Of a stretch of DNA of 64,000 nucleotides, positions 1 to 64,000 are shown one piece after another. The notes beneath the pieces are model-generated. The model saw nothing but the letters and a program-made list of their open reading frames with translations. It was not told the origin of the DNA and ran no database searches. The stretch spans positions 1,426,001-1,490,000 of the forward strand of contig NZ_CP110396.1 of assembly GCF_029910215.1 (NCBI RefSeq), in the 5' to 3' direction. This stretch comes from Paraburkholderia sp. D15. GTDB lineage: Bacteria > Pseudomonadota > Gammaproteobacteria > Burkholderiales > Burkholderiaceae. A program made the translations under genes and the position numbers. How positions within the stretch are numbered: the first letter of the stretch is position 1; the number at the start of each line of letters is the position of its first letter.

Positions 1-1
1 G

Positions 2-763
2 AAATTTCGCGGTGTCAGAAATAAATATGAAAATCTTCTTGCAAAAGATATTTATAAAAATTCAGCGCTCGATCTGGCAAAGAAGAAAATCTACGACCAC
101 ATCAACAAGATGTTTTCCGAAAACAGGAAAGCCGAACTCGGCTTCAGCACGGGATCATTCCTGGCGGATATTCGCCAGTTTCATCTCGACTGGCAGTTTC
201 AACTCACGTCGTTATCCAACTGGGACACGCTGGAAAACCTCGCGCCGACCGACCTCACCGGCGCACTGGCCAATTTCAATCTATACGCCGCCTTGGGCAA
301 AGTTGAAGTCTCCAGCGAAAGATATTTCAGATATGAAAAATCCAAAAATCACTATTGCTCCAACGTCACCGCAAAAATCACGCATATCTACGTATATGCC
401 AAAGACAACTATTCTTTTAACGGGCAACAATATTTGGGACACTGGAACAAATATGGGGTAATTATCGCACCAGGATCACTTTTCTCGCAATCCGGCTCAC
501 CAAAACGTGACACAGACATCGACATCTGGATAAAAAATACAAACAGACCGGTGGACACACGAAAAAATTTGTTTGGAAAATTCAAGGAAACCGACGTCTA
601 TTTTCCAGTCTACAACGCCGACTATTGCCGCTGGCGGGATAAACACCAGCGAGGCGGAGATTTCATGATATATTCCAAGCCAGTTTACTTAAAGCTAAAA
701 AAGCCAATCGATCTTGAACTTGGTGAAATATGCAGATTAGAGTCATCAGACTTGCCGGTTTAG
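2..763 (+). CDS. DUF6402-type protein, 5' end outside window
   Basis: The reading frame is open from base 2, so the gene starts upstream of the window; the first internal ATG is at 110. The visible 253 residues include IYVYAKDNYSF, QYLGHWNKYGVII and, near the end, YFPVYNADYCRW followed by RGGDFMIYS. I recognise this pattern as DUF6402, a family often encoded near type VI secretion cargo genes in Burkholderiales (family knowledge from memory). No catalytic motif is evident. Base composition is clearly more AT-rich than the genes after 1.3 kb, which suggests horizontal acquisition. The next gene starts inside its last codons (34-nt overlap), so the two are probably co-expressed. A role as a secreted effector or effector-associated protein is inference only. 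Confidence 0.75.
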   Translation, partial: KFRGVRNKYENLLAKDIYKNSALDLAKKKIYDHINKMFSENRKAELGFSTGSFLADIRQFHLDWQFQLTSLSNWDTLENLAPTDLTGALANFNLYAALGKVEVSSERYFRYEKSKNHYCSNVTAKITHIYVYAKDNYSFNGQQYLGHWNKYGVIIAPGSLFSQSGSPKRDTDIDIWIKNTNRPVDTRKNLFGKFKETDVYFPVYNADYCRWRDKHQRGGDFMIYSKPVYLKLKKPIDLELGEICRLESSDLPV

Positions 764-1134
764 CCTTGATCATTTTCTTCATAACCGGCCTGATCATTCA
801 CACGAACAGGCCAAATTACGGACGTTGCGAATTTTTCACAAAAAAATTAAACGGAGGATCGAAAAATTTTCATGGAAAACAATATTTCGCCAAATTATGT
901 GGCGCAGATATCAAAAATGGTACCGAGATAAGATTTCAATTACTCGATGAAACGGGAAAGTTACTTGCGCAACGATATTTTTCCTATTACGTGAATTCCG
1001 CTTCGGAGCGAGACCTATCTGACGGCATGGATTCGATTATCTACTATGATCAGTCGAGCGATGCTGCAATGAAATCAATCTCAATGCCGCCTGCCAGGTG
1101 GGACTGGATCCGAGCCAGACTGCCTCTTTTTTGA
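730..1134 (+). CDS. small membrane-anchored or secreted protein, unknown function
   Basis: This 134-residue protein has one hydrophobic segment at about residues 5-24 (LAGLALIIFFITGLII), then a polar domain with two cysteines (in YGRCEF and KLCGAD). That layout suggests an inner-membrane anchor with a periplasmic domain. I do not recognise the family. Its start overlaps the end of the DUF6402-type gene by 34 nt, and it shares that gene's AT-rich composition, so both probably arrived together. In secretion-linked loci a small membrane gene directly after a cargo gene is often its immunity partner. That is a contextual guess and nothing in the sequence proves it. Confidence 0.55.
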   Translation: MQIRVIRLAGLALIIFFITGLIIHTNRPNYGRCEFFTKKLNGGSKNFHGKQYFAKLCGADIKNGTEIRFQLLDETGKLLAQRYFSYYVNSASERDLSDGMDSIIYYDQSSDAAMKSISMPPARWDWIRARLPLF

Positions 1135-1239
1135 TGGTCGTAGCGCCAACAGCAAGTGACGGAGAGGCGGGAGTCTTGTGGTCAGTTAGCTGGCCATGAT
1201 TCCCGCACCGTTCCATCACCATCCCAACTCATCTCCAGT

Positions 1240-1267
1240 TTGCAAAAATCCATATCTAGACTATTAT
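1240..1267 (+). promoter_or_regulatory. probable promoter of the antitoxin-toxin pair
   Basis: TTGCAA (1240-1245) and TATTAT (1262-1267) are separated by 16 bp, giving a reasonable sigma-70 match 33 bp before the antitoxin ATG at 1300. The spacer is AT-rich, unlike the surrounding DNA. Predicted by eye only. Confidence 0.45.
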
Positions 1268-1299
1268 TATCACCAAGTACACATCAGGACTCCCCACTC

Positions 1300-1737
1300 A
1301 TGGCTCACGCTGCCCGCGCCACCCAGCCTGAAGCGCCGATTCGACAACCCGCCTCATCCCCTTCCTTTGCGGACATGTCGGCGGCGGGGTTGCGCGCTTT
1401 CTTCAACATCGCGCGCGACTGGGACCTGAGTGCCGAAGAGCAGATCGTGCTGCTCGGCTCGCCTGGCCGCTCCACCTTCTTCAAATGGAAAGCCGCGCCG
1501 GAAACCGCCCGCCTCGGGCGCGACACGCTCGAACGTCTATCGTTGCTGCTCGGCATCTACAAGGCGCTGCAGATCCTTCTCCCGCAAGCCAGCGCGGCCG
1601 ACGCGTGGATCAAACGTCCCAACAGCGCGCCGCCGTTCGGCGGCCGTCGCGCGCTGGACCGCATGCTGGCGGGCAACATCAGCGATCTCGTGGCCGTGCG
1701 CCAATATCTCGACGCAATGCGAGGCGGCTGGGCGTGA
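1300..1737 (+). CDS. ParS/MbcA/Xre-type antitoxin (DUF2384)
   Basis: This 145-residue protein matches the antitoxin of RES-type toxin-antitoxin modules. The N-terminal two thirds looks helical (GLRAFFNIARDWDLS, then EEQIVLLGSPGRSTFFKW), as in the Xre-like domain. The C-terminal part has the DUF2384 toxin-binding pattern (LLGIYKALQILLP, then a W-x-x-x-P segment, GRRALDRMLAGNIS, and VRQYLDAMRGGWA at the end). I chose ATG 1300 because it directly precedes the conserved part and sits just after a promoter-like sequence; the frame also extends to 1156 without similarity. The antitoxin neutralises the downstream RES protein and probably represses its own promoter (family knowledge). Its stop overlaps the toxin's GTG start. 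Confidence 0.85.
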   Translation: MAHAARATQPEAPIRQPASSPSFADMSAAGLRAFFNIARDWDLSAEEQIVLLGSPGRSTFFKWKAAPETARLGRDTLERLSLLLGIYKALQILLPQASAADAWIKRPNSAPPFGGRRALDRMLAGNISDLVAVRQYLDAMRGGWA

Positions 1738-2435
1738 CACAACCACACTGGCAGGACCGCTGGCACAGCGCGCCGCTCGACTGGTCGCCCGCGTACCGGG
1801 TCATTCCCACACGCTTTCCGGCTGTCAATCTGTTCGACCGCGTGGCATCGGCGGAAGATTTCGATGCGCTCTACGCGCTCGAAGCCATGACCAACGACCG
1901 CCTTCGCACCGAAGTCGGCGACCTCGATCTGGTGCCGCTCGAAGAGCGCCGCTTCGGCCCGGGCTATGGGCCGATCATGGCCGCGTTGACGCATCTGAAT
2001 CCGCTCGGCAGCCGCTTCTCCGACGGCAGTTACGGCGTGTTCTACTGCGCCCGTTCGCGCGTCACGGCCATCGCCGAAACGCGTTATCACACCGGCAAGT
2101 TTTTGGCGGCAACGGCCGAGGCGCCCATGCGTCAGCAGATGCGTCTTTACACGGTCGTCGCGCAGGGCGAGGTGGTGGATATTCGCGACGATGCATCGCT
2201 GGATCTCGCGGTGCTCTCGCCAGACGATTACCTCGCCGGCCAGGCGCTAGGCCGCGCGGCGCGCGAAGCCGGCGCCGCGGGTATTGCGTATCCATCGGTG
2301 CGCGATCCGCACGGCGAGTGTCTGGCCGCGTTCAGGACGACGCTGCTGCGCGACTGCCATCACGCCGCCTATCTGGAATACAACTGGAACGGCACGAACG
2401 TCGACATGGTGTTCGAACTGAATCAGGTCGGCTGA
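1734..2435 (+). CDS. RES-domain toxin (NAD+-degrading family)
   Basis: This 233-residue protein starts at GTG 1734, overlapping the antitoxin TGA by 3 nt. The family-defining R, E and S are visible: R94 in SRFSDGSYGVFYCA, E115 in AIAETRYH and S188 in AYPSVRDPHGE. Characterised RES toxins deplete cellular NAD+ by phosphorolysis or ADP-ribosyl transfer and arrest growth (family knowledge). The antitoxin-then-toxin order and translational coupling are standard for the type. All three residues are present and the frame is intact, so the toxin is probably active. The next gene converges from the other strand, ending at 2526. Confidence 0.88.
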   Translation: MTQPHWQDRWHSAPLDWSPAYRVIPTRFPAVNLFDRVASAEDFDALYALEAMTNDRLRTEVGDLDLVPLEERRFGPGYGPIMAALTHLNPLGSRFSDGSYGVFYCARSRVTAIAETRYHTGKFLAATAEAPMRQQMRLYTVVAQGEVVDIRDDASLDLAVLSPDDYLAGQALGRAAREAGAAGIAYPSVRDPHGECLAAFRTTLLRDCHHAAYLEYNWNGTNVDMVFELNQVG

Positions 2436-2525
2436 CCGGAAGAAAAAGGCGGCACAAGGTCGATGTATGCATCGCGCGGCAAACTCGCGCGCCGCGCCGT
2501 CAACCGCCAACGGCCCCATCACGCC

Positions 2526-3263
2526 TCAAGGCAACGGCAACGCAGCCGCCCCATCCGCGCGCGCCTCGTCGGTCGAAACCGACCAGCGCCGCAACACCTT
2601 CGGCTCGACGATCGTCAGCTTGCCGCTGGACGAGAACGCGCCCGTGTCGATAAACACCTGCGAGCCGACCTGCTTGATATCGGACACCGGCGTGTGACCG
2701 CAATAGGTCAGCGAAAGACCGCGCTGCAACGCGGGATCGCCGTTCCCCAACGCGAGGTCGCGTCCCCAGAGCAATTGCTGACGCGTCTCGGCGGAATAAT
2801 TCCCCGCGTCCAGTTCGAGATCCGAGCCGAAGAATTCGGCATGCAGAATATTGAAGCGCTCCTTGCCGCTTCCCACCACGCGCACCAGCGGCAACGGACG
2901 CAATAGCGCCGCGTACTGCTGCAAGCGCTCGTCGGGCAAATCCATCGCCCATGTCCCGCCGATGCCATACCACCACTGCCGCCGCATGCGTCCCTCGGCA
3001 ACACCGCACAACGTGTCTTCGTGATTGCCGAGCACCGGGTAGAACCACGGCTTGCCGATCAGCGTCAACGCGAGTTCGGAGTGCTCGCCGCGATCCACCA
3101 GATCGCCGACCGAGAACAGCCGGTCGCGCGCGGGATCGAACGCGATACTGCGCAGCAGATAGCGCAATGCATCGACGCAGCCGTGCAGATCGCCGACCAC
3201 GAAGTCGCGACCGGCTTCGTTGGCCGGATGATGCTCGACAGTGTTGACGGATGCGGAAGTCAT
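2526..3263 (-). CDS. calcineurin-like metallophosphoesterase (PrpA-like protein phosphatase)
   Basis: This 245-residue protein has the full metal-binding signature of PPP-type phosphatases: GDLHGC (D25, H27), GDLVDRGE (D54, D57) and GNHE (N80, H81), with late histidines in ILHAEFF and YCGHTPV. The size and motifs fit bacterial serine/threonine phosphatases of the PrpA/PrpB or lambda-phosphatase kind, or a dinucleotide tetraphosphatase-related enzyme; the substrate cannot be read from sequence. It is a stand-alone reverse-strand gene between the RES toxin (convergent) and the DUF1345 gene (divergent, about 100 bp away). Confidence 0.8.
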
Positions 3264-3365
3264 TCGATCATCATAATGCGTCGATCTGGCGAACGTATGC
3301 GCGTTGGCGATCGTAAGGTACGCACAGGTAGAATCCGCGACACGAACAGACTAAAAACGCCACTC

Positions 3366-4028
3366 ATGTCCGCACAACTTTTTCCGCAGGTTCTTCGTAA
3401 CCGGCCGCGTATGCTGATCGGTCTCGCCGTCGGCATCGTGATCGCCCTGCTGCTGCCCGCTCATACGCGTCCGATGGTACGGGGTCTCGCCGGTTGGGAC
3501 GCCGCCGTATGGACCTACCTGGTGCTGATCTGGCTGCACATGATCGTCGCCGACGAAGGCCGCGTGCGCGACTACGCGCGCCGCGACGACGAGAACGCCG
3601 GCGTGGTGCTCGCCGTGATCTGCGTGGCGACGGTCGCGAGCCTGGCCGCGATCGTGCTCGAACTGGCGTCGGCCAAGGGTTCGTCCGGCGCGTCGAGCGC
3701 ATGGCACTACGCGCTGACCGGCCTGACGATGGTCGGCGCATGGTTCATGATCCCGACCATCTTCACGTCGCACTACGCGCGCCTGTATTACGACCCGGAC
3801 GTCGCGGAAACGCCGCTGCTGTTTCCCGATCACAAGCTCGAACCGAACTATTGGGACTTCCTGTACTTCTCGTTCACGATCGCGGTGGCGTCACAGACCT
3901 CGGACGTGGTGCTGCGCTCGCGCACGATCCGCCGCGCCGCGCTCGCACAGTCGATCCTGTCGTTCTATTTCAACGTCGCCGTGCTCGGGTTGTGCGTGAA
4001 CATCGCGGCGGGGCTGGTCGGGTCGTAA
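3366..4028 (+). CDS. DUF1345 family integral membrane protein
   Basis: This 220-residue protein has about five hydrophobic segments: around residues 16-31 ([16 protein letters not shown]), 47-60, 80-99, 118-135 and 195-217. It has the DUF1345 signature region [19 protein letters not shown] followed by [24 protein letters not shown] 3366 is preferred over upstream in-frame starts because the preceding sequence reads as non-coding and the protein then begins with a normal membrane-protein N-terminus. The function of DUF1345 is unknown. The gene is followed by a strong hairpin, so it is probably transcribed alone. Confidence 0.8.
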
Positions 4029-4035
4029 CGGCTCC

Positions 4036-4066
4036 GGCGCCGCGTGTAAAACCCGCACGCGGCGCC
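4036..4066 (+). terminator. hairpin after the DUF1345 gene
   Basis: GGCGCCGCGTG (4036-4046) pairs perfectly with CACGCGGCGCC (4056-4066) around a 9-nt loop, 8 nt after the stop codon. No U-tract follows, so it is a terminator-like or 3'-protecting hairpin rather than a textbook intrinsic terminator. Confidence 0.55.
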
Positions 4067-4453
4067 CCGATTTACCCACATCCCACCCGCCGCTCCCACG
4101 GCGTCCGCGCGCCGTCTCGCTCCGTCCCCGCTTCGACCACCCCGCCGTTTCCTCCCACGGGCCATGCGCCGGCCCATTCCGGCACGCTGCCGGCCCCGCT
4201 CCACGGCCGTCACTGGCACAACGCTTGCTGCTTCCAACGAATAGTGCCGGCCGGCCGCCAGTTCATCGACAGATGGCGTCCATGCACCTTCGACTGGCCA
4301 GCGGCGTGACGATCTATGCACTACATTGACCAGTACGCGCCTTCGCTCGACGCAGGCGCGCGCTAGCGTTAGCCGGCTCTGGAAGCCCAATGAGCGCTGT
4401 GATCGCATGTCTATTGCATCCACACCGCAGCAGGACGAATCTGGAAACGACCG
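4067..4453. other. non-coding gap upstream of glgE
   Basis: These 387 bp lie between the DUF1345 hairpin and the first gene of the glucan-trehalose cluster. I see no convincing gene. The cluster promoter should lie here, but no sigma-70 pair stood out by eye. Confidence 0.4.
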
Positions 4454-7400
4454 ATGGAATCTCCAAACGGGTACGCGCCGCGGATTTACTTTTTTCATTC
4501 ACTTCTGGTTGGGCCGCTTGCCGCATGGCCTGCGCAATTCGCGCATGCCGCCGCGCTAGGCTTCGATCACGCGCTGATCGGCGGGCTCTTCGAGCCGGGT
4601 CAGGCAGGCCACGGGCAGGTGGTCGGCAATCACGCGAAATTGCATCCAGTGTTCGAGGCGCAGGCGCCCGCCACCGACGCGCTACGCACACTGACCTCCA
4701 CCGCCCGCCAGCATGACTTGACCCTGCTCGCCGATCTGGTGATCGACCGTATGGCCGCCGACGGTGCGCTGTACGCCGAGCATTCCGACTGGTTTCATCC
4801 GTTCGAATCGGAAGAGGCGCGGCTCGATCCGCGCCACGTGCATCGCGAGGACAACGTCGCGTACGCGAACTTCGACGACCCGACCAGCAGCGCCGCGCTC
4901 ACCCGTTGGTGGACGCAACAACTGCTGGCGCTCGCCGACGCGGGCGTGGGCGGCTTCCGTTTCGACTCCCCGCACCGCGTGCCGGCCGCCGTCTGGCGCC
5001 AGCTCGGCGATGCGGTGCGGGCCAAACATCCGCACGTGCGCTTTCTCGCGGCAACGCCCGGCCTGTCGCGCGGCGATCTGCCCGGATTGGAAAGCGCCGG
5101 CTTCGACAGCGTGTTCTCGTCGGTACGCTGGTGGGACTTCCGCTCGAGCTGGATGGTCGAGGAACATGCGGCGCTCGCGCGCGTCGGCGCGCCGATCGCT
5201 TTCCCCGAAGCGCCGTACGGCACGCGCCTCGCCGCCGACCTGAGCGACGCGCACGACGCCGCCATCGTCGAACGCGCATACCGGCGCGCGCTATTCGCCT
5301 CCGCCTCCACCGGCACGGGATGGATGATGCCGATGGGCTTCGAATACGGCATCGCCGAGCCGATCTCGCAGACGCGCGGCGACGCCGCGCAATTCGCGCT
5401 CGCGGCTCAGGCCAAGCGCTTCGATCTGTCCGGACCGATCACGCACGTGAACGAAGTCGCGCGTCATAACGCGGCGCTGCACGCAAACGGCGAATTGCGC
5501 CCGCTGAGCGGGCCCGGCGCCCCGGTCGCCGTGCTGTTGCGCGCGGACCAGCCCGACCTGCGCGACGCGCACGAAGCCATCCTGATCGCGATCAATCCCG
5601 ACCTCGGCGCGCCGGTGCGCGTCGATCCCGCGCGCTTTCTGGCCGGCGTGCCCGGCAACTTCACGCGCTTCGTGCCGCTCGACGCGCCGGGCCACAGCAA
5701 GCCCGCCACGCTGACGCCGTTCACGCTCGCGCCCGGCGCGGTGCGCCTCTACCGCGCGGTGACGGAAAAACCGATCTGCCTCGCGCCGCCCGTCGACAAG
5801 GCGAACAGCAAGCGCAGCGGCCGCAAGACCGTGGTCGAAGCGATGAGCGCGCCGCGCGTGGCGATCGAAAGCGTGACGCCCTCGGTCGATCACGGCCGCT
5901 TCGCGGCCAAGCGCAGCGTCGGCGAACGCGCCGAAGTCACCGCCGCGATCTTCGCCGAAGGGCACGACAAGATCGCCGCCGCCGTGCTCTGGCGCGCCGC
6001 CGACGAAACCGCGTGGCACGAAGTGCCGATGTCGCCCTCGCAGCCCGCCGGCCTCGACATCTGGAAGGCGCACATTCCGCTCGAACGCGTAGGCCGTCAC
6101 GAGTTCACCGTGATCGCATGGCGCGACGACTTCGCTTCACTGGTCGAGCACATCCAGAAGAAGCTGAAAGCCGGCCAGACGGTCGAACTCGAACTCGACG
6201 AAGCCTCGCATCTGTTCGCGCTGGTGCTCGCCGAAGTGGAGACCGTGGAAGGCGCGGTGACCGAACCGCTCGAACACATCGTCAAGGTGTTCACGAAGGC
6301 CGACGCCGCGACGCGCCTCGCGCTGCTGCTCGCGCCGACCACCGCGAAGGCGATGAACGCCGCGCGCCACCGGCCGTTCCTGAGTCGCGATCCGGTCGTC
6401 TACAAGATCGACGCGGACCGTACCGCCGCCAGCTTCGCGAGCTGGTACGAGATCTTCCCGCGCTCGATGAGCGACGACGAATCGCGCCACGGCACGTTCG
6501 CCGACGTGACGACGAAACTGCCGCGCATCCGCGACATGGGTTTCGACGTGCTGTACTTCCCGCCGATCCATCCGATCGGCGTCGCGAACCGTAAGGGCCG
6601 CAACAATACGCTGACCGCGCAACCGGGCGACGTCGGCAGTCCGTACGCGATCGGCGGCGCAGAAGGCGGCCACACCGCCGTGCATCCGCAGCTCGGCACG
6701 CTCGACGACTTCAAGGCAATGCTCGCCGCCGCGCACGCGCACGGCCTCGAAATCGCGCTCGACTTCGCGGTGCAGTGCTCGCCGGATCACCCGTGGCTGA
6801 AGGAGCATCCGACGTGGTTCGCGTGGCGTCCCGACGGCACGCTGCGCTACGCGGAAAATCCGCCGAAGAAGTATCAGGACATCGTCAACCCCGACTTTTA
6901 CGCGCACGACGCCAAGCCCGACCTGTGGCTCGCGCTGCGCGACGTGTTCCTGTTCTGGATCGACGCGGGCGTGCGGATTTTCCGTATCGACAATCCGCAC
7001 ACCAAGCCGCTGCCGTTCTGGGAATGGGTGATCGCTGATGTGCGCGCGCGCTTCCCGGACACGATCTTCCTCGCCGAGGCATTCACGCGGCCGCGCATGA
7101 TGAACCGTCTCGGCAAGATCGGCTTCTCCGAGTCGTACACGTATTTCACGTGGCGCGAGTCGAAGCGCGACTTCATCGAGTACATGAACGAACTCACGCG
7201 GACCGACGCGCGCGACTTCTACCGGCCGAACTTCTTCGTCAACACGCCGGACATCAATCCGCGCCATCTGCAATCGCAGGGCCGCACGGGCTTTCTGATT
7301 CGCGCGGCGCTCGCGTCGACACTCGCCGGCCTGTGGGGCGTGTATAGCGGCTTCGAACTGTGCGAGGCCGCCGCGCTGCCCAACAGCGAGGAATATCTCG

Positions 7401-7906
7401 ACTCCGAGAAGTATCAGTTGCGCGCGTGGGACTGGAACCGGCCGGGCAACATCGTCGGCGAAATCACCGCGCTGAACCGCATCCGCCGCGCGAATCCGGC
7501 GCTGCAAACGCATCTCGGTCTCACGTTCCTCACCGCGCACAACGACAACGTTCTGCTCTTCGAGAAAGCGACCGGATCGCGCGACAACGTGATCGTCGTC
7601 GCGATCAATCTCGATCCGTTCAACGAACAGGGCGCCGACATCGAGTTGTCGTGGGAGACCTTCCAGCACTGGCATCTGCATGACCACGGCGCGCTCGAAG
7701 TGACCGATCAGATGACGGGCGCGCGTTTCGACTGGCACGGACGCTGGCAACACATCCAGCTCGGCTCCGGCCAACCGTTTTCGATCTGGCGCATCGCGCC
7801 GCTCGGCGGCCTGCCCGCCGAACGTCCCGACGACGCCGACAGCGACTCCGACAGCGCCCATCACGCAGACGCTGGCCAACCCACTCCAACGGAAGGTGCG
7901 ATATGA
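4454..7906 (+). CDS. glgE: GlgE maltose-1-phosphate maltosyltransferase with extra N-terminal GH13-like domain
   Basis: GlgE transfers maltosyl units from alpha-maltose 1-phosphate to the non-reducing end of alpha-1,4-glucan, releasing phosphate. The C-terminal two thirds (about residues 455-1130) is a complete GlgE: beta-sandwich N-domain, then a GH13 domain with nucleophile D846 (FRIDNPHTKP), acid/base E875 (FLAEAFTRP) and D933 (NTPDINP). Standard GlgE is about 660-700 residues. This one has 1150 because residues 1-450 form a second GlgE-like barrel. There the nucleophile position is kept (D171, FRFDSPHR), the acid/base aligns with A200 (FLAATPG) and the third acid with E252 (FPEAPYG), so it is probably non-catalytic. 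ATG 4454 directly precedes recognisable fold sequence. The stop overlaps treS by 4 nt. Confidence 0.93.
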   Translation: MESPNGYAPRIYFFHSLLVGPLAAWPAQFAHAAALGFDHALIGGLFEPGQAGHGQVVGNHAKLHPVFEAQAPATDALRTLTSTARQHDLTLLADLVIDRMAADGALYAEHSDWFHPFESEEARLDPRHVHREDNVAYANFDDPTSSAALTRWWTQQLLALADAGVGGFRFDSPHRVPAAVWRQLGDAVRAKHPHVRFLAATPGLSRGDLPGLESAGFDSVFSSVRWWDFRSSWMVEEHAALARVGAPIAFPEAPYGTRLAADLSDAHDAAIVERAYRRALFASASTGTGWMMPMGFEYGIAEPISQTRGDAAQFALAAQAKRFDLSGPITHVNEVARHNAALHANGELRPLSGPGAPVAVLLRADQPDLRDAHEAILIAINPDLGAPVRVDPARFLAGVPGNFTRFVPLDAPGHSKPATLTPFTLAPGAVRLYRAVTEKPICLAPPVDKANSKRSGRKTVVEAMSAPRVAIESVTPSVDHGRFAAKRSVGERAEVTAAIFAEGHDKIAAAVLWRAADETAWHEVPMSPSQPAGLDIWKAHIPLERVGRHEFTVIAWRDDFASLVEHIQKKLKAGQTVELELDEASHLFALVLAEVETVEGAVTEPLEHIVKVFTKADAATRLALLLAPTTAKAMNAARHRPFLSRDPVVYKIDADRTAASFASWYEIFPRSMSDDESRHGTFADVTTKLPRIRDMGFDVLYFPPIHPIGVANRKGRNNTLTAQPGDVGSPYAIGGAEGGHTAVHPQLGTLDDFKAMLAAAHAHGLEIALDFAVQCSPDHPWLKEHPTWFAWRPDGTLRYAENPPKKYQDIVNPDFYAHDAKPDLWLALRDVFLFWIDAGVRIFRIDNPHTKPLPFWEWVIADVRARFPDTIFLAEAFTRPRMMNRLGKIGFSESYTYFTWRESKRDFIEYMNELTRTDARDFYRPNFFVNTPDINPRHLQSQGRTGFLIRAALASTLAGLWGVYSGFELCEAAALPNSEEYLDSEKYQLRAWDWNRPGNIVGEITALNRIRRANPALQTHLGLTFLTAHNDNVLLFEKATGSRDNVIVVAINLDPFNEQGADIELSWETFQHWHLHDHGALEVTDQMTGARFDWHGRWQHIQLGSGQPFSIWRIAPLGGLPAERPDDADSDSDSAHHADAGQPTPTEGAI

Positions 7907-10900
7907 AGCGTGACGACCCAGCCCAAACCGCGTCGCCGGCTCAAGGCAGCGCCACCGGCAACGCCGCCAAGGCGCGTTCGAACCGGCGAGCCAAACCCTC
8001 GCCCCTGCCCGACGATCCGCTCTGGTACAAGGACGCGATCATCTATCAGGTGCACATCAAGTCGTTCTTCGACGCGAATAACGACGGCGTCGGCGATTTT
8101 CCCGGCCTGATCGCGAAACTCGACTACATCGCGGAACTCGGCGTCAACGCGATCTGGCTGCTGCCGTTCTATCCGTCGCCGCGACGCGACGACGGCTACG
8201 ACATCGCCGATTACCGCAACGTGCATCCGGACTACGGCCAGCTCTCGGACGTCAAACGCTTCATTCAGGAAGCGCACGCGCGCGGCATCCGCGTGATTAC
8301 CGAGCTGGTGATCAACCACACGTCGGATCAGCACCCGTGGTTTCAGCGCGCGCGCCGCGCGAAGCCAGGTTCGAATCATCGCAACTACTACGTGTGGTCC
8401 GATACCGACAAGAAGTACGAGGAAACGCGGATCATCTTCATCGACTCGGAGCCGTCGAACTGGACGCACGACCCGGTGGCGGGCGCGTATTTCTGGCACC
8501 GTTTCTATTCGCACCAGCCGGATCTGAACTTCGACAACCCGGCCGTGCTGAAAGAGGTGTTGCAGGTGATGCGCTTCTGGCTCGACATGGGCATCGACGG
8601 GCTGCGGCTCGACGCGGTGCCGTATCTGGTCGAACGCGAAGGCACGAACAACGAGAACCTGCCGGAAACGCACGCGATCCTGAAGAAGATTCGCGCGACC
8701 ATCGACGCCGAGTATCCGAACCGGATGCTGCTCGCCGAAGCGAACCAGTGGCCGGAAGACGTGAAGGAATATTTCGGCGACGAAGACGAATGCCACATGG
8801 CGTTCCACTTCCCGCTGATGCCGCGCATCTACATGTCGATCGCGAGCGAGGACCGCTTTCCGATCACCGACATCATGCGGCAAACGCCCGATCTCGCCGA
8901 GACAAATCAGTGGGCGATCTTCCTGCGCAATCACGACGAGCTGACGCTCGAAATGGTCACGGACTCCGAGCGCGACTATTTGTGGAACACCTACGCGAGC
9001 GACCGCCGCGCGCGCCTGAACCTCGGCATTCGCCGCCGTCTCGCGCCGCTGATGGAGCGCGACCGACGCCGCATCGAGCTGATCAATTCGCTGCTGCTGT
9101 CCATGCCCGGCACGCCCGTGATCTATTACGGCGACGAACTCGGCATGGGCGACAACATCCACCTGGGCGACCGCGACGGCGTGCGCACGCCGATGCAATG
9201 GTCGTCGGACCGCAACGGCGGTTTCTCGCGCGCCGATCCCGAGCAACTGGTGCTGCCGCCGGTGATGGGTTCGCTGTATGGCTTCGACGCCGTCAACGTG
9301 GAAGCGCAAAGCCGCGACCCGCATTCGCTGCTGAACTGGACGCGCCGCATGCTCGCCACGCGGCGCGCGAAACAGACTTTCGGACGCGGCACGATCCGTT
9401 TCCTGAAGCCGGAGAACCGCAAGATCCTCGCGTATCTGCGCGAAACGCCGGGCGAGCCGCCCATTCTGTGCGTGGCGAATCTGTCGCGTGCGCCGCAGGC
9501 GGTTGAACTCGACCTGTCCGAATTCAACGGCTCGGTACCCATCGAAATGACCGCGGATTCGGTATTCCCCGCGATCGGGCAACTGACGTATCTGCTGACC
9601 TTCCCGCCGTACGGTTTCCTGTGGTTCATGCTGTGCCCGGGCGGCCAGCGGCCGACGTGGGCGCAGGCGCATTCGGAACCGCTGCCGGAATTCGTCACCA
9701 TCGTGATTCGCGAGGGACAGGCGGGTCCGACGCCGGAGAACGTCCGGCTGCTCGAATCCGAGGTGCTGCCGTCGTGGCTGAGCCGGCGCCGCTGGTTCGC
9801 GTCGAAGGACGAGAAGATGCACGCGGTGCGGCTCGCCGCATTGACGACGATTCCGAACGGCGGCTTCGCGTTCACCGAGATCGAAGCGGACGTCGGCGAT
9901 CACACCGAACGCTACGTGGTGCCGATCGCGATCACGTGGGGCGGCGAGACGACCACGCCGCTCTTCATGCAACTGGCGCTCGCGCGCGTACGGCGCGGCC
10001 GCAACGTCGGGCATCTGACGGATGCGTTCGCGCTGCCGATCTTCGCGCACGGCGTGATGCGCAAGCTGCGCGAACGCGCGGTCGTGCCTACCGTGCAGAA
10101 GAGCGAGATCAAGTTCCTGCCGACCGAGCGCTTCGACGAACTCAAGGATCTCGGCGAACGGCCGGATATTCGCTGGCTCGCCGCCGAGCAGAGCAACAGC
10201 TCGCTGATCATCGCCGACGCGGCCGTGCTGAAGCTGGTGCGCCGGCTCGTCAGCGGAATTCATCCGGAAGCGGAAATCAGCCGCTATCTGACCCACCTCG
10301 GCTACGCGAACACCGCGCCGCTGTATGGCGAAGTGGTGCGCGTCGATCCGGAAGGCGTGCCGCATACGCTGTGCATTCTGCAGGGCTATATCGAGAACCA
10401 GGGCGATGCGTGGAACTGGTCGCTCGACTATCTGCGCCGCTCGGTCGACGAACTCGCGATCGCCGTGGATACCGACGCGCAATCGACGCCGGACCGCGCG
10501 AACGAAGCGATCGTGCTGGAAGGCTACGGCAGTCTGGCGGGCATCATCGGCAGACGGCTGGGCGAATTGCACGTCGCGCTCGCGTCGCCCACCGACGATC
10601 CCGCCTTCGCGCCGGAACCCACCGACGCGAAGCAGGTGAAGGCCTGGGTCGACGGCACGCAGGCGATGCTGGCCAGCGCACTGGATCTGCTTGCGCCGCG
10701 CATCGAACAGATGAGCGATCCGGAAACCCGGGCGCTCGCGCAAAGCCTGATCGACCGTCGCGCGGCACTGGTCGCCGCCGTCGACGCGCTGATTCCCGCC
10801 GACGTGGACGCGCTGCGAATCCGTATTCACGGCGACTTCCATCTGGGCCAGGTGCTGGTCGCCCAGGGCGACGCGTATCTGATCGACTTCGAAGGCGAGC

Positions 10901-11364
10901 CGGCCCGCTCGCTCGACGAGCGCCGGCAGAAGTCGAGCCCGCTGCGCGACGTGGCCGGCTTGATGCGCTCGCTGTCGTATGCGAGCGCGGCGGCGCAGTC
11001 CACCATGGAAAGCGCGCCGCAGCAGACCGCCGACCGCAAGCGCACGCTGTTCGAACGCTTTCGCGCGGACGCGACCGAGACCTTCCTGCGGGAATACCGC
11101 GCGGCCGCCGCCGAAGCGGCGACGCCGCTGGTCGCGCCCGAGGCGGAGCAGGCCCTGCTCGATCTGTTCCTGATCGAGAAGGCCGCCTACGAGATCCGCT
11201 ACGAAGCCGCCAACCGTCCGACATGGCTCGGCTTGCCGGTGCGCGGACTTGCCGCGCTCGCCAGCCGTCTGCTGGGCGATACTGGCGCTGCGTCGCACGA
11301 TCCCACAACCCAGGCGCCTGACGCCGCCACACCGCCTAACCCGGCCGAGGGCGACTATGAGTGA
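7903..11364 (+). CDS. treS: trehalose synthase fused to maltokinase (TreS-Mak)
   Basis: This is a two-enzyme fusion of 1153 residues. The N-terminal half is a GH13 trehalose synthase that interconverts trehalose and maltose: [20 protein letters not shown] near residue 39, nucleophile D237 (LRLDAVPYL), acid/base E279 (LLAEANQWP) and D345 (LRNHDELT). The C-terminal part, from about residue 590, is a maltokinase of aminoglycoside-phosphotransferase fold, with catalytic D978 (HGDFHLGQ) and metal-binding D995 (LIDFEGEP). It makes maltose 1-phosphate for GlgE. A Pro/Ala-rich tail of about 35 residues precedes the barrel. ATG overlaps the glgE stop (4 nt); glgB begins 8 nt inside the end. The tight coupling fits substrate hand-off within the GlgE pathway. 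Confidence 0.94.
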
Positions 11365-13567
11365 GCATGATCCGGCCGCAGGCCTGCAACCGCTGGAAAT
11401 CGACGCGCTCGTCGAAGCGCGTCACCCCGATCCCTTCTCGCAGCTCGGGCTGCATCAGACGGACGCCGGTCCGGTGGTGCGCGCGCTGCTGCCGAACGCC
11501 GCGCACGTCAGCGTGATCGCGCGCGCCGACGGCGCGACGCTCGGCGAGCTCGATCAGTTGCGCCCGGGCCTGTTCGCCGGCCGCGTCACGTCGGCGGCGC
11601 CGTATCGCTTGCGGATCGACTGGCATGGCGTGGTGCAGGAAGTCGAAGACACGTATTCGTTCGGCCCCGTGCTGGGCGATGAGCCGCTTGGCCGCCTCGC
11701 GGGCGGCGATCCATACGCAGTGCTCGAATGTCTCGGCTCACGGCCGATGGAAGTGGACGGCGTGCCCGGCGTGCGCTTCGCCGTGTGGGCGCCGAACGCG
11801 CGGCGCGTGTCGGTGGTGGGCGACTTCAACGCGTGGGACGGCCGCCGTCATCCGATGCGGCTGCGTCATCAGGCCGGCGTGTGGGAGCTGTTCGTGCCGC
11901 GCGTCGGTCCCGGCACGCGCTACAAGTACGAACTGCTGTCGCGCGACGGTCATCCGTTGCCGCTGAAGGCCGACCCCTGCGCGATGCAGACGGAGAAGCC
12001 GCCCGGCACGGCGTCGGTGGTCGCGCACGTCGACGAGATCGAGCAGTTTCCGTGGACCGACGGCGAGTGGATTCAATCGCGCGCCGCGAAGCAAACCGCG
12101 CGTGCGCCGATCTCGATCTACGAAGTGCATGCCGAGTCCTGGCTGCGCGTCGCGGAAGAAGGTCAACGCGGACTCGATTGGGAAGAGCTCGCCGAACGGC
12201 TGATCCCGTACGTGAAGAGCATGGGCTTCACGCATGTGGAATTCATGCCGATCGCCGAGCATCCGTTCGGCGGTTCCTGGGGCTATCAGCCGCTCGGGCA
12301 GTTCGCGCCGTCCGCGCGCTTCGGCAAGCCCGAGCAGTTCGCGTTGTTCGTCGACAAGGCGCACGCGGCCGGTCTCGGCGTGATTCTCGACTGGGTGCCC
12401 GCGCATTTCCCGAACGACGCGCATGGGCTGATCGACTTCGACGGCACGCCGCTCTACGAGCACGCCGATCCGCGCGAAGGCTATCACCAGGACTGGAACA
12501 CGATGATCTACAACCTCGGCCGCAACGAGGTGAGCGCGTTCCTGGTGGCGTCGGGGCTCGCGTGGCTGAAGCGCTATCACGTCGACGGCCTGCGGGTGGA
12601 TGCGGTGGCGTCGATGCTGTACCGCGACTACTCGCGCGCCGCCGATCAGTGGGTGCCGAACATTTACGGTGGACGCGAAAATCTGGAGTCGATCGCGTTC
12701 CTCAAGCGGCTCAATCATGAAGTCGGCTATGTGCCCGGCGTGCCCGGCGCGATCACGATCGCCGAGGAATCGACCGCATGGCCGGGCGTGACCGCGAAGG
12801 TCGAGGACGGCGGCCTCGGCTTCCAGTTCAAGTGGAACATGGGCTGGATGCACGACACGCTGCATTACGTGGAAGAAGACCCGGTGTATCGCCAATACCA
12901 TCACCACAACATGACGTTCGGAATGGTGTACGCGTATTCGGAGCGCTTCGTCCTGCCGCTTTCGCACGACGAAGTGGTGCACGGCAAGGGCTCGCTGCTC
13001 GGCAAGATGCCGGGCGACCGCTGGCAGAAGTTCGCCAATCTGCGCGCGTATTTCGGTTTCATGTGGACGCATCCGGGCAAGAAGCTGCTGTTCATGGGCG
13101 GCGAATTCGGCCAGATGGCCGAGTTCGATCACGACACGTCGCCGCATTGGCATCTGCTCGACGACGCCAACCATCACGGTGTGCAGATGCTGGTGCGCGA
13201 CCTGAACCGGCTCTATCACGACGAACCCGCGCTGCACGTGCTCGACAGCGAACCGGGCGGCTTCGAATGGCTGATCGGCGACGACAGCGGCAACAGCGTG
13301 TTCGCCTATCGCCGCACCGACGGCGCCGGCAAGGAGGTGGTGGTGGTCTGCAACATGACACCGGTGCCGCGTGTCGGCTACCGGCTCGGCATGCCGCGCG
13401 AGGGGCGCTGGGTCGAAGTGCTGAACACGGACGCCGGCGTGTACGGCGGCTCGAACATGGGCAACGGCGGTCTGATTCACACCGACCCGACGTCGAGCCA
13501 TGGCTGGCCGCATTCGGCGTCGCTGACGCTGCCGCCGCTCGCGACGATCGTGTTGCGCGCGGACTGA
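11357..13567 (+). CDS. glgB: 1,4-alpha-glucan branching enzyme
   Basis: GlgB cuts alpha-1,4 chains and reattaches them as alpha-1,6 branches on the glucan made by GlgE. The 736-residue protein has the usual long form: N1 and CBM48 N-domains ([20 protein letters not shown]), then a GH13 barrel with nucleophile D415 ([11 protein letters not shown]), acid/base E470 (IAEESTAWP) and D538 ([11 protein letters not shown]), and a C-terminal beta domain. ATG 11357 overlaps the end of treS by 8 nt and is followed by [18 protein letters not shown], a normal GlgB start. It is the third gene of the translationally coupled glgE-treS-glgB set. Confidence 0.95.
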
Positions 13568-13705
13568 ACGATCGGCGACTGAAAGGCTGGCGCTCCGTTC
13601 GCTGGAGCGCACCGCCCCGATGCGAGCGCGCGGCCACCACACCGCGCGCTCGTCGCATGAAGACCCTCGATAGCGGTCACACGACAGAACGAAGGAAGGG
13701 GAACC

Positions 13706-15925
13706 ATGTCGCACGCAATGCCCGACCGGCTTCTGCCCGGCTCGCCCTATCCGCTCGGCGCGAAATGGGATGGCCTCGGCGTCAACTTTGCGGTGTTCTC
13801 GGCGAACGCGCAAAAAATCGAACTGTGTCTGTTCGATCCCACCGGCCGCAAGGAAATCCGCCGCTACACCTTGCCCGAATGTACCGACGAGGTCTGGCAC
13901 GGCTATCTGCCGAACGCGCATCCGGGCACCGCGTACGGGTTCCGCGCGCACGGACCGTATCAACCGCAACACGGGCATCGCTTCAATCCGCACAAGCTGC
14001 TGCTCGATCCATACGCGCGCAAGCTGGTCGGCCAGTTCCGCTGGTCCGACGCGCTGTTCAGCTACCGCGTGCATTCGAATCGCGCGGACCTTTCCATCGA
14101 CCGGCGCGATTCCGCGCCCGCCATGCCGAAGTGCGTGGTGATCGACGAAGCCTTCGACTGGTCGCACGATAAACGCCCAAACGTGCCGTGGGGCGAAACC
14201 GTGGTGTTCGAAACGCACGTGCGCGGCGCGTCGATGCTGCGTGCCGATTTGCGCCAGCACGAACGCGGCACGTTTGCCGCGCTGGCGTCGCCGGAGTTCA
14301 TCGAACATCTGCAGAAACTCGGCGTCACCGCGATCGAACTGCTGCCGGTGCATGCGTTTCTCAACGATCGTTTTCTGGTGGAGCGCGGACTGCGCAACTA
14401 CTGGGGCTACAACACCGCGGCGTTCTTCGCGCCGGAGCCTTCGTATCTCAGCACGCATCGTCTCGACGAAATGCGCATTGCCGTGCGCCAGTTGCACGCG
14501 GCCGGCATCGAGGTGATTCTCGACGTGGTCTACAACCACACCTGCGAAGGCAACGAGATGGGGCCGACCGTGTCATGGCGCGGCCTCGACAATGCCAGCT
14601 ACTACCGGCTGATTCCCGGCGACGAGCGCCACCATATCAACGACACCGGTTGCGGCAATACGCTGAACATCGCACATCCGCGCGTGCTGCAGATGGTGAT
14701 GGATTCGCTGCGTTACTGGTGCACGGCGTTCAACATCGACGGCTTCCGGTTCGATCTCGGCGTGACGCTCGGGCGCGAGCAGCACGGTTTCGATCCCGGC
14801 TCCGGTTTCTTCGACGCATTGCGCCAGGACCCGATCCTGTCGCAACGCAAGCTGATTTCCGAGCCGTGGGACATCGGGCCGGGCGGCTATCAACTCGGCA
14901 ATCATCCGCCCGGCTTCGCCGAGTGGAACGATCGTTTCCGCGATACGGTGCGCCGTTTCTGGCGCGGCGACGCGGGTCTACGGCCCGATCTCGCCGCGCG
15001 TCTGACCGGCTCGGCCGATCTGTTCAACCGGCGCTTCCGCAAGCCGTGGGCGTCGGTCAACTTCGTCACCTCGCACGACGGTTTTACGTTGGCCGACGTG
15101 ACCGCGTACGAACAGAAACACAACGAGGCCAATCGCGAGAACAACAACGACGGCCACAACGAGAATTGCAGCCGCAATTGGGGCGTCGAAGGCCCGAGCG
15201 ACGACGCCGCCCTTCTCGCCACCCGTCAACGCGTGGGCCGCTCGCTGGTCGCCACCCTGCTGATGGCGCTCGGCACGCCGATGCTGCTGGCCGGCGACGA
15301 ATCGCTGCGCACCCAGAACGGCAACAACAACGCGTACTGCCAGGATAACGAAACGTCGTGGCTCGACTGGGATCGCGCGCAATTGCCCGAAGGCCGCCAG
15401 ATGACGGAGTTCGTCGCGCGCGTGATCGCGTTGCGCAAACAGCATCCGTTGCTGCGCGAAACGCGCTTTCTGTTCGGCGACCGGGAAGTGTTGCCGGGTC
15501 TGTTCGACGTCGGCTGGTTCGACGAACACGGCGATCCGCTCACCATCGAAGCCTGGCAAGACCCGGAGGGCCGCGCGTTCACGCTGCGGCGCGCCGGTCC
15601 CGGCTCGAACGGCGAAACCGAAGTATTGTTGATGATGCTCAACGCGAATGCGGACACGCTGCGTTTTACTCCGCCCGCACCGCACCTGGAATGGCACGTG
15701 CTGCTAGACACTGCCGACCCGGAAGGCGCGCCCTACCGGTTGGTGTCCTCCGAGCTCGACGTGGCCGCGCACGGCCTCGTGATGCTAGCGGCGCAACCGG
15801 TCGGCGAAGCGGACTGGCAGGCCGGCTGGAAAGCGGGCGCGCAGCATGGCCCCCGATTGTTGACGGCGTTGCCGCCCGATCCGGGCGCGCGTCCGCCGGG
15901 TCGCGATACGTCGCCGACCACGTAG
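13706..15925 (+). CDS. glgX: glycogen debranching enzyme GlgX (isoamylase type)
   Basis: GlgX hydrolyses alpha-1,6 branches, mainly short stubs, supplying linear maltodextrins. The protein has 739 residues (usual about 660-720): CBM48 N-domain (GVNFAVFSANAQKIELCLFD), a GH13 barrel with VYNHTCEGNEMGP, nucleophile D350 (FRFDLGVTLGRE), acid/base E386 (ISEPWDIGPGGYQ) and VTSHDGFTLADV for the third acid. ATG 13706 is preceded by a strong purine-rich ribosome site (GAAGGAAGGGG). A 138-bp gap separates it from glgB, so an internal promoter is possible. The C-terminal 25 residues (LPPDPGARPPGRD) look unstructured. Confidence 0.94.
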   Translation: MSHAMPDRLLPGSPYPLGAKWDGLGVNFAVFSANAQKIELCLFDPTGRKEIRRYTLPECTDEVWHGYLPNAHPGTAYGFRAHGPYQPQHGHRFNPHKLLLDPYARKLVGQFRWSDALFSYRVHSNRADLSIDRRDSAPAMPKCVVIDEAFDWSHDKRPNVPWGETVVFETHVRGASMLRADLRQHERGTFAALASPEFIEHLQKLGVTAIELLPVHAFLNDRFLVERGLRNYWGYNTAAFFAPEPSYLSTHRLDEMRIAVRQLHAAGIEVILDVVYNHTCEGNEMGPTVSWRGLDNASYYRLIPGDERHHINDTGCGNTLNIAHPRVLQMVMDSLRYWCTAFNIDGFRFDLGVTLGREQHGFDPGSGFFDALRQDPILSQRKLISEPWDIGPGGYQLGNHPPGFAEWNDRFRDTVRRFWRGDAGLRPDLAARLTGSADLFNRRFRKPWASVNFVTSHDGFTLADVTAYEQKHNEANRENNNDGHNENCSRNWGVEGPSDDAALLATRQRVGRSLVATLLMALGTPMLLAGDESLRTQNGNNNAYCQDNETSWLDWDRAQLPEGRQMTEFVARVIALRKQHPLLRETRFLFGDREVLPGLFDVGWFDEHGDPLTIEAWQDPEGRAFTLRRAGPGSNGETEVLLMMLNANADTLRFTPPAPHLEWHVLLDTADPEGAPYRLVSSELDVAAHGLVMLAAQPVGEADWQAGWKAGAQHGPRLLTALPPDPGARPPGRDTSPTT

Positions 15926-16026
15926 ACGACGTGACCGGCGGCGGCGCGCGCGAGTCATGGCGGGTCACGCGTCACGCGTTACGAGTTGCGAACGCCTCGG
16001 CAGCTTAATTCGAATGGTGAAGAGTC

Positions 16027-17970
16027 ATGTCCGAAAGTCCGATTGATCCGCACGCGCATCATCACGCGCACTGTCTGCCGTTCGGCGCGCAACTGCTGGG
16101 CGCCGCGGGCGCCAAACCGCGCACGCGGTTCCGCTTCTGGGCGCCGTCGTGCCGGCACGTGCACGTCGACATCGAAAACGGCCCCGCGCAAGGCGCGCAT
16201 GCAATGACGTCCACCGGCAACGGCTGGTTCGAAGCGGCGGTGGAGACCGGCGCGGGCACGCTGTACCGCTTCCGGCTCGACGAAGAACATCTCGTGCCCG
16301 ATCCCGCATCGCGCTTTCAGCCGCAAGACGTACATGGCCCGAGCGAGGTGATCGATCCGCGCGCGTATCGCTGGGAGCACGCACACTGGCATGGCAGGCC
16401 GTGGGAAGAGACGGTGCTGTACGAATTGCACGTCGGCGCGATGGGCGGCTATGCGGGCGTGCAGCAGCGCTTGCCCGCGCTCGCGGCGCTCGGCGTCACC
16501 GCGATCGAGTTGATGCCGTTGAACGATTTTCCCGGCAAGCACAATTGGGGCTACGACGGCGTGCTGCCGTACGCGCCCGATTCGGCGTACGGCCGCCCCG
16601 AGGACCTGAAGGCGCTGGTCGATGCCGCGCACGGTCTCGGCCTGATGGTGTTTCTCGACGTGGTCTACAACCATTTCGGTCCGGACGGCAACTATCTGCA
16701 CCAGTACGCGCGCTCGTTTTTCCGCGAAGGGACGCATACGCCCTGGGGGCCGGCCATCGATTTCGAGCGCAGCGAGGTCAGCGATTTCTTCACGGACAAC
16801 GCGGCTTACTGGATCAACGAATACCGGTTCGACGGATTGCGTTTCGATGCCGTCCACGCGATCGACAACCACGCGTGGCTGCGCGAATTGTCCGACCATA
16901 TCCGCGCGAAGGTGCAGCATGGCCGGCATGTTCATCTCGTGCTGGAAAACGAGCACAACAGCGCGAATCTGCTGGAAGCGCATTTCGACGCGCAATGGAA
17001 CGACGACGCGCACAACACGCTGCACGTGCTGCTGACCGGCGAAACGGAAGGCTATTACCACGCGTATGAAGACCAGCCGATCCGCCGTCTCGCGCGCGTG
17101 CTGTCGGAAGGTTTCGCGTATCAGGGCGATCCGTCGCCCATTCACGACGGCAAACCGCGTGGCGAAGCGAGCGGACATTTGCCGCCGACGTCGTTCGTGA
17201 TGTTTCTGCAGAATCACGATCAGATCGGCAATCGCGCATTCGGCGAGCGTCTGCGCAAGCTGACTTCCGACGACGCACTGCGCGCCGCCACCGGTCTGCT
17301 GCTGTTGTCGCCGCAAATTCCGCTGCTGTTCATGGACGAGGAATACGGCTCGACGCAGCCGTTCCTGTTTTTCACCGACTACACCGGCGATCTCGCCGAC
17401 GCGGTGCGCGAAGGACGCCGCCGCGAATTCGCGCGCTTCTCCGCGTTCAGCGACGAAAAGCGCCGCGCGCAGATTCCCGATCCGAACGACGTGCAGACGT
17501 TCGCGGCTTCGTCGCCGCCGACACTGTCCGTGCAGGCGGCCTCTCACGCATCGCCGTCGGCACAGGAAAACGACGAAGCGCGTGACCGGCTCGACTGGTT
17601 GCACTTCTATCAATCCGCGCTGGCGGTGCGCGCGAAGCTGATCACGCCGCGCCTGAAGCACGGCAAGGCCTGCGGCGCGACCGTGCTGAGCGGCGCCGAT
17701 GGCCACGACGCGAATGCGTTGATCGCGCGCTGGAAGCTCGCCGACGGCGAGACGCTGTCGATCGCGTTGAATCTCTCGAAAGCGAGCGTCGCGTTCGCCG
17801 ACGTGCCTGCCGGCAAGGTGATCTTTGAAACGCCGCCACGCGTGCGCGAACAGGTCGGCGCCGGCACGTTGCCGTCGAACGCGTTCGTCGCGTGGGTGAC
17901 GGGCGACGTCCACGAGTATGCGACGCGACACGATGCCCGCATCGCCAGCCAACAGGAGCGCCACGCGTGA
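16027..17970 (+). CDS. treZ: malto-oligosyltrehalose trehalohydrolase
   Basis: TreZ releases free trehalose from maltooligosyl-trehalose made by TreY. This 647-residue GH13 protein has a CBM48-like N-domain (TRFRFWAPSCRHVHVDI), then LYELHVGAMGGYAGVQQ, DVVYNHFGPDGNYLHQY, nucleophile D274 (LRFDAVHAIDNHAW), acid/base E307 (LVLENEHNSA) and FLQNHDQIGNRAFGER, all typical of TreZ. It is somewhat longer than many homologues, partly because of a variable Ser/Ala-rich insert near residue 495. It starts 101 bp after glgX, and its TGA overlaps the malQ GTG start. Confidence 0.94.
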   Translation: MSESPIDPHAHHHAHCLPFGAQLLGAAGAKPRTRFRFWAPSCRHVHVDIENGPAQGAHAMTSTGNGWFEAAVETGAGTLYRFRLDEEHLVPDPASRFQPQDVHGPSEVIDPRAYRWEHAHWHGRPWEETVLYELHVGAMGGYAGVQQRLPALAALGVTAIELMPLNDFPGKHNWGYDGVLPYAPDSAYGRPEDLKALVDAAHGLGLMVFLDVVYNHFGPDGNYLHQYARSFFREGTHTPWGPAIDFERSEVSDFFTDNAAYWINEYRFDGLRFDAVHAIDNHAWLRELSDHIRAKVQHGRHVHLVLENEHNSANLLEAHFDAQWNDDAHNTLHVLLTGETEGYYHAYEDQPIRRLARVLSEGFAYQGDPSPIHDGKPRGEASGHLPPTSFVMFLQNHDQIGNRAFGERLRKLTSDDALRAATGLLLLSPQIPLLFMDEEYGSTQPFLFFTDYTGDLADAVREGRRREFARFSAFSDEKRRAQIPDPNDVQTFAASSPPTLSVQAASHASPSAQENDEARDRLDWLHFYQSALAVRAKLITPRLKHGKACGATVLSGADGHDANALIARWKLADGETLSIALNLSKASVAFADVPAGKVIFETPPRVREQVGAGTLPSNAFVAWVTGDVHEYATRHDARIASQQERHA

Positions 17971-20240
17971 GCACTCGACGCAACGATACGATCGTCACCC
18001 TCGCCACGCGCGCCGGTTTCGAAGTGGAGTGGCAGGACGCGCACCGGACGACGCAGCACGTGCCGGAGAAAACCTTAGCCGTGCTGCTCGACCGCATGGG
18101 TTTGCCGTGCGGCAACGCCACGCAGATCCGCCAGAGCGCCGCCGCGCTCGAATCCGAATTGTCGGGCCGCAAATTGCCACCGCTGATGACCGCCGAAGTG
18201 GGACGCGGCATCGCCTTGCCTGCCGCCGCGATCCGCTCGGGCAGCCACTACCGGATCGAACTGGAAAGCGGCTCGATCATCGACGGCCGTTTTACCGCGC
18301 CCAAGGGCGAGCAGGCCTTGCTCGCCCCGATCGACGAAGCGGGTTATCACACGCTCGTCATCAACGAGCAACGGATGACGCTCGCGGTCGCGCCGGCGCG
18401 TTGCTACACGGTTGCCGATGCGTGGCGAACGCTGCATGCGAACGATGACGGCGATCAGGCCGCGGTGAAAGGAAAAAACCAAGGCAACGACAGCGCCCCG
18501 CCGCTCTGGGGCATCGCCGCGCAACTGTACGGCCTGCGCCGCACCGGCGACGGCGGTATCGGCGACTACTCGGCCCTCGTGCAACTCGCCGTGGAAAGCG
18601 CGCGGCGCGGGGCCCACGCGCTCGCCGTCAGCCCGACGCACGCGATGTTCAGCGCGGAGCCGAATCGCTTCAGCCCGTATTCGCCGTCGTCGCGTTTGTG
18701 GCTGAACGTCACGCACATCGACCCCGCCGCCGTGTTTGGCGCGGACGCGGCCCGTGCGGCGCTGCAGGCCGTGCAAGCCGAAGACGCGTGGTCGAAGCTG
18801 GAAGACCTGCCGTTGATCGACTGGCCGCAAGCGGTCACGCTGAAACTGAAAGTGCTGCGCGCGCTCTACGAAAACTTCTGCACCGAAGACCGCGCGCACG
18901 ACACGCCGCGCGCGCTGGAATTTCACGGCTTCTGCGAACGCGCGGGCCGTTCGCTCGAAGATCACGCGCGCTTCGAAGCGCTGCAAGCCGCGCAACTCGC
19001 GCAGGACAACGGCAATGGCGGCGGCAACGGCCACTGGCGCAACTGGCCGGATGCGTTGCGCGATCCGCGCAGCCCGGAAGTCGATGCGTATGCCGACGCG
19101 AATCGCCACGAAGTGGACTTCCATCTGTTTCTGCAATGGCTCGCCGCCAAGGGTCTCTCGCATGCGCAACATGCGGCGCGCGAGGCGGGCATGGCCGTCG
19201 GACTGATCGCCGATCTCGCGGTGGGCTGCGATAGCGCCGGCAGTCATGCGTGGTCGTATCGCGACGACATGCTGCAGGGCGTGTCGGTCGGCGCGCCGCC
19301 GGACCTGTTCAACCAGGCCGGCCAGGCGTGGGGGCTTACCACCTTCTCGCCGCGCGCGATGCGCACGCAGGGCTTCTCCGCGTTCATCGACATGTTGCGC
19401 GCGGCGTTCGCGCACGCCGGCGGCATCCGGATCGATCACATTCTCGGTTTGCGGCGCCTGTGGCTCGTGCCCGAGGGCGAGAGTGCGCGCAACGGCGCGT
19501 ATCTGCGCTATCCGCTCGAAGATCTGCTGCGGCTGATCGCGCTCGAATCGTGGCGGCATCGCGCGATCGTGATCGGCGAAGACCTCGGCACCGTGCCGCC
19601 GGGTTTCCGCGAGCGGCTCGACGAGCACGGCATTGCCGGCATTCGCGTGCTGTGGTTCGAAGGCGCGCACGGCGGCAAGGGTTTCAAGCCGCCGCACGAA
19701 TGGGACCGCAACGCGGTCGGCACCACCACCACGCACGACCTGCCGACCATCGCCGGCTGGTGGCGCGGCAGCGACATCACCTGGCGCAACAGGATCGGCC
19801 AGACGATGGCGCGCGCCGACGGCCGCGACGCGGAGGCCGTCGCGCAGGAAGAACGCGCGCACGACCGCGCCGAATTGTGGCGCGCGTTTCAGCAGGCGGG
19901 CGTGGCCGCGCCGGACGTCGACGCGCCGCCCGCCGACGACGCGCCGGTGGATGAAGCGCTCGCCTTCGTCGCCGCGACGCCGGGACCGCTCGTCACCTTT
20001 CCGCTCGAAGACCTGCTCGCGCTGGACGAGCAACCCAATCTGCCGGGTTCGATCGACGAGCATCCGAACTGGCGCCGCCGCATGCATCTGCCGATCGACG
20101 CGCTGTTCGACGACGACGCGTTCCGCGACCGTCTGCTCGCCGTCGATCGCGAACGCCGCCGCGCCGGCTCGACAGCGCCCGCCGCCACTTCGTCTCCCGC
20201 CACATCTTCCAACCCTTCCGCGGAGCCAGATACGCCATGA
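17967..20240 (+). CDS. malQ: 4-alpha-glucanotransferase (amylomaltase)
   Basis: MalQ disproportionates maltodextrins by moving alpha-1,4 glucan segments, lengthening short oligomers so that TreY or GlgB can use them. The 757-residue GH77 protein shows LWGIAAQLYGLRRTGDGGIG, SPTHAMFSAEPNRFSPYSPS, VGLIADLAVGCDSAG (nucleophile region), IRIDHILGLRRLWLVPEG and VIGEDLGTVPPGFRE. An N-terminal extension of about 150 residues is as in other proteobacterial MalQ. GTG 17967 overlaps the treZ stop and has a good CAGGAG ribosome site; upstream in-frame starts lie inside treZ. The C-terminal tail (about 25 residues, Pro/Ala/Ser-rich) looks disordered. Confidence 0.92.
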   Translation: MSTRRNDTIVTLATRAGFEVEWQDAHRTTQHVPEKTLAVLLDRMGLPCGNATQIRQSAAALESELSGRKLPPLMTAEVGRGIALPAAAIRSGSHYRIELESGSIIDGRFTAPKGEQALLAPIDEAGYHTLVINEQRMTLAVAPARCYTVADAWRTLHANDDGDQAAVKGKNQGNDSAPPLWGIAAQLYGLRRTGDGGIGDYSALVQLAVESARRGAHALAVSPTHAMFSAEPNRFSPYSPSSRLWLNVTHIDPAAVFGADAARAALQAVQAEDAWSKLEDLPLIDWPQAVTLKLKVLRALYENFCTEDRAHDTPRALEFHGFCERAGRSLEDHARFEALQAAQLAQDNGNGGGNGHWRNWPDALRDPRSPEVDAYADANRHEVDFHLFLQWLAAKGLSHAQHAAREAGMAVGLIADLAVGCDSAGSHAWSYRDDMLQGVSVGAPPDLFNQAGQAWGLTTFSPRAMRTQGFSAFIDMLRAAFAHAGGIRIDHILGLRRLWLVPEGESARNGAYLRYPLEDLLRLIALESWRHRAIVIGEDLGTVPPGFRERLDEHGIAGIRVLWFEGAHGGKGFKPPHEWDRNAVGTTTTHDLPTIAGWWRGSDITWRNRIGQTMARADGRDAEAVAQEERAHDRAELWRAFQQAGVAAPDVDAPPADDAPVDEALAFVAATPGPLVTFPLEDLLALDEQPNLPGSIDEHPNWRRRMHLPIDALFDDDAFRDRLLAVDRERRRAGSTAPAATSSPATSSNPSAEPDTP

Positions 20241-23119
20241 CCGTCCCGCGCTCCACACTTCGTCTCCAGTTCCACAAGGACTACACGTTCGACGATGCCG
20301 CGAAGCACGTCGACTATTTCGCCGCGCTCGGCATCAGTCACCTGTACGCCTCGCCGGTCACCACCGCCGAGCCGGGCTCGATGCACGGCTACGACACCGT
20401 CGACTACACCCAGGTCAGCGCCGAATGCGGCGGCGAGGCGGCCCTCAAGCGTCTCGTCGACGCACTGCGCGCGCGCAACATGGGCCTGATCGTCGACATG
20501 GTGCCGAACCACATGGGCGTGGGCGGATCGAGCAACGCGTGGTGGCTCGACATCCTCGAATGGGGTCGTCATAGCGCGCATGCCCGCCATTTCGACGTGG
20601 ACTGGCACTCGCCCGATCCGGCGCTGCGCGGCAAGGTGCTGGTGCCGACGCTCGGCGCGCCCTATGGCGAAGAGCTCGCGGCCGGTCGCATCGCGCTGCA
20701 TTTCGATGCGGATAGCGGGCGCTTTTATATCGGCTACGGGCCGCACGTGTTTCCGGTGTGCCCGATCGACTATCCGTCGATCCTGCAAAGCGCCGATCGC
20801 GCCGACCTCACCGCGCTCGCCGAACGCTTCGGCGGACTCACCACGCAACCCACCGATCATCCGCGCGCCGCCGAAGCGCGCGAGATGCTGCGCGAGTTCG
20901 TCGCGCAGCAGGGCGGCGCGGCCATCGAGTCGGTGCTGGAGAGTTACGCACCGGGCGATCCGGTTACGCGCGACCGTTTGCATCGACTGATCGAGCGGCA
21001 GCATTTCCGGCTGGCGTGGTGGCGCACTGCGTCCGACGAAGTCAACTGGCGGCGCTTCTTCGATATCTCGACGCTCGCCGGCGTACGCGTCGAGCGGCCC
21101 GAGGTGTTCGACGCCGTGCATGCGCTGATTTTCCGGTTGTATCAGGAAGGCGTGGTGGACGGTCTGCGGATCGATCACGTCGACGGTCTCGCCGAACCGC
21201 GCGAATATTGTCAACGCTTGCGCCAGCGCCTCACCGAGTTGCGCGATACCGCGCCGTACGTGGTCGTCGAAAAAATTCTCGCGCGCGACGAACCGTTGCG
21301 CGACGACTGGCCGGTGGACGGTACGACCGGCTACGACTTCATGAACGATGTCGGCGCGCTGCTGCACGATCCCGCCGGCGCGGAACCGCTCGCGCAGACG
21401 TGGAACGAACTCACCGGCCGCAGCCCGCGTTTCGCGGACGAAGCGCTGATCGCGCGCCGCAAGATTCTCGCCGAGAACCTGTCGGCGGAACTCGACCGCG
21501 CGGCGCGTGCACTGCATCGCATCGCCCGCGACTCGCTCAGCACGCGCGATTTCACGTTCACGTCGCTGCGGCGCGTGCTGGTCGAACTGGTCGTGCATTT
21601 TCCGGTGTATCGCATCTATCCGCAGAACGGTCTGCGCAGCGCGGACGACAATGTGTACTTCGATCAGGCGCTGGAAGGCGCACGGCGAACGCTGTCGCGC
21701 GCGGACCTCGTCGTGCTGGATCGCGTGAACGCATGGCTCGGCGGCAGCGCCGAGGATGCGCCAAGCGCTCGGCCGAACGCCCAGCAGCCGGCGCAGAACG
21801 CCACGCAGCCCGGCCATGCGGGCTCGTCGCGGCGCACCGCGCAAACGCTGTTCTCGCAATTGACCGCGCCGGTGGCCGCGAAGGCGGTGGAAGACACCGC
21901 GTGCTATCGCTACGGACGGTTGCTCTCGCGCAACGAAGTGGGCGCGGACCCGGGCGAATTCGCGTTGTCGGTCGAACAATTCCACGCGGGCAATCAGACA
22001 CGCGCGCAACGCTTTCCTCACGCACTCCTCGCCACCGCCACACACGATCACAAGCGTGGCGAAGACGTGCGTGCACGCCTCGCCGTGCTCAGCGAGATCG
22101 CGCCGGACTGGAGCGCGACGCTGCGCGCGTGGTCGACCTTGAACGCGCCGCATCGTCGCGCGCTCGACGGCACGCCGGTCAGCAGCGTCGGTCAGGATGC
22201 GCGCTACGACTGGGCGCCCGGTCCCGCCGCCGAGGCGATGTTGTATCAAACGCTGGTAGGCTGCTGGCCGCCGGATCTGCAAGCGGACGACGAAGCCGGC
22301 GTGAAGGCGCTGGCCGAACGCGTCGCGCAATGGCAGTTGAAGGCGCTACGCGAAGCGAAGCTGCAAACCAACTGGCTCGCGCCCGACGAAGCATATGAAG
22401 CCGGCTGCCGCGATTTCCTGTTCGACATTCTCGCGCCGCAGCGGCGCGACGGATTTCTGAAGGAACTGTCGGCGTTCGTCGCGCGGATCGGCCGCGCCGG
22501 TGCGTTGAACAGTTTGCAGCAGACGGTGTTGCGTCTTGCGTCGCCGGGCATTCCCGATCTGTATCAGGGCACCGAGTTGTGGGACTTCAGTCTGGTCGAT
22601 CCGGACAATCGCCGGCCGGTCGATTTCGACAAGCGTCAGGCGTGGCTCGTGCAGACACCGCCGTCGGATTTTCTGCCGACGTGGCGCGATGGTCGCGTCA
22701 AGCTCGCGGTCGTGCAGCGCGTGCTGGCGTTACGCGCGCATTTGCCGGAGTTGCTGAGCCAGGGCGAGTATCTGCCGCTGGTCGTGCAGGGCGAGCATGC
22801 GGCGCACGCGATCGCATTCGCGCGACGGCACGGAAATGCGTGGGCCGTGGTGATTGCGAGCCGCCTCGCGGCGGGCTTGCTCGGCGACGGAAACAGCACG
22901 GGCGATGCGGACGCCGCGCACGATTTGCCGCTGATCGATCCGCGGCGTTGGGGGGACACTGCCGTGCGCGTGCCATCCGATCTGTCAGCTCGCGCGCTGT
23001 TTGATTGGCTCAGTCCCGCTGCGCCGAAGGTGGATGACAACGGCCTGCTGTTTCTTCGCGACGCGTTGAGCGTCATGCCGATCGCCGTGCTCGTCGAGGA
23101 TGGCGTGCCGCGTAGCTGA
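20237..23119 (+). CDS. treY: malto-oligosyltrehalose synthase
   Basis: TreY turns the reducing-end alpha-1,4 bond of maltodextrins into the alpha,alpha-1,1 bond of trehalose by intramolecular transglycosylation. The 960-residue GH13 protein starts with PRSTLRLQFHKDYTFDDA and has HLYASPVTTAEPGSMHGYD, VDMVPNHMGVG, GLRIDHVDGLAEP (nucleophile), VEKILARDEPLRDDWPVDGT (acid/base) and LATATHDHKRGEDVRARLAV, all diagnostic. It is longer than the shortest homologues (700-830), as is common in proteobacteria. ATGA overlap with malQ. It is the last gene of the cluster and is followed by a perfect 13-bp hairpin. Confidence 0.95.
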   Translation: MTVPRSTLRLQFHKDYTFDDAAKHVDYFAALGISHLYASPVTTAEPGSMHGYDTVDYTQVSAECGGEAALKRLVDALRARNMGLIVDMVPNHMGVGGSSNAWWLDILEWGRHSAHARHFDVDWHSPDPALRGKVLVPTLGAPYGEELAAGRIALHFDADSGRFYIGYGPHVFPVCPIDYPSILQSADRADLTALAERFGGLTTQPTDHPRAAEAREMLREFVAQQGGAAIESVLESYAPGDPVTRDRLHRLIERQHFRLAWWRTASDEVNWRRFFDISTLAGVRVERPEVFDAVHALIFRLYQEGVVDGLRIDHVDGLAEPREYCQRLRQRLTELRDTAPYVVVEKILARDEPLRDDWPVDGTTGYDFMNDVGALLHDPAGAEPLAQTWNELTGRSPRFADEALIARRKILAENLSAELDRAARALHRIARDSLSTRDFTFTSLRRVLVELVVHFPVYRIYPQNGLRSADDNVYFDQALEGARRTLSRADLVVLDRVNAWLGGSAEDAPSARPNAQQPAQNATQPGHAGSSRRTAQTLFSQLTAPVAAKAVEDTACYRYGRLLSRNEVGADPGEFALSVEQFHAGNQTRAQRFPHALLATATHDHKRGEDVRARLAVLSEIAPDWSATLRAWSTLNAPHRRALDGTPVSSVGQDARYDWAPGPAAEAMLYQTLVGCWPPDLQADDEAGVKALAERVAQWQLKALREAKLQTNWLAPDEAYEAGCRDFLFDILAPQRRDGFLKELSAFVARIGRAGALNSLQQTVLRLASPGIPDLYQGTELWDFSLVDPDNRRPVDFDKRQAWLVQTPPSDFLPTWRDGRVKLAVVQRVLALRAHLPELLSQGEYLPLVVQGEHAAHAIAFARRHGNAWAVVIASRLAAGLLGDGNSTGDADAAHDLPLIDPRRWGDTAVRVPSDLSARALFDWLSPAAPKVDDNGLLFLRDALSVMPIAVLVEDGVPRS

Positions 23120-23143
23120 CGCGCGCGCTTGGCGCATGGTCTC

Positions 23144-23173
23144 GTGACAGTCCGGGCGATCCCGGACTGTCAC
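23144..23173. terminator. bidirectional hairpin between convergent treY and NTF2-like gene
   Basis: GTGACAGTCCGGG (23144-23156) and CCCGGACTGTCAC (23161-23173) form a perfect 13-bp stem with a 4-nt loop, 25 bp after the treY stop and 33 bp after the end of the convergent reverse gene. It could end transcription from both sides; no long U-tract is present. Confidence 0.7.
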
Positions 23174-23205
23174 GGCCCACCAGGCCATGACTCATTACCG
23201 CCTCG

Positions 23206-23655
23206 TCACCCTGCCCTGCCGTTTTGCTGGGCACGTTGCACCGCGTCGGCCACCTGCTCGGCGACGCGGCGCGTGTCCCAGTACACCTGCCCCTGGTACA
23301 TCCGGTCGCCCCTCAGATTGAACCGGTCGACACCTCGCCAGCTCAGCGCCTGACCCGCCACCGTCGCCGACGCCTGCCACTCGATCATCACCGCATCGCC
23401 GGTGGGCGCCCATTGCAGCACGTCCACCTTCAGATCCGGAAGCTGCGTCAACACCTGACGAAAATGCTCGACCACGCCTTCGCGATCGGCGGGTTCGGTC
23501 ATTGGCGGAATCAGATTCCGCGTGTCGGAGTGCATCAGACTTCTCAGGTTATCCGCGACCGGGTTCTGCCATTCTTCCGCGAAACGCTGCACGGCGATGC
23601 GGGCATTCGCTAACTGTTCCGCCGTCGGCGAAACGTATTTTTCTGCGTGAATCAT
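23206..23655 (-). CDS. NTF2/SnoaL-like protein
   Basis: This 149-residue protein has the alpha-plus-beta cone pattern of the NTF2-like superfamily: N-terminal helix ANARIAVQRFAEEWQNPV, then DNLRSLMHSDTRNLIPPM, EGVVEHFRQVLTQLPDLKVD, and beta strands AVMIEWQASATVAGQALSW and GDRMYQGQVYWDTR. Such proteins are small-molecule isomerases, hydrolases or ligand binders; the substrate is unknown. ATG 23655 is chosen for its strong GAGGAG site; the frame continues upstream without similarity. It is divergent from the TetR gene, and the tetR operator lies about 110 bp upstream of its start, so TetR may control it. Confidence 0.75.
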   Translation of the reverse strand: MIHAEKYVSPTAEQLANARIAVQRFAEEWQNPVADNLRSLMHSDTRNLIPPMTEPADREGVVEHFRQVLTQLPDLKVDVLQWAPTGDAVMIEWQASATVAGQALSWRGVDRFNLRGDRMYQGQVYWDTRRVAEQVADAVQRAQQNGRAG

Positions 23656-23759
23656 GCTGGTCTGCTCCTCGATGGATTGCTTGCCTGGGGGGTGAGTCTT
23701 CCGTCGTTCGTGCGTCCCTACACGCTGCGGGCGAAGTCGAAGGCACATACATCAAGACT

Positions 23760-23789
23760 TTCACATACAACGTGTATGTATACTACAAT
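23760..23789 (+). promoter_or_regulatory. tetR promoter with overlapping 17-bp palindromic operator
   Basis: TTCACA (23760-23765) and TACAAT (23784-23789), 18 bp apart, form a good sigma-70 promoter. Lying between and partly over them is the perfect palindrome ACATACA-ACG-TGTATGT (23763-23779). The half-site CACATACA also occurs at 23744-23751, 18 bp from the copy at 23762-23769. A palindrome over the -35/-10 spacer just before a TetR gene is the usual autorepression arrangement. Confidence 0.65.
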
Positions 23790-23824
23790 TCGAACGTGAA
23801 AAATCAAGCGATAAAAACACGCTC

Positions 23825-24460
23825 ATGACGACCCCGGAAATGCCGCCCAAATCCCGCCGCGAGGAATACGCGGACGCCACCCGCCAGGCGCTGATCGGCG
23901 CCGCCGGCGAACTGTTCGTCGCGCAGGGCTATCAGCAGGTCGGGATCGAAGCCATCGCGCGCAGCGCGCGCGTGACGCGCGGCGCCTTCTATCACCACTT
24001 CGCCGACAAGGCCGAACTCTTCGACGCGCTGATCGCGGCCATGCAGGAAGACGCCGCGGCAAGGGTGAAGGCCGCGGCAGAAAGCGCACCAAAAGCAAAA
24101 CGCATCGGCGCGGGAATCCGCGCGTTTCTCGACGTGTGCTGCGAGCCCGCCTACCGGCAGCTCGTCATCGATACCGCGCCGGCCGTGCTCGGCACCGCGC
24201 GCTGTCGCGAGATCGAGGAGGCGCACGTTTACGGTTTGCTGATCGGCGCGCTGACGGGACCGGCCGGCAGCAGCGAGAAAGCCCGGACGAATGCGTATCT
24301 CGCCGCGCGGATGATCGGCAGCATGGTGTGCGAAGCCGCGCGTTTGCTCGACGGATCGGACGACCCTGGCGCGTTAAAGGCAGAGGCGCTGAAAGTCGTC
24401 GACAGCATGGTCGGCACGCTGGCGCCCGACAAAGGCGGCAAATCCGCCGCGCGCAAGTAA
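23825..24460 (+). CDS. TetR family transcriptional regulator
   Basis: This 211-residue protein has a classic TetR DNA-binding domain at about residues 12-60: RQALIGAAGELFVAQGYQQV, then IEAIARSARVTRGAFYHHFADKAELF with the conserved G-A-F-Y-H-H-F. The C-terminal two thirds is a divergent helical ligand and dimer domain. ATG 23825 follows a promoter carrying a 17-bp palindrome, so autorepression is likely. The candidate target is the divergent NTF2-like gene. The downstream M19 gene starts 28 bp later and may be co-transcribed. The inducer is unknown. Confidence 0.88.
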   Translation: MTTPEMPPKSRREEYADATRQALIGAAGELFVAQGYQQVGIEAIARSARVTRGAFYHHFADKAELFDALIAAMQEDAAARVKAAAESAPKAKRIGAGIRAFLDVCCEPAYRQLVIDTAPAVLGTARCREIEEAHVYGLLIGALTGPAGSSEKARTNAYLAARMIGSMVCEAARLLDGSDDPGALKAEALKVVDSMVGTLAPDKGGKSAARK

Positions 24461-24488
24461 ATCGCCACCTCTTCCGACAGGAATGACG

Positions 24489-26039
24489 ATGACCCTCGAC
24501 TGGCCGACGATTCGCAATGGCAATGCCGACGCACTGCACGATACGACGATCGACGTAACGGGCTGGATGATTCCACTGGACCCGCACGCCGCCGCGGTCG
24601 ATTACTTCCTGCTCAGCGCGGACGAACCCTGTTGCGGCGGTTGCGTGCCGCGCAATCCGGCGGCATCGATCGAGGTTTATGCGGCCGCGCCGTTCGCGCC
24701 GCAAGCGGATGCGCTGACGGTGCGAGGCCGTCTGGTGCGGCTGGTCGACGATCCGGCGGGGTGGCGTTATCGCTTGATCGAGGCGCGGGTGCTGGGGCAA
24801 ACGGCGGCGGAAGCGGAAGCGGACAACGCGGCGCATCGGGCAACGGAAGCGCCGCCGCGCGCGTTCAGCCGGCGCGCGTTTCTTGCGTCCGGCGCGGCCT
24901 TGGGATTGGCGGCGTGCGCGCCGGGCCGGTTTGGCAGCTATACCGAAGCGGAAGCAGAAACAGAAACGCATGGGTCGCCCGGGTCGGGAACGCGAGCGAC
25001 GGATCAACACGCGGCGTCCGCCGCATCCACTGACGACGCCCCCGCGCCCACATGGCAGCCGCCTGCCGGCACCTTCACCATCGACATGCACAGCCACGCC
25101 GGCCGCGTGACCGTCTCGCGCGATCCGGCGATCGGCGCGCGCCGTCCGTTTCTGCCGCTTGCCGCGCCGATGCGCACGGGCGGCATGCACGTCGTCTGTC
25201 TCGCGATCGTCACGGACACGACCTGCACGCGTGTGTCGGATAACCGCAAACGCTTCGAAGCGTGGCGCGATCCGCAACCCGGCGAGTTGTACGCGCTCGG
25301 TCAAACCGAATTCGACCGCGTGCATCACCTGATCGAGCGCGAGCGCTTGCAGGTGGTGACGAACGCCGCCGCTCTGAACGCCAACGCTTCGCAGGGTCCG
25401 TGCGCGATCGTCGCCGCCGAGGGCGGGGATTTTCTCGAAGGCCAGGTGGATCGCGTCGATGAAGCGTACACGCAGCATCAGTTGCGGCATCTGCAACTCA
25501 CGCACTATCGCGTGAACGAACTCGGCGATATTCAAACCGAACCGCCGGTGCACGGCGGACTGACCGATGCCGGCGCCGACGTGATACGGCGTTGCAACGC
25601 GCTCGGCATCGTCGTGGATGTCGCGCACGGCACCTACGATCTGGTGAAGCGCGCCGCCGATACATCTATCAAGCCGCTCGTGCTGTCGCATTCGGCGCTG
25701 GCCACGCATCCTTCGTCGCGCAGCCGGCTCATCACGCCCGATCACGCGCGCGTGATTGCGGGCACGGGCGGCGTGATCGGCGTGTGGCCGAGTTCAGGCT
25801 CGTTCAAGGATCTGCACGGCATGGCCATGGGCATCAAGCGGATGGCGGACGTGGTCGGCGTCGAACATGTCGGGCTGGGCAGCGACATGCTCGGTTTCAT
25901 TTCGCCGCCGGTGTTCCGCAGCTACGAGCAGTTGCCGGATCTGGCGAGCGCGTTGCTGCTCGCCGGATTCACGCCGGACGAAGTGGGTGCGATTCTGGGT
26001 GGAAATTACCGGCGGGTGTTCGCGGCTTCGGTGGGATGA
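24489..26039 (+). CDS. M19 membrane dipeptidase with N-terminal DUF3299-like domain and internal Tat/lipoprotein signal
   Basis: The 516-residue frame has two parts. Residues 1-105 resemble DUF3299-type domains (DVTGWMIPLDP, DYFLLSADEPCCGGC, then LTVRGRLVRLVDDP). Residues 195-516 are an M19 dipeptidase with metal ligands in TFTIDMHSHAG (H201, H203), AAEGGDFLEG, LTHYRVNELGD and VLSHSALATHP; the family hydrolyses dipeptides, often with D-residues. Between them lies SRRAFLASGAALGLAAC: a twin-arginine motif (R128, R129) with a lipobox ending at C143, followed by a Glu/Thr/Ser linker. A signal 127 residues inside a protein is odd. GTG 24789, behind a GAGG site, would give a normal Tat lipoprotein of about 416 residues, so two products are possible. 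ATG 24489 has better ribosome-site spacing than ATG 24483. Confidence 0.82.
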   Translation: MTLDWPTIRNGNADALHDTTIDVTGWMIPLDPHAAAVDYFLLSADEPCCGGCVPRNPAASIEVYAAAPFAPQADALTVRGRLVRLVDDPAGWRYRLIEARVLGQTAAEAEADNAAHRATEAPPRAFSRRAFLASGAALGLAACAPGRFGSYTEAEAETETHGSPGSGTRATDQHAASAASTDDAPAPTWQPPAGTFTIDMHSHAGRVTVSRDPAIGARRPFLPLAAPMRTGGMHVVCLAIVTDTTCTRVSDNRKRFEAWRDPQPGELYALGQTEFDRVHHLIERERLQVVTNAAALNANASQGPCAIVAAEGGDFLEGQVDRVDEAYTQHQLRHLQLTHYRVNELGDIQTEPPVHGGLTDAGADVIRRCNALGIVVDVAHGTYDLVKRAADTSIKPLVLSHSALATHPSSRSRLITPDHARVIAGTGGVIGVWPSSGSFKDLHGMAMGIKRMADVVGVEHVGLGSDMLGFISPPVFRSYEQLPDLASALLLAGFTPDEVGAILGGNYRRVFAASVG

Positions 26040-26095
26040 CGCGCCGGGTGCGGCTTGCGTTCAGTGTGCGATGTTCTGCGTTCCGCGTGCTGCGT

Positions 26096-26818
26096 TCAAC
26101 GCCCGGCCGCCCACAGCAACGACAAACCCGACGACAGCATCAAGCCATCGACGATCAGCTTGAACGTCGCGGGACTCATCCGCACGACGATGGAGCGCGC
26201 GGCGAACGAGCCGATCATCAACGCGGAGCCGGTGATCAAGCCGTCGATCACCACGTGCCACGGCAACGCGCCGAAGTGGTTGAACACCGCGACCTTCGCT
26301 GCATAGACGGTCAACGAGCCGGCTGCTTCGGTCGCGAGAAATGCGCCTTTGACGAGTCCGTACGACATGAACACGGGCACCGTGATCGGCCCCGTCGACA
26401 CGACGATGCCGGTGAGAAACCCCACCACGCCGCCGATCAGCGCAAGATGCCAGAGAGAGAATTTGACGGCCCGGCGCGCGAGCCAGCGGCGCGTCGGCAC
26501 CATCGCGACGAAGAACAACCCCAGCGCGATTTCCACCGCGTGCGGCGGCAACGCCAGCAGCGTGCGCACGCCGAGCGCCGCGCCCGGCACCGCTGTCGCG
26601 CAATACGCGCCGCACGCGCGCCAGTCGATCTCACGCCACCAGGCGATAACCTTGCCGAAGTTGCCCATGATCGCGGCGATCGCCATGATGGGTACGGCCT
26701 GTTGCGGGCCGAACAGCATGACGAGCACGGGCATCAGCAGCATCGACGAACCGGTGCCGATCACGCCGCTCAGCGTGCCCGCCAGCAAGCCCACGCACAA
26801 CACCAGCACGTATCCCAT
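26096..26818 (-). CDS. TauE/SafE family sulfite or anion exporter
   Basis: This 240-residue integral membrane protein has about seven hydrophobic segments. It has the TauE/SafE repeat signatures GLLAGTLSGVIGTGSSMLLM at the N-terminus and GGVVGFLTGIVVSTGPITVP in the middle, each a Gly-rich half of the internal duplication. The family exports sulfite, sulfoacetate or related organosulfur anions (family knowledge); the substrate here is unknown. It converges with the M19 gene and stands alone. Confidence 0.85.
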   Translation of the reverse strand: MGYVLVLCVGLLAGTLSGVIGTGSSMLLMPVLVMLFGPQQAVPIMAIAAIMGNFGKVIAWWREIDWRACGAYCATAVPGAALGVRTLLALPPHAVEIALGLFFVAMVPTRRWLARRAVKFSLWHLALIGGVVGFLTGIVVSTGPITVPVFMSYGLVKGAFLATEAAGSLTVYAAKVAVFNHFGALPWHVVIDGLITGSALMIGSFAARSIVVRMSPATFKLIVDGLMLSSGLSLLWAAGR

Positions 26819-26929
26819 GTCGCCCCCTCGGTGAGGAAGACGATTCTACGCGAGGCCTGCGTCAAAACGCAGCCACGCGCACACCGAGAAAACGGCGAAA
26901 TGCGGGTGGCCGCGTCGACGCGCGGACGG

Positions 26930-28297
26930 CTAACCGCCTTCGTCGTCGAACACCTTCGGGTACACGCGCACCAGCACGATGCGCGGTCCTTTCATCTTCT
27001 TGACGACCACGTCGAAGCGATCGAACTCCACGCGCTGCCCTTCAGAAGGCAGATCGTTGAGCGCCTGAATCACGAGGCCACCGACCGATTCCGCCTGGCC
27101 TTCGTCGATGTCGATACCCAGCGCCCGCTCCAGCGACACCACCGGCAAACTGCCCTTGCCCATCAAGGTGCCGTCGTCCATGCGCGTCCAGTCGGCGTCG
27201 CCTTGGCGGAACTCGTCGTGGATCTGCCCGACCAGCGCGCCCAGCAGATTGTCGAGCGTGAGAAAGCCGATCGGCTTCGCATGCTTGTGGCCGACCAGCG
27301 CGAAATGCGGCGCGCCCTTGCGGAAGCGGCGGAACAGTTCGAGCGCCGGCATGTCCGGCTTCACGTACTGCACCGGCCGCGCGTATTTCGACAGGTCGTC
27401 GAGCGTGCTGCCCGCATGACGCGCGAGCAGCAGATCCTTCAGATGGATCATGCCGGCCACGCGTTCGCCGGCGGCGTCCTCGAACAGCGGATAGCGGCTG
27501 AAGCGATGCCGCGCGACCACCTGCATGTTGTCGCGCAACGGCACATCGCGACGCAGGCCAATCAATTCGTGCGACGGACGCATCAGGTCCGACACCGTCA
27601 TGCGCGAGAAATCCAGCGAATGCGCGATCGTGTTCCACTCGTCCTGGCTGTACGCGCCGCCGTCCGCCGCGCCCAGTTCGGTCGCGACGTTCGCGCGGCG
27701 GCCGCGCAGGATCAGCTTGAGTTCGTCGGTGGAGTAATGCGAGTCGTGGCCGTGATCGGCGTCGAGACCCGCCAGCTTCAGCACCGCATTCGCGCTTGTG
27801 TTGAGCACCCAGATCGCCGGATACATCGCCCAATAGAAACCGTACAGCGGCGTGGCGGCCCACAGCGACACCTTTTCCGCCTCGCGAATCGCCAGCGACT
27901 TCGGCGCCAGTTCGCCCACCACGATATGCAGGAATGAAATGCAGGAGAACGCGAAGAACAGCGAAATGCCGTGGATCAGTTTTTCCGACTCCACGCCGAT
28001 CAGGCTGAACAGCGGCGTGAGTAGTTGCGCGAACGCCGGCTCGCCGATCCAGCCGAGGCCGAGCGACGCCAGCGTGATGCCGAGCTGACAGGCGGACAGA
28101 TACGCGTCGAGGCGGCCATGCACCTTGGCCAGCAAACGGCCGCGCATGCCGTGTCGAGCGGCGAGGCTTTGCACGCGCGTGGCGCGCAGTTTGACCAGCC
28201 CGAATTCGGCGGCCACGAAGAAGCCGTTGAGGGCAACGAGAAACAACGCGCCGACGAGGGCGACAAGCTGGATCAAAGCGAGGGGCTCCGGCAACAA
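26930..28297 (-). CDS. CNNM/CorC-HlyC family transporter-associated protein
   Basis: This 455-residue protein has the three-part architecture of the family. There is an N-terminal DUF21/CNNM membrane domain (LIQLVALVGALFLVALNGFF, then QLGITLASLGLGWIGEPAF, and VVGELAPKSLAIREAEKVS). It is followed by a CBS pair at about residues 225-345 (VSDLMRPSHELIGLRRDVPL, then YARPVQYVKPDMPALELFRR) and a CorC_HlyC C-terminal domain (WTRMDDGTLMGKGSLPVVSL). Family members affect Mg2+/Co2+ export and are often misnamed hemolysins. It lies alone on the reverse strand. Confidence 0.88.
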   Translation of the reverse strand: MLPEPLALIQLVALVGALFLVALNGFFVAAEFGLVKLRATRVQSLAARHGMRGRLLAKVHGRLDAYLSACQLGITLASLGLGWIGEPAFAQLLTPLFSLIGVESEKLIHGISLFFAFSCISFLHIVVGELAPKSLAIREAEKVSLWAATPLYGFYWAMYPAIWVLNTSANAVLKLAGLDADHGHDSHYSTDELKLILRGRRANVATELGAADGGAYSQDEWNTIAHSLDFSRMTVSDLMRPSHELIGLRRDVPLRDNMQVVARHRFSRYPLFEDAAGERVAGMIHLKDLLLARHAGSTLDDLSKYARPVQYVKPDMPALELFRRFRKGAPHFALVGHKHAKPIGFLTLDNLLGALVGQIHDEFRQGDADWTRMDDGTLMGKGSLPVVSLERALGIDIDEGQAESVGGLVIQALNDLPSEGQRVEFDRFDVVVKKMKGPRIVLVRVYPKVFDDEGG

Positions 28298-28401
28298 AAG
28301 TTGTCAGTATAGAGGGTGAAAGGCAGTTGAAAAGATCGTCGCATCCGACCCTGCGCGGACGCGACGCATTCAGCGGATGATCGCGAGGCCGGCGCGGGCC
28401 G

Positions 28402-29208
28402 TTACTTCGGTGCGCTCGCGCTCAACGGAATACGCAGCGTCAGCTTCGCCGCTTCGTCCGCGGTGGCGTCGATCTGCTCGAAGCTGCCGCCATGCGCCTC
28501 GGCAACGCGCTTGCACAGCGCGAACACCCACGCGATGCGCTTGGCCTCGCGCGGCTCGGTCGCCTGCTTGCGGGCAAAGGCTTCGAGCACGTGCGGCAAT
28601 GCGGGATCGGTCAGCGAGGCGGCATCGGCATTGTAAGTGACGGCGGCGTGCCACGCGGTGGCATCCGCGCGCGCCGACAGCGCGACAGCGGCGCCCTCCG
28701 GGCCGGCTTCCACCGCGAACGCGAGCATCAGCCACAGGGCGGCGGCGAGCCGTGCGCGGTCGCCGTTGAGTTGCTCGGTGGCGAGTTGCGAGTCGACCGT
28801 GACATCGACGTTACGCGAGCGGGCGAGTCCCGCGCGCACTTCCTCGACGGCTTCGTCGAGCAACGGATGCAGTGGAAACGGCGCATACGCGAGCGCCAGC
28901 GATTTGGTTTCGGCACGCGTCGCGTCGACGATCGTTTCGAGCAGCTTGACCTGTTGATCCACGCCGTTGCGGATGCCGGTGACGGCGCGCTGCGCGTTGG
29001 GGTCGTTCGCGTCGAGCTTGCGTTCGAGCACGTAAGCCCAGCTGTGAATCGCGTTCAACGGACCGCGCAGATCGTGCGACACCAGCGACAGCACGTGGTC
29101 ACGCATGAACAAGGCAGTTTCGGCGCGCAGCAGCGCGGTGCGTTCGGAGACGGCGAAGCCGGAAGCAGCCGGCTCTGCGCCGGTGGTTCCGGTTGAAGAC
29201 GTTGTCAC
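28402..29208 (-). CDS. histidine kinase-like protein with degenerate ATPase domain
   Basis: The 268-residue protein has a convincing phosphoacceptor H-box (SLVSHDLRGPLNAIHSW, H45) in a HisKA-type dimerisation helix. The following domain has the length of HATPase_c but poor motifs. Where an N-box is expected it reads ALWLMLAFAVEAG with no Asn pair, and no D-x-G-x-G box is visible. The end (KRIAWVFALCKRVAEAHGGS, then KLTLRIPLS) keeps the usual final helix and strand. It may therefore bind phosphate from another kinase or act as a dimeric adaptor. No membrane segment or sensor domain precedes the H-box. GTG 29208 is chosen for its GAGAGG site; upstream ATGs have weaker sites. No response regulator is adjacent. 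Confidence 0.7.
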   Translation of the reverse strand: MTTSSTGTTGAEPAASGFAVSERTALLRAETALFMRDHVLSLVSHDLRGPLNAIHSWAYVLERKLDANDPNAQRAVTGIRNGVDQQVKLLETIVDATRAETKSLALAYAPFPLHPLLDEAVEEVRAGLARSRNVDVTVDSQLATEQLNGDRARLAAALWLMLAFAVEAGPEGAAVALSARADATAWHAAVTYNADAASLTDPALPHVLEAFARKQATEPREAKRIAWVFALCKRVAEAHGGSFEQIDATADEAAKLTLRIPLSASAPK

Positions 29209-29395
29209 GATCGAGCCTCTCAGGCAGTGCATGTTAATTGAAAGAAGCCCCATTATAGGCATCGCGTCCGGCACGAACAGTCTGGCCGAACGGCCTGTCT
29301 TCACGCAATCCGCGTGCCACGCGGCAAACCTCGGCGATGTGCGATCAACACGCCTACAATGTCGCTTTCACATTTTTTGACCTGAGGAGCGTTAC

Positions 29396-29737
29396 ATGTC
29401 GACTGTCACCACCGAATCCGGCCTGAAGTACGAAGATATCGTCGAAGGCACCGGCGCCGAAGCGGTTGCGGGCAAGACCGTCAGCGTGCATTACACCGGC
29501 TGGCTGACCGACGGCCAGAAGTTCGACTCCAGCAAGGACCGCAACGATCCGTTCGCCTTCGTGCTGGGCGGCGGCATGGTCATTAAGGGCTGGGACGAAG
29601 GCGTGCAAGGCATGAAGGTCGGCGGCACGCGCAAGCTGACCATTCCGCCGCAACTCGGCTACGGCGTGCGCGGCGCGGGCGGCGTGATTCCGCCGAATGC
29701 GACGCTCGTGTTCGAAGTCGAACTGCTCGACGTCTGA
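29396..29737 (+). CDS. FKBP-type peptidyl-prolyl isomerase
   Basis: This is a single-domain 113-residue FKBP without a signal peptide, so probably cytoplasmic. Active-site residues are visible: [16 protein letters not shown], then [18 protein letters not shown] (including the V-I-K-G-W core), [10 protein letters not shown] and [16 protein letters not shown]. It catalyses cis-trans isomerisation of Xaa-Pro bonds in protein folding. ATG 29396 has a strong GAGGAG site. An AraC-family gene follows closely. Confidence 0.94.
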
Positions 29738-29753
29738 TCGAGGCACTGCTGTC

Positions 29754-30548
29754 TTGAACCACGCCGCCGTCACCGCTCCCTGCGTTTCGCTGCGCCGCTA
29801 CGGTGCAGTGGAAGCATCGGACGTGCATGACTTCCATCAGGTCGTGCTCGGCCTGGACGGCGCGATGGTGATGGCGGTGGACGGCGTCGCGCAGCAGATC
29901 GACGCCGGGTCCGCGTGGCTGATCCCGGCCGGCGCGCGGCACGACTATGCGGGCATCGGCGAGAACCGGCAGTTGGTGCTGGACTTGCCGGCCGCATCGC
30001 TGGCGGTGCCAGAGCGGCTGTTCGACCGTGCACGAGCCGTGCATGTCGATGCGTCGTTGACTCAGCTGGTGTACCGCATCGCGGCGCGCGCCACCGGCGG
30101 CGCCGTGGCGGGCGACGATCTCGACGCCCGTCGTTTTCACTGGGACGCCGCGGCTCGTCTGGGCGCCGCGTTGATCGCCGACGACGGCGCCGTCTCCGGC
30201 ACGCAGGCGCCGGGCGCGGGACTCGACTTCGCGCGCATCGACCGGTGGCTACGCGCGCATCTGTCGGAACCGTTGCGAATGGCCGACCTCGCCGCGCACT
30301 GCGGCTTCGGCGTGCGGCGCTTCCATCAGCTTTTTATCGAAGCGTTCGGCGAAACGCCGCATCGCTATCTGCAGCGTCTGCGGCTCGATACGTCGCTCGC
30401 GCTGCTCGCCGACCCGCGTCGGTCGTTGACCGGCATCGCACTGGATATCGGCTTCGGCGATCAGAGCGCTTTCACGCACGCGTTCACGCGGCGTTTCGGT
30501 TTGGCGCCTGGACAGTGGCGCGCCACCCGCGATCGGCACCACGCCTGA
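29754..30548 (+). CDS. AraC family transcriptional regulator
   Basis: The 264-residue protein has an N-terminal cupin-like sensor domain (LDGAMVMAVDGVAQQIDAG, then AWLIPAGARHDYAGIGENRQ). The C-terminal AraC double helix-turn-helix is MADLAAHCGFGVRRFHQLF and GIALDIGFGDQSAFTHAFTR, followed by the family end FGLAPGQWR. The start is uncertain: I place it at TTG 29754, 17 bp after the FKBP stop, because it follows a GAGG-like site and gives a complete cupin; a GTG a few codons later is also possible. It could be co-transcribed with the FKBP gene. The ligand is unknown. Confidence 0.82.
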   Translation: MNHAAVTAPCVSLRRYGAVEASDVHDFHQVVLGLDGAMVMAVDGVAQQIDAGSAWLIPAGARHDYAGIGENRQLVLDLPAASLAVPERLFDRARAVHVDASLTQLVYRIAARATGGAVAGDDLDARRFHWDAAARLGAALIADDGAVSGTQAPGAGLDFARIDRWLRAHLSEPLRMADLAAHCGFGVRRFHQLFIEAFGETPHRYLQRLRLDTSLALLADPRRSLTGIALDIGFGDQSAFTHAFTRRFGLAPGQWRATRDRHHA

Positions 30549-30930
30549 AAGCCTGACCACCTGAACGCCTGACCTGTTTGTCGTTGATCTCCCGCGGTTA
30601 AAACGGACTTACGACGCTGCGTCCCTCGCATGCGTCATCGCGTCGCACGCATCGAACAAAACCGCATCGTCGTGTCGCGGCTCGCGTCGTCCAGATTCAT
30701 CTCTCTCATTCGGCTGGAAGCCCTTTCGCATCGGCGCTTTTTACGCGCGGCGCGTCGTCGCGCGCGATGGCCGACCGGTGCGCATGCAACGATTCGATGA
30801 CAAATCGTGCTCGCAGAATCATCAGAAGAGAGTGAACCTTACTCTTTGCTTTCAGACATAGCTAAGGGATGCGTACTATTTCCAGATTCTCCGGACGCAC
30901 TCCATTCTCAACTTTCTTTCGAGGTAAGCA
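30549..30930. other. non-coding gap upstream of the GCVS peptide gene
   Basis: These 382 bp separate the AraC gene from the GCVS-repeat peptide gene. I see no convincing gene. A weak promoter candidate is TTCAGA (30851-30856) with TACTAT (30874-30879), 17 bp apart, about 50 bp before the peptide ATG. A small dyad (ACGATT...AATCGT, about 30788-30807) lies upstream. The last 90 bp are noticeably more AT-rich than the rest, as expected for a promoter region. Confidence 0.4.
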
Positions 30931-31113
30931 ATGCAAACTCTCGTTCATAAAATTGCTCAAGACTCCGTATGGAACAAATGGGTCTCCGCCAACTCGTCCC
31001 AGACGGACGGCTGCGTGTCAGGCACCAAGGAAGGATGCGTTTCGTCGGCGAAGGCTGGTTGCGTTTCGATTGCCGGCACCGCGCCACTGCGCAAGACCGG
31101 TTGCGTGAGCTAA
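30931..31113 (+). CDS. 60-residue peptide with four GCVS repeats; candidate RiPP precursor
   Basis: The peptide has a leader-like N-terminus of 25 residues (MQTLVHKIAQDSVWNKW...), then a Cys-rich region with GCVS at residues 27-30, 35-38, 43-46 and 57-60; the last repeat is the exact C-terminus. The first three are 8 residues apart (DGCVSGTK, EGCVSSAK, AGCVSIAG). The repeats use different codons (Gly GGC/GGA/GGT; Val GTG/GTT; Ser TCA/TCG/AGC), so the amino-acid motif is conserved rather than the DNA freshly duplicated. A strong GAGGT site precedes the ATG. The genes after it encode an adenylate-forming enzyme, a GRDP-like protein and an exporter. I know no characterised family with this motif. 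A metal-binding peptide is an alternative to a modified natural product. Confidence 0.75.
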   Translation: MQTLVHKIAQDSVWNKWVSANSSQTDGCVSGTKEGCVSSAKAGCVSIAGTAPLRKTGCVS

Positions 31114-31133
31114 CCGGATTCCGTCGAATCCGG
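31114..31133 (+). terminator. hairpin abutting the peptide stop codon
   Basis: CCGGATTC (31114-31121) and GAATCCGG (31126-31133) form a perfect 8-bp stem with a 4-nt loop, starting at the base after TAA. No U-tract follows. It may stabilise the peptide mRNA or attenuate read-through. Confidence 0.5.
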
Positions 31134-31189
31134 GCGGCCGCCAGCACCAGGACGCACCGCGCAGACAGGCGCTAGCGGCCGCTTATCGA

Positions 31190-31212
31190 ACCGGTCCTGA
31201 TCGAGGACCGGT
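31190..31212 (+). terminator. second hairpin between peptide gene and adenylating enzyme gene
   Basis: ACCGGTCCT (31190-31198) and AGGACCGGT (31204-31212) form a perfect 9-bp stem with a 5-nt loop, 35 bp before the next ATG. There is no clear U-tract. A partial terminator or processing site here would keep peptide expression above enzyme expression, as seen in many RiPP operons. Confidence 0.5.
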
Positions 31213-31247
31213 CTTCACCGACATCGCAGTCTGGTCATGGAGCACGC

Positions 31248-32510
31248 ATGAATACTCAGCCGACCGCCGGCATGATCGAGCAGGTCAAGGACATTCCGAT
31301 CTATCGACAGTCGATCGCGCAAGGTTATTTTCCGATTCTGGAAAAGCCCGGGATCGCGCAGGACTTTCCCGCCAACTGGATGACGCCGCGTCTGGCACAC
31401 GCGCTTGCAACCGGCGAAGCCGAGTTTGTTCTTTCGACCGGTACGCATCACGCCAGAATGCAGATCATCCGGCCGCCGTATTTCCTGCTGAATTCGTATT
31501 ACAGGCTGTGGAGCGATCATCCCGACATCGCGTTCACGTGGGACCAGCAGTGTCAGCGCGTGTCGCTCACCACGGTACTCGCCACCGAGCATGTGATACG
31601 GGTCAACAGCCGGAAACATGACGGCACTCGCGGCCAGAAGCCGGACTCGCAGGCCATGCGTCGACTCGATGCGCGCACCTCGTATCTCAATCAGAAGCTC
31701 GATCCCGTGCACTGGGACCGTGCGGATATCGAGCGCATGCTCGATGAAATCGACGCGGCACGGCGTTCTCATCCGCATGGTTTTTATCATCTGGATTGTT
31801 CGAGTTATCACCTCGCGCACTTCGTGCTGAAGGTCGCCGCCTATGGGCTAAAGGAGCGCTTCCCTCAACCCGCGAGCATCATCCACGCTTACGAGTACAC
31901 GCCGGCCAACGTCAGGCAATTCCTGCAAGCACACTTTAGTTGTCCGCTCATCGATCTCTTCGGCAGCACGGAACTCGGCTACCTCTACTACAGCGACCGG
32001 CACGGCCGCTATCTGCCATATCTCGACGACATGCAACTGGAACTCGTGCCATTCGAGACGAGCCGTTCGATCTTCAGCCTGATCGTGTCGAGTGTGCGCA
32101 ATCCGTATATGCCGCTGATCCGCTACCGTTCCGGCGATTGCGTTCAGACAGCCGGCAACGCGTTGGACCCCACAAAAATCGTCCGATTCTGCGGCCGCGA
32201 GAAAGAGATTCTCCGCACTCGAAACGGCATGCTGTCGCACGCCGATTTCGACGATCTGATTCGCGCCGCTTCGCCGAACGTTTTCGTCTACCAGTTGCGC
32301 ACGCAAGCATCGGCGTGCGCGCATCTGCATTACACGACGTTCGATGGCGCGCCGCTAGACCAACAGGAAACGGCGAATCTCGAAGCACGCCTTCGCCAGG
32401 CAACCGGCCTCGATTGCCGCGCGACGCATCGCGCTTGCATCGACATCGGCAAGTCAGGCAAATACGCGTGGCTTGCGGCAACGACGGACGTCACGCTTCG
32501 CACAACCTGA
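31248..32510 (+). CDS. adenylate-forming enzyme, PaaK / F390-synthetase-like
   Basis: The 420-residue protein has the layout of the phenylacetate-CoA ligase-like branch of the ANL superfamily: FGSTELGYLYYS (F238-E242, the Y/F-G-x-T-E motif), IRYRSGDCVQ (D297, ATP ribose-binding position), VRFCGREKEILRTRNGMLS (hinge region) and a lysine-containing C-terminus (IDIGKSGKYAWLA). The usual Ser/Thr/Gly phosphate loop is altered to FVLSTGTHHARMQII (residues 60-74), lacking the normal T-G-K-P. It should activate a carboxylate as an acyl-adenylate; whether it makes a CoA thioester, an ester or an amide is unknown. ATG 31248 has a good GGAG site. It lies between a repeat peptide gene and a GRDP-like gene, so the peptide C-terminus or an acyl group for its Cys/Ser is a plausible substrate (inference). 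Confidence 0.8.
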   Translation: MNTQPTAGMIEQVKDIPIYRQSIAQGYFPILEKPGIAQDFPANWMTPRLAHALATGEAEFVLSTGTHHARMQIIRPPYFLLNSYYRLWSDHPDIAFTWDQQCQRVSLTTVLATEHVIRVNSRKHDGTRGQKPDSQAMRRLDARTSYLNQKLDPVHWDRADIERMLDEIDAARRSHPHGFYHLDCSSYHLAHFVLKVAAYGLKERFPQPASIIHAYEYTPANVRQFLQAHFSCPLIDLFGSTELGYLYYSDRHGRYLPYLDDMQLELVPFETSRSIFSLIVSSVRNPYMPLIRYRSGDCVQTAGNALDPTKIVRFCGREKEILRTRNGMLSHADFDDLIRAASPNVFVYQLRTQASACAHLHYTTFDGAPLDQQETANLEARLRQATGLDCRATHRACIDIGKSGKYAWLAATTDVTLRTT

Positions 32511-32536
32511 CCACCCTCCCGCCACGAGGACATCCC

Positions 32537-33085
32537 ATGCTTTCGACGCACTCCGCTTCAGCGGTCGACGCCAACGCATTGCTCGGCCGCGAACTGCATT
32601 CCGAAGTCATTCGCCATTTCACGCGACACCCCAGCGCATCGCCGGACGACGCAGAACGTCAATTGCTCGAATGTCTGCGTTACCTCTATCTGATCTCCAG
32701 ACACCGCGAACGGCTCAGCGGTCTCTTTTTGCCGGTCGAACAGCAGATCGACGAAGTCTGGCATTACCTCATTCTGCAGACACGTGAATACCGCACGCTC
32801 TGCGAAGAGCGTCTGCCTGGTGGCTTCTTTATCGAGCATCGCAGTTGTCCGTATTCGGACTATCGGCAAACGCCGAGTCGTGAAGAACTGATCGAGCAGG
32901 CGCTGCGATGGTTGCCGCTGTATCGCGAATCCTTCGGTCCATTCGACGAAGCCGCGTTGCGGCATTGGACCATGCCGCGTTTCCTGCGCGACGAGTTGGG
33001 CTTCTCGCTTGCCGATATCGCGGGCGTTGGAGAGGTTGCGGAGGTTGCGGCATTCACGCAACCTGAAATCAGCCGGTCCGTTTGA
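32537..33085 (+). CDS. GRDP-like (glycine-rich-domain-protein-like) small protein
   Basis: This 182-residue protein contains the GRDP-like (DUF1399-type) signature EQQIDEVWHYLILQTREY (D72, W75, H76), followed by a Cys (C89) and GGFFIEHR (H101) and a later Y-x-x-Y pattern. The family is best known from plant and fungal glycine-rich proteins and has no established biochemical role. The conserved D, W-H, C and H could form a metal or active site. ATG 32537 has a good GAGGA site. It starts 26 bp after the adenylating enzyme and its end abuts the MFS gene, so it belongs to the same operon. A peptide-modifying or carrier role is inference from context. Confidence 0.72.
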   Translation: MLSTHSASAVDANALLGRELHSEVIRHFTRHPSASPDDAERQLLECLRYLYLISRHRERLSGLFLPVEQQIDEVWHYLILQTREYRTLCEERLPGGFFIEHRSCPYSDYRQTPSREELIEQALRWLPLYRESFGPFDEAALRHWTMPRFLRDELGFSLADIAGVGEVAEVAAFTQPEISRSV

Positions 33086-33096
33086 ACGCAGCCGCG

Positions 33097-34572
33097 ATGT
33101 CAGACACTCGCGAATCCCTGCCGCTCGCGTGCGGACGTCAACCTGACGCGGCGCGGGCCAACGGCCTGGCGCTCGCCGTCCTGCTGGCCTGTCAGGCGAT
33201 GCTCGTCATCGACGGCACAGTCGTCTACGCAGCGCTGCCGGCTCTGCGCGCCGACCTTGGCCTTGCGCGCGCGGATCTGTCGTGGGTGCAGAACGCGTAC
33301 ATGCTGACCTTCGGCGGCTTCATTCTGCTGGGCGCTCGCGTCGGCGACCTCCTCGGACATCGCCGTATATTCGTTGCCGCTAGCGCGGCGTTCGTGTTGG
33401 CGTCGATTACCGGCGGCATCGCGCAATCCGTGCAGGGGTTGCTGATCGCGCGCGCCGCGCAAGGCGTCGCGGGCGCATTCGCCGCGCCGTCGGCGCTCGC
33501 GCTGCTGATGCTGCTGTTTCCGGCGGGCGCCGCGCGCGTGCGTGCGATCGGCCTCTACACCGCGGTGTCGGGCGGCGGCAGCGCCGTCGGCCTGGTGCTC
33601 GGCGGCGCGCTGACCGATCTGGCCTCGTGGCGCTCGGTGCTGTTCATCAACGTCCCGATCGGCGTGGTGTTGCTCGCATTCGCGCCGCGCTGTCTACCTG
33701 GCGCGCCACGTAATCACGGACGGTTCGACGTGATGGGCGCGTCGACCGTGACGCTCGGCATGAGCCTTCTGGTGTACGCGTTGATACGCTGCGTGCACGA
33801 CGGTGCGGGCGATCCGGGCGTCGTCGTGTCGTTCGTCGCGGCGGGATTGTCGCTTGCCGCTTTCGTTTTTATCGAAGGACGCGTCGCGCAACCCATCACG
33901 CCGCTCTCGCTTTTCGCCGACCTGCAACGCTCAGGTGCGCTGGCGAGCCGGATGCTGCTGATCGGCGGCATGCTCGGTACGTTCTTCTTCCTGACGCAGT
34001 ATGTGCAAGGTGCGCTCGGATTCAGCGCGTTGCGCGCGGGTCTCGCATTCCTGCCGCTATCGGTGACGCAGTGTCTGATGGTGATCTACGGCGTGCCGCG
34101 GCTCATGCCTCGGCTTGGCGCCAAGGGACTATTGACCGGGGGATTGTCGATCGCGGCGATCGGCATGATCGCACTCGGCAAGATACCGGCCAATGCCGGC
34201 TTTTTCGCCGATCTGGCATGGCCCGTGTTCCTGCTGGGACTCGGCACCGGCGCGGCGCTGGTTCCATTGACGACGGCCGGCATCGCCGGCGTCGGGGCCG
34301 GTCAAGCGGGCGCGGCTTCCGGCCTCGTCAACGCGACGCATTATCTGGGCGGCGCGACGGGGACGGCGCTTATCGTTCTTATCGTCGAGTCCGCTCTCAA
34401 CCGTTCGGCTGGCGTTCGCGAGTTTGGCGGACCCGCATCCGGTTCACACACCAAGGCCGAACTCGCCCAAGCCCTCTCTGTTGCGGCGACCACATCCGCC
34501 GCGTTCCTTGGATTGGCGCTCGTCATCGTGCTGGTCACGATGCGCCGTCACGGCGCGCAACCGCCGGCATGA
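33097..34572 (+). CDS. MFS drug/peptide exporter, DHA2 (14-TM) family
   Basis: This 491-residue integral membrane protein shows DHA2/EmrB-QacA features: TM1 with VIDGTVVYAALPALRADLGL, motif A-like GARVGDLLGHRR, motif C GGGSAVGLVLGGALTDL, and about 14 hydrophobic segments overall. It would export a small molecule by proton antiport. ATG 33097 is used; an in-frame TTG at 33082 would overlap the preceding stop codon and is also possible. As the last gene of the GCVS cluster it probably exports or confers immunity to the cluster product. It is followed by a short hairpin and the convergent metZ. Confidence 0.88.
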   Translation: MSDTRESLPLACGRQPDAARANGLALAVLLACQAMLVIDGTVVYAALPALRADLGLARADLSWVQNAYMLTFGGFILLGARVGDLLGHRRIFVAASAAFVLASITGGIAQSVQGLLIARAAQGVAGAFAAPSALALLMLLFPAGAARVRAIGLYTAVSGGGSAVGLVLGGALTDLASWRSVLFINVPIGVVLLAFAPRCLPGAPRNHGRFDVMGASTVTLGMSLLVYALIRCVHDGAGDPGVVVSFVAAGLSLAAFVFIEGRVAQPITPLSLFADLQRSGALASRMLLIGGMLGTFFFLTQYVQGALGFSALRAGLAFLPLSVTQCLMVIYGVPRLMPRLGAKGLLTGGLSIAAIGMIALGKIPANAGFFADLAWPVFLLGLGTGAALVPLTTAGIAGVGAGQAGAASGLVNATHYLGGATGTALIVLIVESALNRSAGVREFGGPASGSHTKAELAQALSVAATTSAAFLGLALVIVLVTMRRHGAQPPA

Positions 34573-34600
34573 GCGCAGCGATCGGGCAGCGGCAACCTGC

Positions 34601-34619
34601 CGTGAACGAACAGTTCACG
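34601..34619. terminator. short hairpin between convergent MFS gene and metZ
   Basis: CGTGAAC (34601-34607) and GTTCACG (34613-34619) form a 7-bp stem with a 5-nt loop in the 67-bp convergent gap. No U-tract is present, so the call is weak. Confidence 0.35.
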
Positions 34620-34639
34620 CACCGCCGCCCTCCCAGCGT

Positions 34640-35830
34640 TTAGCCCGCGAGTCCGCGCGCCAGATCGCCGCGGATATCGCCCGCGTTTTCCAGACCCACC
34701 GCCAACCGGATCAAGCCTTCGGTGATGCCCGCCGCCGCGCGCGCTTCCGGCGTCACACGGCCATGCGTGGTTGTCGCCGGATGCGTGATGGTGGTGCGCG
34801 TATCGCCGAGGTTGCCGGTGATCGAGCAGATCTTCGTGCTGTCGATCACGCGCCATGCGTTCGCGCGCATCTGTTCCGGCGTCTCGCCCTTCAGTTCGAA
34901 CGACAGGATCGCGCCGCCCGCCTTCTGCTGACGCTTCGCCAACTCGTGCTGCGGATGCGATTCCAGCCCCGGATAGAACACGCGATTCACGGCCGGATGC
35001 TGCTCCAGCCAGCGCGCGATCTCGAGCGCGTTCGCCGACTGCTTCTCGACGCGCAGCGACAGCGTTTCCATGCCCTTGAGCAGCACCCACGCATTGAACG
35101 CGGACAACGTCGGCCCGGCGCTACGCACGAACGGAAACACTTTTTCCATGATGAACTGCTTCGAGCCGACCAGCGCGCCGCCAAGTACGCGCCCCTGACC
35201 GTCGAGGAACTTGGTGGCCGAATGCATGACGACGTCCGCGCCGAATTTCAGCGGCTGTTGCAGCGCGGGGCTGCAGAAGCAGTTATCGACCACGAACAGC
35301 GCGTTCGCGGCTTTGGCGATCTTGCCGATCGCTTCGATGTCGGACACTTCCGTCAGCGGATTCGACGGCGTTTCGAGGAAGAACATCTTCGTCTCGGGAC
35401 GCACGGCGTTTTTCCACGCATCCAGATCAGACGGATCGACGAACGTGGTCGTAATGCCGAACTTCGTGAAGATCTGCGAGAACATGCCGAGCGTCGAGCC
35501 GAACAGCGCCTGCGAACTCACCAGATGGTCGCCGGCCTGCAATGCGGACATCACCACCGACATGATCGCGGCCATGCCCGAGGCGGTCGCCATGCACGCT
35601 TCGCCGCCTTCGAGCGCGGCGAGCCGGTCCTGGAACATCGTGACCGTCGGGTTGGTGAAGCGCGAATAGGTGTAATAGTCCTCGGATTTCTTGAAGCGCT
35701 CGGCGGCATCCGCGGCGCTCGCGAACACGAAGCTCGAGGTCAGGAAAAGCGCTTCCGAATGTTCGTTGAAGTCGCTGCGCTGGGTGCCCGAGCGGACGGC
35801 CAGCGTGTCGAAGTTCAGGGAGTCGTCCAT
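34640..35830 (-). CDS. metZ: O-succinylhomoserine sulfhydrylase
   Basis: MetZ makes homocysteine from O-succinylhomoserine and sulfide, using PLP. The 396-residue protein has the Cys/Met-metabolism fold: YSRFTNPTVTMFQDRLAALE, the PLP phosphate and ring contacts ATASGMAAIMSVVMSALQAG, FVVDNCFCSPALQQPLKFGA, and the Schiff-base lysine in VMHSATKFLDGQGRVLGG; the end has GLIRLAVGLENAGDI. ATG 35830 gives the normal family start (MDDSLNFDTLAVRSGTQ). Upstream are a probable SAM-II riboswitch and an intrinsic terminator, so expression should fall when S-adenosylmethionine is plentiful. The purF gene lies further upstream, separated by its own hairpin. Confidence 0.93.
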   Translation of the reverse strand: MDDSLNFDTLAVRSGTQRSDFNEHSEALFLTSSFVFASAADAAERFKKSEDYYTYSRFTNPTVTMFQDRLAALEGGEACMATASGMAAIMSVVMSALQAGDHLVSSQALFGSTLGMFSQIFTKFGITTTFVDPSDLDAWKNAVRPETKMFFLETPSNPLTEVSDIEAIGKIAKAANALFVVDNCFCSPALQQPLKFGADVVMHSATKFLDGQGRVLGGALVGSKQFIMEKVFPFVRSAGPTLSAFNAWVLLKGMETLSLRVEKQSANALEIARWLEQHPAVNRVFYPGLESHPQHELAKRQQKAGGAILSFELKGETPEQMRANAWRVIDSTKICSITGNLGDTRTTITHPATTTHGRVTPEARAAAGITEGLIRLAVGLENAGDIRGDLARGLAG

Positions 35831-35916
35831 GTTGGTTCTGGTTTCCAATGTTCCATGGCTGCGTCCGGCGCGTACCGCGTGCGTGAAATCCACGCGGATC
35901 GCCGGACGGCAGCAAC

Positions 35917-35952
35917 AAAAAAGCCCGCTTTTGCGTCGGCATAAGCGGGCTT
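35917..35952 (-). terminator. intrinsic terminator in the metZ leader
   Basis: On the reverse strand AAGCCCGCTT (35952-35943) pairs with AAGCGGGCTT (35930-35921) around a 12-nt loop and runs into six U (35922-35917). It is a textbook intrinsic terminator, lying about 40 nt after the riboswitch and 87 nt before the metZ ATG, so it can act as the expression platform. Confidence 0.85.
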
Positions 35953-35999
35953 CATGTGCGGGGGAAAGCTGGAGCGGAGGCGGAACGATGCGGCTTTTC

Positions 36000-36061
36000 C
36001 ACCCTTCGCTTTAGCTGTTTCGGGTTGCCCCGCGTCCGCAAGCTGAGATCAAATCGACGCA
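36000..36061 (-). promoter_or_regulatory. probable SAM-II riboswitch upstream of metZ
   Basis: Read on the reverse strand, GCGTC (36060-36056) and GACGC (36036-36032) form P1. The loop begins GATTTG and ends GCTTGC, the SAM-II consensus. The 3' element GCTAAAGC (36015-36008) pairs with the loop GCTTGC (36043-36038) as the pseudoknot helix, with the conserved unpaired U and A. Between P1 and that element is an extra hairpin CGGG-GCAA-CCCG (36032-36021), not part of the compact SAM-II. SAM-II elements bind S-adenosylmethionine and control methionine genes, mostly in alpha-proteobacteria (established knowledge), and metZ is a fitting target. Found by motif reading; a covariance search would settle it. 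Confidence 0.75.
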
Positions 36062-36080
36062 AGCCAACATGCTAACACGC

Positions 36081-36113
36081 TCGCGGCGTGGCGTGCTGCA
36101 CGCCGCGCCGCGA
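36081..36113 (-). terminator. long hairpin after purF
   Basis: A 15-bp stem (36081-36095 with 36099-36113) with one G-U type mismatch and a 3-nt loop lies 55 bp after the purF stop. It lacks a U-tract but should strongly impede read-through from purF into the metZ leader. Confidence 0.55.
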
Positions 36114-36167
36114 AGCGCTATCCGCGGTGGCAGAGGCAAACGCATCGGGATGCGTTAGCGCCCGCCT

Positions 36168-37718
36168 TCAACCCACCGACAACTGCAAGTGCAGCTGCGA
36201 GCGAGCCGGGCCGCCACCGTCGATCGCTTCGCTCGCGGCGTCGCGATCCGATTGCGACGACGGCGCCAGACGCGCGGTTTCGATGCGATCGAGATACTCG
36301 GTCGTCACGTCGCCGGTCACGTAGTTGCCGTCGAAACACGACGCCTCGAATTCCCTCAGCGCCGGATTGATGTCGCGCACGGCCTGCTTCAGCGCGTCGA
36401 CGTCCTGATACACGAGGTGATCCGCACCGATCATGCGCGCGACTTCATCGTCCGTGCGGCCATGCGCGACGAGTTCGCCGCGCGTCGGCATGTCGATGCC
36501 GTAGACGTTCGGGAACTTCACCGGCGGCGCCGCCGACGCGAAGATCACCTTGTTCGCGCCCGCATCGCGCGCCATCTGCACGATTTCGTGCGAGGTAGTG
36601 CCGCGCACGATCGAGTCGTCGACGATCAGCACGTTCTTGCCCTTGAACTCGATGCCCATCGCGTTCAGCTTCTGGCGCACCGACTTCTTGCGCACGGCCT
36701 GGCCCGGCATGATGAAGGTGCGGCCGACATAACGGTTCTTGAAGAAGCCTTCGCGATACTCGACGCCCAGCTTCTTCGCGACCTGCATCGCGGCCGGGCG
36801 GGACGAATCGGGAATCGGCATGACCACGTCGATCGCGACGTCGGGCAACTCGCGCTTGATCTTCTCGGCGAGATAGTCGCCCATGCGCAGACGCACGTTG
36901 TAGACCGGCACGCCGTCGAGCACCGAGTCCGGACGCGCGAGATACACGAGTTCGAAAATGCACGGGTTCAGGCTCGGGTTCGTCGCGCATTGCTGGGAAT
37001 GCAGATTACCCTCGATATCGATGAAAATCGCCTCGCCCGGCGCGATGTCGCGCACGAACTCGAAGCCGATACCTTCGATCGCCACCGACTCCGACGCCAG
37101 AATCCATTCGACGCCTTCCGGCGTTTCCTGCTTGCCGAGGCACAGCGGGCGGATACCGTACGGATCGCGGAAACCCAGCAAGCCGTAACCGGCGATCAGC
37201 GACACGATCGCGTACGAGCCCCGCACCCGGCGATGCACGCCCGACACGGCCTTGAACAAGGCGGCCGGATCGAGTTGCAGGCCCGAGCTGGACAGCTGCA
37301 ATTCGTGCGCGAGCACGTTGAGCATGACCTCGGTGTCCGAATTCGTGTTGATGTGACGGCGATCGATGCGGAACATCTCGTCTTTCAACTGTTGCCAGTT
37401 GGTCAGATTGCCGTTGTGCGCGAGGATGATGCCGTACGGCGCGTTCACGTAGAACGGCTGGGCTTCTTCCTCGCTGGATGCGGACCCGGCCGTCGGGTAG
37501 CGGACCTGGCCGATACCGGTCGTGCCGGGCAGGCTACGCATGTTGCGCGTGCGAAACACGTCGCGCACCATGCCGTTGGCCTTGTGCATGTGAAAGTTAC
37601 TGCCGTTCGCGGTTGCGATGCCGGCGGCGTCCTGACCGCGATGCTGCAGGAGCAGCAGGCTGTCATAGATCAGCTGATTGACCGGAGAATGGGAAACTAC
37701 GCCTACGATGCCGCACAT
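36168..37718 (-). CDS. purF: amidophosphoribosyltransferase
   Basis: PurF catalyses the first committed step of purine synthesis, PRPP plus glutamine to phosphoribosylamine. The protein begins MCGIVGVVSHSPVNQ, so Cys2 is the N-terminal nucleophile of the glutaminase domain (about 1-240, with RYPTAGSAS and YGIILAHNGNLTNW). The phosphoribosyltransferase half carries the PRPP loop VLIVDDSIVRGTTS. The 516-residue length is normal for beta-proteobacteria. It is co-directional with cvpA upstream, the classic cvpA-purF pair. Confidence 0.96.
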   Translation of the reverse strand: MCGIVGVVSHSPVNQLIYDSLLLLQHRGQDAAGIATANGSNFHMHKANGMVRDVFRTRNMRSLPGTTGIGQVRYPTAGSASSEEEAQPFYVNAPYGIILAHNGNLTNWQQLKDEMFRIDRRHINTNSDTEVMLNVLAHELQLSSSGLQLDPAALFKAVSGVHRRVRGSYAIVSLIAGYGLLGFRDPYGIRPLCLGKQETPEGVEWILASESVAIEGIGFEFVRDIAPGEAIFIDIEGNLHSQQCATNPSLNPCIFELVYLARPDSVLDGVPVYNVRLRMGDYLAEKIKRELPDVAIDVVMPIPDSSRPAAMQVAKKLGVEYREGFFKNRYVGRTFIMPGQAVRKKSVRQKLNAMGIEFKGKNVLIVDDSIVRGTTSHEIVQMARDAGANKVIFASAAPPVKFPNVYGIDMPTRGELVAHGRTDDEVARMIGADHLVYQDVDALKQAVRDINPALREFEASCFDGNYVTGDVTTEYLDRIETARLAPSSQSDRDAASEAIDGGGPARSQLHLQLSVG

Positions 37719-37871
37719 GGCATGTCCTTCAAAGGTACGAAATTCGTCGTGGCGGCCGGTGCCTGAGATGATCCCCCGAGCCGAACGTCAGCGGGGCGCT
37801 TGCGACTGCAAGTGGAGGCGACCGGTTTGCGCCGGAGTCCTGCCGCGTTCCTCTGACCGCTCGCCTGATCG

Positions 37872-38366
37872 TCACACGCGGACGTAGGCGGCAAGCGTCT
37901 CGGGAAGCAGCGGTTTCATTACGTGCACGCCCTCGACCGCATAGGGCCGCAGCAAGGCGTTGCGCCAGAATTCCTGCTGGGGCAGTTCGGTCAAGCCAGC
38001 AAGGGCGACCAGAATCAGCACCAGGATGACCCCGCGGACGAGGCCGAACATCAAACCGAGCGAGCGGTCCACGCCGCTCAAGCCGGTTGCCTGCACGATG
38101 CGGCTCAGGAGGGCATTCAACACGCTCGCCACCAGCACCACACCGACCACCACCAGCGCAAAGGCCAGCAGCCACTGCGTCAACGCACCGCCCGGCCACG
38201 TGGACGGGATAAACGGCACGACATACCCAACAAAGCGGCAAGCGATGAAAAACGCCGCGATCCAGCCGATCAGCCCGAATATCTCGGACAGAAAACCGCG
38301 CCACGTGCCACGCAGCGCCGACAAACCGATCACCGCCATTACAGCGTAGTCGAAGGCAGTGAACAT
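37872..38366 (-). CDS. cvpA: CvpA family membrane protein
   Basis: This 164-residue protein has four hydrophobic segments and the CvpA signature near the N-terminus (FDYAVMAVIGLSALRGTWRG, then EIFGLIGWIAAFFIACRFV). The middle holds GVDRSLGLMFGLVRGVILV, the other conserved block. CvpA is needed for colicin V production in E. coli and affects envelope and purine-related phenotypes; its molecular role is unknown. It lies between the SPOR protein gene (8-bp gap) and purF, the usual location. Confidence 0.92.
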   Translation of the reverse strand: MFTAFDYAVMAVIGLSALRGTWRGFLSEIFGLIGWIAAFFIACRFVGYVVPFIPSTWPGGALTQWLLAFALVVVGVVLVASVLNALLSRIVQATGLSGVDRSLGLMFGLVRGVILVLILVALAGLTELPQQEFWRNALLRPYAVEGVHVMKPLLPETLAAYVRV

Positions 38367-38373
38367 CGCTGGC

Positions 38374-39345
38374 TTACTGTGCGGCGCCGCTGTTCGCGCC
38401 CGACGTCAAGCCGGCCTCGCGGACTTTCGCAATCGCGGCGCTGGCCGCGGCGCGGTCGGCGAACGGGCCGGCGCGCAATAGCGTGAGCGTGGAGCCGTCG
38501 GCCTGCTTACGATGTTCGGTATATGCGGGTACACCCGCCGCTTTCAACTTGGCTGCCCAGTTGCGGGCGTTCGCGTCGTTCGCGAAGGCGCCCAGCTGGA
38601 CCGCGAAACGGCTGCCCGGCGGCGATGCCGGCGTGCCGGCACTGGTATTGGCGTTGTCGGTCGCGGCGGCGGTGTTGGTGTCGTCGGTCGCGCCCGGTGC
38701 GGGCGTGGCGGCCGCGTTGTGCGTGACGGGCGGCGGCGTGACGGCGGGCCTGGCCGGTTTCGCGGACGGTGCTGCCGGCGTGGCCGGTGCCGTATTCGCC
38801 GCGATAGCCGGTGTTTGCGGCTTCGCCGCCGGTTTGGCGCTGGTGTTCGCTCCGGCGGTAGCCGTCGAGTTGGCCGACGTACCCGGCTGTGGCGCGGATG
38901 TGGACGTGGATTGATTGCGTGTAGCGGATGTCGTCGCGCCCGGCGTCGCCGCGAGGCCCGACGCGGCAAGTCCTGCGTCGGGAGTCGGATTATCGGGTGC
39001 TACGCCGGCTTGCGTGTCTTCGTCAGCTTTCGCGAGTTTGGGCGCGGGACGGTTCGGGATGTCGATCGAGATGTCGTCCGTCACCGGCTTGGGATGCGAA
39101 TCCAGCACCATCGGCAGGATGACCACGGCCGCGACGACCATCGCGATCGCGCCGACGAGCCGGCGCCGCGCACGCTGCTTCTCCGGCAACGTAGGGTCGA
39201 GCAGCATGGCGTCGGCGTCGACGGTGCGCTCCGTGCGGCGGGTTCGCCGCTCCACGCGCTCGCCACGGGCGGCGCGGGTGGAACTGGTATTTGCGCCGCG
39301 CCGGGTGGGCGCGTCGTCTTTCTTGCCGAACGAGAAAATTCCCAT
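38374..39345 (-). CDS. SPOR-domain cell division protein (DedD-like)
   Basis: The 323-residue protein has a charged cytoplasmic N-terminus, one membrane span at about residues 61-82 (RLVGAIAMVVAAVVILPMVL), a long Ala/Thr/Pro-rich linker, and a C-terminal SPOR domain (RFAVQLGAFANDANARNWAA, then ending TLLRAGPFADRAAASAAIAK). SPOR domains bind denuded glycan strands at the division septum. The linker is low in complexity and probably varies between strains. It lies between folC and cvpA, the usual place for dedD-like genes. Confidence 0.9.
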   Translation of the reverse strand: MGIFSFGKKDDAPTRRGANTSSTRAARGERVERRTRRTERTVDADAMLLDPTLPEKQRARRRLVGAIAMVVAAVVILPMVLDSHPKPVTDDISIDIPNRPAPKLAKADEDTQAGVAPDNPTPDAGLAASGLAATPGATTSATRNQSTSTSAPQPGTSANSTATAGANTSAKPAAKPQTPAIAANTAPATPAAPSAKPARPAVTPPPVTHNAAATPAPGATDDTNTAAATDNANTSAGTPASPPGSRFAVQLGAFANDANARNWAAKLKAAGVPAYTEHRKQADGSTLTLLRAGPFADRAAASAAIAKVREAGLTSGANSGAAQ

Positions 39346-39374
39346 GAATCGCTTGGTTCGAGCGTGGCGCCCGT

Positions 39375-40685
39375 TCAGTGTTGCTGCGATTTACGGTAGG
39401 CCATCACGCCGGCTACCGTATAGAAACTGCCGAAAACCACGATTCTATCATTCTCTGACGCTCGTTTTAGCGCGTCTTGGTATGCATCTGCCGGGCTCGG
39501 GTAACGCGTCACGCTGCTGTCGGCGCCATTTTCCACGCCCTGCTCGCGCAACGCCGCTTCAAGCTGTTCCGCCGATGCCGCTCGCGGCGTCGGCAGATCC
39601 GTTACGCACCAGTGGTCGATCTCGTCCTTCAGATGGGCCAGCACGCCGGCAATGTCCTTGTCGCGCATCGCGCCGAACACCGCGTAGGTGTACGGGAAAA
39701 AGCCCATGTTGCCGAGGTTCTGCGTGAGCACGGCCGCCGCGTGCGGATTGTGGCCGACGTCCAGCACCACAGCCGGTTTGCCCGGCAGCACCTGGAACCG
39801 GCCCGGCAACTCGACGTTCGCAAGTCCGAGACGAATATCCTGCGCCGACACCGGCAGCCGGTCGCGCAGTGCCTCGAGCGCCGCGAGCGCCGCGGACGTG
39901 TTGATCAACTGATTCGCGCCGCGCAACGCTGGATAAGCCAGCGCCGAACGGCGCATGGTCGGGCCGACATAGCTCCACTGCTGACGCTCGCTGCCCGCCT
40001 GGCCTTCGTAGCGGAAATCGCGGCCGAAGAGCCACAGTTCGGCGCCGATCTTCTCCGCATGACCGATCAACGATTGCGGCGCGACCGGGTCGGCGCAGAT
40101 CGCCGGCTTGCCCGGACGGAAAATGCCGGCTTTTTCGAACGCGATCTTCTCGCGCGTGTCGCCGAGATAATCGGTGTGATCGATATCGATGCTGGTGATC
40201 ACCGCGCAGTCGGTATCGAGAATGTTGACCGCGTCGAGACGGCCGCCCAGACCGACTTCGAAGATCACCGCGTCGAGCCCGCGCGCGGCGAACAGGCTCA
40301 TGATGGCCAGCGTCGTGAACTCGAAATATGTCAGCGTGACCGGCTCGGCGAGGCTCAGGCGCGCGGCTTCGACGGCCTCGAAGTGCGGCAGCAGCTCGGC
40401 GTCGCTGGCCATCGCGCCGTTGATGCGCGCGCGTTCGTTGAACGTCAGCAGGTGCGGCGAGGTGTGGCAACCCACCGTGAAACCGGCACGCAACAGAATC
40501 GATTCGAGGATCGCGCACGTGGAGCCCTTGCCGTTGGTGCCGCCGACCGTGATGATCGGGCACGCGAACGACAATTGCATCGCATCACGAACGCGGGAGA
40601 TACGCCCCAAACCCATGTCGATGCCGACCGGATGCGCGGATTCAAGGTGCGTGAGCCACGCGTCGAGAGTGGGGAAAGTGGTCAT
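39375..40685 (-). CDS. folC: bifunctional folylpolyglutamate/dihydrofolate synthase
   Basis: FolC adds glutamate to dihydropteroate and folates using ATP. The 436-residue protein has the Mur-ligase-type P-loop TVGGTNGKGST (residues 47-56), the folate-region LDAVNILDTDCAVITSIDID, DHTDYLGDTREKIAFEKAGI, and the C-domain VVLDVGHNPHAAAVLTQNL. ATG 40685 gives the normal family N-terminus (MTTFPTLDAWLTHLESAHP). It follows accD in the conserved accD-folC-dedD-cvpA-purF series. Confidence 0.95.
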   Translation of the reverse strand: MTTFPTLDAWLTHLESAHPVGIDMGLGRISRVRDAMQLSFACPIITVGGTNGKGSTCAILESILLRAGFTVGCHTSPHLLTFNERARINGAMASDAELLPHFEAVEAARLSLAEPVTLTYFEFTTLAIMSLFAARGLDAVIFEVGLGGRLDAVNILDTDCAVITSIDIDHTDYLGDTREKIAFEKAGIFRPGKPAICADPVAPQSLIGHAEKIGAELWLFGRDFRYEGQAGSERQQWSYVGPTMRRSALAYPALRGANQLINTSAALAALEALRDRLPVSAQDIRLGLANVELPGRFQVLPGKPAVVLDVGHNPHAAAVLTQNLGNMGFFPYTYAVFGAMRDKDIAGVLAHLKDEIDHWCVTDLPTPRAASAEQLEAALREQGVENGADSSVTRYPSPADAYQDALKRASENDRIVVFGSFYTVAGVMAYRKSQQH

Positions 40686-40890
40686 CGAATGAATCGCGAG
40701 TGAATCGGTTAAGCGCGGAATGCTGCGCGCGGCGATGCCGGCGGGCGACACCATCTGGCGCGACCGTGATTATCCAGGAAATGACAACGCGCCGCACGAT
40801 GACTCGCGCGACGCGTTATTTTTTGTGCTTTTTGCGTGCTTTCGCCGACGACCGCCACGCGCGATATGAGCGCGGGCGGTTCGCCCCGGC

Positions 40891-40911
40891 AAGCCGCGCG
40901 CGGCGCGGCTT
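40891..40911 (-). terminator. hairpin immediately after accD
   Basis: AAGCCGCGC (40891-40899) and GCGCGGCTT (40903-40911) form a perfect 9-bp stem with a 3-nt loop touching the accD stop codon. The reverse-strand tail has only two U, so attenuation between accD and folC (226-bp gap) is more likely than full termination. Confidence 0.5.
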
Positions 40912-41784
40912 TTAAGCGACGGCGTCCGCCGGCTGGTGGCTCAACAGCGCCATCAATTGCGCGATTTCCTCACGCAGCTTGCGACGGTCGACGATCATGT
41001 CCACCGCGCCCTTCGACAGCAGGAACTCGGCGCGCTGGAAACCTTCCGGCAGCTTTTCGCGCACGGTCTGTTCGATCACGCGCGGGCCGGCAAAACCGAT
41101 CAGCGCCTTCGGCTCCGCGATCACCACGTCGCCGAGGAACGCGAAACTGGCCGACACGCCGCCCATGGTCGGATCGGTCAGCACGGAAATGAACGGCAGC
41201 TTGGCTTCGGCCAGCTTGGTCAGCATTGCCGTGGTCTTCGCCATCTGCATCAGCGACAGCAGGCTTTCCTGCATCCGCGCGCCGCCCGAGGCGGTGAAGC
41301 AGATGAACGGCACTTTCTGTTCGAGCGCGTTCTGCGCGCCGCGTGCGAAGCGCTCGCCAACCACCGAACCCATCGAGCCGCCCATGAACGAGAACTCGAA
41401 GCAGGCCACGACCACCGGCAACGTGTGGATCGCGCCGCCCATCACGACCATTGCGTCGGTTTCGTCGGTGTCGTCCATCGCCTCTTTCAGGCGCTCCGGA
41501 TATTTGCGGCTGTCCTTGAACTTCAGCGCGTCGACCGGGACGATTTCCTGACCGATTTCGTAGCGGCCTTCCGGATCGAGCAGGCCGTCGAGCCGCTCAC
41601 GCGCGCCGATGCGCATGTGATGGTCGCATTTCGGGCAAACGTGCAAATTGGCCTCGACGTCGTTGCGATACAGCACCGCTTCGCACGAGGGGCACTTGAT
41701 CCACAGGCCTTCCGGAATCCCCTTTCGGCTCTTCGGGTCGGTTTGTTTGATTTTCGGCGGCAGCAGCTTGTCGAGCCAGCTCAT
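40912..41784 (-). CDS. accD: acetyl-CoA carboxylase carboxyltransferase subunit beta
   Basis: AccD is the zinc-binding half of the carboxyltransferase that moves CO2 from biotin to acetyl-CoA, making malonyl-CoA for fatty acid synthesis. The 290-residue protein has the N-terminal C4 zinc ribbon (C31, C34, C50, C53: [10 protein letters not shown] and VCPKCDHHM) and the crotonase-fold core with [38 protein letters not shown] and [17 protein letters not shown]. It follows trpA by 80 bp. Confidence 0.96.
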
Positions 41785-41864
41785 ATTGAATCCTTCTGGG
41801 GTCGGCAGTCGCGCAAACGGCGGGACAAACCCGCCGTTTGCGCTACAGACGACAAAAATAACTG

Positions 41865-42677
41865 TTATCGGGCAGTCGCGACGCTATCGATCGCCTCGCG
41901 CACTTCGGCGACGAAGCGGGTGAGCGTTTCGGCGGCAGTCTCGGGCGACGCTTGTTCGAGCAATTGCACGATACGGCTACCGATCACGACGGCATCGGAC
42001 ACTTCGGCGACCGAACGCGCGGTTTGCGCGTCGCGGATGCCGAAACCGACGCCCACCGGCAGGGGTACGCGCGACTTGATGGCCGGGATTTTACTCGCGA
42101 TGCTGGAAACGTCCAGATTTGCGGCGCCGGTCACCCCCTTCAACGACACATAATAGACGTAGCCGCTGGCGATTTTGCCGACTTCCGCAATACGCTCGTC
42201 CGTCGACGTGGGCGCCAGCAGGAAGATCGGATCGATGCTGGCAGATCGCATCTTTTCCGCGAAGTTAGCGCACTCTTCCGGCGGGTAATCGACAACCAGC
42301 ACGCCGTCCACGCCGGCATCCTGAGCGGCTTTCGCGAATTCGTCGACACCCATGCGTTCGATCGGATTCGCATAGCCCATCAGCACCACGGGCGTCTTGT
42401 CGTTAGTCTCGCGGAAGCGCTTGACGTCCGCGAGCACGTGGCGCAACGAGACGCCATGCGCCAACGCGCGTTCCGACGATTGCTGGATCACCGGACCATC
42501 GGCCATCGGGTCGGAAAACGGCACGCCGAGTTCGATCACATCCGCGCCGCCGGCAGCCAGCGCGTGCATGAATTCGACCGTACGGGCCGGGCTCGGATCG
42601 CCTGCCGTCATGAAGGGAATGAGGCCTTTCCTACCTTGAGCGGACAGCGCGTCAAACGTGTTCTTGATACGGGACAT
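41865..42677 (-). CDS. trpA: tryptophan synthase alpha subunit
   Basis: TrpA cleaves indole-3-glycerol phosphate to indole, which is channelled to TrpB. The 270-residue TIM barrel has [19 protein letters not shown], catalytic Glu and Asp in [20 protein letters not shown], and the phosphate-binding loops LKGVTGAAN and [19 protein letters not shown]. It is split from trpB by a DNA methyltransferase gene, although the two subunits form one complex. Confidence 0.96.
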
Positions 42678-42764
42678 GGAAATATTCTCGGATTGGGGCT
42701 ACTGCGCGAGGCGTTCGGCGATTCGTTCGTGACACGCCGCCCACCTTCCGCCACGGCGGTTCGC

Positions 42765-43679
42765 TTATTGCGTTTCAGCCTGCCGCCGGACCTTGGCTTT
42801 TGCCGCCCGCGCCTTCACAGGCGTGGGCGTGGCAGCGGCGCTGACGCGTTCTCGCGCTATCGCACAGTAACTTTCATTGATCTCATAGCCGACGAATTCG
42901 CGCTGCTGACGGGCGCAAGCGACTGCGGTGGTGCCGCTGCCCATGAACGGATCGAGCACGCGACCGCCCTTCGGACAACTGGCCAGCACCATGCGCTCGA
43001 CGATTTCCAGTGGTTTCTGGGTCGGATGCGCGACGCGCTCGGCATGTTGCCGATGCAGCCGCGATACCGACCAGACATCCTTGGGATTATAGCCAAGCTC
43101 CAACCACTTGCTGCCCTCGAACAACTTACGCGAACGCGCCTTCTTCGTGACTTCATCGTACGGGATGCGGACGGGATCGAGATCGAAGAAGTAATCCTTC
43201 GACACCGCGAAGAAGCCGATGTTGTCATGCACCGAGGTGAACCGGCGCGTGGTTCCACCCATGCTCGGTACCCGCCGATCCCAGATGATTTCGTTGATCA
43301 TCACGAGTTTTGTCTTCAGGAAGCTGAAGATTTCCGGCGAATACTGCCACGTGCAGAAGATATACAGCGACCCCGACGGTTTGAGCTTCGGCACCGCCAA
43401 TTCCAGCCAGCCACGCGTCCAGGCGAGAAAATCCTCGCCCGTGCGCATGTCGGAATCGTTGCCGTAGTCCTTGCCCAATCCATACGGCGGATCGCACACG
43501 ATCAGGTCGATCGATCCGTCGGGGATGTTCGCTACATCGGTCAAAAAATCGCGGTTCAACAGCTGAATGCCGGCCGGCACCTGCGGCAGCAACGCCGCGG
43601 GCACCGCGCTGGCCGCCTGATCGGCGACCGGCTCCAGGGTTTCAATCGCCGGCTGAGGCTCGTCGAACTCGTCGCGCAT
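42765..43679 (-). CDS. orphan site-specific DNA methyltransferase (beta-type N6-adenine/N4-cytosine)
   Basis: The 304-residue protein has DLIVCDPPYGLGKDYGNDSD (catalytic motif IV, DPPY) before DPFMGSGTTAVACARQQ (SAM-binding motif I), the beta-class order shared with HinfI/CcrM-like enzymes. The sequence between them (including RLHRQHAERVAHPTQKPLEI) is the usual pre-motif-I H-P-T-Q-K-P. No restriction enzyme is adjacent, so it is an orphan. It starts 11 bp after trpB and ends 87 bp before trpA. From memory, a methyltransferase at this trp position is conserved in Burkholderia and has been linked to epigenetic regulation. The recognition site cannot be read here. The C-terminal Ala/Lys/Arg-rich tail may add DNA binding. 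ATG 43679 fits the trpB spacing. Confidence 0.88.
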   Translation of the reverse strand: MRDEFDEPQPAIETLEPVADQAASAVPAALLPQVPAGIQLLNRDFLTDVANIPDGSIDLIVCDPPYGLGKDYGNDSDMRTGEDFLAWTRGWLELAVPKLKPSGSLYIFCTWQYSPEIFSFLKTKLVMINEIIWDRRVPSMGGTTRRFTSVHDNIGFFAVSKDYFFDLDPVRIPYDEVTKKARSRKLFEGSKWLELGYNPKDVWSVSRLHRQHAERVAHPTQKPLEIVERMVLASCPKGGRVLDPFMGSGTTAVACARQQREFVGYEINESYCAIARERVSAAATPTPVKARAAKAKVRRQAETQ

Positions 43680-43690
43680 CGTCGCGGGGC

Positions 43691-44884
43691 TCAGAACTGG
43701 ATGCCCGATCGCTCGGCGACCGTGTGCATGTCCTTGTCGCCGCGGCCCGACAGGTTGACCAGAAGGACTTGGTCCTTCGGCAGCGTCGGCGCGAGCTTCG
43801 CGGCGTAGGCCAGTGCGTGACTGGACTCCAGCGCCGGAATGATGCCTTCGATGCGACAGCAATCGTGGAATGCCTTAAGCGCTTCTTCGTCGGTGATGCT
43901 GACGTATTGCGCGCGATTGCTGTCTTTTAGCCACGCATGCTCCGGACCGACGCCCGGGTAGTCGAGGCCGGCCGAGATCGAATGCGTCTCGATGATCTGG
44001 CCGTTTTCGTCTTGCAGCAGATACGTGCGGTTTCCGTGCAGCACGCCGGGGCTGCCGCCAATCAGCGAAGCCGCGTGGCGGCCGGTTTCGAGACCGTCGC
44101 CGGCCGCTTCCACGCCGATCAACTTCACCGAAGCGTCATCGATATACGGGTAAAAGATCCCCATCGCATTCGAACCGCCGCCAATACACGCGATCACCGC
44201 GTCCGGCTGACGGCCGACGAGTTCCGGCATCTGCACCTTGCATTCGTCGCCGATCACGCGCTGGAAGTCGCGCACCATCATCGGATACGGATGCGGACCC
44301 GCAACCGTGCCGATGATGTAGAACGTATTTTCGACGTTGGTGACCCAGTCGCGCATCGCTTCGTTCAGCGCGTCCTTCAGGGTCCGCGAACCCGATTCGA
44401 CCGGCACGACGGTCGCGCCCAGCAGTTTCATCCGGTACACGTTGGCGGCCTGACGCTTCACGTCCTCGGCGCCCATGTAGACCACGCACTCCATGCCGAA
44501 GCGCGCCGCGATGGTCGCGGTCGCCACGCCATGCTGACCCGCGCCGGTTTCCGCGATCACGCGCGGCTTGCCCATGCGCTTGGCCAGCAACGCCTGGCCG
44601 ATCACGTTGTTGATCTTGTGCGCGCCGGTGTGATTCAGGTCTTCACGCTTGAGGAAAACCTGCGCGCCGCCGAGCAGCTCGCTCCAACGCTGCGCGTGAT
44701 AGATCGGCGAGGGACGGCCGACGAAATACTTCAGCTCGCGCTCGTATTCGGCGACGAAGTCGGGATCTTTCTGGAATTTTTCGTACGACACGCGCAGTTC
44801 GTTAAGCGCGTGAACCAGGGTTTCAGCGACGAACACGCCGCCAAATTGGCCGAAATGGCCTCTTTCGTCTGGCAAGTTATACAT
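43691..44884 (-). CDS. trpB: tryptophan synthase beta subunit
   Basis: TrpB condenses indole with serine through PLP to give tryptophan. The 397-residue protein has the PLP lysine K90 ([13 protein letters not shown]), the Gly/Ser phosphate loop [35 protein letters not shown] and [15 protein letters not shown] 44884 gives the conserved N-terminus [19 protein letters not shown]. It follows trpF by 61 bp. Confidence 0.96.
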
Positions 44885-44945
44885 GGCGATCACTCTTCTC
44901 AGTGTGGCCGCGCGATTTTCGTGGATGAAAACCGCGGGACCGGAA

Positions 44946-45659
44946 TCATTCGGCATCCGCCGCGCGCACTGCGCGGACGAAAGCCGCCATCCGGGCGTGA
45001 TCCTTCACGCCCCGGGCGCCCACGATTTCGATGCCGCTGGAGACATCGACCGCGTACGGGCGCACGCGATGGATCGCGTCACTGACGTTTTGCGCGTTCA
45101 ACCCACCACTCAAAACGGCCCGACGCGCGAGCTCTGCTGGAATAAGTGACCAATCGAAAACCTTCCCGCCACCGCCGTAGCCTTCGACATGCGTGTCGAA
45201 CAAGAGGCCGCTGGCTGCTGAATAATTGAGAGCCGATTTTACCAAATCGGCCGGTTGAGTATCCGCCGCAATCCGCAACGCGCGCAACCAAGGCAAACCC
45301 GCAACGCCGGCGAGCGTTTCGCACTGCTCCGCCGTCTCGTCGCCGTGAAATTGCAGCAGCGTCAAGCCGACATTGCTGACCACCTCGCGAATCCAGTCCG
45401 GCGTCGCATTCACGAACAAACCGACGACCGACACCAACGGCGGCACGTCGTGCACCAGATCCACGGCCTGCGCGATGCTCACCGAGCGCGGGCTCGGCGG
45501 ATAGAACACGAGGCCGATCGCATCGGCGCCGAGGTCGATTGCGTGCGCGACGTCTTCCGGCTTCGAGAGCCCACACAGCTTGATGCGCGTACGATGCGGC
45601 ACGGCGGCCTGGGTTGCGCCGGCTTGCGCGCCGTCAGCGAGGGGGTCGGGGCTGGTCAT
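44946..45659 (-). CDS. trpF: phosphoribosylanthranilate isomerase
   Basis: TrpF carries out the Amadori rearrangement of phosphoribosylanthranilate. The 237-residue barrel has the catalytic Cys in [47 protein letters not shown], catalytic Asp in [15 protein letters not shown] and the phosphate loop [12 protein letters not shown] 45659 overlaps the truA stop (ATGA) and has a GGAAA site, so it is preferred over two upstream ATGs inside truA. The N-terminal 22 residues before the barrel are an unstructured extension. Confidence 0.95.
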
Positions 45660-46468
45660 GTTTCCGCTTGCTCGGTCCATACGGTACTCCACGGCACGCT
45701 GCCGGTCTGCGGCGCGGGCACGGCGAATTGCTCAGGATAGCCGACCCGGGCCAGATACAGGCCGTCTGGCATGAAAGTCGGCGCGGCGGTCTCGCGTTCG
45801 CGGCTCGCCAGCACTTCCGCCATCCATTCGACTGGCCGTCGGCCGCGGCCGATGTACACCAGGCAGCCCATCACGTTACGCACCATGTGATGCAGAAATG
45901 CGTTCGCACGGAAGCGGAAATGCACGAAGTCGCCCTGTTGCCGGACATCGATCTGGTACACGTGCTTGAACGGCGTCTTCGACTGACATTGCGACGAACG
46001 GAACGCGGAAAAATCGTGTTCCCCGATCAGATATTGCGCGGCAGCGCGCATCGCGTCGAGATCGAGCGGCGTGTGGACCCAGCCGGCGCGCGTGGCCAGC
46101 ATCGGTGAACGCACCGGATGAACGTACAGCACGTAGTAATAAGTCCGCTCGAACGCCGCGAAACGCGCGTGGAAATCGTCCGGCATCGGCTTGGCCCATT
46201 GCACCGAGACGGTTTTCGGCAGGAACGAATTCGTGCCGCGCACCCAGGAAATATCCTCGCGGTCCAGTTCGGTGTCGAAGTGCACGACCTGCCCGAGACC
46301 GTGCACGCCCGTATCCGTTCTGCCCGCGACGGTGGTCTGGATCGGCGTACGCGCGAATTCGCGCAACGCCCGTTCGAGCTCGTCCTGCACCGTGTTGCCG
46401 TGCGGCTGCGACTGCCAGCCGCAAAACGCCGAACCGTCGTACTGGACGCCTAGCGCGATCCGCTTCAC
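45656..46468 (-). CDS. truA: tRNA pseudouridine(38-40) synthase
   Basis: TruA isomerises uridines 38-40 in the tRNA anticodon stem. The 270-residue protein shows [20 protein letters not shown], the catalytic Asp D52 in [18 protein letters not shown], and [20 protein letters not shown]. Its start overlaps the end of fimV (4 nt) and its stop overlaps trpF (4 nt), so fimV-truA-trpF are translationally coupled. The fimV-truA-trpF order is widespread in beta- and gamma-proteobacteria. Confidence 0.96.
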
Positions 46469-49401
46469 GACAACGGCGCGAGCGTCGACAGCAGCGCACG
46501 GGCCTCGGTGCGCGTGGCCGGATCGTTCGCTTCGATCACTTCGTGAATGAGCGCGCGCGCGCCCGACAGATCGCCGAGGTCGATGTATTCGGCGGCCAGA
46601 TCCAGCTTGTTGCGCGCGATGCGGGCCAGGTCCGCGGGCGTGAACGCCGGCAGCGGCTGAGCCGGACTCGGCGGCAATTCGAGGTCGAAGTCGAGATTCA
46701 ATGCGCCGAAACCCGCCACGCCCAGACCGGCCGGAGCCAGACCTGATGCCGGTGCGCCGGGGGCGGCTGCACCGAAGCCTGCTGCGCCGAGGCCCGCTAC
46801 GGACGCGTGTCCGGCGGTGCCCGCGTTGATTTCGTCGGCGATATGCGGCGCGTCGTCCGGGTCATGTGGCGCGAACGCCTGTTGCGCCGTCGTTTCCGGC
46901 GATGCCACCGGCTGCGTGGTCAACGAAGCTGGGGCATGAATGCCGTCCGCTATCGAATCGATGCGCGGCGGCAACGGCATGTCGAGACTGCTGAACGCGT
47001 CGACGGCGTCGCGCGGGAATTCGTTCGGTGCGGTAAGAGGGTGCTGCGCTTGCGACAACGGTACTGGCTCGGTAAGGGTTGATGCGCCGTCAGGCGAAGC
47101 GGCCTGGGTCGGCTGATGCAATTCGTAAGACGGTTGATGGGGTAGCTCGCCGTGCAGCGGCTCCAGAACGGGCGGGGGCGCCAGATCGGGAAGCGGATGG
47201 GCGGACGCGTCGATGTACGGCTGCCCGAACGGCGGCGGCATTTCACGCGACTCGGCGGGTTGTTGCGTGAAATCGCCAGCCGATGACGAGGCGATCGGCG
47301 GGTTCTGCGGTTGCGTCGCCGGAGCAGGTTCCGCGACAGGCGGCACGCTGGCGCTCGGCGCCGGCTCGTCGTCCCATTGCAAACGATGCTCGGGCACGGG
47401 CTGCGGGAAAATTTCGTCGACGGGTTCCAGCGGCGTTCGCGGCAAGGCGTCGGCGCCAAGCTCGGCTGCGGCGGCGAGGCTTGCGGCCGTCGTCGCGCTG
47501 TCGAGATTGTCGTGATGCGCGGCTGGCAGCGGCTCGATTGGGGAGTCGCTCGGGCCCGGCTGCACGAAATCGTGCGTAGGGTGCGCGGGTTCGGACAGCG
47601 AGCCTGGCGTGGACAAGTGTTCCGGCGCGACGAACTCAGACGCGGCGGCCATAGGCTGCGTCGGGGAAATCTCTGTGGACCGGTGCGGCGGTGTCGATGC
47701 GGCGGCGACTTGCTCCGCTGCCGCGCGTTCCGCAGCGGCGCGTTCAGTTTCCGCACGCTCTTCGGCCGCGCGCGCAACCGCTTGCTCTGCCGCCTGTTGT
47801 TCGCCCGCGGCGTGTTCGGCCGCGGCGCGCTCTGCGTCCGCGCGTTCGGACGCGGCACGTTCCGCTTCCGCCTGTTCCGCTGTCAGGCGCTCCGTCGCGG
47901 CACGCTCCGACGCAGCCTGGTCCGCTGCGGCGCGCGCTGCTTCCGCGCGCTCCGCTGCGGCACGTTCCGCCGCAGCCTGCTCAGTCGCTGCACGCTCCGC
48001 CTCGAGCGCGGCCGCCCGACGCTCTTCCGCCTCGCGCTCCGCTGCCTGACGTTCCAGTTGTTCGCGCTCCGCGGCCTTGCCCTCCGCCGCTTCGCGTTCC
48101 GCCGCCGCCAACGCGGCCGCGCGCTGCACGGCAGCATCGTCATGCGCGTCGGCTGAACCATCGTGAACGAAAGTTGGCGCGACGCCTGCTGCATCGGCCG
48201 GTGTAGCGCCCATTCGCGCCGACGCCGTTGCTTCGTCATCGACGGACACGGCTTGCTCCGGCGCCGCCCCAGCGCGCTTACGACGACGCATGCGCAACGC
48301 CGCCAGCAGCACGACCAGCGCCGCGCCAATCGCGGCCGCGATGCTCAACTCAGTCTGCGAGAAACCACCGGGTAGCGCCGTCGAGCCCGCCGCACCCGTG
48401 CCGGTGCCGCCGTGCGACGACTGCGCCGCGCCCGACGACGCCCCCGCCACCGGCGCACCCGTGCCTGCCGACGCAGCCCGCGTCGCAGTCGGCGACCCGC
48501 CGATGCCATGCTTCTGCAACTCCATCAGCACACGGTTCTTCAGCGCGAGCAATTGCTGCAAGCTGGAAACCTGTGCGCGCGGCTGCGATGCTGCCTGCGC
48601 GCCAGCGGTCGTCGCCGACGCGCCCTCAACCGCTCCGCTCGCCGACTGCTGAATCGAGCCGGACCATTCATGCGTGCCACTGGCCGCAGCGCCCGCTGCC
48701 GACGAACCCGCCACCGGCGCCGACGACGCCACGCCACTCGCCGTTGCGGCAGTGCTACCGGCCATCGCCGGGCTTGCCTCGGGTGTCGCACCGGACACAC
48801 CGGACGCACCCGAAACCACCGCCGCCGTAGGCGCAGCGGCATGCGTGGCAGCGCTGCTCGCGCCAGCCGTCGCGGCATTGGCTTGCGCTGCGGCGCTCGC
48901 CGCAGCAGTTGAAGAAGGTGCAGGCGCGGCGACCGCAGCACTACTCGCCCCCGCCTGCATCGCCGCCGATGCGCCTGCAGGCGCAGACGCCCCCACGGCA
49001 GCCGACGAAGCCGCCAGCGCCCCGGACGCATCCAGCACCGGCACCGTCAGCACCGCGCCCAGCCGCATCCGGCTCGGGTCGTGACTCATGAAAGCATTCG
49101 GGTTCGCATCGAACAGCGCGCGCGATGCGCGTGCGAGCGTCGCCCGATCGTGCGACTGCGTGACGGCAATCGCGACATCGTTCAACGACTGCCCGGGCTT
49201 GATCGTGAACTGGCCGCCGTTCGCGTACGAAACGGACGCGGCATCCGGCGCGCTCGCGGCATCGGCCGGCGCGGCCACCGCGCTATTCACGCCAGCGCCG
49301 TTCAGCGCGAAAAGCACAGCCGCCACCGATGCCGTAGCTGCCACCCGGCTGCTGCGCACGCGAGCGAACATGGCCCGAACAGATGAGACTCGGAAGATCA
49401 T
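46465..49401 (-). CDS. fimV: FimV/HubP-family polar protein
   Basis: FimV proteins organise the cell pole, type IV pili and type II secretion. The 978-residue protein has a signal peptide (about 1-44, ending SAVAAPADA), a LysM-like periplasmic domain (64-121, [20 protein letters not shown]), an Ala/Ser-rich linker and a membrane span at about 347-366 ([18 protein letters not shown]). The cytoplasmic part has a long Ala/Glu/Arg coiled coil (about 424-567), an acidic Pro-rich region, and the FimV C-terminal domain ([20 protein letters not shown]) typical of the family. ATG 49401 gives a normal signal peptide. The coiled coil and linkers are repetitive and probably vary in length among strains. 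It overlaps truA by 4 nt. Confidence 0.9.
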
Positions 49402-49474
49402 CGGGACGCCTGGCGCATCAGCGCGCAGCCCTTTTTTGCGGTTGGAAAGAGACAAGATATTCGGAGCACACAAT

Positions 49475-49503
49475 GAAAAAAGCGCCGCGCAAGCGCGACG
49501 CTT
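49475..49503 (-). terminator. intrinsic terminator after asd
   Basis: On the reverse strand AAGCGTCGCGC (49503-49493) pairs with GCGCGGCGCTT (49490-49480) with one wobble pair and a short loop, followed by a U-tract (49480-49475). It lies 38 bp after the asd stop, separating asd from fimV. Confidence 0.8.
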
Positions 49504-49540
49504 CCTGAATTTTCTACGCGTCGTGAGCGCGTAGTTTACT

Positions 49541-50662
49541 TTACTTGTCGAGCACAATGCGAAGCATGCGACGCAGCGGCTCGGCCGCGCCCCACAGCAG
49601 CTGATCGCCGACCGTGAACGCCGACAGATATTCGCCGCCCATCGCAAGCTTGCGCACGCGGCCGACCGGCACCGTCAGCGTTCCCGTGACCACCGCCGGG
49701 GACAGATCGCGCATCGACGCTTCGCGCTCGTTCGGCACGACCTTGACCCAGTCGTTGCCCGACGCGAGGATGCTGTTCACTTCGTCCAGCGGCACGTCCT
49801 TGTTCAGCTTGATGGTCAGCGCCTGCGAGTGGCAGCGCATTGCGCCGATCCGCACGCACAGGCCGTCCACCGGAATCGAGCCCGGCGTGCCCATGGCCGG
49901 CTTGCCGAGAATCTTGTTGGTTTCGGCGCCGCCCTTCCACTCTTCCTTCGACACGCCGTTGCCGAGATCCTTGTCGATCCACGGAATCAGCGAGCCCGCG
50001 AGCGGCACGCCGAAGTTGTCGGTCGGCATGCGGTCGCTGTTCATGGCCGACAGCACGCGACGGTCGATGTCCAGAATCGCCGACGACGGATCGGCCAGAT
50101 CTTCCTTCGCCGCACCGTACAGCGTGCCCATCTGCTGCAGCAGTTCGCGCATGTTCTGCGCACCCGCGCCCGATGCGGCCTGGTACGTCATGGCCGTCAT
50201 CCAGTCGACGAGGTTTTCGCGGAACAGGCCGCCCAGCGCCATCAGCATCAGGCTGACCGTGCAGTTGCCGCCGATGAAATTCTTCTGGCCCTTGACCAGC
50301 GCATTCTTGATCACGTCGAGATTGACCGGATCGAGAATGATGACCGCGTCGTCCTTCATGCGCAGCGACGAGGCCGCGTCGATCCAGTAGCCGTTCCAGC
50401 CGGCCGCGCGCAGCTTCGGGAACACGTCGTTCGTGTAGTCGCCGCCCTGGCACGAGATGATCGCTTCGCACTTCTTCAGGTCTTCGATGCTTGTCGCATC
50501 TTTGAGCTTGGTCTCGTTTTTGGCGAACGACGGCGCGTTGCCGCCCGCGTTGCTGGTGCTGAAAAACACCGGTTCGATCAAGTCGAAATCGCCTTCCTGC
50601 TGCATGCGCTGCATCAGGACGCTGCCGACCATGCCGCGCCAACCTACGAGACCTACGTTCAT
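49541..50662 (-). CDS. asd: aspartate-semialdehyde dehydrogenase
   Basis: Asd reduces aspartyl phosphate to aspartate semialdehyde, the branch to lysine, diaminopimelate, threonine and methionine. The 373-residue protein has the nucleotide-binding start [19 protein letters not shown], the catalytic Cys C134 in [26 protein letters not shown]-type segment [20 protein letters not shown], and the C-terminal [21 protein letters not shown] 50662 has a GAAGGG site. It is downstream of leuB but separated by 371 bp with a hairpin, so probably has its own promoter. Confidence 0.96.
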
Positions 50663-50746
50663 GACTTCATACCCTTCGAATGGAAACTTCCCCGCATCTT
50701 TGCCCGCAGTGACCGCGCGGGGAAGATGAGCGGGCACGACGGACGA

Positions 50747-50875
50747 TCAGCGTTTCGTGATCGTTTTCGGGGTGATCGCTTTAATGAGCGTTTTGGTGGT
50801 GATGGCGAGCTCAACCACACGGGCAGTCGCGCCGTGCAGTGTCGAAATCGAGGAGATTTGAGCCAATTGAGCCAT
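50747..50875 (-). CDS. possible 42-residue peptide upstream of asd (speculative)
   Basis: A 42-codon frame starts at ATG 50875 with MAQLAQISSISTLHGATARV and ends in a Thr/Lys/Ile repeat (AITTKTLIKAITPKTITKR). A TATATT -10-like box lies 12-20 bp before the ATG, and the ribosome site is weak. The Thr/Ile/Lys repeats give a basic amphipathic tail. It could be a leader peptide or chance; no family is recognised. Confidence 0.25.
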   Translation of the reverse strand: MAQLAQISSISTLHGATARVVELAITTKTLIKAITPKTITKR

Positions 50876-50941
50876 CGCCACAATATACACGAAAACCGGA
50901 TTCCGGCGACGCTAACCGCCGCCGCTATCGTCCGTATTACG

Positions 50942-50973
50942 CGCGAATCGGCCGGTTTAACGGCCGATTCGCG
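50942..50973. terminator. strong hairpin after leuB
   Basis: CGCGAATCGGCCG (50942-50954) and CGGCCGATTCGCG (50961-50973) form a perfect 13-bp stem with a 6-nt loop, 60 bp after the leuB stop. The T-run lies on the forward side, so on the leuB strand it is a hairpin without a U-tract. It probably still ends the leu transcript. Confidence 0.6.
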
Positions 50974-51033
50974 TTTTAAAGGCGCGTTACGCGAACCGCG
51001 CAGCGCGCCCCGATTGCCGGTGGACGCACCGCT

Positions 51034-52101
51034 TTACAGCGCCGCGACGACCGCGTCGCCCATGGCGACCGTACCGACCTGCTTGCAACCCGGCGTGAGA
51101 ATGTCGCCCGTGCGGTAGCCCTGTTCGAGCACCTTTTTCACGGCATTCTCGATGCGATCCGCCTGCTCCGCCTTGTTCAGCGAGTAGCGCAGCATCATCG
51201 CGGCCGACAGGATGGTGGCCAGCGGATTCGCCACGCCCTTGCCGGCGATGTCCGGCGCGGAACCGTGCGACGGCTCGTACAAGCCCTTGTTGTTCTTGTC
51301 GAGCGACGCCGACGGCAGCATGCCGATCGAGCCCGTGAGCATGGCCGCTTCGTCGGACAGGATGTCGCCGAACATGTTGCCGGTGACGACCACGTCGAAC
51401 GCCTTCGGCGCCTTGACGAGCTGCATCGCGGCGTTGTCGACGTACATGTGCGACAGCTCGACGTCCGCGTATTCCTTCGACACGTCGATCATCACGTCTC
51501 GCCAGAATTGCGACGTTTCGAGCACGTTCGCCTTGTCCACGCTGGTCAGCTTCTTCTGACGCTTTTGCGCGGCCTGGAACGCGACGTGCGCGATGCGGCG
51601 CACTTCGGGCTCCGAATAACGCATGGTGTCGAAGCCTTCCTTCGCGCCTTCGAACAGACCGTCCGGCGACGAACGCACACCGCGCGGCGCGCCGAAATAG
51701 ATGTCGCCGTTCAGCTCACGCACGATCAGGATGTCGAGGCCCGAAACGATCTCTTCCTTCAACGACGACGCGCCGGTGAGTTGCGGATAGCAGATGGCCG
51801 GACGGAAGTTCGCGAACAGTTGCAGATGCTTGCGCAGACCCAGAATCGCCTGCTCCGGACGCAGCGCGCGTTCGAGGCTGTCGTACTTCCAGTCGCCAAC
51901 GGCGCCGAACAGGATCGCATCGGCTTCCTTCGCCAATGCGAGCGTCGAGTCGGGCAGCGGATGACCCTTCGCTTCGTAGCCCGCGCCGCCAACCGGCGCT
52001 TCTTCGAGTTCGAACTTTTCGCCGAGCACGTTCAGCACCTTGACGGCTTCATTGACGATTTCGGGACCGATGCCGTCGCCCGGCAACACTGCGATCTTCA
52101 T
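51034..52101 (-). CDS. leuB: 3-isopropylmalate dehydrogenase
   Basis: LeuB oxidatively decarboxylates 3-isopropylmalate with NAD+ in leucine synthesis. The 355-residue protein has [20 protein letters not shown], substrate-binding Arg residues in [23 protein letters not shown]-like [33 protein letters not shown] (metal Asp) and [20 protein letters not shown]. It is the last leu gene, 48 bp after leuD. Confidence 0.96.
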
Positions 52102-52149
52102 GCGAATTCCTTGAGATTTGCTTCGAAACTAGTCGGGTAAGCCGGTTCT

Positions 52150-52803
52150 TCAGCCGACGATACGATGATTCAACCACGGCTGCTTCGTGAGCCGCTCCGC
52201 TTCGTACTGGCGAATCTTGTCCGCGTGACGCAGCGTCAGGCCGATGTCGTCGAAACCGTTCAGCAGGCAGTACTTGCGGAAGCCGGCGACTTCGAACGGG
52301 TACGCGGTGTCGCCGCTGGTTGTGCGAACGACCTGCGCTTCGAGGTCGACGGTCAGTTCGAAACCGTTGAATGCATAGGTTTCGTTAAACAGATGATCGA
52401 CCTGCTGCTCGGTCAGCACGATCGGCAGCAGACCGTTCTTGAAGCAGTTGTTGTAGAAAATATCGGCGAAGCTCGGCGCGATGATCGCGCGGAAGCCGTA
52501 TTGCTGCAGCGCCCAGGGCGCATGCTCGCGCGAGCTGCCGCAACCGAAATTCTTGCGCGCCAGCAGCACCGAAGCGCCTTGATAACGCGCCTGGTTCAGC
52601 ACGAAATCCGGATTCAGCGGACGCTTCGAGTTGTCCTGACCCGGCTCGCCATGGTCGAGGTAACGCCATTCGTCGAACGCATTCGGACCGAAACCCGTGC
52701 GCTTGATCGACTTCAGAAACTGCTTTGGAATGATCGCGTCCGTGTCGACGTTCTCGCGATCGAGCGGCGCCACGACGCCGGTGTGTACGATGAATTTATC
52801 CAT
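52150..52803 (-). CDS. leuD: 3-isopropylmalate dehydratase small subunit
   Basis: LeuD forms the swivel domain of isopropylmalate isomerase with LeuC. The 217-residue protein has [36 protein letters not shown] (the substrate-binding loop) and [20 protein letters not shown], all typical. ATG 52803 gives the usual start [18 protein letters not shown]. It lies between the entericidin-like gene and leuB. Confidence 0.96.
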
Positions 52804-52889
52804 GACGCTTGCGCCCGTTTCAAAAGCGGACGATGCGCGTGACGGCGGAAAAGCCGCCCGGCGCACCGCCGGCAACAATCAAAAATCGC

Positions 52890-53048
52890 TTATTTATCAG
52901 CGTGGTTGCTGATCGAATTGCCGAGGTGTGACATGTCCTCGCCGAATCCGTGCACCGTGTTGCAGCCGGCCAGACCGAGCAACAGCCCGGCCAGGGTACC
53001 GAGCGCGAAGCGGCGCAATAGAGTGGTGCGATTCATGTTCTTCATCAT
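52890..53048 (-). CDS. entericidin A/B family small lipoprotein
   Basis: This 52-residue lipoprotein is too short for most ORF callers. It has a basic N-terminus (MMKNMNRTTLLRRF), a hydrophobic stretch (ALGTLAGLLLGLAG) and a lipobox LAGC with Cys29, then a 23-residue mature part (NTVHGFGEDMSHLGNS...). The G-C-N-T-V-x-G-x-G-x-D pattern is the entericidin signature. Entericidins are small outer- or inner-membrane lipoproteins; EcnB is a bacteriolytic toxin and EcnA its antidote in E. coli. Only one copy is here. It starts 5 bp after leuC, inside the leuC-leuD-leuB operon. A second in-frame ATG follows directly. Confidence 0.88.
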   Translation of the reverse strand: MMKNMNRTTLLRRFALGTLAGLLLGLAGCNTVHGFGEDMSHLGNSISNHADK

Positions 53049-53053
53049 GCGGT

Positions 53054-54463
53054 TTATCCAAGCTTGCGAATATCGACGAAATGCCCTTCGATGGCCGCAG
53101 CCGCAGCCATCGCGGGGCTGACCAGGTGGGTACGGCCACCGGCGCCCTGACGACCTTCGAAATTACGATTCGACGTGGACGCGCAACGCTCGCCCGGGTC
53201 CAGCCGGTCGGCGTTCATCGCGAGACACATCGAGCAACCGGGCTCACGCCATTCGAAACCGGCGTCGGTAAAGACCTTGTCCAGGCCTTCGCGTTCCGCT
53301 TGCGCCTTCACCAGACCCGAACCCGGTACCACCATGGCCAGACGGATGGTCGGCGCGACGCGGCGGCCGAGCTTCTTCACGACGTAGGCCGCGGCGCGAA
53401 TGTCTTCAATGCGCGCGTTGGTGCACGACCCGATGAAGATTTTATCCGGCTTGATCGACTCGATCGGCGCGTTGGGTTCGAGTGCCATGTATTTCAGCGC
53501 GCGCTCCATCGCGTCGCGCTTGACCGGATCCTTTTCGCGTTCCGGGTCCGGCACGCGGCCGTCCACCGCCGTGACCATTTCCGGCGACGTGCCCCACGTG
53601 ACCTGCGGCACGATGTCGGCGGCATTCAGTTCGACCACGCGGTCGAAATGCGCGCCGTCGTCCGACTTGAACTGCTTCCAGTACTCGACCGCGTGATCCC
53701 ATTCGACGCCTTCGGGCGAGAACGGACGGCCCTTCAGGTAGTCGACCGTGACGTTGTCGACCGCGACCATGCCCGCGCGCGCGCCGGCTTCGATCGCCAT
53801 GTTGCAGACCGTCATGCGGCCTTCCATGGACAGCGCGCGAATCGTCGAGCCGCCGAATTCCATCGCGTAACCGGTGCCGCCCGCGGTACCGATCTTGCCG
53901 ATGATCGCGAGCACGATATCCTTCGCGGTGCAGCCGCGCGGCAACGAGCCCTCGACCTTCACCAGCATGTTCTTGCTCTTCTTCTGCAGGAGCGTTTGCG
54001 TGGCCAGCACGTGTTCCACTTCCGACGTGCCGATGCCATGCGCCAGCGCGCCGAACGCGCCATGCGTGGACGTGTGCGAGTCGCCGCAGACGATCGTCAT
54101 ACCCGGCAGCGTGGCGCCCTGCTCCGGCCCGATGATGTGCACGATGCCCTGACGCAGATCGTTCATCTTGAACTGCGTGATGCCGTAGGCGTCGCAATTC
54201 GAATCGAGCGTGTCGACCTGCAGCTTCGAGACCGGATCGGCGATGCCGTGGCTGCGATCCGTGGTGGGCACGTTGTGGTCCGAAACCGCCAGATTCGCGC
54301 TGATGCGCCACACCGGACGCTCAGCCAGCTTCAGGCCTTCGAATGCCTGCGGGCTGGTCACTTCATGCAGCAGATGGCGGTCGATATAGAGAATCGTCGT
54401 GCCGTCGTCTTCGGTGTGGACCACGTGGGTGTTCCACAATTTGTCGTAGAGAGTCTGTGCCAT
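53054..54463 (-). CDS. leuC: 3-isopropylmalate dehydratase large subunit
   Basis: LeuC is the [4Fe-4S] catalytic subunit of isopropylmalate isomerase. The 469-residue protein has [39 protein letters not shown], and the cluster cysteines in [16 protein letters not shown] and [11 protein letters not shown]. It opens the leuC-entericidin-leuD-leuB operon; the upstream gap contains dyad symmetry that could serve regulation. Confidence 0.96.
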
Positions 54464-54586
54464 GGTGTATGCGGGGTAGTAATGACTGCGGGCTGACCGT
54501 GTCGGTCGATTATGCCACGCAGCTTACAGCCTGGGGCCGTGCATCCATGGAAAAAACCGATAAAAAACAGGGGGTTGGGTGGTAGT

Positions 54587-54628
54587 GCCGATACCTGTAT
54601 CGGCGTTACCCGGCAAGTCGCCGGGTAA
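54587..54628. repeat. two adjacent inverted repeats upstream of leuC
   Basis: GCCGATAC-CT-GTATCGGC (54587-54604) is a perfect 8-bp dyad with only 2 bp between arms, which suits a protein-binding site. It is followed at once by TTACCCGGC-AAGTC-GCCGGGTAA (54606-54628), a 9-bp stem. Both lie in the gltA-leuC gap, 125-165 bp before the leuC start. Confidence 0.6.
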
Positions 54629-54649
54629 AAAAAACGGCGACAAAAGCAA

Positions 54650-54678
54650 ATGCCCCGACGGAAGACCCGCCGGGGCAT
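54650..54678 (-). terminator. intrinsic terminator after gltA
   Basis: On the reverse strand ATGCCCCG (54678-54671) pairs with CGGGGCAT (54657-54650), with further inner G-C pairing. It is followed by a U-rich tail (54650 to about 54641) and, 15 nt further on, a run of eight U. It lies 85 bp after the gltA stop. Confidence 0.8.
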
Positions 54679-54763
54679 GTGTATCGATCGAGGCGCCGCG
54701 CTAGCGGGCAGCTACTGCATCAGACGACAGTTGCAAACAGCGCGAGCCTGAACCGGAATCCCA

Positions 54764-56065
54764 TCAACGTTGCGCGATCGGCTTGGCTTCACGCTGCGTG
54801 TCGCCGACGAACAGCTGACGCGGACGGCCAATCTTCTGTTCCGGATCGGCGATCATTTCGTTCCACTGCGCGATCCAGCCGACCGTACGTGCCATCGCGA
54901 AGATACACGTGAACATGGACGTCGGGATGCCCAGCGCGCGCTGCACGATACCCGAGTAGAAGTCGACGTTCGGGTACAGCTTGCGCGACACGAAGTACTC
55001 GTCTTCCAGCGCGATCTTTTCCAGCGCCATGGCCAGCTTGAACAGCGGGTCGTCGTGCAGGCCCAGCTCTTCCAGCACTTCGTGGCAGGTTTCGCGCATC
55101 AGCTTCGCACGCGGATCGTAGTTCTTGTACACGCGGTGACCGAAGCCCATCAGCTTGACGCCGGAGTTCTTGTCCTTCACCTGCTTGATGAACTCGGGGA
55201 TGTTGTCGACCGAGCCGATCTCTTCCAGCATGTTCAGCGCGGCTTCGTTCGCGCCGCCGTGCGCCGGGCCCCACAGACATGCGATACCGGCCGCGATACA
55301 TGCGAACGGATTCGCGCCCGACGAGCCGGCCAGACGCACCGTCGAGGTCGACGCGTTCTGCTCGTGGTCCGCATGCAGGATCAGGATACGGTCGAGCGCG
55401 CGCACCAGCACGTCGTTGACCTTGTACTCTTCGCACGGGTTCGAGAACATCATGTGCATGAAGTTCGCGCTGTACGACAGGTCGTTCTTCGGGTACGCGA
55501 ACGGCTGACCGATGCTGTACTTGTACGCCATCGCCACCAGCGTCGGCAGCTTCGCGATCATGCGAATGGCCGACACTTCACGGTGACGCGGATTATTGAT
55601 GTCGAGCGAGTCGTGATAGAACGCCGACAGCGCGCCGACCGCGGCGACCAGGATCGCCATCGGGTGTGCGTCGCGACGGAAGCCACGGAAGAAGAAGTGC
55701 ATTTGCTCATGCACCATCGTGTGCTTCGTGACGGTGTTCACGAATTCTTCTTTCTGCTGCGCGTTCGGCAGTTCGCCCTTCAGCAGCAGATAGCAGCTTT
55801 CGAGGAAGTCGGCGTTTTCCGCGAGGTTGTCGATCGGGTAGCCGCGGTACAGCAGCTCGCCCTTGTCGCCGTCGATGTAGGTGATCGCCGAGTTGCAAGC
55901 CGCCGTCGACATGAAGCCCGGGTCGTACGTGAACTTGCCGGTCTGGCCGTACAGTTTGCGGATGTCGATCACGTCCGGGCCGAGAGTGCCCTTGTAAATC
56001 GGCATTTCAACGCTCGGCGAATTATCGCTGAACGATAGCGTGGCTTTAACATCTGACGGGGTCAT
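54764..56065 (-). CDS. gltA: citrate synthase (type II, GltA)
   Basis: GltA condenses acetyl-CoA with oxaloacetate, the entry step of the TCA cycle. The 433-residue protein has the long N-domain of hexameric gram-negative enzymes ([20 protein letters not shown], then [20 protein letters not shown]), catalytic His in [17 protein letters not shown] and [16 protein letters not shown], and catalytic Asp in [16 protein letters not shown]. It follows sdhE by 72 bp, so it may share the sdh transcript; its own terminator follows. Confidence 0.97.
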
Positions 56066-56137
56066 AGCACATCCTCAATCGAAGTATGGAAACAGGTTTT
56101 CGATAATTGCACGCCTGGAACAACGGACTAGCGGCGC

Positions 56138-56410
56138 TCAAGCGTTGCGCAGCAGCTCCAGCACCCGGATCACGTCCGGGTCCGCGAGGTCGCCTTCCGG
56201 TTCCTTGCGAGCCAGCAGCAAGTCCATCAGGTCGTTATCGCTCAGCTCGAGCAGGTGCGTGAGCGCACCCACGTCGGCATCGCTGAGGTCATGCTCATAT
56301 CGGCCGAAAAAACGTTCAAAGATCAGATCGTTTTCCAGCAGGCCGCGCCGTGCGCGCCAGCGAAGACGCGCGCGGCGAAGAGGGTCGGACTGATGCGATG
56401 TTTCGTTCAT
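56138..56410 (-). CDS. sdhE: succinate dehydrogenase FAD assembly factor
   Basis: SdhE promotes covalent attachment of FAD to SdhA. The 90-residue protein has the characteristic RGxxE motif in WRARRGLLENDLIFERFF (R22-E26), followed by helix-rich sequence (LTHLLELSDNDLMDLLLAR). ATG 56410 gives the normal start MNETSHQSDPLRRARLRW. It lies between sdhB and gltA, where it is co-transcribed with its client. Confidence 0.93.
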   Translation of the reverse strand: MNETSHQSDPLRRARLRWRARRGLLENDLIFERFFGRYEHDLSDADVGALTHLLELSDNDLMDLLLARKEPEGDLADPDVIRVLELLRNA

Positions 56411-56491
56411 TTCACTACGCGCCGGACCGCTCCCCGGGCGCCCTGACCGCCCTTCGGGCAGTAGACGCAAGGGAGCGTGGGTGAGTTGATC

Positions 56492-57196
56492 CTAGACAGC
56501 GCGACGAACCATCAATTCCTTGATCTTGCCAATCGCCTTGGTCGGGTTCAAGCCCTTCGGGCAGACGTCGACGCAATTCATGATGGTATGGCAACGGAAC
56601 AGACGGTACGGATCTTCCAGGTTGTCGAGCCGTTCGCCGGTCGCTTCGTCACGGCTGTCCGCGATGAAACGATAGGCTTGCAGCAGACCCGCCGGGCCGA
56701 CGAACTTGTCCGGATTCCACCAGAAGCTCGGGCACGAGGTCGAGCAGCTGGCGCACAGGATACATTCGTACAGGCCGTCGAGCTCGTCGCGTTCTTCCGG
56801 CGACTGCAGACGCTCTTTTTCGGGCGGCGGCGTGTCGTTGATCAGGTACGGCTTGATCGAATGATACTGGTTGAAGAACTGCGTCATGTCGACGATCAGG
56901 TCGCGAATGACCGGCAGACCCGGCAGCGGACGCAGCACGATCTTTTGCGGCAGATCGTTCAGGTTCGTCAGACAAGCCAGACCGTTCTTGCCGTTGATGT
57001 TCATTGCGTCCGAACCGCACACGCCTTCACGGCACGAACGGCGGAACGACAGCGTTTCGTCCAGCGCCTTGAGCTTGACCAGCGCGTCGAGCAGCATGCG
57101 TTCGTGCGAGTCGATGTCGATCTCGTACGATTGCATGCGCGGCGCTGCGTCCTTGTCCGGGTCGTAGCGATAAATTTCAAATGTACGCTTTGCCAT
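56492..57196 (-). CDS. sdhB: succinate dehydrogenase iron-sulfur subunit
   Basis: SdhB carries electrons from SdhA to the membrane quinone site. The 234-residue protein has [2Fe-2S] ligands C55, C60 and C75 ([16 protein letters not shown], with Asp in place of one Cys as in E. coli), and the [4Fe-4S]/[3Fe-4S] clusters in [19 protein letters not shown] and [18 protein letters not shown]. It lies 24 bp after sdhA. Confidence 0.97.
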
Positions 57197-57220
57197 TTCT
57201 GAATTCCTTTAGCTTGTGCC

Positions 57221-58996
57221 TTAGAAGGTCCGCGCTTTCGGCGGAACCGATTCGACCGTCAGCGGTTTCATCTGAACCGGCTTGTAGTCGAGGCGATCGC
57301 CTTCGCTGAACCACAGCGTATGGCGCAGCCAGTTTTCGTCGTCACGATGTTCGAAGTCGTTCTGCGCGTGCGCGCCACGGCTTTCCTTACGTGCGTCGGC
57401 GGAAACCATCGTGGCGCGTGCCACTTCGATCAGGTTCGCCACTTCCAGCGCTTCGACGCGCGCGGTGTTGAACACCTTCGACTTGTCCTTCAGATGGATG
57501 TTGTCGACGCGTTCAGCCACTTCGCGGATGCGCTCCACGCCTTCCGACAGCAGCGCCGACGTGCGGAACACGCCTGCGTGCTTCTGCATCGTGCCGCGGA
57601 TGTCGTTCGCGACCGATTGCGCGTACTCGCCCGACGACGAACTGTCGAGCTTCGCGAGACGCGACAGCGCAAAATCAGCGGCGTCGGCCGGCAGCGGCTT
57701 GTGCTCCTTGATTTCCTTCACGTGCTTGACGATGTGGTTGCCGGCCGCGCGGCCGAACACCACCAGGTCGAGCAGCGAGTTCGTGCCGAGGCGGTTCGCG
57801 CCGTGCACCGACACGCACGAGCATTCGCCCACGGCGTAGAAACCGTTGACCGGATCCGAATGACCCTTCGACGTACCCACGACCTGCCCGTGGATATTCG
57901 TGGGGATGCCACCCATCTGATAGTGGATGGTCGGCACAACCGGGATCGGCTCTTTAATGCAGTCGACGTTCGCGAACTTCATCGCGATTTCGCGGATCGA
58001 CGGCAGACGCTTCATGATCGTCTCGGCGCCGATGTGCGACAGGTCCAGCAGCACGTGATCCTTGTTCGGACCCACGCCGCGGCCTTCCTTGATTTCCTGG
58101 TCCATCGAACGCGATACAAAGTCGCGCGGCGCCAGATCCTTCAGCGTCGGCGCGTAGCGTTCCATGAAACGCTCGCCGTTCGAGTTACGCAGAATGCCGC
58201 CTTCGCCGCGCACGCCTTCGGTGATCAGCACGCCCGCGCCGGCCACGCCGGTCGGGTGGAATTGCCAGAATTCCATGTCCTGCAGCGCGATGCCCGAACG
58301 CGCGGCCATGCCCAGACCGTCGCCGGTGTTGATGAACGCATTGGTCGATGCCGCGAAGATCCGGCCCGCGCCGCCCGTGGCGAACAGCGTGGTCTTGCCT
58401 TCGAGGATGTAGACGTCGCCGGTTTCCATTTCCAGCGCGGTCACGCCGAGCACGTCGCCTTCGGCGTCGCGGATCAGATCCAGCGCCATCCATTCGACGA
58501 AGAACTGCGTCTTGGCTTCCACGTTCTGCTGATACAGCGTGTGCAGCAGCGCGTGACCGGTACGGTCGGCGGCCGCGCAAGCGCGTTGCACCGGCTTTTC
58601 GCCGTAGTTCGCGGTATGGCCGCCGAACGGGCGCTGGTAAATCGTGCCATCCGCGTTACGGTCGAACGGCATGCCGAAGTGTTCGAGTTCGTAGACGGCG
58701 TTCGGTGCTTCGCGGCACATGAACTCGATCGCGTCCTGGTCGCCGAGCCAGTCGGAACCCTTGATCGTGTCGTAGAAGTGGTAGTGCCAGTTGTCTTCGC
58801 TCATGTTGCCGAGCGAAGCGCCGATGCCGCCTTGAGCAGCAACCGTGTGCGAACGCGTCGGGAACACCTTGGACAGCACGCAGACCGACAGACCGGCGCG
58901 CGCGAGTTGCAGCGAAGCGCGCATCCCCGAGCCGCCCGCGCCGACGATGACCACGTCGAAGCGGCGACGCGGCAGAGAATTCTTGATTGCAGCCAT
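57221..58996 (-). CDS. sdhA: succinate dehydrogenase flavoprotein subunit
   Basis: SdhA oxidises succinate to fumarate with covalent FAD. The 591-residue protein has the FAD dinucleotide fold [20 protein letters not shown], the flavin-linking His in [19 protein letters not shown], active-site [20 protein letters not shown], and [14 protein letters not shown] and [18 protein letters not shown] sequence ([20 protein letters not shown]). ATG 58996 gives the normal start. It is 4 bp after sdhD. Confidence 0.97.
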
Positions 58997-59000
58997 TCTT

Positions 59001-59369
59001 TTACACTCTCCAGAGAATCTGCGCAGCGTAGCCCGCACACGCGAGCAGCCAGACGATCGTCAGCGCTTGAAGAAACAGGCGCGTGCCAACGGGCTTCACG
59101 TAGTCCATCCAGATATCGCGGATACCGACCCACGCGTGGTAGAACAGCGCCAGCAGCGTGACGAACGTGGCGAGCTTCATCCATTGCGTGGCGAAGATCG
59201 ACGCCCAGCCGTCGTACGAGAAATCGCGCGCGCCGAAGAACCAGGCGAGCAGGATGACCGTATAGACGGCCATGATGGTGGCGGTGATGCGCTGCGCCAG
59301 CCAGTCGCGCAGGCCGTAATGTGCGCCGACGACGAGACGCTTCGGACCGATTCGGTTGTTAGCTGCCAT
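59001..59369 (-). CDS. sdhD: succinate dehydrogenase membrane anchor subunit
   Basis: SdhD is the smaller anchor of complex II. The 122-residue protein has three membrane spans ([54 protein letters not shown]) and the conserved quinone/haem-region [14 protein letters not shown] and [18 protein letters not shown] 59369 gives [19 protein letters not shown], the usual start. It is 4 bp after sdhC. Confidence 0.93.
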
Positions 59370-59373
59370 TTTT

Positions 59374-59790
59374 TTAGAATGCTCCGAAGAGTTTGAGCGC
59401 GAAAGCAATCGTCAGAATCGACGAAACGACCAGCACCACGATGGAGGTTTGCTTGCCCTTCTCTTTGGTGGTGAGACCGTGGCTCGTGTCCATGAACAGG
59501 TGACGCACACCCGCGCAGAAATGGAACAGGAAGGCCCACGCGAGAACGAGCGTGATGAGCTTGACGATGATGTTGGAGAGGAAGCCCTTGAAGACGTCGA
59601 AGCTAAGTTCGGACGTCAGGCTCTGATCGAAGAGGTACAGCAGGAACGGAAGAAAAACAAAAAGCAGACCACCGCTCACGCGGTGCAAGATCGACACTCG
59701 CCCCGCTAGCGGTAGACGGTACGCCGTCAAAATCTGCCCGATACCGATGTTCCGGAATTCCGGCCTCGGTTTTTTTACGGCTTCAGCCAT
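59374..59790 (-). CDS. sdhC: succinate dehydrogenase cytochrome b556 subunit
   Basis: SdhC binds haem b with SdhD and forms the quinone site. The 138-residue protein has the family start KPRPEFRNIGIGQILTAYRL, AGRVSILHRVSGGLLFVFLP, and the haem-ligand region FLFHFCAGVRHLFMDTSHG, with three membrane spans. It is the first gene of sdhC-D-A-B-E-gltA. Confidence 0.95.
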   Translation of the reverse strand: MAEAVKKPRPEFRNIGIGQILTAYRLPLAGRVSILHRVSGGLLFVFLPFLLYLFDQSLTSELSFDVFKGFLSNIIVKLITLVLAWAFLFHFCAGVRHLFMDTSHGLTTKEKGKQTSIVVLVVSSILTIAFALKLFGAF

Positions 59791-59908
59791 GCTAGACCCC
59801 TACTATGTAGTCACACTAATCCGCAATTTTAGCGCCTTTTTATATCGCGCTGCAGCGAAAACCACGACAGGTCCGTGACAGCACACGCGATAAAGACGCC
59901 TTCAAACA

Positions 59909-59932
59909 GGCGCGGGCGTGGGATGCCGCGCC
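59909..59932. terminator. hairpin between gntR and sdhC
   Basis: GGCGCGG (59909-59915) and CCGCGCC (59926-59932) form a 7-bp stem with a 10-nt loop. Five T follow on the forward strand only. It lies 15 bp after the gntR stop and could weakly separate gntR from the sdh operon. Confidence 0.4.
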
Positions 59933-59946
59933 TTTTTCCAGCTCGC

Positions 59947-60747
59947 TCAGCTCAGATCGTTCTGATAGTAATACCCGGTTGTGACATACCAACCACGGCG
60001 TACCTCGACCGGCCGGTCTCCATATGTATAGGACACGCGCTCGACCGATAGAAGAGGAAAACCCGCGGGCACATGCAGCAGGTCGGCCACCGAGGGCTCG
60101 GCCGCGACCGCGCGGATCTTCTCCGTCGCGCGGATCATGCGGGTGCCGAACTCCGTCTCGAACATGGCGTACAGCGGGCCCTTGTACTCCGACAGGCGCT
60201 CGAGCGTAAGCCCGCGGAACACCGCGCCGGGCAGCCAGATTTCATCGAGCACGGTGACTTCGCCGTCGAACTGCAGCAGGCGCTTGATCAGCACCACCGG
60301 ATCAGCGGGCTTGAGGTCGAGTTGCCGCGCGATGTCGGCCGAAGCGCGCAAACGGCGGCATTCGAGCAGGTGACTGACGTGCGGATGCTCGGCGCCGTCG
60401 TCGGCCAGCAAGCGGAGGAATCGAAACTGGGCGCGGTCTTCGTTGTGCGTTGCAACAAAAGTACCCTTGCCCTGACGGCGGACCAGCAGGTTGTCGGCGG
60501 CAAGCTCGTCGATCGCCTTGCGCACCGTACCCTGGCTCACCTTGTATCGAGCCGCCAGTTCGACTTCACTGGGAATGATCTCGCCGGGCTTCCATTCACC
60601 GGTTTCGAGACTTTGTGTAATCAAGCCCTTGATCTGCTGATACAAAGGGCTGAAAGTCGGCGATGCCGACGGCGACGCGACGGATGCACCTTCGCCCGCG
60701 GCCCCTTGGCCATTCGGATTCGCAGTGTTCGCCGGGTTCGAATTCAT
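59947..60747 (-). CDS. GntR/HutC family transcriptional regulator
   Basis: The 266-residue protein has an N-terminal winged helix (PLYQQIKGLITQSLETGEWK, then SEVELAARYKVSQGTVRKAI and LLVRRQGKGTFVATHNED, residues about 34-106) and a C-terminal UTRA ligand domain (FRFLRLLADDGAEH, LERLSEYKGPLYAMFETEFG). The first 30 residues are a Ser/Asn/Gly-rich tail. It lies between the sdh operon and mdh, so it plausibly controls TCA-cycle genes. A perfect 18-bp palindrome in the divergent gap is a good candidate operator. The effector is unknown; organic acids or their CoA esters are natural guesses. Confidence 0.88.
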   Translation of the reverse strand: MNSNPANTANPNGQGAAGEGASVASPSASPTFSPLYQQIKGLITQSLETGEWKPGEIIPSEVELAARYKVSQGTVRKAIDELAADNLLVRRQGKGTFVATHNEDRAQFRFLRLLADDGAEHPHVSHLLECRRLRASADIARQLDLKPADPVVLIKRLLQFDGEVTVLDEIWLPGAVFRGLTLERLSEYKGPLYAMFETEFGTRMIRATEKIRAVAAEPSVADLLHVPAGFPLLSVERVSYTYGDRPVEVRRGWYVTTGYYYQNDLS

Positions 60748-60803
60748 GCGCGCATTTCATCATAAAGGCCTAGGGCGCGTCTAGGCTTTTCCCCGCAACA
60801 GAT

Positions 60804-60821
60804 ATGTCTTATATAAGACAT
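60804..60821. promoter_or_regulatory. 18-bp palindrome, candidate GntR operator
   Basis: ATGTCTTATATAAGACAT is a perfect 18-bp palindrome in the gap between gntR and mdh, 9 bp before the mdh promoter -35 and 56 bp before the gntR start. Its form (an even, uninterrupted AT-centred dyad) fits GntR-family sites. Binding is inferred from position only. Confidence 0.7.
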
Positions 60822-60830
60822 AAGATAATG

Positions 60831-60859
60831 TTGACTTTGTGGATGACGACTCCTACACT
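60831..60859 (+). promoter_or_regulatory. probable mdh promoter
   Basis: TTGACT (60831-60836) and TACACT (60854-60859) are separated by 17 bp, a good sigma-70 match. It faces mdh, with a leader of about 390 nt, and lies directly beside the 18-bp palindrome, so the regulator bound there could control it. Confidence 0.55.
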
Positions 60860-60865
60860 CCCTGT

Positions 60866-61253
60866 CGAGTAAGGGTTTGCGGGATTTTACGAGGCTGCGG
60901 AACGCAGCGTCGCGACGCGCCGGCAGCCTCTCTGCACCATGCCGTTCCCTCGCAGTCCAGGTTTCGATTCGCCCGCCATTCGCTGGTCAGACGCTTGCCG
61001 AAACGCGCTGTTTGCAGGAGCCCGCACCGTGCAGCGGCTACCTTGGCGCGCCGTCTTTCCGCCCTCCCGCTCGGTGGTACAGAAACAGGTTTCCGGCATG
61101 GCGGTCTTGCCGCAGCGCGTCACGCAACTCGCTTACTTTTAAGGGGTTGCCCGCGAAAAGTGAATTCCGCCGTGTTTCACAACGCTTCGCTGAACGCACA
61201 TATAGAATGGCGTTTTCCCCTAGCGTCTAACGCATCGTCCTGGAGATTTCTCA
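60866..61253 (+). other. long untranslated leader or gap before mdh
   Basis: About 388 bp between the probable promoter and the mdh ATG. A 140-codon frame through it lacks a ribosome site and any protein-like pattern, so I treat it as non-coding. A TATAGAAT-like -10 box at 61201-61208 might mark a second, closer mdh promoter, but no matching -35 was found. Confidence 0.4.
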
Positions 61254-62237
61254 ATGGCTAAGCCCGCAAAGCGCGTTGCCGTCACCGGCGCCGCAGGTCA
61301 AATCGCTTACTCCCTGCTGTTCCGCATCGCCAATGGCGACCTGCTCGGCAAGGACCAGCCGGTGATCCTGCAATTGCTCGACCTGCCGCAAGCGCAAGGC
61401 GCCGTCAAAGGCGTCGTGATGGAACTGGATGATTGCGCGTTCCCGCTGCTGTCGGGCGTCGTGATCACGGACGACCCGAAAGTCGCGTTCAAGGACGCAG
61501 ACGTGGCCCTGCTGGTCGGCGCCCGTCCGCGCTCGAAGGGCATGGAGCGTAAGGACCTGCTGTCGGCCAACGCCGAAATCTTCACGGTTCAGGGCAAGGC
61601 GCTGAACGACGTCGCCAGCCGCGACGTGAAGGTGCTGGTGGTCGGCAATCCGGCCAACACGAACGCGTACATCGCCATGAAGTCGGCGCCGGATCTGCCG
61701 AAGAAGAACTTCACCGCGATGCTGCGTCTGGACCACAACCGCGCGCTGTCGCAACTGGCCGCCAAGTCGGGCAAGCCGGTCGCGTCGATCGAAAAGCTGG
61801 CTGTGTGGGGCAACCACTCGCCGACCATGTACCCGGACTTCCGCGTCGCGACGGCAGAAGGTCAAGACCTGACCAAGCTGATCAACGACGAAGAATGGAA
61901 CCGCAACGAATTCATCCCGACGGTCGGCAAGCGTGGCGCGGCGATTATCGAAGCGCGCGGCCTGTCGTCGGCGGCATCGGCGGCTAATGCGGCGATCGAC
62001 CACGTGCGTGACTGGGTGCTCGGCACGAACGGCAAGTGGGTCACCATGGGTATCCCGTCGGACGGCTCGTACGGTATTCCTGAAGACATCGTCTACGGCG
62101 TGCCGGTCACGTGCGAAAACGGCGAATACAAGCGTGTCGAAGGCCTGGAAATCGACGCGTTCTCGCGCGAGAAGATGGACCACACGCTGAACGAACTGCT
62201 GGAAGAACGCGAAGGCGTTCAACACCTGCTCGGCTAA
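61254..62237 (+). CDS. mdh: malate dehydrogenase
   Basis: Mdh interconverts malate and oxaloacetate with NAD+. The 327-residue protein is of the cytosolic-type bacterial group: NAD fold [39 protein letters not shown], substrate Arg loop [36 protein letters not shown], and the catalytic His in [19 protein letters not shown] 61254 has a GGAGA site. A terminator follows. Confidence 0.97.
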
Positions 62238-62253
62238 GCGCTCGATGCAGTCG

Positions 62254-62296
62254 AACCGGAACGCCGTGCTGTCGAAGCAACGGGTTCCGGTTTTTT
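62254..62296 (+). terminator. intrinsic terminator after mdh
   Basis: AACCGGAAC (62254-62262) and GTTCCGGTT (62284-62292) form a 9-bp stem, extended by inner pairing of GCCGTGCT with AGCAACGG, and run into TTTT (62293-62296), 17 bp after the stop. It should end or reduce transcription before the CitE-like gene. Confidence 0.85.
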
Positions 62297-62458
62297 ACGT
62301 GCGAAGGGCAAAGCGGGCCGGTGTCTTACATCTGGCTTTGGACTGGCTACCGCACCTGATCCGATCGCGCTTTGCGCCACCGCTGCCTTGCAGCACGGCA
62401 CGCAGAGCGCGTCCGAATCAGCAATCTCTCAACACAAACCACGCCCCTGACGCCGAAG

Positions 62459-63556
62459 ATGCGCGCCCTCACACCCGCCGAAGTGCTGTTTGACGGCGAA
62501 GTGCCGCCCGCTGTGCTGCCTGCCTGCGATCACTACGCCGGCAGCGAAAAGCTGATGCTGAAATCGCTCGCGCTGCAGCAGCAACTCGGGCCGGTGTTCG
62601 ACATCACGCTCGACTGCGAGGACGGCGCTCAGGTCGGCCGCGAAGCGGAGCACGCGGAGCTGGTCGCGTCGCTGCTCGGCAGCGAGCATGACCGCTTCGG
62701 GCGCGTCGGCGTGCGGATTCACGACTTCGATCACGCGCACTGGCGCGACGACGTCCGTCTCATTCTGCGGGCCGCGAAGCGAGCGCCTGCTTACATCACG
62801 CTCCCGAAAATCCGCAACGTTCCCGACGCCGCCGAAATGGTCGCCTTTATCGAGGCGATGCGGCGCGAGCTCGGCATTGCGCAGCCGGTGCCGGTGCAAC
62901 TGCTGGTCGAAACCCACGGCGCGCTCGCGCACGCGTTCGATCTCGCCGCACTGCCCGGCGTCGAGGCGCTGAGCTTCGGCCTGATGGATTTCGTCTCCGC
63001 GCACAACGGCGCGATCCCCGACAGCGCGATGCGCTCGCCCGGCCAGTTCGATCATCCGCTGGTGCGGCGCGCGAAGCTGGAGATCGCGGCCGCCTGCCAC
63101 GCACACGGCAAGGTGCCGTCGCACAACGTCAGCACGGAAGTGCGCGACATGAGCGTGGTCGCGAACGACGCCGCGCGCGCCCGCAACGAGTTCGGCTATA
63201 CGCGCATGTGGAGCATTCATCCGGCGCAGATCGAGGCGATCGTCGCGGCCTTCGCGCCGCGAGACGAGGAAATCGCCACGGCGACCGAGATCCTGCTCGC
63301 CGCCCAGTCCGCCCAATGGGGACCGACGCGCCATCACGACACGCTGCACGATCGCGCCAGTTATCGCTATTACTGGTCGGTGCTACGCCGCGCACATGCC
63401 ACGGGCCGCGCGATCGCGCCAGACGCCGCGCCGCTGTTCGGCGAAGTGGGTACTGACATAGGGACAGGCGTCGGGGCGAACACACGGGCAAGCCACGCCG
63501 AGTACGCGGTTCAACCTGAAGCAACGAGCAGGCACAAAGGAGATTGCGGGAGATGA
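62459..63556 (+). CDS. CitE-like HpcH/HpaI aldolase/citrate lyase family protein
   Basis: The 365-residue protein has the CitE/malyl-CoA lyase fold: VLPACDHYAGSEKLMLKSLA, metal-site ITLDCEDGAQVGREAEHAE, GRVGVRIHDFDHAHWRDDV, YITLPKIRNVPDAAEMVAF, VLVETHGALAHAFDLAALPG and FGYTRMWSIHPAQIEAIVAA. It probably cleaves or forms a CoA-thioester such as malyl- or citramalyl-CoA; the exact substrate is unknown. The C-terminal 50 residues after FGEVGTDIGTG are variable. ATG 62459 precedes the conserved start. It overlaps prpC (ATGA), so the two are translationally coupled. Confidence 0.88.
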   Translation: MRALTPAEVLFDGEVPPAVLPACDHYAGSEKLMLKSLALQQQLGPVFDITLDCEDGAQVGREAEHAELVASLLGSEHDRFGRVGVRIHDFDHAHWRDDVRLILRAAKRAPAYITLPKIRNVPDAAEMVAFIEAMRRELGIAQPVPVQLLVETHGALAHAFDLAALPGVEALSFGLMDFVSAHNGAIPDSAMRSPGQFDHPLVRRAKLEIAAACHAHGKVPSHNVSTEVRDMSVVANDAARARNEFGYTRMWSIHPAQIEAIVAAFAPRDEEIATATEILLAAQSAQWGPTRHHDTLHDRASYRYYWSVLRRAHATGRAIAPDAAPLFGEVGTDIGTGVGANTRASHAEYAVQPEATSRHKGDCGR

Positions 63557-64000
63557 GCGAGACAACGCAAAACGCCGGTGCACAAGGTGCACAAGGCGGC
63601 GAAGAACCCAAAAGCGGCTTCAAGCCGAAGAAGTCGGTCGCCCTGTCGGGCGTGACCGCGGGCAACACCGCGCTGTGCACGGTCGGCAAGACCGGCAACG
63701 ATCTGCATTACCGCGGCTACGACATTCTCGACATCGCCGGCGCGTGCGAATTCGAGGAGATCGCCTATCTGCTGGTCCACGAGAAACTGCCGACGCAGGC
63801 CGAACTCACCGCTTACAAGACCAGACTCAAGGGCATGCGTGGCCTGCCCGCGAACGTCAAAGCCGCGCTCGAATGGATTCCCGCCGCCGCGCACCCGATG
63901 GACGTGATGCGCACCGGCGTCTCGGTGCTCGGCACCGTGCTGCCGGAGAAGGACGACCACAACCTGCCGGGCGCACGCGACATCGCCGACAAGCTGATGG
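63553..64000 (+). CDS. prpC: 2-methylcitrate synthase, 3' end outside window
   Basis: The visible 149 residues start with a 25-residue Gly/Ala/Gln-rich tail, then KPKKSVALSGVTAGNTALCT, GKTGNDLHYRGYDILDIAGA and EEIAYLLVHEKLPTQAELTA, the pattern of PrpC-type (type II small) citrate synthases. They condense propionyl-CoA with oxaloacetate in the methylcitrate cycle. The gap to a second citrate synthase (gltA, 54.8 kb) and the lack of the long GltA N-domain support prpC. The start overlaps the CitE-like gene by 4 nt. Confidence 0.88.
   Translation, partial: MSETTQNAGAQGAQGGEEPKSGFKPKKSVALSGVTAGNTALCTVGKTGNDLHYRGYDILDIAGACEFEEIAYLLVHEKLPTQAELTAYKTRLKGMRGLPANVKAALEWIPAAAHPMDVMRTGVSVLGTVLPEKDDHNLPGARDIADKLM

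Follow-up and report, generated by a model that had tools for sequence, protein, structure and literature searches.

A candidate ribosomal-peptide cassette with a dedicated PaaK-like ligase and a GRDP-like protein in Paraburkholderia and other soil bacteria

Four genes arranged head to tail on the plus strand, coding for a short peptide, a ligase, a GRDP-like protein and an MFS protein, were found among the open reading frames of the window, that is, the whole stretch of 64,000 nucleotides analysed here, which sits on contig 2 of an 8.3-Mb Paraburkholderia genome. All four co-directional genes named in the initial annotation are present, and the cassette and its surroundings are organized as follows.

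29697-30548, AraC-type gene, one flank of the cassette
30549-34639, span holding the cassette, between the AraC-type gene and metZ
30931-31113, plus strand, precursor peptide gene (60 aa; ATG start with GAGG upstream)
about residues 1-26 of the precursor, plus strand, leader, with L4, W14, W17, N21 and S22 unchanged throughout 81 precursors
31009-31020, plus strand, GCVS unit 1 (residues 27-30), without a preceding Lys
31033-31044, plus strand, GCVS unit 2 (residues 35-38), with K-E before it
31057-31068, plus strand, GCVS unit 3 (residues 43-46), with K-A before it
31099-31110, plus strand, GCVS unit 4 (residues 57-60), with K-T before it, C-terminal
31190-31212, plus strand, perfect 9-bp hairpin in the gap between the precursor and ligase genes
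31248-32510, plus strand, ligase gene (420 aa), 134 bp after the peptide gene
32537-33085, plus strand, GRDP-like gene (182 aa), 26 bp after the ligase gene
33097 (ATG) or 33082 (TTG) to 34572, plus strand, MFS gene (491 aa or 496 aa, respectively)
34640-35893, minus strand, metZ, the other flank of the cassette

The first three cassette genes have a G+C content of 0.57-0.59, as against 0.64 for the window, and the MFS gene reaches 0.68. None of the four proteins matches the PADLOC models of anti-phage defence at E<=1.

The proposed 60-residue peptide with four GCVS units, the last of them forming the C-terminus, is exact in the sequence. It was compared with the precursors encoded beside the best 80 of 131 ligase relatives, which were obtained by scanning GTDB genome contigs with a ligase alignment; with the window peptide this gives a set of 81 precursors. 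Their invariant leader residues follow the pattern L-x9-W-x2-W-x3-N-S; the first residue of each precursor is not evidence in itself, since start codons were assigned by pattern. The general unit of the family is K-x-G-C-[I/V]-[S/C], present in 2-7 copies per precursor and in three copies in 63 of the 81. Of 253 units, 246 have a Lys two residues ahead of their Gly, 254 of 255 cysteines are located inside GC[IV][SC] units, and 75 of the 81 precursors terminate in GC[IV]S. Such a repeat pattern is far beyond chance. A search of 5.8 billion proteins yielded 198 precursors at E<=10, and among the 120 listed, W-x2-W-x3-N-S is present in all 120, the unit Lys in 361 of 364 units and a GCIS or GCVS C-terminus in 115; the fourth unit residue is Ser in 360 cases, Cys in 3 and Phe in 1. 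The precursor of a 4.1-Mb relative from the same genus (G586) carries the units GCVC, GCVC and GCIS. This rare Ser-to-Cys swap suggests that the fourth position requires a nucleophile. Some precursors end in GCISR and in others the last unit is lost or degenerate (L029, L053 and L058; database precursors P0278, P0339 and P0344), so that not every unit is needed. By a crude count over all pairs, the nonsynonymous/synonymous ratio is 0.51 for the leader, 0.34 for the first unit and 0.26 for the last unit, the two unit values being biased low because units were chosen by motif. Furthermore, conservation of the leader residues extends over three phyla, and identical unit residues are written with differing codons. 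The gene thus specifies a short precursor with a conserved leader and a distinct core, as is characteristic of ribosomally synthesized and post-translationally modified peptides (RiPPs).

The peptide gene is located directly upstream of the ligase gene, on the same strand, in all 80 loci of the best 80 among the 131 ligase relatives. A sample of 199 evenly drawn Streptomyces genomes was then searched with profiles. The ligase profile, for which only matches at E<=1e-60 were counted, identified 28 genomes, all at 688 bits or more, and the peptide gene was again upstream of the ligase in all 28 of these loci, which were drawn by the ligase alone and overlap partly with the 80 (G099 is shared). 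Homologous loci lacking the peptide, which were expected to speak against the proposed cluster, were therefore found in neither set. In the window and in 79 of the 80 loci the GRDP-like gene comes after the ligase; the exception (L079) is a locus where the contig ends. The GRDP-like profile gave matches of at least 259 bits in the same 28 Streptomyces genomes, the next match scoring 41 bits; at E<=0.001 it reached 65 of the 199 genomes, those beyond the 28 holding distant relatives. The precursor profile recovered the same 28 genomes and additionally G377, all with at least 71 bits, and the next match scored 22.7. In G377 the precursor match stops 30 bp short of the contig end, and no ligase is visible there because the contig ends just after the precursor. 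Taken over the 80 loci, the 28 loci and the 199 genomes, the enzymes are genetically linked to the precursor and appear dedicated to it.

Further carriers belong to Kitasatospora, Amycolatopsis, Kutzneria, Sorangium and Burkholderiaceae, so that the cassette is found overall in soil bacteria of three phyla; the myxobacteria Melittangium, Cystobacter and Archangium are represented among the ligase or GRDP-like relatives. Within the genus of the window, 3 of 97 genomes encode the GRDP-like protein, and within the family 3 of 279 encode the ligase, the window's own genome being included in both counts. Among 286 Actinomycetota genomes the ligase was detected in one, the centre genome itself, and a strong GRDP-like match was obtained in one of 192 genomes of the class of Sorangium G097, namely G097. 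In a midpoint-rooted ligase tree of 42 rows, Burkholderiaceae, myxobacteria and Actinomycetota are separate.

The genomic position of the cassette was compared in 18 related genomes (L134-L151), none of which showed cassette genes at this place. The two flanking matches are 36-135 bp apart in seven of them and about 0.96-1.0 kb apart in six, while in the other five metZ lies beyond the 1.5 kb examined. As AraC and metZ adjoin in seven relatives, the window cassette fills a gap that is closed in some relatives, and the interval, which is either closed or occupied by the cassette or by roughly 1 kb of different DNA, may be a site that accepts inserts. G586 has all four genes, for peptide, ligase, GRDP-like protein and MFS protein, together at another site (L157:3507-7149, minus strand) with other flanking genes. 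Paraburkholderia G061 (L155) has the peptide, ligase and GRDP-like genes, and the MFS queries found no match there within 12 kb.

The closest named relatives of the ligase are from Paraburkholderia. Its structure model has a PaaK-like fold, which belongs to the ANL superfamily, and the stretches STGT, FGSTE, RYRSGD, FCGRE and G-x-S-G-K are invariant in 16 aligned ligases; we take them to be the ANL adenylation motifs, including the C-terminal Lys. The model is of low quality at residues 65-70, where the P-loop would lie. The family name TIGR02304, given to the enzyme at first, has to be dropped, as no match to it was obtained in NCBIfam, where the DVU_1553 AMP-ligase family scores highest (29 bits against a cut-off of 300). 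The Pfam AMP-binding model likewise missed the ligase (best E 0.074; 2 of 16 members). By prediction, then, the enzyme has an acyl-adenylating fold. The same predicted fold is found in the PaaK-like AMP ligases ClxA (closoxazole), NatL2 (nataxazole) and AjiA1, which share 13-18% identity with the cassette ligase over structural alignments. ClxA and NatL2 are reported to use ATP to form an acyl-AMP and then to transfer the acyl group to O or N (PMC12519233, PMC7204872). These enzymes join aromatic acids, and the passages on them mention no ribosomal peptide, whereas the cassette ligase is accompanied by a precursor and a GRDP-like protein.

The GRDP-like protein is all-helical in its structure model, which matched no solved fold. 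Residues without variation in an alignment of 40 members include C46, D72, H76, C89, H101 and W144. In a copy of Pfam without PF27765, the GRDP (DUF1399) model was unmatched at E<=1 by the window protein and by the 40 members; PF27765 is annotated on nearly all of the 120 relatives listed, and some of these carry the source name 'glycine-rich domain-containing protein'. We found no known activity for the protein. Profile matches indicate that distant bacterial relatives keep the core W-H...C...F-I-H-H or a similar one. Five such proteins from Actinomycetota (L127:4805-5353, minus strand; L129:4798-5325, minus; L126:4766-5209, plus; L084:5916-6422, plus; L085:4963-5472, minus) retain this core, with F-V-H-H in L129, and several of them have Cys-bearing C-terminal tails. 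HTH-type or APH-like genes adjoin them, and no PaaK-like ligase was recognised alongside.

The MFS protein is DHA2/EmrB-like, in line with the DHA2 exporter originally proposed, but its TIGR00711 score of 207 bits falls below the cut-off of 230. Searches with three MFS queries gave a match on the plus strand, starting 1.7-2.2 kb past the ligase start, in 58 of the 81 loci. In the remaining 23 the queries found no match directly downstream on that strand; L073 and L079, both incomplete, are among these 23, and L053 and L058 have an inverted MFS gene beside the GRDP-like gene. The exporter is a frequent, not a constant, partner of the cassette. The flanks examined also hold a carbonic anhydrase gene in 45 and a SulP gene in 42 of the 81 loci. 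When downstream, SulP shares the strand in 21 loci and is inverted in 1; when upstream, it is inverted in 14 and on the same strand in 6, and since these layouts vary, one inherited arrangement does not explain its presence. Among the 28 Streptomyces carriers, at least 11 have SulP homologues within 6 kb of the ligase, and such homologues are present in 161 of the 199 genomes. In Streptomyces (loci L004-L083), a carbonic anhydrase gene paired with one for a SulP permease recurs close to the cassette, variously arranged (for example L023:11711-13782; upstream in L009; downstream in L076), and Sorangium L011 also has a carbonic anhydrase nearby. Apart from MFS, carbonic anhydrase and SulP, no gene family was seen in common among most loci, ten representatives of the neighbour genes having been scanned for families; in particular, no release or tailoring enzyme common to most loci was seen. 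The window cassette itself contains no visible protease gene.

A stem between precursor and enzyme genes is common in RiPP operons that produce the precursor in excess. In the set of 81, the precursor-ligase gap contains a stem of at least 8 bp (G-U allowed) in 51 loci, against 22.2 expected from mononucleotide shuffles, and 30 gaps are without one. The window gap has a folding z of -3.6 relative to dinucleotide shuffles, and its hairpin was not flagged by terminator prediction. It is possible that the hairpin acts as a partial terminator or processing stem favouring the precursor transcript.

Collectively, the conservation, the co-occurrence, the insertion site and the intergenic hairpin strongly support a cassette for a ribosomal peptide to which a ligase and a GRDP-like protein are dedicated; this much of the initial reading as a RiPP cluster stands, while the exporter is to be counted as an inconstant member. 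We put the probability that it is a biosynthetic cassette of the RiPP type at about 0.8. Repeated-core RiPPs, such as plesiocin-type graspetides, cyanobactins and fungal dikaritins, similarly combine a leader with a variable number of units, an enzyme gene adjoining the precursor and an exporter, but in the window cassette Pfam and NCBIfam gave no match to an ATP-grasp, YcaO, LanM, radical SAM or UstYa-type family. No class-defining RiPP enzyme (LanB/LanM, YcaO, ATP-grasp, radical SAM, PEARL or ThiF) was detected in it with these libraries, its only matches being to MFS in Pfam and to weak AMP-ligase and MFS models in NCBIfam. We know of no RiPP class with a ligase and GRDP-like enzyme set, and full-text searches of the open-access literature listed no description of the trio of precursor, ligase and GRDP-like protein. 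RiPPs are a known kind of product; the cassette that joins a precursor to a PaaK-like ligase and a GRDP-like protein looks undescribed.

As to the function, the acyl-adenylating ligase, together with the GRDP-like protein, probably modifies each unit, and the product would leave the cell through the MFS pump; this chemistry is a prediction, the ANL part of it from fold and motifs. The ribosomal precursor would be made in larger amounts than the enzymes, aided by the hairpin after its gene, and its invariant leader would dock it on the ligase, the GRDP-like protein or both. With ATP, the ligase would convert a carboxylic acid, most likely a small and common one, to its acyl-adenylate and would hand the acyl group on without a carrier protein, like ClxA and NatL2. 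More tentatively, the acceptor could be the trio formed by Lys, Cys and Ser in every K-x-G-C-[IV]-[S/C] unit, with the Cys thiol as the likely point of entry. The GRDP-like protein, with its invariant Cys and His, would serve as a transferase or partner in this transfer. Host peptidases would then cut the peptide, and the pump, where present, would export a small product. For the carbonic anhydrase and SulP of Streptomyces we can only guess at self-protection or at supply of bicarbonate or sulfate.

ANL acyl-adenylating enzymes otherwise load CoA and carrier proteins. A bolder form of the proposal, which we consider doubtful, is that here an ANL enzyme uses a short ribosomal peptide as a multi-site thiotemplate, each K-x-G-C-[IV]-S unit being loaded with an acid and processed with the GRDP-like protein as a new enzyme family, which would define a new RiPP class and unite, within a mobile cassette of 4 kb, the logic of ribosomal synthesis with that of nonribosomal synthesis. 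It is unlikely that the peptide is a scaffold or carrier, whose unit cysteines bear acyl thioesters that are loaded by the ligase and worked on by the GRDP-like protein or other proteins, a small molecule being released and exported and the peptide recycled or discarded, as in a pearlin-like system with an ANL loader. Pearlins (PEARL scaffold peptides) do offer a precedent for a ribosomal peptide as a possible small-molecule scaffold, although the window cassette has a PaaK-like ligase in place of a lantibiotic-dehydratase-like gene. ANL ligases commonly transfer acyl groups to a thiol, there is one Cys per unit and a single Cys of 255 outside the units, no carrier-protein gene is seen in the window cassette, and an MFS pump fits a small product. 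However, no release or tailoring enzyme was seen in common across most loci, and the conserved unit Lys and Ser/Cys are left without explanation.

Quite unlikely, in our view, is that the ligase adenylates the precursor at the carboxylate of its C-terminal Ser, from which an amide, an ester or a macrocycle would arise. MccB adenylates the C-terminal carboxylate of its peptide, and ThiF-like RiPP enzymes also bring ATP-dependent adenylation into ribosomal-peptide pathways, though the MccB/ThiF-like fold differs from the PaaK/ANL fold of the cassette ligase. The exact GC[IV]S or GCIS/GCVS ends described above (75 of 81 precursors; 115 of the 120 listed) fit such activation. Nevertheless, as each precursor has 2-7 units, we prefer action on all of them to action confined to the C-terminus, and an external acid is preferred over the peptide C-terminus because members with an added Arg (GCISR) or a broken last unit persist. 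Finally, a thiol- or metal-binding or regulatory leader peptide, with the ligase and GRDP-like protein serving another pathway, would agree with a short, Cys-bearing peptide, with a gene often trailed by hairpins and with the carbonic anhydrase and SulP genes recurring nearby in Streptomyces, but is very unlikely given leader residues kept over three phyla, the same unit residues in differing codons, no other genes common to most loci than MFS, carbonic anhydrase and SulP, and a window gap filled by the four genes alone.

If the assignment as a RiPP-type cassette is right, an unnoticed class of ribosomal natural products is present in about one in seven of the Streptomyces sampled (28/199) and in some Sorangium and Burkholderiaceae. 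In this case a PaaK-like ligase enters RiPP chemistry, the GRDP-like protein gains a function, and the four genes form a minimal system that could be rebuilt in a laboratory host.

Elsewhere in the window, positions 24483-26039 (plus strand) code for a 518-aa protein that looks like an M19-type dipeptidase and has a long extra N-terminal part, with a signal-like stretch around residue 130.
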